Source: a virus
Direction: 5' to 3' (one strand)
Length of the DNA stretch: 27,105 nucleotides
IMG/VR virus record: IMGVR_UViG_3300022562_000741
Location: 1-27,105 of that record
Shown: positions 1 to 27,105 of the stretch, piece by piece
Numbering within the stretch: position 1 is the first letter of the stretch
How the letters are laid out: each line of letters opens with the position of its first letter
The notes under the pieces: generated by a model
Told to the model about the DNA's origin: nothing
The model's input: the letters and a program-made list of their open reading frames with translations, nothing else
Database searches by the model: none
Position numbers and translations under genes: made by a program

Positions 1-897
1 CGGACGATCACGGCAGGCGAGGAAGCCCGCGTATACATCGACACACTCGGGCAGGTCGAACTCAAGCCAGGCACCGGATACAAGGTCAAGATCGCGTATC
101 AGTCGGGGTCGGCGTACACGCTCCCGCAGACCTCGTCGTCCAGTCAGGGCGACCTCATGGTTCTCGGGGCGTCGAATGACCTCTCGTTTACGACGACTCT
201 CCCGGCGACGCTCGACTTTCAGGACGGGCTCTTTCTGACGACCGGATCGCCGACGGCGACGGCCGGAAAGTTCGCCCTGTACGCCGACGCCCAGTTCGTG
301 CCGAAGGGATACATCGGGACGGCCGGGCCCTTCGGTCTGCCGGTGACGCTGTTCCGGGCGTACGCCGACACGGGGACGTCGCTGACGGCGACGACCTCGG
401 GGAATACCCTCATGACGTACACCCTGCCGACGTACCCTCATGACGTACACCCTGCCGACGTCGCACCTGGCGGCCGGTCAGGTGTACGAGGTCGAAGCCT
501 GGGGATACGTCGAGAACACGGACATCATCGCGAACTCGTTCCAGTTCAAAATCGCGATCGGTGGAACGGTCAAGGGGACGGCACCGGCCGCGTTCAGCGT
601 CTTCGTCTGCAACGCGGGCGACTCGGGTTACTACCATGTTCGGGCGACGATCTTCGTCGATCATGTGACGACCGGAACGGCGTACGTTCGGGCCTCGATT
701 TCGGCGACGTACACCGAGGCCGATGCCGGGACGGTTCACGAAATCAACGGATCGACGACCGAGACGGGACTGACCGTCGCCTCGGCACACGCGATCGTAT
801 TGTCCGACGACTGGAATACGACCGACGCCGCGACATTCAATCAGTTCTTCGGCGGGACGATCAAACAGGTGTACTAATTGAAGGGCCGCGGACCTGA
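1..897 (+). CDS. Structural (tail/virion) protein, upstream fragment, 5'-truncated and frameshifted
   Basis: The frame is open from the first base, so the start lies outside the window. The protein is rich in Thr, Ser, Gly and Ala with alternating hydrophobic residues, as in beta-rich phage tail or surface proteins, and it directly precedes other tail-type genes. At 405-460 a perfect 28-bp tandem duplication shifts the frame. Past about residue 150 this frame turns into Arg/Gly/Asp-rich shadow sequence and ends at 897, while the natural continuation lies in the frame ending at 877. Removing one repeat copy joins TLMTYTLPT directly to SHLAAGQVYEVEAWG. I do not recognise the family. Real coding sense in this frame is inferred only up to about position 432. 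Confidence 0.6.
   Translation, partial: RTITAGEEARVYIDTLGQVELKPGTGYKVKIAYQSGSAYTLPQTSSSSQGDLMVLGASNDLSFTTTLPATLDFQDGLFLTTGSPTATAGKFALYADAQFVPKGYIGTAGPFGLPVTLFRAYADTGTSLTATTSGNTLMTYTLPTYPHDVHPADVAPGGRSGVRGRSLGIRREHGHHRELVPVQNRDRWNGQGDGTGRVQRLRLQRGRLGLLPCSGDDLRRSCDDRNGVRSGLDFGDVHRGRCRDGSRNQRIDDRDGTDRRLGTRDRIVRRLEYDRRRDIQSVLRRDDQTGVLIEGPRT
405..460 (+). repeat. 28-bp perfect tandem duplication causing a frameshift
   Basis: Two identical 28-nt units (405-432 and 433-460) lie head to tail, and one further base also matches. Because 28 is not a multiple of three, the second copy moves the reading frame by one. The unit contains an ATG, so the second copy supplies a possible restart codon at 440. 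Confidence 0.95.
440..877 (+). CDS. Structural protein, downstream fragment after the frameshift
   Basis: This is the C-terminal 145 residues of the protein begun upstream, now in another frame. Its ATG lies in the second copy of the 28-bp duplication. The sequence is beta-rich (for example YHVRATIFVDHVTTGTAYV) and ends IKQVY, a plausible natural C-terminus. If the duplication is real, this part could be made only by re-initiation at 440 or by ribosomal slippage. If it is an assembly error, both fragments are one intact gene. Family not recognised; jelly-roll-like or receptor-binding beta structure is only a guess from composition. Confidence 0.6.
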   Translation: MTYTLPTSHLAAGQVYEVEAWGYVENTDIIANSFQFKIAIGGTVKGTAPAAFSVFVCNAGDSGYYHVRATIFVDHVTTGTAYVRASISATYTEADAGTVHEINGSTTETGLTVASAHAIVLSDDWNTTDAATFNQFFGGTIKQVY

Positions 898-931
898 TCC
901 ATACCTTGAACCAGACAGACCCGAGTGACCG

Positions 932-1276
932 ATGACCGTTGACCTTCCCTACGGATCGACCGTTGACCTCGACATCGAGAACTCGACGATCAACTCGACC
1001 GGCACTCTCAATGTCGCGGCCTTCGGGCAAAACGTCGACACGAACCAGGTCACCGAACTTGCCCGGATCAACGGTGACGCGATCGGGGTCAAGTTGACCC
1101 TCACGCTCAACCTCGGGCAGTCGGGCACGCCTGCGACGAACCTCGCCGTCGGGCAGACGATCCGGGTTCAGACGAACATCGACTCGGGCTCGAACAACCT
1201 CGGGGCGATCCTGCAACCGAACGCGAAGAAACCCGACGAACTCCTGATACGACTGATCGAGCGACTGACCGCATGA
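932..1276 (+). CDS. Small beta-rich virion-type protein, unknown
   Basis: This 114-residue protein starts MTVDLPYGSTVDLDIENS, is rich in Asn, Thr, Leu and Val, and has no Cys or membrane segment. It ends in a charged helix (KKPDELLIRLIERL). Its stop overlaps the next start by 4 nt (ATGA), so the two are probably translationally coupled. Position among tail genes suggests a minor structural or fibre-associated protein, but I do not recognise the family. Start chosen at the only ATG before the conserved-looking body; no clear ribosome binding site precedes it. Confidence 0.6.
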   Translation: MTVDLPYGSTVDLDIENSTINSTGTLNVAAFGQNVDTNQVTELARINGDAIGVKLTLTLNLGQSGTPATNLAVGQTIRVQTNIDSGSNNLGAILQPNAKKPDELLIRLIERLTA

Positions 1277-1524
1277 AAGTCGGACCCGACATAATCGTCT
1301 CGGCCGATGTCCGATTGAAGGCACCTGACGCCGACGTCACCGTCAACGCACCCGCGGCCGACGTCGTCCTGCATGTGCCCTGGGCCGACTGGTCGCTCGG
1401 TCCTGGCGGGACTCTGACGCTTCCTCTGCTCCTGCTCGAAGGCGGGACGTACGACGGCGACCTGTTCCTGCTCGAAGGCGGGACGTACGACGGCGATCAA
1501 CTGATACTCGAAGGGGCGTACTAA
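1273..1524 (+). CDS. Small protein with 12-residue tandem repeats
   Basis: This 83-residue protein has a beta-type N-terminal half with alternating Val, Asp and Ala. Its C-terminal half is repetitive: LLLEGGTYDGDL, FLLEGGTYDGDQ and a truncated LILEGAY. The DNA repeats with a 36-nt period (30 identical bases at 1431-1460 and 1467-1496). It overlaps the upstream gene by 4 nt and stops just before the large fibre gene. It is likely a small virion or fibre-associated protein; function unknown. Confidence 0.6.
   Translation: MKVGPDIIVSADVRLKAPDADVTVNAPAADVVLHVPWADWSLGPGGTLTLPLLLLEGGTYDGDLFLLEGGTYDGDQLILEGAY
1431..1496 (+). repeat. 36-nt period in-frame tandem repeat
   Basis: Thirty identical bases occur at 1431-1460 and again at 1467-1496. 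The period is 12 codons, so copy-number change would not shift the frame. A shortened third unit follows in the protein. Confidence 0.9.
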
Positions 1525-4500
1525 ATGGCAAACACGGGCGGATCAGGACTCATTCGGGCGACTGGCCTGACGGACGACGACGTCCTGGTCGTCGTTAACG
1601 ACCCGGACGGTACGCCCGAGACGCAGGGCGCGACCGGTACGGTCCTCAAGACGTACCTCGACGGGCGGTACGCCCTCGACTCCGGTCTGTCGGCGCACAT
1701 CGCGGACGTCGCGAACCCGCATTCGGTCACGGCGAGTCAGGTCGGCCTCGGCCTGGTCGAGAACACGGCCCTCTCGACCTGGGCGGGCTCGGCGAACATC
1801 ACGACGGTCGGGGCGACTGCCGTCACGGCGCATCAGGCGGCCCTTTCGATCGCCGAGTCGCAGATCGTCGCAGACTTCGGGACATACCAGGCGGCCGGAT
1901 CATACCAGGCGGCCGACGCGACCCTGACCTCGATCGCGGCCCTCGGGACGGCGGCCGATCGAATGCTTTACACGACGGCGATCGACACCTGGGCCGAGGT
2001 CACGACGACGGCGTTCGGCCGTGGCGTCCTCTCCTGGGCCGATGCCGCGGCCGGTCGTACGGCCCTCGCCCTGGTCATCGGGACGAACGTGCAAGCGCAG
2101 TCGGCCGCCCTGTCGGCGATCGCGGGGCTCGCGACAACCGACTCGAATTTCATCGTCGGGAACGGGACGACCTGGGTCGCCGAGACGGGAGCGACGGCCA
2201 GGACGTCACTCGGGCTCGGGACTGCGAACAGTCCCCAGTTTACGGCCGTCAACATCGGGCACGCGTCCGACACGACTCTCGCCCGTGTCTCGGCCGGGAA
2301 CCTCACGATCGAGGGCAACCTGATCTATCGGGTCGGCGGCCAGGACGTCAGCGTTGCGGACGGCGGAACGGGCCTGTCGTCCTACACCGTCGGCGACATC
2401 TTGTACGCCTCGGCGACGACGACCCTCTCGGCCCTGCCCGCGGGGACGGCGACGTACGTCCTGACCTCGAACGGTCCAGGTGTCGCGCCGTCCTGGCAGG
2501 CGTCCGCGGGCGGGGCGTCTGCATTCGGCGACCTGACCGACGTCACGCTCACGACGCCGGGCACCGGGGCCCTCGTTTACAAGTCGGCCGGGGACTGGAT
2601 CAACCTCGCGCCGGGCTCGACGTCGCAAGTCCTGATCGGCGGAACGGCCCCGGCCTTCGGGGCGGTCAACCTGGCGACGATGGTCACCGGAAACCTCGGC
2701 GTCTCGAACCTCGACTCGGGCACGAACGCGTCGGCCTCGACCTTCTGGCGGGGCGACGGCACCTGGCAGACTCCGGGCGGCGGCGGGAATGTGAGCAACT
2801 CGGGGACTCCGGTCGACGGCCAGATCGCCGTATGGACCGGGGCGACGACGATCGAGGGGGATGCCGCCCTCACGTTCGACACGACGACCGACACCCTCAC
2901 GACGGGTAATGTCCTGCTCGCCGCGGGCGGGGCGTTGCAGACGTCGACGACGGCGACGAATACCCTTCTGATCCAGGCGTACGACACCGACGGGACGGCG
3001 TACACGACGTTCGTCACCCTGACGGCCGGGACGACCCCGACGATGGACCTCTCGTCGGCCGTCACGATCGGCGGGAACGCGATCCTCGACTCGACCTGGA
3101 CCGGGTCGACCTCGGTCACGACGCTCGGCACGATCGGAACGGGCACCTGGAACGCGACGACGATCGCAACGACGGTCGGCGGTACGGGCCTGACGTCGTA
3201 CACGCTCGGGGACATCCTGTACGCGTCCGCGGCGAACACGCTCGCGGCCCTCGCCGGTAACACGACGACGACGAAGCAATTCCTGTCGCAGACGGGAACA
3301 GGGGCCGTTTCTGCCGCCCCGGCCTGGGCGACGATCACGGCGGCGGACGTCTCGGATCTGGGCTCATGGACGGGCTCGACCTCGATCACGACGCTCGGGA
3401 CGATCGGAACGGGCACCTGGTCGGCAACGACGATCGGGCCGACGGTCGGCGGGACCGGGCTCACGACATACACGACCGGGGACATCCTGTACGCGTCGGC
3501 GGCGAACACCCTTTCGGCCCTGGCCGCGGGAACGGCGACGTACGTCCTGACCTCGAACGGCCCAGGCGTTGCGCCGTCCTGGCAGGCGGCGACAGGCGGA
3601 TCGGGTGCCCTTAATGACCTGACCGACGTCACGATCACCGGCCAGGCGACCGGCGACCTCATGTACGCCTCGTCGGCCTCGGCCTGGGTCAACCTGGGCG
3701 TCGGATCGAACGGCGACGTCCTGACCCTCTCGGGCGGCGTTCCGGCCTGGGTCACGCCGGGCGCAGGCGGGAATGTGAGCAACTCGGGGACTCCCTCGGA
3801 CGGTCAGGTCGCGGTCTGGACTGACTCGACGCACATCGAGGGCGACGCGGCGTTGACCTTCGACACGACGACCGACACCCTTTCGACGGGGAACGTCAGA
3901 CTCGCCGCAGGCGGGGCCCTGCAGACCGCCCAGGCCGCGACGAATACGCTTCTGATCCAGGCGTACGACGTCGACGGCGCGTCGTACACGACGTTCCTGA
4001 CGCTCACGGCGGGCAATACGCCGACGGCGGATCTGTCGACGGCCGTCACGATCGGCGGGAACGCGATCCTCGACTCGACCTGGACGGGCTCGACGTCGGT
4101 GACGACGCTCGGCACGATCGGAACCGGCACATGGAACGCGACGGCGATCGGCCCGACCGTCGGCGGAACCGGGCTCACGACGTACACTCTGGGCGACATC
4201 CTGTACGCGTCGGCCTCGAACACGCTCGCGGCCCTGGCGGGCAATACGACGGCCGTGAAACAGTTCCTCTCCCAGACCGGAACAGGTGCCGTTTCGGCGG
4301 CCCCGGCCTGGGCGACGCTGACGACCTCGGACGTCTCTGACCTGGGGTCATGGACCGGGTCGACCTCGATCACGACGCTCGGGACGATCGGAACCGGCAC
4401 CTGGAACGCGACGGCGATCGGGCCGACGGTCGGCGGGACGGGCCTGACCTCGTACACGACCGGCGACATCCTGTACGCCTCGGCATCGAATACCCTCTCG

Positions 4501-5700
4501 GCCCTGGCGGCAGGGACGTCGACGTTCGTGCTGACCTCGAACGGTCCAGGTGTCGCGCCGTCCTGGCAGGCCGCGTCGGGCGGGGCCTCGTCGCTGACCG
4601 AACTCTCTGACGTCACGCTCACGACGCCCGACACCGGGGCCCTGCTTTACAAGTCGGCCGGGGACTGGATCGACCTCGCGGCCGGATCAACGACGCAAGT
4701 CCTGATCGGCGGGGCGACCCCGTCCTGGGGCGCGGTCAACCTGGGGACGATGGTAACCTCGACCCTGGGCCCGACGAACGGCGGCACCGGGCTCGCGTCG
4801 TACACGACCGGCGACGTCATCTACGCCTCGGCCTCGAATACCCTGTCGGCACTCGCGGCGAACGCGACAGGGACGAATCAATTCCTGCGGTCGGTGTCGT
4901 CCGGGGCCCCGGCCTGGGCGCAGGTCGCGTACGCCGATCTGTCGGGCTCGGGCTCGACCTCGATCACGACGGTCGGCACGATCGGAACCGGCACCTGGTC
5001 GGCGACGACGATCGCGACGACGGTCGGCGGGACGGGCCTGACCTCGTACACGACGGGCGACCTGATCTATGCCTCGGCCTCGAACACGCTCGCGAAGCGG
5101 GCGATCGGAACGGGCGGCGATCTTCTGTACGTCTCGGGCGGCGTCCCGGCCTGGGGATCGACCTCGACGATCGGCCTCGCGACCCTGACCGGGACCGAGA
5201 CGCTGACCGGAAAGACGATCACCCTCTCGGGCACCCTGACGATCAACGGGCAGAAGATCAGTCTGCTCGCGGCCGACTCTCACATCGAACTCGACCCGAC
5301 GCTCACGACGACCGGCGATTACTCGTCGACGCATACGGTGTCGGGTACGGCAGGCGCAACGCTCGCAATCGGCGATCTGTGCTACCTGAACGCGTCCGGT
5401 CAATGGGTTCTCGCCGACGCCTCGGCCGAGTCGACGGCCGGGCCGGTTGAACTCGCGATCTGTCTCGCGTCGCTGACCGCGACTCAATCGGGCCTGTTCC
5501 TGAAGGCGGGATACGTCCGGGCGACCGCCCTCGGAACGGGTACGTCCGGGGCCGCGGCATACGTCTCGGAGACGTCCGGTGATGTGACGAGTACCAGGCC
5601 GTCGACCTCTGCGGCGATCGTCCGCAAGGTCGGCAACTGGCAGTCGGACGGGAATACGCTCCGCTTCAAGCCTTCCGAACTCTGGGTCGAAAACGCCTGA
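1525..5700 (+). CDS. Giant modular tail-fibre protein
   Basis: This 1391-residue protein is very rich in Thr, Ala, Gly and Ser and has almost no charged clusters. Residues 64-86 carry the phage fibre repeat NPHSVTASQVGLGLVENT. The body has seven copies of a GGTGLTSYTTGDILYASA-type unit. These are interleaved with TLGTIGTGTWNATTI, VLTSNGPGVAPSWQ and DVTLTTPGTGAL units, typical of tail-fibre shafts of many phages. A 984-nt (328-codon) block beginning at 2787 is repeated starting at 3771. The last 140 or so residues (GDLCYLNASGQWV ... LRFKPSELWVE) look like a separate capping or decoration-type domain. It is probably a trimeric fibre that binds the host surface; where the receptor-binding tip lies is not evident. 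The start at ATG 1525 directly follows the upstream stop. Confidence 0.85.
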   Translation: MANTGGSGLIRATGLTDDDVLVVVNDPDGTPETQGATGTVLKTYLDGRYALDSGLSAHIADVANPHSVTASQVGLGLVENTALSTWAGSANITTVGATAVTAHQAALSIAESQIVADFGTYQAAGSYQAADATLTSIAALGTAADRMLYTTAIDTWAEVTTTAFGRGVLSWADAAAGRTALALVIGTNVQAQSAALSAIAGLATTDSNFIVGNGTTWVAETGATARTSLGLGTANSPQFTAVNIGHASDTTLARVSAGNLTIEGNLIYRVGGQDVSVADGGTGLSSYTVGDILYASATTTLSALPAGTATYVLTSNGPGVAPSWQASAGGASAFGDLTDVTLTTPGTGALVYKSAGDWINLAPGSTSQVLIGGTAPAFGAVNLATMVTGNLGVSNLDSGTNASASTFWRGDGTWQTPGGGGNVSNSGTPVDGQIAVWTGATTIEGDAALTFDTTTDTLTTGNVLLAAGGALQTSTTATNTLLIQAYDTDGTAYTTFVTLTAGTTPTMDLSSAVTIGGNAILDSTWTGSTSVTTLGTIGTGTWNATTIATTVGGTGLTSYTLGDILYASAANTLAALAGNTTTTKQFLSQTGTGAVSAAPAWATITAADVSDLGSWTGSTSITTLGTIGTGTWSATTIGPTVGGTGLTTYTTGDILYASAANTLSALAAGTATYVLTSNGPGVAPSWQAATGGSGALNDLTDVTITGQATGDLMYASSASAWVNLGVGSNGDVLTLSGGVPAWVTPGAGGNVSNSGTPSDGQVAVWTDSTHIEGDAALTFDTTTDTLSTGNVRLAAGGALQTAQAATNTLLIQAYDVDGASYTTFLTLTAGNTPTADLSTAVTIGGNAILDSTWTGSTSVTTLGTIGTGTWNATAIGPTVGGTGLTTYTLGDILYASASNTLAALAGNTTAVKQFLSQTGTGAVSAAPAWATLTTSDVSDLGSWTGSTSITTLGTIGTGTWNATAIGPTVGGTGLTSYTTGDILYASASNTLSALAAGTSTFVLTSNGPGVAPSWQAASGGASSLTELSDVTLTTPDTGALLYKSAGDWIDLAAGSTTQVLIGGATPSWGAVNLGTMVTSTLGPTNGGTGLASYTTGDVIYASASNTLSALAANATGTNQFLRSVSSGAPAWAQVAYADLSGSGSTSITTVGTIGTGTWSATTIATTVGGTGLTSYTTGDLIYASASNTLAKRAIGTGGDLLYVSGGVPAWGSTSTIGLATLTGTETLTGKTITLSGTLTINGQKISLLAADSHIELDPTLTTTGDYSSTHTVSGTAGATLAIGDLCYLNASGQWVLADASAESTAGPVELAICLASLTATQSGLFLKAGYVRATALGTGTSGAAAYVSETSGDVTSTRPSTSAAIVRKVGNWQSDGNTLRFKPSELWVENA
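2787..4754 (+). repeat. Long in-frame internal repeat of the fibre gene (984-nt offset)
   Basis: Matching landmarks such as the GNVSNSGTP, EGDAALTFDTTTDTL, AVTIGGNAILDSTW and FLSQTGTGAVSAAP coding stretches recur 984 nt apart (first at 2787, again at 3771). The copies are diverged but clearly homologous. The end coordinate is approximate because shorter fibre units continue beyond it. Confidence 0.75.
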
Positions 5701-5701
5701 T

Positions 5702-6424
5702 ATGCCGAGAGACTGGAACGATCCGAATGCCTGGGGCCCCGATTACCTGGACGTCAACGACAAGGCGAACGGCGGACGGTTGCAGGGGTACAGTCGGGCG
5801 GCCTGGCACCAGGTACGTCGACACCCTGTTCACGGGTGGAACCCGCCACCCGGCGACGTCCCGTACCATTTCGTTCGTCGGTGGCAACGTCTGACCGAAC
5901 TGTTCCCGATCGACCCGGCCGACCGGGTCATCGTCCTCGGTGCGGGCCCCGGTTTCCTGGTCGAAGCGGCACACGCGGCAGGCTTCCCGAACGTCTGGGG
6001 CATCGAGAAAGCGACCCCGGCCCTCGAACACGCCGATCGGTCACCGTCGGTCATCCTGGTCGACATAGACGCGAAGGCAGGCGTCGGCGGCCAGGCAGGG
6101 TCGGCCCTTCGCAAGAGCCCGGCCCAGGGCGGGACCGGTGACGATGTGTTCGACTTGGCAATCACCGAACAGTTACTCGAAGACCTGCCCGACACGGACA
6201 TCGGGCCGCCAGGTACGCCGAACACGGTCGGGACGACCTGCGAACTCCTGACCCGGAACCAGGTCGACCCGCCCTCTCGATGTGTTCACATGGTCATCCC
6301 GGTCCTTCCTGACAACTGGCAAGACCCGACGTACAACTGGCACACGATCGCCGAGTACATGTCGCTCCTGCCTGGGCATCAGATCGTGAACCTCTACGGC
6401 AACTGGACGGTCAACGGGGGTTGA
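5702..6424 (+). CDS. Class I SAM-dependent methyltransferase-like protein
   Basis: This protein has 240 residues. The Rossmann motif I appears as RVIVLGAGPGFLVEAA (glycine signature at residues 80-84). It is followed by an acidic residue at the end of the next strand (VWGIEKA, E102), which normally contacts the SAM ribose. A motif-IV-like stretch, FDLAITEQLLEDLPD, starts near residue 150. The C-terminus (EYMSLLPGHQIVNLYGNW) looks complete. The gene starts one base after the fibre stop and is followed 3 nt later by the propeller-like gene, so it is embedded in the tail cassette. The substrate is unknown; it might modify a virion protein or a surface glycan, or be a non-catalytic structural homologue. 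The SAM-binding fold is likely; the role is inference. Confidence 0.65.
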   Translation: MPRDWNDPNAWGPDYLDVNDKANGGRLQGYSRAAWHQVRRHPVHGWNPPPGDVPYHFVRRWQRLTELFPIDPADRVIVLGAGPGFLVEAAHAAGFPNVWGIEKATPALEHADRSPSVILVDIDAKAGVGGQAGSALRKSPAQGGTGDDVFDLAITEQLLEDLPDTDIGPPGTPNTVGTTCELLTRNQVDPPSRCVHMVIPVLPDNWQDPTYNWHTIAEYMSLLPGHQIVNLYGNWTVNGG

Positions 6425-6427
6425 GTC

Positions 6428-7681
6428 ATGGCCTGGACACTCGTCGCGTCAAATCAGGGTTCTTGGGGGTCGTATCGCGCACCGTTGTTCAAGTCGGCGG
6501 CCGGAAATTACTACGTCTTCGGCCCTTCTACGGGTGCTGGCGAGATCAATCAATGCACGGCGTACAAGGCGTCGAGCCCGCAGGGGACGTACACCGAACA
6601 GGATTCGTCGAATCGTCCCGTCCTGACGATTCAGGGCGGATCGATGAACCCGAAGGTTGTCGACTGGCAGAGAGAGGGCGACGTAATCCATTTTGTCGCG
6701 ACAAGGGATGGTTCGGGCGACATTTGCGTCGCGTACTTCGCGTTCGACATGTCGACCGACGCCTGGCTTCAAGTCGACGGCACGAACACCGAGAAACTGG
6801 TAAGCGATCGGTCCTGGGCCCAGACGACGCAGGCGAGTCTCGGGTTCGCCCTGCTCGATAACTCTGACCTCGTCATCGCACATGGCGGGGCCGAAAAAAT
6901 CATGGGCGTCGGGTACAACCGGGCCGAATACTCGTACCTGGACGACTCGGCCGGAACCTGGACGATCGAACAGGCCCTCGACGACGGCGGCGAACAGAAC
7001 GATGAACCCTGGGCCGTCGCATCGGACGGGACGGCCTGCGTCCTGCTCTGGGAGTCGGCCGGGACGACCCTGTACGGGAAACACCTGTCGTCGACGTTCA
7101 CCCTGGGATCGGCGACAGACCTGACTTCGGGTACGACGTTCTTCAACCTCTACGGCGCACACTCGGAGCCCGAGGGCGGTTCGAACGGACTCGTTGGCGG
7201 CAAGGCGACGACGACCGTCGGGTTCAACCGAATCAGTATCGGGACGACGCCGACGAAGACGTCCGAGACGCAAGGTTCAACGACCTCTGCCGGGGTCGCT
7301 TCGGCACCCCTGCCAGACGGTGCCGGTGACTTTATCCAGACCTGGCGCGAGTCCGGGGCGTCGAACAACGATTACCATTTCGACATTTACGATCCGGGCG
7401 GCGACTCCTGGGCGGGAGAGGTCGACACGAACTTGAACGACGGCGGTCTGTCGGCGCGGGCGTATTGCTCGCCCCTGGTCGACGGAACGACGCTTATTCT
7501 CCTGTCGAACCCGACGTACAATACGACGACATCGGGGACGTCGAACAAATACACCGAGGTTTATACCCTGGCAGAAGGTTCTATAGGGAAAGTCGCCGGG
7601 GTATCTTGGGCGAGCGTCGGGAAGGTCGGCGGCGTCTCAAAGGCGTCGATCGCGAAGGTTCTCGGCGTCGCTGTTCCCTAA
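6428..7681 (+). CDS. Propeller-like (sialidase/Asp-box-like) tail protein with IGKV repeats
   Basis: This protein has 417 residues. Recurrent degenerate Asp-box-like turns (STDAW, DDSAGTW, GGDSWAGE) and alternating beta sequence suggest a beta-propeller of the sialidase-like superfamily. I cannot see the Arg triad of true sialidases, so binding rather than cleavage of glycans is a fair alternative. The last 35 residues contain three short repeats: SIGKVAGVSWA, SVGKVGGVSKA and SIAKVLGVAVP. Similar tails occur at the ends of phage structural proteins from uncultivated viruses. It lies 3 nt after the methyltransferase-like gene. A host-surface-binding accessory tail protein is the best guess. 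Confidence 0.6.
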   Translation: MAWTLVASNQGSWGSYRAPLFKSAAGNYYVFGPSTGAGEINQCTAYKASSPQGTYTEQDSSNRPVLTIQGGSMNPKVVDWQREGDVIHFVATRDGSGDICVAYFAFDMSTDAWLQVDGTNTEKLVSDRSWAQTTQASLGFALLDNSDLVIAHGGAEKIMGVGYNRAEYSYLDDSAGTWTIEQALDDGGEQNDEPWAVASDGTACVLLWESAGTTLYGKHLSSTFTLGSATDLTSGTTFFNLYGAHSEPEGGSNGLVGGKATTTVGFNRISIGTTPTKTSETQGSTTSAGVASAPLPDGAGDFIQTWRESGASNNDYHFDIYDPGGDSWAGEVDTNLNDGGLSARAYCSPLVDGTTLILLSNPTYNTTTSGTSNKYTEVYTLAEGSIGKVAGVSWASVGKVGGVSKASIAKVLGVAVP

Positions 7682-7700
7682 ACAACCGCATCACCCGATC

Positions 7701-8195
7701 ATGTTCATCCACATCAGCCAGGAAGACCTCAACAACCTCTCGCGAGCCTGCGACACCCTCTGGATGCAGAAACTCCCGGTCGAAATGTCGTCTTCGATCA
7801 GGAAAATCCGTCGTTGGATAAAAGACGACGTTGCAGACTACACCGAGGAACGCGTGACGCTCCTGAAACAGTTCGCGTTGACGGATGCCGAGGGCAACCT
7901 GATCCCGCACCCGCAGACCGGCGAGGCCCAGTTCGCGCCGGGCCGCCAGGATGCGTTCGCGAAGGCCCTCGAACCGATCAAGGACCGGATCGTCGAGGTC
8001 CGGGTTCAGGGCATCAACTGGAAGGCGTTACAGTCCCTCGGGTACGTTGAGCCGATGGTACTCGACGGGCTCTGGCCCGTCATTCACAAGGCTCCCGGTG
8101 AAGACGAGGACGAAGGCGAGACGTCCGACGCCGCACCGGCCCGCAACGGTGTCGACAACCGCACGACCGAGGAACTCGAACCCGAACTGTCGTGA
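7701..8195 (+). CDS. Small helical phage protein, DUF1617-like
   Basis: This 164-residue protein has no membrane segment. A helical core (QEDLNNLSRACDTLW, then MSSSIRKIRRWIKDDVADYTEERVTLLKQFA) is followed by a short turn (DAEGNLIPHPQTG), a second helical region and an acidic tail (EDEDEGE, then TEELEPELS). The general plan resembles a small family common next to phage tail or lysis genes, possibly DUF1617, whose function is not established. The ATG lies 19 nt after the propeller gene without a clear ribosome binding site. Confidence 0.5.
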   Translation: MFIHISQEDLNNLSRACDTLWMQKLPVEMSSSIRKIRRWIKDDVADYTEERVTLLKQFALTDAEGNLIPHPQTGEAQFAPGRQDAFAKALEPIKDRIVEVRVQGINWKALQSLGYVEPMVLDGLWPVIHKAPGEDEDEGETSDAAPARNGVDNRTTEELEPELS

Positions 8196-8201
8196 GGTCA
8201 C

Positions 8202-8510
8202 ATGTCGATTATCTGGAAGGTTCTCGCCGCCTGGGCTAAAGACTCCGCACCGAAGATCATCGAGGGCGTACTGATCGTTGTCCTCGCCGCGGGGATCGGT
8301 TTCGTCGTACGCGATCGCCTGGCGATCGGGAAGACGCTGACCAGTCACGGAACCCGTATTGAGAGGGCCGAAAAGACGCTTGAATCGGCCGTGTCGGAAC
8401 GCGACCTCGAACTGCACACGGTCCAGATCCGAGACGAGATTCGGGACATGCGCGAGGCCGTCATCCGGTGTCAGGTCGCCCTCTCCCGCGGGCGGGACTG
8501 CGAGTTTTGA
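8202..8510 (+). CDS. Small membrane protein with coiled coil (lysis candidate)
   Basis: This 102-residue protein has one hydrophobic helix at about residues 20-36 (IIEGVLIVVLAAGIGFVV). It is followed by a charged, heptad-like region (RIERAEKTLESAVSERDLELHTVQIRDEIRDM). The start is preceded by GAGG five bases upstream, one of the few Shine-Dalgarno-like signals here. It is followed in overlap by a second protein of the same design, at the end of the late block before the terminator. A holin, spanin or other lysis-associated role is inferred from topology and place, not from homology. Confidence 0.55.
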   Translation: MSIIWKVLAAWAKDSAPKIIEGVLIVVLAAGIGFVVRDRLAIGKTLTSHGTRIERAEKTLESAVSERDLELHTVQIRDEIRDMREAVIRCQVALSRGRDCEF

Positions 8511-8794
8511 CCGACGCCTTCCTGATACTGCAGTCGGCCGAGGACATCGTCGAACACGGCGTCGGGCCCTGGGCCCTGGCCGCTATGGCGGTCGCCGTCG
8601 TCGTCCTGTTCGTCGCGTACAACCGGGTCGTCGCGGCACGCGTCCGCGACCTCAAGGCTGAACACGCGGCCGACAAAGTCTCATACGAGGCCCGGATCGA
8701 GAACTATCGCGTCCTGCTCGAACGGGCGGACCAGAAGATCGACAGGTTGCGGGGCCTGGCGGGAGTCCCCGAAAACGGCGAGCCCGAGGGGTAA
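8507..8794 (+). CDS. Second small membrane/coiled-coil protein, TTG start
   Basis: This 95-residue protein is read from TTG 8507, which overlaps the TGA of the upstream gene (TTGA). The start gives MTDAFLILQSAEDIVEH. An ATG at 8468 is possible but would overlap the upstream gene by 43 nt and add an Arg/Pro-rich, shadow-like stretch. A membrane helix (WALAAMAVAVVVLFVAYN) is followed by a coiled coil (VRDLKAEHAADKVSYEARIENYRVLLERADQKIDRL). Together with its upstream partner it could form a two-part inner-membrane complex for lysis; this is inference. Confidence 0.55.
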   Translation: MTDAFLILQSAEDIVEHGVGPWALAAMAVAVVVLFVAYNRVVAARVRDLKAEHAADKVSYEARIENYRVLLERADQKIDRLRGLAGVPENGEPEG

Positions 8795-8808
8795 CCCGCC
8801 CCTCGGGC
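8782..8808. terminator. Bidirectional hairpin terminator between convergent gene blocks
   Basis: The arms GCCCGAGGGG (8782-8791) and CCCCTCGGGC (8799-8808) are perfectly complementary over 10 bp with a 7-nt loop containing the plus-strand stop codon. The hairpin lies exactly where the rightward late block (ending 8794) meets the leftward early block (ending 8817). There is no strong U-run, so it may act as a hairpin-only or Rho-assisted terminator. Confidence 0.7.
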
Positions 8809-8816
8809 CCTGGCCG

Positions 8817-9065
8817 TCACGGGTTCGGCGGGGTTCGGTGTCGCTTGATCGTCCCGTCTTCGACCAGGTCGCGAAATAGCGTGTCCTCGGCCGCCCGGAT
8901 GATCGCGTCCCTCGTCGCCTGGGCGCATTGATCGAACCCGTCGAAGTACATCCGACGCTCGCGATCCGTATGCCAAAGTCGGGCTTCCTCTGATTCGAGG
9001 ATGATCGGGCGCAGGTAATCGAGGATCGTGTCGACGAACTCGGTGACGGGTGTTTTCTTCGGCAT
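8817..9065 (-). CDS. Small hypothetical protein, last gene of the early block
   Basis: This 82-residue protein starts MPKKTPVTEFVDTILDYLRP, with the start one base beyond the upstream stop (TGACATG). A longer reading starting at 9149 would overlap the upstream gene heavily and begins with unlikely sequence. It is mostly helical and charged (DGFDQCAQATRDAIIRAAEDTLFRDLVEDG). No known family; it ends at the convergent terminator. Confidence 0.55.
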   Translation of the reverse strand: MPKKTPVTEFVDTILDYLRPIILESEEARLWHTDRERRMYFDGFDQCAQATRDAIIRAAEDTLFRDLVEDGTIKRHRTPPNP

Positions 9066-9066
9066 G

Positions 9067-9534
9067 TCAGGCGGCCCTCTCGGCGCGAGTCTCTTGAACG
9101 TGTCGGAGTGTGCGGGCCAGGTCGGCGGCGATTCGTCCTGCCGGATCACCCGTGTCGATCCGGGCCCGGACGGCCTGGCAGGCGTGGATGACCGACGAGT
9201 GATCGGCGTATCCGAGCAAGTCGGCGACGCCTTCCAGGGTGTGACCCGAAAAGATCATCAGAAGCCAGGCCGCCGTGTGTCGGGCGTCGACGTACCGTCG
9301 TTTCCTCGACGACCCGGCCTCGACCTCGTCGATCGAACAGGCGAACTCGTCGGCGACCAGGGCGAGGACTTCGCCCGGCCGGATGCGGGCCTTCCTCGGC
9401 GAGTCGGCGAACTTCGGGTCGTGTTGCCCGAGGACGTACACCCGTTGCAGGAGAGGGATCAGACACTCGCGGTCACGCTTGCCGAGCCAGGGCGTCGCGG
9501 ACTCGATCAATTCGTCGGCATCTTGCGGAGTCAT
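9067..9534 (-). CDS. DnaA domain-IV-like DNA-binding protein
   Basis: This protein has 155 residues. Residues 55-125 match the DnaA C-terminal DNA-binding domain. They comprise a helix with VLALVADEF, the conserved basic region SSRKRRYVDARHTAAWLL (Arg/His at the DnaA-box-contacting helix) and the signature-like YADHSSVIHACQAV at 109-122. There is no AAA+ ATPase domain and no Walker A. Free-standing DnaA domain IV is known from some phages and bacterial paralogues; a DNA-binding role at an origin or promoter is expected. It begins ATGACTCC, like several other early genes, and sits in the same strand block as the replication initiator. Confidence 0.75.
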   Translation of the reverse strand: MTPQDADELIESATPWLGKRDRECLIPLLQRVYVLGQHDPKFADSPRKARIRPGEVLALVADEFACSIDEVEAGSSRKRRYVDARHTAAWLLMIFSGHTLEGVADLLGYADHSSVIHACQAVRARIDTGDPAGRIAADLARTLRHVQETRAERAA

Positions 9535-9570
9535 ATCGGGGGGGCTTTACCAGGTGAACGAATATCGCCG

Positions 9571-9858
9571 TCAGGAAGCGACGGCGCGAGAGGATGGTAC
9601 GGGCGGGAGCGTCGGACACTCGATGTCCGGGTGATACTTGAGGAAGGCGTCGAGTGACAGGCCGTCACGCTCGACCCCTGCCAGGTGATCGGCCGCAGGG
9701 AATCGGCGGGCCCGCACATCGGGGAATCCGATGTCGATGCCGATGTCCTTCGCCTGTAGGGTCGCCCGATATTGGGCCTGTGCGTCGTTCTTCGCGAAGT
9801 ACACGCCGCACCCGTCGAGCCTGGACGATCGGACGACGTACGCCTTGAGGTCGCTCAT
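9571..9858 (-). CDS. Small hypothetical protein
   Basis: This 95-residue protein starts MSDLKAYVVRSSRLDGCGVYFAKND, at an ATG that overlaps the upstream stop by 4 nt (ATGA). Earlier in-frame starts give Pro/Arg-rich shadow sequence. The N-terminal part looks like a short beta-strand/helix module (AYVVRSS, then DAQAQYRATLQA). The C-terminal part, with SLDAFLKYHPDIE, is compatible with a small folded domain. Function not recognised. Confidence 0.5.
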   Translation of the reverse strand: MSDLKAYVVRSSRLDGCGVYFAKNDAQAQYRATLQAKDIGIDIGFPDVRARRFPAADHLAGVERDGLSLDAFLKYHPDIECPTLPPVPSSRAVAS

Positions 9859-10268
9859 GATGTCCGGGCGACGGCGTCGCCGATCGGGTCCGGTTGGTTC
9901 GTGCGATGCCAGATAAGGCCCCGCGGGGTGACGGTCCAGGTCTGCGCCTGGCGGCCAGATACCCGGCACGTTCGGGATCGACCGGCCTCGACGAATCCGA
10001 TCTGGGCGAGGTCGTTCAGACGCTTTCGCACGGTGCCGGTCGGCGTCCTGTTCAGGTTGTCGAGTTCACCGGCCGTCGCCTTCGGGTTCTTGACGACGAG
10101 GCGCAGGGCCTCGCGCATCCTCTTTCCGACGGTCTTGACGACCTCGTCGGCCGCCTGGCCTGATGTCGAGGGGTCGCCGGTTCGGTGAAGGTGCCGCGGG
10201 TGCGGCTCGGGCATCGGGGACGGTTTCGGAGTCTCGGGGACTGGGCCCGAGAATAGATCAGGTTGCAT
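9855..10268 (-). CDS. Winged-helix DNA-binding protein
   Basis: This 137-residue protein starts MQPDLFSGPVPE and carries HRTGDPSTSGQAADEV. This DPxTSxxAA-type element is typical of small phage proteins that precede a winged helix. A predicted HTH core follows (LVVKNPKATAGELDNLNRTPTGTVRKRLNDLAQIGFVE), then a wing-like RTCRVSGRQAQTWTVT. It probably regulates early transcription; target unknown. The start codon is preceded two bases upstream by the GACTCCAC element, and the stop overlaps the next gene. Confidence 0.65.
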   Translation of the reverse strand: MQPDLFSGPVPETPKPSPMPEPHPRHLHRTGDPSTSGQAADEVVKTVGKRMREALRLVVKNPKATAGELDNLNRTPTGTVRKRLNDLAQIGFVEAGRSRTCRVSGRQAQTWTVTPRGLIWHRTNQPDPIGDAVARTS

Positions 10269-10584
10269 CGGTGGAGTCGGGTTCTGTTTCGGGGATTGCC
10301 AGGGCCTCGTCGAGTTCGAACTTGGCCCGTGACAGACCGTCGGCGTGACGTCGAACGCGTTCCTGGGCCCGTTCGATTGTGAACGCCCTCGCCTCGGCCC
10401 AGGTCGGGAAGTATGCGCCCCAGGGGCCGCGTTTCTCGGCCCAGGTCGGGACGTATCCTCGGCTCGGTTTCGACCGGTCGAAGTACACGCGGGTTTGGGT
10501 GACTTTCTTCAACGCGACCGGAGTGATCCTGTACGTCGAGTTCCGGTCGACCTGGAACCAGATCAGGGGTTTCGTGTCGCTCAT
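10258..10584 (-). CDS. Hypothetical protein with duplicated PTWAE motif
   Basis: This 108-residue protein starts MSDTKPLIWFQVDRNS, at an ATG overlapping the upstream stop by 4 nt. It contains TYRITPVALKKVTQTRVYFDR and then two PTWAE segments (GYVPTWAEKRGPWG, YFPTWAEARAF). The second is followed by a helical stretch and an acidic tail. The two PTWAE segments are encoded by nearly identical DNA around 10393-10415 and 10436-10456. It overlaps the downstream gene by 11 nt. No family recognised. Confidence 0.5.
   Translation of the reverse strand: MSDTKPLIWFQVDRNSTYRITPVALKKVTQTRVYFDRSKPSRGYVPTWAEKRGPWGAYFPTWAEARAFTIERAQERVRRHADGLSRAKFELDEALAIPETEPDSTDAT
10271..10278 (-). promoter_or_regulatory. 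GACTCCAC start-proximal element
   Basis: On the minus strand GACTCCAC lies 2 nt before the ATG of the winged-helix gene, in the context CCGACTCCACCGATG. The same string stands before the gene starting at 19591. Confidence 0.5.
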
Positions 10585-11156
10585 GACATGGCGACCCCTG
10601 ACGCGACTTGCCACATGAGCCACATCATGAGGGCGGTTCCCAGGTGCCAGATACCGTGAACCAGGTCGTACGCGTCTTTGAACGCCGGGCGCGACTTCCA
10701 GAAGTTCGATTCAGGCAACTCGCGCCAGGCGGCGATCGAGAGGAACCCGACCAGGAACAGGGCCGCGGTCATCCAGTCGGTCGAGAGGCCGATGCCGAGG
10801 ATGCCGGTGATCGCGAGGGCGGGCATGACCTTCGACGAGTCGACGCCTGGCCTCGGGGCGAAGTACGCGAGGACGATGCCGACCAGGACGCCCAGGACGA
10901 ACACGGTCGTCGCGAGGGCATCCGGTACGACCGGCATCCAGGCGAGCCCGGCCAGGGCCCCGAACGAGACGTACATGCCGCGTTCGTCTGCCAGTTGGGC
11001 GGCGATCGAATACCAGGCGTGAAAGGCGGCCGATCCGATCGCGAGCCCGATGAAGGCGAGCCCGACGACGATCGACACGAATGACCCCTGGGCGACGATG
11101 ATCGCGCCGGGGATCGCGTACGCGACGTTCGTCGCGACAGAGACGGGTGTTTTCAT
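10581..11156 (-). CDS. CREST-superfamily (alkaline ceramidase-like) seven-helix membrane hydrolase
   Basis: This 191-residue protein has about seven hydrophobic segments. The catalytic pattern of alkaline ceramidase and the CREST superfamily is complete: S42-x3-H46 (GSAAFH), then D57 in QLADERGMYVSF, and H167-x3-H171 (HGIWH) in the last helix. In human ACER3 the metal-site residues are S77, H81, D92, H217 and H221, as I recall. The S-to-H and H-to-D spacings of 4 and 11 are the same here. The N-terminal SVATNVAYAIPG also resembles the first ceramidase helix. The expected reaction is metal-dependent amide hydrolysis in a membrane lipid, but the substrate is not known. It overlaps neighbours on both sides by 4 nt, so it belongs to the early operon. 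A phage-borne member is unexpected to me. Confidence 0.7.
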   Translation of the reverse strand: MKTPVSVATNVAYAIPGAIIVAQGSFVSIVVGLAFIGLAIGSAAFHAWYSIAAQLADERGMYVSFGALAGLAWMPVVPDALATTVFVLGVLVGIVLAYFAPRPGVDSSKVMPALAITGILGIGLSTDWMTAALFLVGFLSIAAWRELPESNFWKSRPAFKDAYDLVHGIWHLGTALMMWLMWQVASGVAMS

Positions 11157-11347
11157 GTCAGTTCCGATTCGATTTGTTCGACGATCCGTTTCAGGCCGTC
11201 GAGGGTTGAGAAGTTCGAGCGTTCGGTGACGCCTCGGCGCACGACCTCGACGAACCCGCGGACGAACCGGGGCGCGTCAGACTCGGTCAGGCTCCGGCGT
11301 TGCCGTTCAGGTGTTTCGGATCGTCCGACGGGTCGGTTTCGAGGCAT
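11153..11347 (-). CDS. Small basic hypothetical protein
   Basis: This 64-residue protein is read from ATG 11347. Its N-terminus overlaps the upstream gene by 41 nt, so the true start may lie further in, though no other ATG is available. The C-terminal part (APRFVRGFVEVVRRGVTERSNFSTLDGLKRIVEQIESELT) has the amphipathic look of a small helical domain. It stops in a 4-nt overlap with the ceramidase-like gene. Function unknown. Confidence 0.4.
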   Translation of the reverse strand: MPRNRPVGRSETPERQRRSLTESDAPRFVRGFVEVVRRGVTERSNFSTLDGLKRIVEQIESELT

Positions 11348-11564
11348 CTTCGAGTCGTTTCGACATCTTGAGGCAGGTCGCCAGGATGAACACGACACCG
11401 ACGAACAGGCCGATCGGCCAGAGTACGATCGTCGGGACGGCGAGCCAGGCAGACCCGCGGGGGATCTTCGATACCTTCGACGCGACCAGGTACGCGAGGT
11501 CGACGAACACGCCGACGGCGAGCCAGGCCGCGAGCCAGAAGATCCAGGGGTTGAGGTCAGTCAT
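11307..11564 (-). CDS. Small two-helix membrane protein
   Basis: This 85-residue protein starts MTDLNPWIFW. It has two long hydrophobic helices (WIFWLAAWLAVGVFVDLAYLV and AWLAVPTIVLWPIGLFVGVVF) joined by a short polar loop, with a basic C-terminal tail (KMSKRLEDASKPTRR). The chosen start overlaps the upstream gene by 8 nt. It lies one gene before the ceramidase-like protein, so it could be its partner in the membrane; there is no direct evidence. Confidence 0.55.
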   Translation of the reverse strand: MTDLNPWIFWLAAWLAVGVFVDLAYLVASKVSKIPRGSAWLAVPTIVLWPIGLFVGVVFILATCLKMSKRLEDASKPTRRTIRNT

Positions 11565-11787
11565 CGGTTCCCAGGTTGAACGCCCGGAGTATGTCGCGGA
11601 CATGGCGACGCAACCGGAACGCGGAGTACGGCAGGCGTCGGAGCCACATGCCCCGAAGGCTGACGATGTTCGCCTGCCAGGTGACGAGGTTGTTCGAGGC
11701 GCGGGTGAACGCGTCGCGGGTGATCTGGACGGTATTCGTCATCCGATCAACGGCGTCCCGAGCCCGGAGAATGTCTTCGGCGGTCAT
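11557..11787 (-). CDS. Small helical hypothetical protein
   Basis: This 76-residue protein is predicted almost wholly helical (MTAEDILRARDAVDRMTNTVQ ...) with a basic C-terminal half (GMWLRRLPYSAFRLRRHVRDILRAF). It overlaps its upstream neighbour by 4 nt. No recognisable family. Confidence 0.5.
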   Translation of the reverse strand: MTAEDILRARDAVDRMTNTVQITRDAFTRASNNLVTWQANIVSLRGMWLRRLPYSAFRLRRHVRDILRAFNLGTDD

Positions 11788-12041
11788 CGTGTCTTCTGGT
11801 CGAGTTCGAGTAACAGGGCCTCGGATACCCCGAACGCCGTCGCGAGCCCGAAGGCCCGCAGGCCGGTCAGGGGTTCGCGGCCCGAGAGGATGTCACGGAT
11901 CAGGTCGACCGGCAGGCCCGAGGCGTGCGATACCTGGGCGACGGTCATGTCGAGCGTCTTCATTTCGGCCTCGACGTACTGGGCGAACCTCGGGGTCCGG
12001 TTCGCGACCTGGGCGATCGGGGATCGTTCGAATCGTCTCAT
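11784..12041 (-). CDS. XRE/HigA-type helix-turn-helix regulator
   Basis: This protein has 85 residues. Residues 27-80 form a Cro/CI-type HTH: MTVAQVSHASGLPVDLIRDIL, then SGREPLTGLRAFGLATAFGVS. The LSGREPLTGLRAFGLA arrangement is like that of HigA-type antitoxins, but no HigB-like toxin is visible next to it, so it is more likely a phage regulator. A basic N-terminal arm (MRRFERS) precedes the domain. It overlaps both neighbours by 4 nt. Confidence 0.7.
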   Translation of the reverse strand: MRRFERSPIAQVANRTPRFAQYVEAEMKTLDMTVAQVSHASGLPVDLIRDILSGREPLTGLRAFGLATAFGVSEALLLELDQKTR

Positions 12042-12343
12042 GTGAACGCCTCGTCGGAAGGTTCAGCGTCTCGGGTCAGTTCCTCGATCAGTTTCTCGCC
12101 CTTCAAGGTCGGGAAGTACCCGGACCCGCAAGGGCGACACTCGCAATCGACGGCGGGCATGAAGACGAACAGGCCCTCGGTCCTCATGGCCTGGAACTCG
12201 CGACGGGCGACGGCGACGCTGACGCCCGCGTGTTCGGCGATCCGGGCATACCTCGGCCAGATGATGTCGCCGAAACAATGCGGTTTCGTGTTCAGATACC
12301 AGAGGGCGACCAGGAGTCGGTCGCGTACGGTGGATTCGCTCAT
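12038..12343 (-). CDS. Winged-helix protein with Cys cluster
   Basis: This 101-residue protein starts MSESTVRDRLLVALWYLN. A helix-turn-helix (YARIAEHAGVSVAVARREFQAMRTEGLFVF) is followed by a CECRPCG element that might bind metal, then a helical end (GEKLIEELTRD). Longer in-frame readings run through shadow sequence of the upstream gene. Its first codons (ATGAGCGAATCCACC) mirror those of the upstream PAPS-reductase gene (ATGAGCGAGTCCACA). It is likely a regulator. Confidence 0.55.
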   Translation of the reverse strand: MSESTVRDRLLVALWYLNTKPHCFGDIIWPRYARIAEHAGVSVAVARREFQAMRTEGLFVFMPAVDCECRPCGSGYFPTLKGEKLIEELTRDAEPSDEAFT

Positions 12344-12353
12344 TTTGCTCTCT

Positions 12354-13133
12354 TTATCGGTGACAGAAGACGCCGCATGAAGTGTGAACCGTGTTGGCCG
12401 AGTACATTTCGACACTATCGAAAAGTGTCTGGCGGGACTCGTCAAGAAAGGCCCGCATGTGGGGGATGCCGTCTCGGATTGCGTACCGTTCCTCGCGGAT
12501 GTCCTGAACGGCATCCTCAAGGTCGGCGACCGAATACGCCTCGCCGGGTGCCAGGTGAGCCATAGCGGCGTATTCCCGTTTCGACTTGAAGAAACATCCG
12601 ATGCAACCGCCCCTCTGCATGTACGGCGGGAACGAGGGGCGCAGGCCCCACCGATCCAGAAGACGAAGGCATTCGTTTCGGTTGATGCCTGCGTTCAGGA
12701 GAGGGTACGAGTATTCGACGAATGGCAAGAGCCCGTGATTTCCGACCCTGTCACCCTCGTCGGAGTTGAGTCCGATCATGAGTTCGCATCCGTCGTCGGC
12801 GTACTGTCGCAAGAACCGGTCGATAGGCTCGATCTTGAACATCCTCGTACAGAACCGGGCTCGGAACGACGGGACGAACTTGTTCGCCTTGATGTAATCC
12901 TGCAACCGTTCACCGTCCCTGTCGACCCGGATGACCCTGAACTCGGGTCCGTGCAATTCGCGCAGACGTTCCTCGACGAAGTCGATTCGCTCGTACATAG
13001 CGGCGTGTTCCCACCCCGTATCCGCGAAGATCGGAACGGCAACCGAACCGTATAGCATAGCCATTGTCGTAGACTCGACGCCGCCCGAGAACGCAATAAA
13101 TCGTCGCCGGGTGTTCGGTGTGGACTCGCTCAT
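12354..13133 (-). CDS. PAPS-reductase-family (PP-loop) enzyme
   Basis: This protein has 259 residues. It carries the PP-loop SGGVEST (16-22), the FADTG element (36-40) and the PAPS-reductase-type RARFCTRMFKIEPI around C95. It also has C177-x2-C180 (GCIGC) and a C-terminal SCGVFCHR. Family enzymes form an adenylated or sulfo-transfer intermediate. Phage members are common, and roles in sulfate reduction, DNA phosphorothioation (DndC-like) or nucleobase modification have been discussed. No DndA/B/D/E or other modification partner is visible here, so the substrate is open. The upstream gap holds a GAATCCACAC element; the gene ends 10 nt before the winged-helix gene. Confidence 0.8.
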   Translation of the reverse strand: MSESTPNTRRRFIAFSGGVESTTMAMLYGSVAVPIFADTGWEHAAMYERIDFVEERLRELHGPEFRVIRVDRDGERLQDYIKANKFVPSFRARFCTRMFKIEPIDRFLRQYADDGCELMIGLNSDEGDRVGNHGLLPFVEYSYPLLNAGINRNECLRLLDRWGLRPSFPPYMQRGGCIGCFFKSKREYAAMAHLAPGEAYSVADLEDAVQDIREERYAIRDGIPHMRAFLDESRQTLFDSVEMYSANTVHTSCGVFCHR

Positions 13134-13142
13134 TTTGGTCGT

Positions 13143-13150
13143 GTGGATTC
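13143..13150 (-). promoter_or_regulatory. GAATCCAC variant of the start-proximal element
   Basis: The element lies 9 nt before the PAPS-reductase ATG, in a context (CCACACGACC-AAA-ATG) almost identical to that before the gene starting at 13732. A second copy (GAGTCCACACC) lies just inside the coding region. Confidence 0.45.
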
Positions 13151-13192
13151 GCAGGGCGGCCCGAGACGAACGCGGGCCTCTTGCCCGGCAGG

Positions 13193-13732
13193 TTATGATT
13201 CGGAAATCTGGCGTTCGTCCTGGGGCGATTCTGGGACTCGTACGGTCGGAACGTCCGTCACGCCGACGCGGACCTTCGCCGAGTGTCGGATGTGAAACTC
13301 GTCATGGCGCTCGGTGACATGCGTGAAGGCGTTCGCCTCGATGATCGCCTCGCCGATGATACGGGCGAGTTCGGCCCTGACGTACGAGGGATGCGCGTCC
13401 AGGTTGAGGACGGTCCAGGCGACGAAGGTTTCGAGTCGGATCGTCGACGGAACCTCGACGCCCGTCCGGGCCAGAGAGTCAACGTCCGCGGCCAGGTCGA
13501 CGAGGTCGTCGCGGATCGCCTGGCCCCGCTTCTTGCCCGCATGTGCCCGGATCATCGAGGCGGCGACCCGAATGCCCTGGTTGAATCCTCTATCGCACTC
13601 GCGGCCGATCCGGTCCAGGTGATCGGACTCGGGTATCAGGACGACGTCGTCGAGTTCTCGGGCCGGGATCAGGCGGCCGTCGTTGATCGAATAGAGGTCG
13701 TCGGTGTGGGGTGTCGTTGTGAAACGTCTCAT
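13193..13732 (-). CDS. Hypothetical early protein
   Basis: This 179-residue protein starts MRRFTTTPHTDDLYSINDGRLI. The N-terminal part has alternating polar beta sequence (ELDDVVLIPESDHLD). A long helical region follows (GFNQGIRVAASMIRAHAGKKRGQAIRDDLVD), then a further helix pair. A terminal segment (HIRHSAKVRVGVTDVPTVRVP) completes it. No catalytic motif that I recognise. The ATG overlaps the upstream stop by 4 nt, yet a GACCCCACAC element lies just upstream inside the preceding gene. Confidence 0.55.
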   Translation of the reverse strand: MRRFTTTPHTDDLYSINDGRLIPARELDDVVLIPESDHLDRIGRECDRGFNQGIRVAASMIRAHAGKKRGQAIRDDLVDLAADVDSLARTGVEVPSTIRLETFVAWTVLNLDAHPSYVRAELARIIGEAIIEANAFTHVTERHDEFHIRHSAKVRVGVTDVPTVRVPESPQDERQISES

Positions 13733-14085
13733 TTCGGTCGTGTGGGGTCGTGAGACGGCCCAGGATCGCGCCGGGCGTCCTGGCCCTTATGATACCATTC
13801 CAGAAACGCCCGTGCATCCTGGGCGAATGTCGGGCCCGATACGGCCTCGTCGATGACCTTCAACCGGCCCGCGACGACGGCGACGGCCGCGAGGATGACC
13901 TGCAGGACTTCGTCGAGGTCCGGTTGATACAGGGTGTCCAGGTACTCGACGATCGACTCGGCGAACTTCACCTGGCGGTCGCGCCGACGGTAAGCCCAGT
14001 CCGAGGGTTCGTTCGGGTCGAAGGGATCGAGTCGGTCGATGATCCAGGCGACGTCGGACGCCGAGAGGTTCAGTTCGATTCGCAT
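13729..14085 (-). CDS. Hypothetical early protein
   Basis: This 118-residue protein starts MRIELNLSASDVAWIIDRLDPFD and is mostly helical. Its central hydrophobic segment (LDEVLQVILAAVAVVAGRLKVID) is probably a buried helix rather than a membrane span. The Arg/Pro/Asp-rich tail looks unstructured. The start follows the upstream stop by one base (TGACATG). Function unknown. Confidence 0.55.
   Translation of the reverse strand: MRIELNLSASDVAWIIDRLDPFDPNEPSDWAYRRRDRQVKFAESIVEYLDTLYQPDLDEVLQVILAAVAVVAGRLKVIDEAVSGPTFAQDARAFLEWYHKGQDARRDPGPSHDPTRPK
13742..13749 (-). promoter_or_regulatory. GACCCCAC variant of the start-proximal element
   Basis: It lies 9 nt before ATG 13732, in the context CCCCACACGACCGAAATG. 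The second half (CACACGACC) is shared with the element at 13143-13150. Here the element falls inside the end of the preceding gene. Confidence 0.4.
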
Positions 14086-14086
14086 G

Positions 14087-14185
14087 TCAGGGCACCGGTA
14101 TATCGGTCGGCCATTTCCACCAGGGCAGGAAAGTCCACCAGAGGGCAGACACGAAGAAAGGCACGCCGCAGATGAAGTCGATCAT
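14087..14185 (-). CDS. 32-residue Trp-rich membrane microprotein
   Basis: This short ORF fills exactly the gap between two early genes. Its ATG lies one base after the upstream stop, and its own stop lies one base before the next ATG, the same TGACATG junction used elsewhere in this block. The product (MIDFICGVPFFVSALW, then WTFLPWWKWPTDIPVP) is a single hydrophobic helix with five Trp, four of them in WW pairs, and a polar, Pro-rich end. The exact fit between neighbours makes it a likely real gene. Function unknown; it may act in the membrane. Confidence 0.6.
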   Translation of the reverse strand: MIDFICGVPFFVSALWWTFLPWWKWPTDIPVP

Positions 14186-14186
14186 G

Positions 14187-14654
14187 TCAGTCCCCGGCGA
14201 GCCTGTCGAATGACGACTGGGCGAGTTCGACCATTTCGTCGGCGAGGGTATGCGGAATCACGACCCGGCCCCACCAGGCCGCCGACCCGTAAACCTGTTC
14301 GGCGAGGTACATGCCGAGGTCGTACACCTGGGCGTCGTCTATCTGGTGGCCCCGGATGACGACGTCGATGCGGTCGGTCCAGAGGGGCCCCGTCGACGGA
14401 TCGTCCTGCTCGAAGTAGAACCGGACGACCTGGCGGAACTCGGTCATCGGGGCGACCTCGATTCGCTCGACGTCGCTGACCCGATCGGCGTTGACGGTCA
14501 TGCGCCCCCAGGGGTAATCGACGACGTATGTCTCGTCGGTGAATCCGGGGCCGATGTGAACGACGTCGTTCACGCCGACGGCGTACTTGATTCGGTGATC
14601 GACCAGGATCGAGGCGATCTGGTCGCGGGCGGGTGTCAGTCTTTCGGGAGCCAT
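14187..14654 (-). CDS. Hypothetical early protein
   Basis: This 155-residue protein starts MAPERLTPARDQIASILVDHRI, with a 19-nt overlap with the replication gene. The middle part is beta-rich (YAVGVNDVVHIGPGFTDETYVVDY; VERIEVAPMTEFRQVVRFYFEQDD). The C-terminal part (YDLGMYLAEQVYGSAAWWGRVVIPHTLADEM) looks helical. No recognised motif. Longer readings run antiparallel through unlikely Arg-rich sequence. Confidence 0.55.
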   Translation of the reverse strand: MAPERLTPARDQIASILVDHRIKYAVGVNDVVHIGPGFTDETYVVDYPWGRMTVNADRVSDVERIEVAPMTEFRQVVRFYFEQDDPSTGPLWTDRIDVVIRGHQIDDAQVYDLGMYLAEQVYGSAAWWGRVVIPHTLADEMVELAQSSFDRLAGD

Positions 14655-15529
14655 AACGGTTTCGTGTTTCCAGGTTGCGGAACAGGTGTGTAATCGGTGC
14701 CGGGGCGACGGCCGTTCTTTTCGGCGTGCCTCAACATGTCGGCGTAGGACATCGGGTCGACCTTCGTGTCGGGGTCGACGTCCTGCCATTCATCGGGGTC
14801 GTCGTCGAACCGGTCCTGGTGATACCAGGTCGCCGGGTGCGCCGTGAATTTGCCCCGGTTTCCAGCTGGCGACTTTGCGAATGCGCGGGTCACGGTGACG
14901 AGGAAGGTGAAGGCGGCGGCCCGGTTGCCCTTACATGATCCGTCGGGCGGCCCGGCCTTCCCGGCGACGATGCGGTCGAGGGCGAACCCGATTTCGTCGA
15001 GGGCCTTCCGCTTGCCGACCTTCCTCGGATACTCGGCATATACGGCGTTCGCGGCGGCGGATCGTTCGGCCCTCGTTTCTCCCCTCGGGCTCCCCTCTTT
15101 ACTTCCGTCTTCATCTTCATCTTCATCTTCAGTACAGAGGCGTTTCTGATCCGTTACATCCGGCGTTACATCGTCCGTTACATCCGAACGGTCGCGATGA
15201 CGCCTGACCCTCTCTGCCGTTGCGGCCCTCTCCTGGCTTTTACGGGCAAGGCGGCGGGATGCCAGACGGTAACGCTCGCCCTCGACCTCGACGTCGGCGA
15301 CGCCGTTCCGGTCGAGTTCGTCGATCGCCTGGGCCATTTCGTCCGGTGAACACCGGCAGACTCGGGCCAGGGCGGCGGCCGTGCCCTCGATGCGATACCC
15401 CGACGGGGATTCGTGCATCGCGCAGAGCAAGTCGATCCAGATGCCGCGGGTCGCGGGTTCGCACATGCCGAGCGACGAGTCTTTCAGCCAGTCGCCGGGA
15501 TAGAATTGAAACGCGGGTTTACCTGCCAT
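14636..15529 (-). CDS. Phage replication initiator/helicase-loader-type protein
   Basis: This 297-residue protein has an N-terminal domain (residues 3-95) matching the phage replisome-organiser type: FQFYPGDWLKDSSLGMC, TRGIWIDLLCAMHESPSGY, then a winged helix through ALARVCRCSPDEMAQAIDELDRNGV. A charged linker of DVT repeats and Glu-Asp repeats follows (about 115-141). The C-terminal domain (YAEYPRKVGKRKALDEIGFAL, AHPATWYHQDRF) resembles the loader part of lambda O / DnaT-like proteins. It probably recruits the host helicase to the phage origin. The linker DNA carries a 12-nt-period repeat that could be the origin itself. It overlaps neighbours by 11 and 19 nt. Confidence 0.75.
   Translation of the reverse strand: MAGKPAFQFYPGDWLKDSSLGMCEPATRGIWIDLLCAMHESPSGYRIEGTAAALARVCRCSPDEMAQAIDELDRNGVADVEVEGERYRLASRRLARKSQERAATAERVRRHRDRSDVTDDVTPDVTDQKRLCTEDEDEDEDGSKEGSPRGETRAERSAAANAVYAEYPRKVGKRKALDEIGFALDRIVAGKAGPPDGSCKGNRAAAFTFLVTVTRAFAKSPAGNRGKFTAHPATWYHQDRFDDDPDEWQDVDPDTKVDPMSYADMLRHAEKNGRRPGTDYTPVPQPGNTKPLWLPKD
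15109..15130. repeat. 6-nt period CTTCAT tract inside the replication gene
   Basis: This short direct-repeat tract, CTTCAT on the plus strand and GAAGAT-type codons on the coding strand, encodes an Asp/Glu run. It is locally less GC-rich than its surroundings and lies next to the 12-nt repeats at 15152-15184. Confidence 0.8.
15152..15184. repeat. Three iteron-like repeats (CGTTACATC, 12-nt period)
   Basis: CGTTACATC occurs at 15152-15160, 15164-15172 and 15176-15184, evenly spaced by 12 nt. The repeats lie inside the replication-initiator gene, beside an AT-richer tract, as the lambda origin lies within gene O. They are candidate initiator-binding iterons. Coding constraint (DVT repeats) is the alternative. 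Confidence 0.6.
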
Positions 15530-15977
15530 GTCGGTCGTCGATGCCGAAGGATCGAAGGACGTCAGGGACAGGCTCGAACCAGACGCCGAGGGACACGACC
15601 GACTCGTCGGTCTTGATCGCCTCGATGTACTCTGAAAACGCCGTGGAGTCGAGCCCGGCAGTCGACGGCGGAAGCGTCACCGACTGGCCCAGGACGTCAA
15701 GGGTGCGGGCCGGTAGATACAGACCCTTGAAGTATTCGTGCAAGACCTCGGCCGAGACGGGCCGTCCCGCGTCGGCCAGGGCGCGGCGGATCGGCTCGAT
15801 CACTCCGGCCCAGTAATACGAATTCGCTCGACTCGACCGACGAGGGCGGGACACTCTGATTCGCACGGTCCCCGGCGCGAACAAGCGCAGTTGATCGGCG
15901 AGCCAGAGGGCGCGTCGGCGGTCGGCAAAGCGCCCGTCCGCGCCCAGGTCGGTTTCGAAGTCGAGCGGGCGAGGCAT
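15519..15977 (-). CDS. NinB-like recombination protein
   Basis: This 152-residue protein has about the usual length of the family. It shows the pattern of lambda NinB (Orf) type proteins: a basic RVSRPRRSSRANSYYWAGVIEPIRRAL segment, a helical SAEVLHEYFKGLYLP and a C-terminal DSTAFSEYIEAIKTDESV. NinB binds single-stranded DNA and helps load recombinases. Its neighbours, an ssDNA-binding protein and a nuclease, support a recombination role. It shares one base with the upstream stop (TGATG) and overlaps the replication gene by 11 nt. Confidence 0.65.
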   Translation of the reverse strand: MPRPLDFETDLGADGRFADRRRALWLADQLRLFAPGTVRIRVSRPRRSSRANSYYWAGVIEPIRRALADAGRPVSAEVLHEYFKGLYLPARTLDVLGQSVTLPPSTAGLDSTAFSEYIEAIKTDESVVSLGVWFEPVPDVLRSFGIDDRHGR

Positions 15978-16672
15978 CAGTACGCGAAGTCATCCGGCGG
16001 GAACGCCGACTCGTCGCTGAAACGCTCGCCGACCGGCGCAGGCGGGACCGGCCTGTCGTCGGGTTCGTCGTCGGGCTTGCTCTGCCTCTCGTTCTCGGGC
16101 GGGGTGTATGCCTGCCCGGTGTATCCGCCCTCGATCGGCTCGAACCCGTACGGGGTCCAGGGAACGAGGTCGATAACCTGCACCGAGCGAAGGCGCAGGC
16201 TGACGCCGAACTTGCCCCCGTGCATGAACGGGAACGCGAGCAAGGCGACCTTGCAGACGGACCCGTTCCCGACCTCGACCTTGATCCGCGTGCCCTGCGA
16301 ATCGAACTGCGGGATGACGACGTTCACCCGGCCGCGGGCACCGTCGAAATACTCCTTGTTCTTCGGCCGGATCGAGACGAGGCCGGTCGGCACGCCGTCG
16401 TCTCCCTTGTCTTCCTTCCAGGGCGTGTCGTGACGTTCGATGTCCTTCGAACGCTTCGAGCGACAGGTGTACTCGTACTCGGCCTGCCAGAACTCTTGAA
16501 GTTCGTCGAGGAACGCCCGGTCGGCGTCGCGTTTCGGGTCGAGAAGACATTCGATCGAGAACGTCCCTCTCGGGTCGTTCGCCTTCGCGAACCTATAGTC
16601 GGGCGTGTGGAGACTCGCCCAACGTACCGGGACGGCCGGTGTGACGAGTTTCAGTTCATTTCGGTCTGCCAT
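15977..16672 (-). CDS. Single-stranded DNA-binding protein, gp2.5/DUF2815-like
   Basis: This 231-residue protein opens with VTPAVPVRWASLHTPDYRF, then FSIECLLDP, as in the OB-fold ssDNA-binding proteins related to T7 gp2.5. A middle part SVCKVALLAFPF and FGVSLRLRSVQVIDL supplies later strands of the fold. An acidic, Pro-rich C-terminus ends in FPPDDFAY; the acidic-aromatic tail is the usual partner-docking tail of phage SSBs. It should coat ssDNA in replication and recombination. It lies between the nuclease and NinB-like genes. Confidence 0.7.
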   Translation of the reverse strand: MADRNELKLVTPAVPVRWASLHTPDYRFAKANDPRGTFSIECLLDPKRDADRAFLDELQEFWQAEYEYTCRSKRSKDIERHDTPWKEDKGDDGVPTGLVSIRPKNKEYFDGARGRVNVVIPQFDSQGTRIKVEVGNGSVCKVALLAFPFMHGGKFGVSLRLRSVQVIDLVPWTPYGFEPIEGGYTGQAYTPPENERQSKPDDEPDDRPVPPAPVGERFSDESAFPPDDFAY

Positions 16673-16688
16673 GTGTCTTTCGGGATGT

Positions 16689-16701
16689 GCCCCTCGGGGG
16701 C
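16689..16701. other. Short GC hairpin between nuclease and SSB genes
   Basis: GCCCC (16689-16693) and GGGGC (16697-16701) pair around a 3-nt loop in the 33-nt gap downstream of the nuclease stop. No U-run follows on the minus strand, so it is at most a weak attenuator or RNA-end protector. Confidence 0.35.
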
Positions 16702-16705
16702 GGGT

Positions 16706-17740
16706 TTACTTCTGGGCCAGGCGGTCGCGGATCGACTCGAACCGATAGACGTCGGCGAGGTCGACATCCTCGGTCATGAGCCCGCGGGCGACGACCTCGG
16801 GACTGGGCTCGGGCGCGTCGACGAAGAACTGCCCGATCATGTGCGGGATCTTCGGCGCGTGACGCGACTCGGTCTGGTCCTTGAGGTTGAAGTCAGGGGC
16901 CGACCGCCAGTCCTTCGGCGACCAGTTGAACAGGAGAGGCGACGTCGGCCAGGGCGAGTTCGGGTCGGCCGTGTCGAGGCATTCGTCGTACGCCTGACGG
17001 TACATGTGCAACTGCAGTTCATGGGACTCGAAGAACCCCTTCCGGCCCGACTTGAAGTCGACGATCGCCGGAACTCTCATGTCCTGCTTCGATTCTTTCG
17101 GCTCGCCCTTCCTGGGGCCCGTCTTGTACGTCTCGCCGAAGAACCCCTTGACCTCGATCGTCATGCGGCAGACGAGGTCGACCGCCCCGGCGTATCCTGA
17201 CGAGTGTTTCACGATGACCTCGATCGCCAGGGGTTCGACCTGGTGCCGACGACGGAACGCCTCGAAGGCGAGGATGTCGTTCGTCGCCTTCCGATGCCAT
17301 TCGGCCGCCTTCATCGGGAGCCCGGCGACGGCCGACTCGACGCGGGCGATTTCCGGCAGGTCGCGGAAATCGTACTGCCGGGTTCGGAGCAACTGCCCGA
17401 TCTGGATGTGCAGGAACGTCCCGTACGCCGCGGCCTCGTCGCGTTCGATGTCGGCGAACTGGCCCTTCATCTTGATCCAGTTCATGAGGCCGTAAGGCGT
17501 CGGGGACGTCGCTCCGATGATCGTCGTCACCGAGGCGTAATTCCGGTCATCCTCGGGGCAATAGTACCACCTGGCTTCCCCGCCATGATCGGCCCTGAAC
17601 ATGTGATACGGCACGACGAATCCGTCGGCCAGGAAGTCAGGGACGACCTCGGCGACGTCGAAGTCGAGCGTCAGTTGAGGCGAGGGTGTGAGGGTCGGCG
17701 TGACGTCCTGAATGACGTCGCCGAGTTTCTTCGGAGTCAT
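16706..17740 (-). CDS. PD-(D/E)XK nuclease (RecB/Cas4-like)
   Basis: This protein has 344 residues. The nuclease core is visible in order: GTFLH (H111), an acidic residue in AIEVIV (E174), YAGAVDLV (D188), VDFKSGRK (D228, K230) and HELQLHMYRQAY (Q243, Y247). This is the arrangement of RecB/AddB/Cas4-type nucleases: H, E, GxxD, DxK and QxxxY. A Cas4-like Fe-S cluster is not evident; only C61 and C191 lie around the core. It probably resects DNA ends together with the SSB and NinB-like proteins. It begins ATGACTCC and is preceded by a terminator-like hairpin and a TCTCCAC element. Confidence 0.8.
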   Translation of the reverse strand: MTPKKLGDVIQDVTPTLTPSPQLTLDFDVAEVVPDFLADGFVVPYHMFRADHGGEARWYYCPEDDRNYASVTTIIGATSPTPYGLMNWIKMKGQFADIERDEAAAYGTFLHIQIGQLLRTRQYDFRDLPEIARVESAVAGLPMKAAEWHRKATNDILAFEAFRRRHQVEPLAIEVIVKHSSGYAGAVDLVCRMTIEVKGFFGETYKTGPRKGEPKESKQDMRVPAIVDFKSGRKGFFESHELQLHMYRQAYDECLDTADPNSPWPTSPLLFNWSPKDWRSAPDFNLKDQTESRHAPKIPHMIGQFFVDAPEPSPEVVARGLMTEDVDLADVYRFESIRDRLAQK

Positions 17741-17748
17741 GTCGATGT

Positions 17749-17755
17749 GTGGAGA
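17749..17755 (-). promoter_or_regulatory. TCTCCAC variant of the start-proximal element
   Basis: It lies 8 nt before the nuclease ATG, in the context CTCTCCACACATCGACATG, downstream of the terminator-like hairpin at 17774-17807. Confidence 0.4.
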
Positions 17756-17773
17756 GTTACAGGGATGAAAAGG

Positions 17774-17807
17774 GTACGGCCCGACGTCCGAAGACGCCAG
17801 GCCGTAC
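17774..17807 (-). terminator. Nested hairpin, probable terminator
   Basis: Outer arms GTACGGCC (17774-17781) and GGCCGTAC (17800-17807) pair perfectly over 8 bp. An inner CGTC/GACG stem (17785-17788 with 17793-17796) closes a 4-nt loop. Read leftward, the hairpin is followed after two bases by CTTTTC, so it has the shape of an intrinsic terminator between the zinc-protein and nuclease genes. Confidence 0.65.
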
Positions 17808-17812
17808 GTTCG

Positions 17813-18133
17813 TCAACTGCCGCCCAGGTCGCGGTTCGACACGCCGTTCCGTTCGGATGTGGTGAACGGGGCGCACGACCCGCAGGTCGGCCAGTCTTCG
17901 GTCGCGCCCGGCAGGCCGCAACGCTCGCACGACGAGAGGTCGTCGTGACAGGGGTCGCAGACGATCGAGCCAGACCAGGTTCGGGCGTCGTCGGGGTTCT
18001 CGATCGGGTCGCCGCAGTTCGAACAGATGCCGGGCTCGGGTTTCGGATCGAGGGCCCGGTCGAGGGCGGCGAACAGGAACAGGGACGACGCGAGGGCCGC
18101 GGCCTCTGCCGCGGCGTTCAGGTGTGGAGTCAT
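17813..18133 (-). CDS. Small protein with four CxxC zinc knuckles
   Basis: This 106-residue protein has a hydrophobic, Ala-rich N-terminal helix (residues 8-27). It is followed by CSNC (37-40), CDPC (59-62), CERC (69-72) and CGSC (84-87), enough for two zinc sites. The tail is short and polar. Such ribbons bind nucleic acid or protein; the exact role is unknown. The start ATGACTCCACACC embeds the GACTCCAC element, and another copy lies 10 nt upstream. Confidence 0.65.
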   Translation of the reverse strand: MTPHLNAAAEAAALASSLFLFAALDRALDPKPEPGICSNCGDPIENPDDARTWSGSIVCDPCHDDLSSCERCGLPGATEDWPTCGSCAPFTTSERNGVSNRDLGGS

Positions 18134-18143
18134 GTCAAGTACC

Positions 18144-18151
18144 GTGGAGTC
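18144..18151 (-). promoter_or_regulatory. GACTCCAC start-proximal element
   Basis: It lies 10 nt before the start of the CxxC protein, whose own first codons (ATGACTCCACACC) repeat the same string. Confidence 0.45.
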
Positions 18152-18184
18152 GGGTGAACACGATAACGGTCAGGCGGCAGAGGG

Positions 18185-18847
18185 TCAAGACCTGGCCGAC
18201 TTGCCCGAATTGTGAACCAGGCGCAGGTCGACCAGTTCGCGGTTCGACCCGACCTCGGCCCCGGCCCCGAGGGTCGTCATCGTGACGAGGACCGTGAACG
18301 AGTCGTCGGGGTAAACCTCGAACTCGACCAGGTGCGCCGTTACGAGGATCTGGCGGGTCGCCCGTCCGACCCGGCGAAGGCAGGAGTAACCGCCGATCAG
18401 GTCGTTCGAGAGTACGGGCCGGTTCCCGCCAGGCGCGAACATCGTCCGGGCCTCGTACTCGGCACGCTCGGCCGTATGGATGTCGGGTCGCTCGGTCGCG
18501 AACGCCGACGTCGTTTCCCTGACCTCGATGATCGAGGCCGACCCGTTGCTCGACGGCGCGACTTCGACCTCGGTCGGCATCGTGTCGAGCGTCGTGTCGG
18601 TGCCCGTCCAGTCCCAGGCGTCGGGGTCGCCGTCGGCGAGGGACTTCATCAGGTCGCGGGCCGCCCTCTGCGACTTGATCGCAACGTGAACCGATGACGG
18701 TTCGTGCATCACGATCCAACGATGATCGGCGTCGATGTCGGTGCGGTCCCGGTCGTAAATGACGATGTGACCGCCGACGCGACACTTGCGTTCGCAGACG
18801 TACCCGGCGTTCCCGTTGTGCGGTTTCCGGTTCGAGTGTGGAGTCAT
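18185..18847 (-). CDS. Hypothetical early protein
   Basis: This 220-residue protein starts MTPHSNRKPHNGNAGYVCERKC, with two Cys near the N-terminus. A beta-rich segment follows (GGHIVIYDRDRTD; HRWIVMHEPSSVHVAI). The middle is polar, and the C-terminal part is regular (ILVTAHLVEFEVYPDDSFTVLVTMTTLG). No recognised family. A GAGGGG stretch 8 nt upstream of the ATG is one of the few Shine-Dalgarno-like signals in this block, and the first codons contain the GACTCCACAC string. Confidence 0.55.
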   Translation of the reverse strand: MTPHSNRKPHNGNAGYVCERKCRVGGHIVIYDRDRTDIDADHRWIVMHEPSSVHVAIKSQRAARDLMKSLADGDPDAWDWTGTDTTLDTMPTEVEVAPSSNGSASIIEVRETTSAFATERPDIHTAERAEYEARTMFAPGGNRPVLSNDLIGGYSCLRRVGRATRQILVTAHLVEFEVYPDDSFTVLVTMTTLGAGAEVGSNRELVDLRLVHNSGKSARS

Positions 18848-18877
18848 GGCAATCCCCTCTCGGGGCGAGGTTGTCGG

Positions 18878-19072
18878 TCAGGTGACCGGGTGTACGTTGT
18901 CGTCGCCGAACAGGCGAGTCATTTCGTCGTCGAGTGACCCCTGCAGGGCGGCCGATCGGATGTATGCCGCGACCGACAGTCCTCGGGCGTCGGCGGCCGA
19001 CCGTATCGCCTCGAACTCGGCGTCGAACAGGGTGACATCGACCTTCCGGTCGCGGCGTCGTCTCTTGCTCAT
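18878..19072 (-). CDS. Ribbon-helix-helix DNA-binding protein
   Basis: This 64-residue protein has a basic arm (MSKRRRRDRK), a DNA-contacting strand (VDVTLFD) and two helices (AEFEAIRSAADARGL and SVAAYIRSAALQGSLDDEM). This is the plan of Arc/CopG/MobC-type ribbon-helix-helix repressors. A 22-bp near-perfect palindrome lies 16 nt upstream of its start, fitting autoregulation by a dimer. It is separated from the upstream gene by about 108 nt that include a 55-bp tRNA-like repeat. Confidence 0.75.
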   Translation of the reverse strand: MSKRRRRDRKVDVTLFDAEFEAIRSAADARGLSVAAYIRSAALQGSLDDEMTRLFGDDNVHPVT

Positions 19073-19088
19073 GGATCGTTCAGGATGT

Positions 19089-19110
19089 GCGTTTGCCAGC
19101 TGGAAAACGC
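19089..19110. promoter_or_regulatory. 22-bp palindrome, candidate operator of the RHH gene
   Basis: The arms pair at every position except one (19095/19104). The centre is CCAGCTGG and the outer arms are GCGTTT and AAACGC. It lies 16 nt before the RHH start, where an autoregulatory operator would be expected. An RNA hairpin is an alternative reading. Confidence 0.6.
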
Positions 19111-19118
19111 GGGTTGAC

Positions 19119-19173
19119 GGAAGGCCCAGGCCGGGGGATCGAACCCCGATCGCGCCGTGTGACGCCTGGGCGG
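19119..19173 (-). repeat. 55-bp direct repeat, tRNA-like minihelix (copy 1)
   Basis: It is identical over 55 bp to the copy at 19616-19670. Read on the minus strand it folds as an 8-bp acceptor-like stem (GCCCAGGC with GCCTGGGC) enclosing a T-arm with a 5-bp CGGGG/CCCCG stem and a 7-nt TTCGATC loop, the canonical TpsiC pattern. The 15 nt between the 5' strand and the T-arm are too short for D and anticodon arms. No CCA follows. It sits just after the stop of the 136-residue gene. Confidence 0.75.
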
Positions 19174-19180
19174 GCGAGGG

Positions 19181-19591
19181 TTACAGGTCGCCCAGGTAGC
19201 GGACGTCGGCCGACACGGGCTCGCCTCGGAGCCTGGCGGCCTGTCGCTCGCGGGCGGCCTCGTCGTCGTACAGGTCTTCGCCCGTCAGGAACTTCCCGGC
19301 GACGAGTTCCTGCCGTTCGGTGTAGAGGTATGCCCGGCCGCCCCAGGAGTCGAGGCGCGACCAGACGTCGACCAGGCGGAACCGGATCGGGCTCGCCTCG
19401 GGGTCGCCACCCTCGCGGCGAATCGCCTCGTCGATGTGGCGGCCCAGTTGACCGCGCAGGATCGAGGCCGCGGCGAGGGCATTGCGGCGGGGCACGCTCG
19501 ACCGCCAGTTGCAGAACGGGCAGGCGATCCGGCGCGAGCCGACGGTCGTGTCCGTCGCGATAAACCGGGTCGTGATTCGGTGATGTGTCAT
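19181..19591 (-). CDS. Hypothetical protein with CxxC knuckle, flanked by tRNA-like repeats
   Basis: This 136-residue protein starts MTHHRITTRFIATDTTVGSRR. CPFCNWRSS looks like half of a zinc site, with nearby His in GRHIDEAIRR. A helical middle part follows (NALAAASILRGQLG), and the C-terminus (ADVRYLGDL) is well formed. Family not recognised. The gene is bracketed by two identical 55-bp repeats, so it could be gained or lost by recombination between them. Confidence 0.55.
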   Translation of the reverse strand: MTHHRITTRFIATDTTVGSRRIACPFCNWRSSVPRRNALAAASILRGQLGRHIDEAIRREGGDPEASPIRFRLVDVWSRLDSWGGRAYLYTERQELVAGKFLTGEDLYDDEAARERQAARLRGEPVSADVRYLGDL

Positions 19592-19593
19592 CG

Positions 19594-19601
19594 GTGGAGT
19601 C
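19594..19601 (-). promoter_or_regulatory. GACTCCAC start-proximal element
   Basis: It lies 2 nt before ATG 19591, in the same context (CCGACTCCACCGATG apart from one flank base) as the element before the winged-helix gene at 10268. Confidence 0.5.
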
Positions 19602-19615
19602 GGTCAGGTGGAACA

Positions 19616-19670
19616 GGAAGGCCCAGGCCGGGGGATCGAACCCCGATCGCGCCGTGTGACGCCTGGGCGG
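19616..19670 (-). repeat. 55-bp direct repeat, tRNA-like minihelix (copy 2)
   Basis: Second identical copy, 497 bp from the first. It sits 8 nt after the stop of the first leftward gene. Identity stops abruptly at both ends, so the 55-bp unit is self-contained and includes both strands of the acceptor-like stem. Confidence 0.75.
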
Positions 19671-19678
19671 CAGGTGAA

Positions 19679-20068
19679 TCAGAGGACGAAGCACACCCGG
19701 TCGCGGCCGTACAGGTCGACGTACGGGTCGCGGACGCCGATCGCCTTCAAGGCGGCGAGGACTTCGGTCAGCGGCGTCGAGCCTGCGCGGAACGAGACGT
19801 ACCACCCGGTAGACCCGTGACGGGTACGCTCGGGCGGAAAGATCGTGTCGATCGTCGTGTCAATGCGGTTCTCGGTCAGGTGGAACAGAAAGTCGGCGAC
19901 CTGGACTTTCTTGAGTCCCTGGACCGCGATGAAGGGCCGGGCGTCGACCTCGGTCGTGATCGCCTCGGACGCCCGTCCGGTCGCGGCGGGGAATGCCAGG
20001 GTCACGGCGTCGCGCCCCGCCTCGCGGGTCTTGATGCCGGTCAGGAAGGAATCAATGTGTCCGTTCAT
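19679..20068 (-). CDS. First gene of the leftward early block, hypothetical
   Basis: This 129-residue protein starts MNGHIDSFLTGIKTREAGRD. A segment KVQVADFLFHLTENRID and a beta-type GWYVSFRAGSTP are followed by a helix and a terminal VDLYGRDRVCFVL. No recognised domain. As the gene nearest the divergent control region it is likely among the earliest expressed. The start is preceded three bases upstream by GACTCCAC; no Shine-Dalgarno is seen. Confidence 0.55.
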   Translation of the reverse strand: MNGHIDSFLTGIKTREAGRDAVTLAFPAATGRASEAITTEVDARPFIAVQGLKKVQVADFLFHLTENRIDTTIDTIFPPERTRHGSTGWYVSFRAGSTPLTEVLAALKAIGVRDPYVDLYGRDRVCFVL

Positions 20069-20071
20069 GGT

Positions 20072-20079
20072 GTGGAGTC
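20072..20079 (-). promoter_or_regulatory. GACTCCAC start-proximal element
   Basis: It lies 3 nt before ATG 20068. A further copy at 20258-20265 lies far upstream in the leader, without a start codon next to it. Confidence 0.5.
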
Positions 20080-20150
20080 CGTTAGGATGGTTCTTGACCT
20101 GGGGATGTTAGACGGGGTCATTACCCGCCGGTTCCATGTATCGGCCGGGT

Positions 20151-20178
20151 ATTGTGATCTTAACGTCGTCTTCACAAT
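20151..20178. promoter_or_regulatory. Inverted repeat in divergent control region
   Basis: ATTGTGA (20151-20157) and TCACAAT (20172-20178) are perfect inverted copies separated by 14 nt. They sit between the two divergent gene blocks and about 10 nt upstream of the rightward -35 candidate. The half-site centres are about two helical turns apart, so the site may be an operator for a dimeric regulator. Confidence 0.5.
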
Positions 20179-20187
20179 GGACTCGAA

Positions 20188-20217
20188 TTGAAGGCTCGGG
20201 CCCCTGGGCCGTATTAT
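20188..20217 (+). promoter_or_regulatory. Sigma70-like rightward promoter
   Basis: TTGAAG (20188-20193) and TATTAT (20212-20217) are separated by 18 nt; they match the -35 and -10 consensus at 4/6 and 5/6 positions. It would drive the packaging and head genes with a leader of about 75 nt. In this GC-rich genome an AT-rich hexamer pair is notable. No equally good leftward promoter was found in 20069-20299. Confidence 0.5.
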
Positions 20218-20299
20218 GCCACCTGCCAGGGAACGAGGCGGCGTCGTCGGTGGATGTGTGGAGTCCCGCAGGGGCGGCGTCGCCTCGCTCCCGACCTTC

Positions 20300-20617
20300 A
20301 TGAAACAACCGCAGATCATGGAACCCGAGAAAGTGACACCGGCCGCACCGGAACCGATTCCGACGACGGCCCCGACCGTCCCGACGAAGCTGACCCTGCG
20401 CGAAGACCTGGTGCGTCTGCTCGACGAGGAAGGCGTCCTAACGGATGACGAGCGGAGCGAACTCCGCGACAATATCGCGAACTGGGTCAACGAGGTCATC
20501 GACATCCCGATCATCGGCGAAAAGATCGAGGGCGCGATCATCCGGTTCGCGATGAAGGTCGCCGAGCGGACGATCCTGCATTACGCGAAGGGCCTGATCG
20601 ACAAGATCACGGGCTGA
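20300..20617 (+). CDS. Small hypothetical protein before the terminase genes
   Basis: This protein is 106 residues from ATG 20300 (MKQPQIMEPEKV). An ATG at 20216 would add an Arg/Gly-rich stretch and lies inside the promoter -10. The N-terminal 35 or so residues are Pro/Thr-rich and probably unstructured. The rest is helical (LREDLVRLLDEEGVLTDDERSELRDNI, then IEGAIIRFAMKVAERTI). It is separated by one base from the small-terminase start. Function unknown. Confidence 0.6.
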   Translation: MKQPQIMEPEKVTPAAPEPIPTTAPTVPTKLTLREDLVRLLDEEGVLTDDERSELRDNIANWVNEVIDIPIIGEKIEGAIIRFAMKVAERTILHYAKGLIDKITG

Positions 20618-20618
20618 C

Positions 20619-21077
20619 ATGGCGCAACGGAAGACCGACCCGGACCAGATCGCCCGCGTCCTCGTCTATGCGGAACTGCACACCGACGAGGAAGCGGCCG
20701 AGTATTTCGGGCTCGGTGTCCGCACGATTCAGCGATACAGGAAGCGTCTCGCCGAGTCCGACGACCTGGCGGAAACTGTCGCCTATAGGGTCGCCGAGGC
20801 AAAAGGCGTCGACAACTGGGCCCAGGACGCGACGCAGACCGTTCGGTCAATGCTTGAGTTCCTGCGCCGGGCGAGTGTGGAAATGACTCCGACTCCCGAA
20901 ACCGTCATGGCCGCGGCGACGGCCCTCGGTGTGGTACTCGACGCGAAAATTGCCCTGCAACTGATTGATGCTCGGATTACAGAAATCCGTCGAACGCAGG
21001 ACTCGGCAGATCGACCGAATGCTTCGTCTTCCTTCGGTGACTGGACCGGGGACGGGCGGGCTCGGGCTACGGCCTGA
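20619..21077 (+). CDS. terS: Terminase small subunit
   Basis: This protein has 152 residues. The N-terminal helix-turn-helix (LHTDEEAAEYFGLGVRTIQRYRKRL, about residues 20-45) binds DNA. A helical oligomerisation region follows (VRSMLEFLRRASVEMTPTPETVMAAATALGVVLDAKIALQLIDARI). Position directly before the large subunit, with overlap, supports the call. It recognises the packaging site and loads the motor. Confidence 0.75.
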   Translation: MAQRKTDPDQIARVLVYAELHTDEEAAEYFGLGVRTIQRYRKRLAESDDLAETVAYRVAEAKGVDNWAQDATQTVRSMLEFLRRASVEMTPTPETVMAAATALGVVLDAKIALQLIDARITEIRRTQDSADRPNASSSFGDWTGDGRARATA

Positions 21078-22467
21078 CATCGAACTCTTGCCAGGTCCGC
21101 AGACGGCCGCGGCAGAGTCCGAGGCCGATGAAGTCCTCTACGGCGGGGCCGCAGGGGGCGGGAAGACGTACCTGCAGATCGAACGCGGCATCAACGCGCA
21201 TCGGCAGTCGATCATCTTCCGGCGCGAGGCGACGCAGGCGACCGAAATCGCGGACACGCTCGACGACCTGCTCGCCGACTGGTCGGTGTCGATCAATCAC
21301 AATACGGGCCGATGGACGATGCCCGACGGCAGGTTCGTCGAAATCGGTTCGATGCCTGGCCCCGAGAACTGGCGACGGTACAAGGGCCGACCGCACGACT
21401 TCATCGGGTTCGACGAACTCTCGGAGTTCACCCGGAAGCAATACCGTATGTCGATCCTCTGGTGCCGCACGACGCACCCCGGCCAGAGGACACGCGTGAT
21501 CGCAGGCACGAACCCGCCGACGTCAGAGGCCGAGCGATGGATTATCGAGGAATGGGCCCCGTGGCTCGACCCGAAGTTCCCCGACCCGGCCGCCCCCGGC
21601 GAACTGCGGTTCTACACATACGACGGCGACCGCCTGGTCTGGTTCAAGACGGGCGACCCGGTCGACATCGAGGGCCGCACGATCCGGCCGAAGTCGCGGA
21701 CGTTCATCCCGGCCTTCCTCGATGACAACCCGTATCTGGTCGGCACCGATTACGAGCGTCAGTTGCTCGCCCTGCCCGAAGACCTGCGGCGGATCTTCCT
21801 CGACGGGTCGTTCACGGCGGCGACGATCGACGATCCTCTGACCGTCATCCCGTCGGCCTGGATACATGCCGCTATGGATCGAAGGCCGCCGACCGGCGAC
21901 GACCGGCACCCGATCACATCAATCGGCGTCGACCCGGCCAGGGGCGGCCCCGACGAGACGGTGATCTGTATTCGCCGCGGGTACGCCGTCGACGACTCGG
22001 AACTGCTCGCATACGAGGGGACATCGACACCCGACGGGCCGTCAGTCGCGTCCCTGGTTCTGCGGTACTGTGCGCCAGGCGTCCCGGTCATCGTCGACGT
22101 CATCGGCATCGGGTCATCGGTCGTCGACTCGCTCAAGGCGAACGGCATCAACGTCGTCGCCTTCAACTCGGCCGCGGCGACAAAGAAGACCGACAAGACG
22201 GGTCGACTGCGGTTCGCGAACAAGAGGGCCGAGGCGTACTGGCGACTCCGCGAGTTACTTGACCCGAGTTCCGGGTTCGACCTGTACCTTCCAGACGACG
22301 CACACCTGGCCGCGGAACTCGCGGCCCCGAAGTTCAAGGTCACACCGAGAGGCATTCAAATCGAACCGAAGGACGCGATCAAGGAACGACTCGGTCGGTC
22401 GCCTGACAGGGCCGACGCCGTTGTGTACTCGTTCGTCGAGGCTCCCGTTCTGTTCGCAATCGTGTAA
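20968..22467 (+). CDS. terL: Terminase large subunit
   Basis: This 499-residue protein has an ATPase half with Walker A GGAAGGGKT (59-67) and Walker B with catalytic acid DFIGFDELSE (D149, E150). The RNase-H-like nuclease half shows SIGVDPARGGPD (D322), VIVDVIGIGSS (D377) and PDRADAVVYSF (D483). It packages DNA into the prohead and cuts it. The start is uncertain: TTG 20965 and ATG 20968 give a 110-nt overlap with terS, while ATG 21019 gives a shorter protein starting MLRLPSVTG. The end is firm. Confidence 0.9.
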   Translation: MLGLQKSVERRTRQIDRMLRLPSVTGPGTGGLGLRPDIELLPGPQTAAAESEADEVLYGGAAGGGKTYLQIERGINAHRQSIIFRREATQATEIADTLDDLLADWSVSINHNTGRWTMPDGRFVEIGSMPGPENWRRYKGRPHDFIGFDELSEFTRKQYRMSILWCRTTHPGQRTRVIAGTNPPTSEAERWIIEEWAPWLDPKFPDPAAPGELRFYTYDGDRLVWFKTGDPVDIEGRTIRPKSRTFIPAFLDDNPYLVGTDYERQLLALPEDLRRIFLDGSFTAATIDDPLTVIPSAWIHAAMDRRPPTGDDRHPITSIGVDPARGGPDETVICIRRGYAVDDSELLAYEGTSTPDGPSVASLVLRYCAPGVPVIVDVIGIGSSVVDSLKANGINVVAFNSAAATKKTDKTGRLRFANKRAEAYWRLRELLDPSSGFDLYLPDDAHLAAELAAPKFKVTPRGIQIEPKDAIKERLGRSPDRADAVVYSFVEAPVLFAIV

Positions 22468-22472
22468 CTGCT

Positions 22473-24734
22473 ATGGGCATCCTGAAATCCCTGTTCGCCC
22501 TCTACAGCCTGGGCAACGACGCCGTCGGACGTAGAGTACCCGACGACCTGTTCGACTCGATCACGGTGCGGAGTCGTGCGGCATACGGTGTCGCCGACCA
22601 GGGCAGGCCGACCGAGAAACAGATTCGCGACAACAACCGGGGCGTCTTCGCGGAACTCGTCAACCTGCGGGCGAAGGCGATCGGCCGTGTCATGGCCGAC
22701 GCCCAGGTCGTGCGATACCTGGCCGACGGCACCGTCATCGAGGTCGAACCGACGCATCCCTGGCAACTGCTCATTCGCAGGCCGAACCCGACACGGGCCT
22801 CGATCGACGTCTGGCGTTGGGTGTCGATCATGCGCGACTTGTCGGGCCCTGCCGACTTCGTCGTTCAGCGTGACGGCCTGCGCGTGCCGATCGGACTGCA
22901 TGAGGTCTTCCCGGTGTTCGGCCAGATGTACCCGGTCCCTGACGGCCAGGGCGGGGTCGAGCGTTGGAGATTCGAGCGTTCGGACGGGCAGACCCGATAC
23001 CTCGACGTCGATGACGTCGTTCGGATCAGGATGCCCGACCCCGTCTCGCCGTACGAGACGATGTCACTCATGGAAAAGGCGGCCTTCGAACTGGACAAAA
23101 CGACGTACGCCGATGTGTACGAGCGTGACATGCTCCGCGACGGCCGAATGCCGCCGATGGCCCTCGAAACCGATCAAGACCTCGACCCGACGCAGATCGC
23201 GCAACTGCGGTCGCAGTTCAAGACCCTGTACCAGACCGCGGGCGACGTTCAGGGCGTGCCGATCCTGCCGAACGGGCTCAAGGCGAAGACGCTCAACCTC
23301 AACGCCGCGGACCTGGGCCTTTCGTCCGGTCGCCAGTTGACGGATACACACCTGTTCTGGCTTTCAGGCATCCCTCAAGGGTACATGTCGGACACGGCAA
23401 ACCGGGCGAACGCCGACGCGGCCCAGAGGATATTCGCCCAGACGACGGTCGGGCCCGAGGCCGAGTCGATCGCCGGGCAGTTGACTATCGCGTTCGAACG
23501 CATATTCAAGTCGGTCCCTGGGGCCCTCGAAAGCATCACGCCCGATCCGGTGCCGGTCGACGAACTCGAACAGTCGATGATCGACGAACGCCGGATCAGG
23601 TCGGGCCTCGCGAGCCCGAACGAGATTCGGGAGCGTGACGGCCAGGACATGATCGAGGGCGGGAATCAGTATTTCCTTCCCCTCGGGCTCGAAGCCTATG
23701 CGGGCGAGGACATGCCCGAACCGCAACCGATCCCGCCTGCCCTGGCGGCGGCGAACAACGCCGATCCGCCCGACCAGGACGAACCGGATGACGACGACGA
23801 GAGCGATCCGGCCGACGACTCCGAACGGTCTTTTAACTCCGCGGGGCGGTCTGCCGTACAGGGTGATCCGTCCCGCATGAACGATCGCGTCGCGCAGATC
23901 CTTCGGGCCGACGGCGGCGACAAATACTGGCGGCGCGTCAAGCGTGCCCGTCGAGGTCATGAGGGGGCGGTTCAAGCGCAGGCGATCGAGAACTTCGACC
24001 GGCAGGCTGACGACGTTGTCTCGCGACTGTACGACCTGGTCGGGGATTCCCGAGGTCGTGCGGGTGCGGTTGCGCGAGGCACCGTCATCCCGCCCAGTCT
24101 GTCGGTCGAAGCCCTTTTTGACCTCGAATACTGGATTCAGTTCTACCTCGACACGTTCGCGCCCCTGACCGCCGAGGCCCTCGCGGGCGGGTACGACTTC
24201 GCTTCGATCGCCTTCGAACTGCCGGGTAACATTCCCCTCGATGCCCCTCGGGTCGTCCAGATCCTCGACGCCCTGGCCGGAAGGACGAAGACGATCCCCC
24301 TGAACACGATGTACGACCTGACGCCGGTCATCGAGGACGCGATCCGCAACCGGTCCTCGGTCGACGAACTGGCGGCCCAGATCCGAGGGTATTACGACGG
24401 CGTGAAACCCTGGCGGTCGAGGATTATCGCACAGACGACCGTGACCGGGGCGTTCGAGGCCGGGCAACTGGAAGCGTTTTACGATGCCGGGGCGACCGGG
24501 AAACAATGGTTCACGCAGAGGGACGGCCGGGTTCGTGTAGCACATCAAGACCTCGAATCGTTGACGATCCCTCTCGACCAGACCTGGACGTCTTTCGACC
24601 CTCGGAGCAAGCGCATCCCGTACGCCGAACTCCGGTTTCCTGGTGACCCCGAGGCGAACGCCCCGAACCACACGATTCAATGTCGCTGTTCGATGGTCCC
24701 GGTATTCGGTGACCTGGGCGGCGAGGATTCTTGA
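22473..24734 (+). CDS. Portal protein fused to a MuF-like head-morphogenesis domain
   Basis: This protein has 753 residues. Residues 1-410 or so are an HK97-type portal: NNRGVFAELVNLRAKAIGRV, HPWQLLIRRPNP, the conserved GIPQGYMSDTANRANADAAQRIF and SGLASPNEIRERDGQD. An acidic linker (414-452) leads to about 300 more residues. Their end has MuF/SPP1 gp7 features: RSRIIAQTTVTGAFEAGQLEAF, KQWFTQRDGRVRVAH, ELRFPGDPEA and IQCRCSMV. The portal forms the DNA entry ring, and MuF proteins are minor head proteins usually encoded separately. The start lies 5 nt after terL. No internal restart or stop was seen, so the fusion appears genuine. Confidence 0.85.
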   Translation: MGILKSLFALYSLGNDAVGRRVPDDLFDSITVRSRAAYGVADQGRPTEKQIRDNNRGVFAELVNLRAKAIGRVMADAQVVRYLADGTVIEVEPTHPWQLLIRRPNPTRASIDVWRWVSIMRDLSGPADFVVQRDGLRVPIGLHEVFPVFGQMYPVPDGQGGVERWRFERSDGQTRYLDVDDVVRIRMPDPVSPYETMSLMEKAAFELDKTTYADVYERDMLRDGRMPPMALETDQDLDPTQIAQLRSQFKTLYQTAGDVQGVPILPNGLKAKTLNLNAADLGLSSGRQLTDTHLFWLSGIPQGYMSDTANRANADAAQRIFAQTTVGPEAESIAGQLTIAFERIFKSVPGALESITPDPVPVDELEQSMIDERRIRSGLASPNEIRERDGQDMIEGGNQYFLPLGLEAYAGEDMPEPQPIPPALAAANNADPPDQDEPDDDDESDPADDSERSFNSAGRSAVQGDPSRMNDRVAQILRADGGDKYWRRVKRARRGHEGAVQAQAIENFDRQADDVVSRLYDLVGDSRGRAGAVARGTVIPPSLSVEALFDLEYWIQFYLDTFAPLTAEALAGGYDFASIAFELPGNIPLDAPRVVQILDALAGRTKTIPLNTMYDLTPVIEDAIRNRSSVDELAAQIRGYYDGVKPWRSRIIAQTTVTGAFEAGQLEAFYDAGATGKQWFTQRDGRVRVAHQDLESLTIPLDQTWTSFDPRSKRIPYAELRFPGDPEANAPNHTIQCRCSMVPVFGDLGGEDS

Positions 24735-24788
24735 ATACTGGCAACCCGTCCCGCTACCTTCACAACTGGCGAACACCGACCCGAGACG

Positions 24789-25736
24789 ATGAAAGACGAT
24801 CAGAACCCGACCGCCGAGGCGATCGACCAGGTCGAAACCGAAATGGTTCGAATCGAGTCCGTTGAAGACCTCGAACGCGAGGTCGACTGCGGGTGTGACG
24901 GCGTCCTCTGCCGGGCCGCCGACCTGGCCGCCGACGACCTGCCCGACTGGGCCCCGGCGATCGGCGAGCGTGTACGGCGCGACGTCTTCATCGAGACGCG
25001 TCGAAACAAGACGAAGGGGTCAGAGGTCGAGAACCGGACGGCCGTCATCATCAATACGGCCGACGAGGATCGACACGGCACGATCATCGACCCCTCGGGC
25101 GCACGCCTCGACAATTACAGGCGGAACCCCGCCGTCCTGATAAACCACGATCACGACCTGCTCGCGGCAGTCTCGTCGATCACGGTCCAGGGCGACAGGA
25201 TCGTCGCGAACCTCGACGATGACTCCTGGGATCACGACGATCCCCTGGTCGAGCGATGGTTCCGCAAGCTGAAAAAGGGCATCCTCAAGGCCGCGTCGAT
25301 CGGCGCGATCGTTCACGATTACGTCGTCGAACTGATCGACCCCGAGGGCGACGCGGAAGACTGGGATAACCGACGAATTCGAATCACCGACTGGGAATTG
25401 ATCGAATGGTCATTCGTCTCGGTCGGCTCGAACGCCTCTGCTCTTGTGACGCAGAGGATGATAGACCGGCAGGCGAAAGTCGCCCCCGGTGCATTCCTCG
25501 CCGACGCCTTGCCGACGGCCCCGCGTGAGATCAACCCTGTCGAGGACCGGCCGGTCGCTTCCGAGCCCGAGCCCGATCCTGACCCGGTTGCCGAGCCCGA
25601 GGCCGTCGCGAAGACGATCGCCGATGTGTCTGCACCTGCCCCCAGGAAGGCCGGGCCCGTGGAGTATGCGGCCCTGGCTCGAATTGTGGCGTCCGAAGTC
25701 CGGTCGGAACTGCAACGCCTCACGGGCAAACGATAA
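24789..25736 (+). CDS. Prohead protease (HK97/U35 type)
   Basis: This protein has 315 residues. The protease core runs RTAVIINTADEDRHGTII, LDNYRRNPAVLINHDHD (His 120/122, catalytic candidate), LKAASIGAIV (Ser 170, matching the SxG motif) and WELIEWSFVSVGSNASAL. It cleaves scaffold and capsid tails during maturation. The C-terminal 80 residues are Pro/Glu/Ala-rich with a final helix, possibly a scaffold-like tail. The N-terminal extension carries a Cys cluster (C34, C36, C41: DCGCDGVLC) that is unusual for the family. It lies between portal and capsid genes, as expected. Confidence 0.85.
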   Translation: MKDDQNPTAEAIDQVETEMVRIESVEDLEREVDCGCDGVLCRAADLAADDLPDWAPAIGERVRRDVFIETRRNKTKGSEVENRTAVIINTADEDRHGTIIDPSGARLDNYRRNPAVLINHDHDLLAAVSSITVQGDRIVANLDDDSWDHDDPLVERWFRKLKKGILKAASIGAIVHDYVVELIDPEGDAEDWDNRRIRITDWELIEWSFVSVGSNASALVTQRMIDRQAKVAPGAFLADALPTAPREINPVEDRPVASEPEPDPDPVAEPEAVAKTIADVSAPAPRKAGPVEYAALARIVASEVRSELQRLTGKR

Positions 25737-25743
25737 CAGACAC

Positions 25744-27105
25744 ATGAACCGAATTCAGACCTGGCGGATCGCGATGTTCTCGCTGTTCGCCTTCATCCTC
25801 TCGGCGTTCGTCGTGAGCGGCGGCGGGGCTCCCGATGCCCTGCAGGTCGCCGTCGACTGGTTCGCCGGATTCACCGGACACACCGACGGTCTGCTCATGG
25901 CCGCGGCCCCGATCCTGGCGGCCGTTCCCGGTGTAGTTCAGAAGACAGAACCCGAACCGACCCCGGCCGCATCCGGCGACGGTGTCGCATTCGAACCCGA
26001 CGCGATCCGGGCGATCGTTCGTGAGGTCATGGGCGAGGCAATCGGCGAACTGCGCCAGGCCCCGGCCCAGGGCGGAACGAACCCGATCGTCGAGGTCGCC
26101 GGGTCAGACGTACAGAACCGGACCCGCGTCATCGGTGACGTCGTGCCGAACTGGCAACGCCGGGCCGTCGCCCTGCTTAACCTCATGGCCGCCCGTAAGG
26201 TCGGCGACGAAAGGGTGATCGCGCAGGCGTCCCGTCGTCTGACGGAACTGAACGAGGCCGTAACCCCGCAGTTGATCGAGGCCGAGCGGAAGATGACTCG
26301 GGACATCCTGGGCCGTCGCTTTACCGGCATGGACCTCGAACGTGCGATGTCCACGCTGACGGACGGGGCGGGCGGTTTCGCTGTTCCGACCCCTATGGCC
26401 GCCGAGATTTACAACGTCACCGAGGAACACGGCCTCGGACGTCAGTATTCCCGGTCGGTCCCGGTTATGAACAAGTCCCTCGACCTGACCTCGATCGGCA
26501 CGAAGCCGACCGTATACTGGGCCGCAGAACTGGCCGACTTCACCGAGTCGAACCCGGTTCTGGTGCAGGAAGCCCTCACGCCGAGCAAGCTGACCGCCCT
26601 TATGTCCTGGTCGCGTGAACTGGACGAAGACGAGGCGGTTGCCCTGCTTCCGGTGCGAATCACCCTGATCGGCGAAGGCTTCGCGGAACAGGAAGACCTC
26701 GCGTTTTTCCAGGGCGACGGATCAACCTACGGGTCGACCCTGGGCCTCTTGAAGACGACCGGTCAGGTCACCGTGACGCAGACGGCAACGCAGACGACGC
26801 AGGCGTCGGTGTCCCTCGCGTACATGAAGCAACTGCGCGACGCTCTGACGCTTCGGCGTCGGCGCGGGGCGTCGTACTTCATGCACCCGGACATCAAGAG
26901 CCTGCTCGAAACCGAGGCGTTCGGGACTGCCGCGACGAATCTGCCGGGTATCACCCGTGCCGCGAACGGCGAAATGGATCGGATCTGGGGATACCCTGTC
27001 GTCATGTCCGAGGACATGCCCGCGACGGCCGCGGCGGCCGAGGAATACGTCGTGTTCGGCAACCCTCGCGACTATGTCATGAGGGGCGAAAAGGGCGGCA
27101 TCACG
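25744..27105 (+). CDS. Major capsid protein, HK97 fold, 3'-truncated by window edge
   Basis: The frame is open from ATG 25744 to the window end (454 codons). The HK97-type body begins near residue 200 (STLTDGAGGFAVPTPMAAEIY) and continues with WAAELADFTESNPV, SRELDEDEAVALLPV, EDLAFFQGDGSTYGS and PGITRAANGEMDRIWGYPVVMSEDMP. These are the usual markers of the family. Residues 70-200 are helical and charged, like a delta/scaffold region. Unusually, residues 10-26 form a strongly hydrophobic helix, and a second one follows at about 50-66. No ribosome binding site is visible; an internal start is possible but would be far downstream of the protease. Confidence 0.85.
   Translation, partial: MNRIQTWRIAMFSLFAFILSAFVVSGGGAPDALQVAVDWFAGFTGHTDGLLMAAAPILAAVPGVVQKTEPEPTPAASGDGVAFEPDAIRAIVREVMGEAIGELRQAPAQGGTNPIVEVAGSDVQNRTRVIGDVVPNWQRRAVALLNLMAARKVGDERVIAQASRRLTELNEAVTPQLIEAERKMTRDILGRRFTGMDLERAMSTLTDGAGGFAVPTPMAAEIYNVTEEHGLGRQYSRSVPVMNKSLDLTSIGTKPTVYWAAELADFTESNPVLVQEALTPSKLTALMSWSRELDEDEAVALLPVRITLIGEGFAEQEDLAFFQGDGSTYGSTLGLLKTTGQVTVTQTATQTTQASVSLAYMKQLRDALTLRRRRGASYFMHPDIKSLLETEAFGTAATNLPGITRAANGEMDRIWGYPVVMSEDMPATAAAAEEYVVFGNPRDYVMRGEKGGIT

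Follow-up and report, generated by a model that had tools for sequence, protein, structure and literature searches.

tRNA upper-half minihelices between genes of dsDNA phages and their possible role in the punctuation of transcripts

Introduction

Mitochondria punctuate their polycistronic transcripts with tRNAs. The tRNA-like mascRNA and menRNA are excised by tRNA-maturation enzymes from longer transcripts (MALAT1 and NEAT1, respectively), and M3 RNA of phage phi80 as well as the C4 antisense RNA of P1 and P7 are phage RNAs that have been reported as non-tRNA substrates of RNase P. Both tRNA-like RNAs and tRNA punctuation are already known ideas.

mascRNA and menRNA are named in PMC9777231. 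RNase P binds the stack of T-stem-loop and acceptor stem, uses a distance of 12 bp to the cut site, pairs with substrate positions 73-75 and cuts the AT1 acceptor/T-arm model substrates (PMC11143913). RNase Z, in turn, clamps the elbow and is blocked by CCA (PMC4919913). The elements described below have the build of such a tRNA upper half and lie between the genes of phages.

Results

The window, that is, the whole 27,105-bp stretch of DNA analysed, is an IMG/VR virus record, possibly a fragment of a genome. According to Pfam and PHROG scans, its plus strand encodes terminase, portal and capsid proteins, while exonuclease, Gp2.5-like SSB and replication genes are found on the minus strand. 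A large plus-strand ORF of 1391 aa (1525-5700) is built of diverged internal repeats of ~174-300 nt. The ORFs flanking the elements under study (Table 1) exhibit a third-position GC of 0.80-0.88, which is the coding signature of the whole genome. Gene A has no match in Pfam or PHROG, gene B has no Pfam match and a single weak PHROG match, and no protein relatives of the two flanking genes were detected in the viral contigs searched.

Table 1. Coordinates of the repeat copies, their parts and the neighbouring genes in the window.
Feature	Position	Strand	Basis and remarks
Copy 1 of 55-bp repeat (tRNA upper-half minihelix)	19119..19173	-	identical to copy 2; fold; descriptor match 19125-19170, 12/12 Watson-Crick
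Copy 1 acceptor-like 5' strand GCCCAGGC, G-1 to position 7	19164..19171	-	sequence, fold
Copy 1 linker, 15 nt, replaces D and anticodon arms; GG and weak 3-bp hairpin	19149..19163	-	sequence, fold
Copy 1 T-arm CGGGG-TTCGATC-CCCCG	19132..19148	-	sequence, fold
Copy 1 acceptor-like 3' strand GCCTGGGC, position 66 to C73	19124..19131	-	sequence, fold
Copy 2 of 55-bp repeat (tRNA upper-half minihelix)	19616..19670	-	identical to copy 1; descriptor match 19622-19667
Copy 2 acceptor-like 5' strand	19661..19668	-	as copy 1
Copy 2 linker	19646..19660	-	as copy 1
Copy 2 T-arm	19629..19645	-	as copy 1
Copy 2 acceptor-like 3' strand	19621..19628	-	as copy 1
Gene A, 129 aa	19679..20068	-	ORF upstream of copy 2; third-position GC 0.88
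Gene B, 136 aa	19181..19591	-	ORF between copies; third-position GC 0.88
Gene C, 64 aa	18878..19072	-	downstream of copy 1; NikA-like ribbon-helix-helix; Pfam PF21983 E 1.3e-8

The repeat comparison bore out the two identical 55-bp copies reported in the initial annotation; they are 497 bp apart, and an exact repeat of this length is far beyond chance. On the minus strand both read GCCCAGGC - GTCACACGGCGCGAT (15 nt) - CGGGG - TTCGATC - CCCCG - GCCTGGGC - CTTCC. In agreement with the architecture proposed at the outset, a T-arm stacked on an acceptor-like stem with about 15 nt in place of the D and anticodon arms, RNAfold returned the stacked structure at -27.2 kcal/mol. The energy as such does not stand out (z -1.55; 15 of 200 shuffles are as stable), whereas a T-loop on a split stack with 12/12 Watson-Crick pairs did not occur in 400 block-shuffles of the window. 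Both copies have all 12 of these pairs and a 13th, the outermost G:C, which can be read as G-1:C73. The location between the stop of one leftward gene and the start of the next was likewise reproduced: the helices begin 9 and 10 nt after the stop codons of genes B and A, and end 51 and 29 nt before the start codons that follow. In the 3' direction the sequence continues C73-C-T-T, so CCA is not encoded. ARAGORN detected no tRNA or tmRNA gene in the window, and the copies matched no Rfam family, RF00005 (tRNA) included, up to E 5. Just downstream of copy 2 on the minus strand, positions 19592-19620 resemble a part of gene A, both reading FLFHLT, which suggests a decayed local duplication.

A scan with a loose pattern followed by a structural filter uncovered the same build in two further loci (L013 and L096); the matches of this first pattern were mostly chance and tRNAs, yet they included both loci. 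BLAST onward from these reached annotated phages of Streptomyces (TG1, Shawty, Dagobah), Mycobacterium (MyraDee, Adzzy, HINdeR, Konstantine) and Gordonia (ObLaDi, VanLee, MakoManhole), as well as Corynebacterium phage StAB, cyanophage NATL2A-133 and many uncultured viruses. The elements of Adzzy and StAB are imperfect, with an 8-nt loop or a bulge, and at the BLAST match in halovirus HVTV-1 the descriptor finds no minihelix. MakoManhole (L402) carries three near-identical minihelices (1651-1691, 2984-3024 and 3102-3142), which parallels the pair of identical copies in the window. Some 200 records of Streptococcus thermophilus phages also contain a short segment of the MyraDee element, possibly in the T-arms of tRNA-derived att sites.

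Membership in the class was defined by a stack of 12 bp that is interrupted in its 5' strand only and is closed by a 7-nt T-loop TTCRANY. A generic descriptor (12-bp stack, T-loop TTCRANH, linker of 4-34 nt) gave 67 distinct matches in 3.1 Mb of loci as compared to 0.67 per block-shuffled pass, a count that reflects specificity rather than frequency, since the loci were partly chosen for such elements, and that includes some truncated or clustered tRNAs (L118). In the latter contig a dense tRNA-like array extends over ~2700-5700, with at least one member devoid of most of the tRNA middle. The final tally is 138 distinct elements in which 12 or 13 pairs form, including a few that are tRNA or noise; more than 100 distinct minihelices of the same build are thus present across phage contigs. 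In bacteria the commonest family (R1) is rare, with a match in 3 of 296 Actinomycetota genomes, and the PHROG context of four matches in bacterial genomes gave no clear prophage assignment; a short-linker pattern had no match in 294 Planctomycetota genomes. No Rfam 15 family matches the minihelices, the StAB element giving a sub-threshold match to tRNA-Sec. A search of the open PMC literature, which leaves subscription papers aside, found no description of the class, and the class itself appears to be undescribed.

The pairing could be assessed with the pattern GGWWGGTCGNAGNNNNGGTTCGACTCC, which leaves 8 of the 12 pairs unspecified. In viral contigs at least seven of the eight free pairs form in all 43 matches, and all eight in 39. 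An alignment of 42 elements, some of which were picked with the descriptor so that it leans to pairing, has 99.0% of its cells paired, 158 double changes vs 42.7 in shuffles, and a covariation score of 0.874 vs 0.169 shuffled; because the elements are related by descent, the figures here and in the next paragraph overstate the number of events. Despite the common descent, the stems of the class differ widely. In the pattern-only set (n=39), pairs 9, 10, 11 and 12 form in 39, 39, 39 and 38 elements, whereas a 13th pair is seen in 12 elements and a 14th in 2; the helix therefore stops at 12 bp. Hence the resemblance to tRNA-His noted earlier, which is seen in the G-1:C73 of the window copies, does not extend to the commonest family in general.

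A second pattern, whose linker is shorter than a tRNA would allow, matched 106 stretches, and all free inner pairs form in 72 of 99 rows, a few of which are nested readings of one site. A GG reminiscent of the D-loop is present in 99/99 linkers vs 76 (sd 3.4) in shuffled ones, the linkers having been selected without regard to their sequence. Following the 12-bp helices, position 73 is A (57/80) and position 74 is C (66/80), position 75 is mostly G or T, not C, and most elements of the class lack CCA. Selection plainly acts on the RNA of the minihelix class.

Placement was read from annotated phages, since a crude ORF caller put many elements inside spurious GC-rich ORFs. In the 48.5 kb of VanLee read, all 16 descriptor matches are on the strand of the leftward genes. 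The leftward operon has 17 gaps of 30 nt or more, 15 of which hold such an element, or 16 with the one at 38533-38575 added by a covariance model. In ObLaDi, 11/11 elements (nine leftward, two rightward) are on the coding strand, the majority 6-10 nt after a stop. In the remaining annotated phages the elements are found on the coding strand, between genes or overlapping a gene end by a few nucleotides; in the exceptional case of Shawty the element lies under a small annotated ORF of the same strand. In four loci (L207, L209, L202, L208) several elements precede a similar leader that contains CACCCA(A/G) and runs up to the next start codon. At 29752-31368 of VanLee (L305), the phage richest in minihelices, a Ro-like RNA-binding protein is encoded beside a tRNA-Arg gene.

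The window copies fit the structural class in their structure, linker GG (GTCACACGGCGCGAT), strand, and stop and start spacing, the 9-10 nt past the stop codon being in agreement with the other members. They share the 13-bp stack, the TTCGATC loop and the C after C73 with two other loci (L327 and L365). They do not belong to the commonest sequence family: the R1 model (linker GGAUGGUCGNAG, 10 nt as opposed to 15 in the window) yields no window match at E <= 1, the exact window linker has no match elsewhere in viral contigs, and the nearest TerL relatives of the virus (L122 and L189) are without the element. The acceptor pattern of the window was also tried on genome contigs and discarded, none of its 36 matches being a perfect minihelix of the window type. 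The covariance test that had been suggested for the repeat applies to the class, where compensatory stem changes are strong; at the window locus the two copies are identical and the orthologue search returned none. Given the lack of an R1 match, the unique linker and the closest relatives without the element, the function in the window genome would follow by analogy.

At the locus upstream of the gp14 homologue in phiC31-related phages, tRNA-like sequences and minihelices stand in for one another. A tRNA-like sequence with an enlarged anticodon arm is found in phiC31, Lilbooboo, Samora, Euratis, Heather and Sebastisaurus; that of BT1 has a 9-nt loop, and that of the locus L302 a 4-bp arm and a 5-nt loop. 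Minihelices occupy the site in TG1, Shawty, L013 and L332, and neither tRNA-like nor minihelix was detected there in Dubu and phiSASD1. As far as the sequences tell, the locus retains the upper half of the tRNA, not the anticodon. The phiC31 sequence (L205, NC_001978, ~31424-31511), located just upstream of gp14, is unannotated and has normal D and T arms, and its Lilbooboo counterpart is annotated as tRNA-Gly.

Discussion

The sequence and predicted structure of the copies, together with the covariation, 12-bp limit, linker GG, A73/C74 bias and coding-strand intergenic placement of the class, lead us to propose that the minihelices are natural acceptor/T-arm substrates which let host RNase P, and perhaps RNase Z, cut polycistronic phage mRNA, a proposal with an even chance of being correct. 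Both copies would be transcribed within the leftward early mRNA, and each would fold as a stand-alone mimic of the tRNA upper half, with a T-loop and an uninterrupted acceptor/T stack of 12 bp (G-1:C73 makes it 13 bp in the window), while the GG of the linker could dock on the T-loop in the manner of G18-G19 of the D-loop. Host RNase P, measuring 12 bp from the T-loop, would make the 5' cut immediately behind the stop codon of the preceding gene. The 3' cut may be due to RNase Z, which matures precursors without CCA, or to some other 3' nuclease, and would give the following gene a well-defined leader, about 30-50 nt in length. The result would be a phage polycistronic mRNA punctuated by host tRNA-maturation enzymes. 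From transcription and folding in the cell to the enzymes, the cuts, the benefit and the likeness in action of the window copies to the class, these steps are what we infer.

The minihelices keep the features that tRNA-maturation enzymes read and drop those that translation reads, which makes recruitment of these enzymes the most economical reading. Such recruitment of RNase P or RNase Z had been suggested for the repeat in the initial annotation, and it is this suggestion that the covariation, the 12-bp end, the strand bias and the intergenic placement support best, the cuts themselves being putative. The interchange of minihelices and of tRNA-likes with abnormal anticodon arms at the phiC31 gp14 locus is also in its favour. 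On the other side, position 75 seldom offers the C that pairs with the GGU of RNase P, and the window copies stand apart from R1 and from the nearest relatives of their virus, as outlined above.

Alternatively, the released small RNA may itself be the product, a tRNA mimic or decoy that occupies a tRNA-directed defence or a host factor reading the tRNA upper half, such as TruB, the CCA-adding enzyme, EF-Tu or RNase P. T-loop, elbow GG, 12-bp stack and A73-C74, precisely the features that such factors recognise, are all retained, and some phages have no more than one or two copies; nevertheless, a decoy would not have to be placed at almost all gene borders of an operon and at a constant distance from the stop, as in VanLee and ObLaDi, so that this explanation is possible but doubtful. 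It is unlikely that the minihelix simply remains on the mRNA, 3'-terminal in the upstream one or within the leader of the downstream one, as a shield against exonucleases, similarly to viral 3' tRNA-like structures and with no RNase P cut necessary. The helix is stable and most elements lie at most about 10 nt past the stop codon, but a plain hairpin would do as well, and the T-loop, GG and 12-bp limit would go unexplained unless tRNA enzymes act. A transcription terminator or pause hairpin might be expected from G+C-rich inverted repeats behind stop codons; since the U-run is absent (CTTCC follows in the window, mostly ACG or ACT elsewhere) and terminators are not built as split helices with a conserved T-loop, this reading was rejected as extremely improbable.

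Phage att sites often carry tRNA T-arms. The initial annotation had also allowed for att-like or recombination repeats around a one-gene cassette, devoid of any role in RNA, and the window copies are indeed identical, flank one gene and adjoin a gene A-like sequence indicating that local duplication has occurred. For the class, however, this is disfavoured, because the stems change by compensation, the orientation follows the genes at whose borders the elements lie, and no integrase was found among the 20 window proteins scanned with Pfam (of a record that may be a fragment); we regard it as very improbable. Equally little credence is given to functionless tRNA genes which have lost their middle. 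The intermediates at the phiC31 gp14 locus and the truncated members of tRNA arrays such as that of L118 speak for such remnants, but remnants would not be expected to preserve all 12 pairs while the stems change, to have the GG in every linker and to end abruptly at 12 bp, nor to fill nearly all gaps of an operon.

Processing by tRNA-maturation enzymes being the preferred explanation, many dsDNA phages of different hosts may share a half-tRNA device for operon punctuation, with the 12-bp ruler as its conserved signal, a generalisation for and against which the balance is level. In any case, a widespread class of structured phage RNA that tRNA finders and Rfam overlooked has been exposed, and a part played by host RNase P and RNase Z in shaping viral mRNA becomes directly testable. 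Should the elements be cut, they would constitute very small natural RNase P substrates in many variants and could provide data on the way in which the enzyme takes the measure of a substrate.

As to described systems, the start-associated sequences (SAS/ESAS) of cluster K mycobacteriophages likewise recur in front of many genes, almost always in the same orientation and with no known function, but contain 17-bp imperfect inverted repeats adjoining the ribosome site or start codon (PMC3203893), whereas the window elements lie just after stops. No T-loop minihelix was found in the TM4 stretch scanned (22000-52797), and for both reasons identity with SAS/ESAS was rejected. The phi80 M3 and P1/P7 C4 RNAs, as described, differ from the minihelices in structure and role. 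mascRNA and menRNA are mammalian, about 60 nt long, equipped with additional stem-loops and without homology to the phage elements. Mitochondrial tRNA punctuation likewise places tRNA-shaped elements between the genes of one long transcript, on the coding strand, yet it uses working tRNAs, while the phage elements belong to phage operons and have no anticodon arm. Finally, the AT1 model substrate of RNase P (PMC11143913) is man-made and ends in CCA, whereas the phage elements are natural, mostly lack CCA and have a linker with GG; nevertheless, the two agree in their three component parts and in the 12 bp that separate the T-loop from the (for the phage elements, predicted) cut site.
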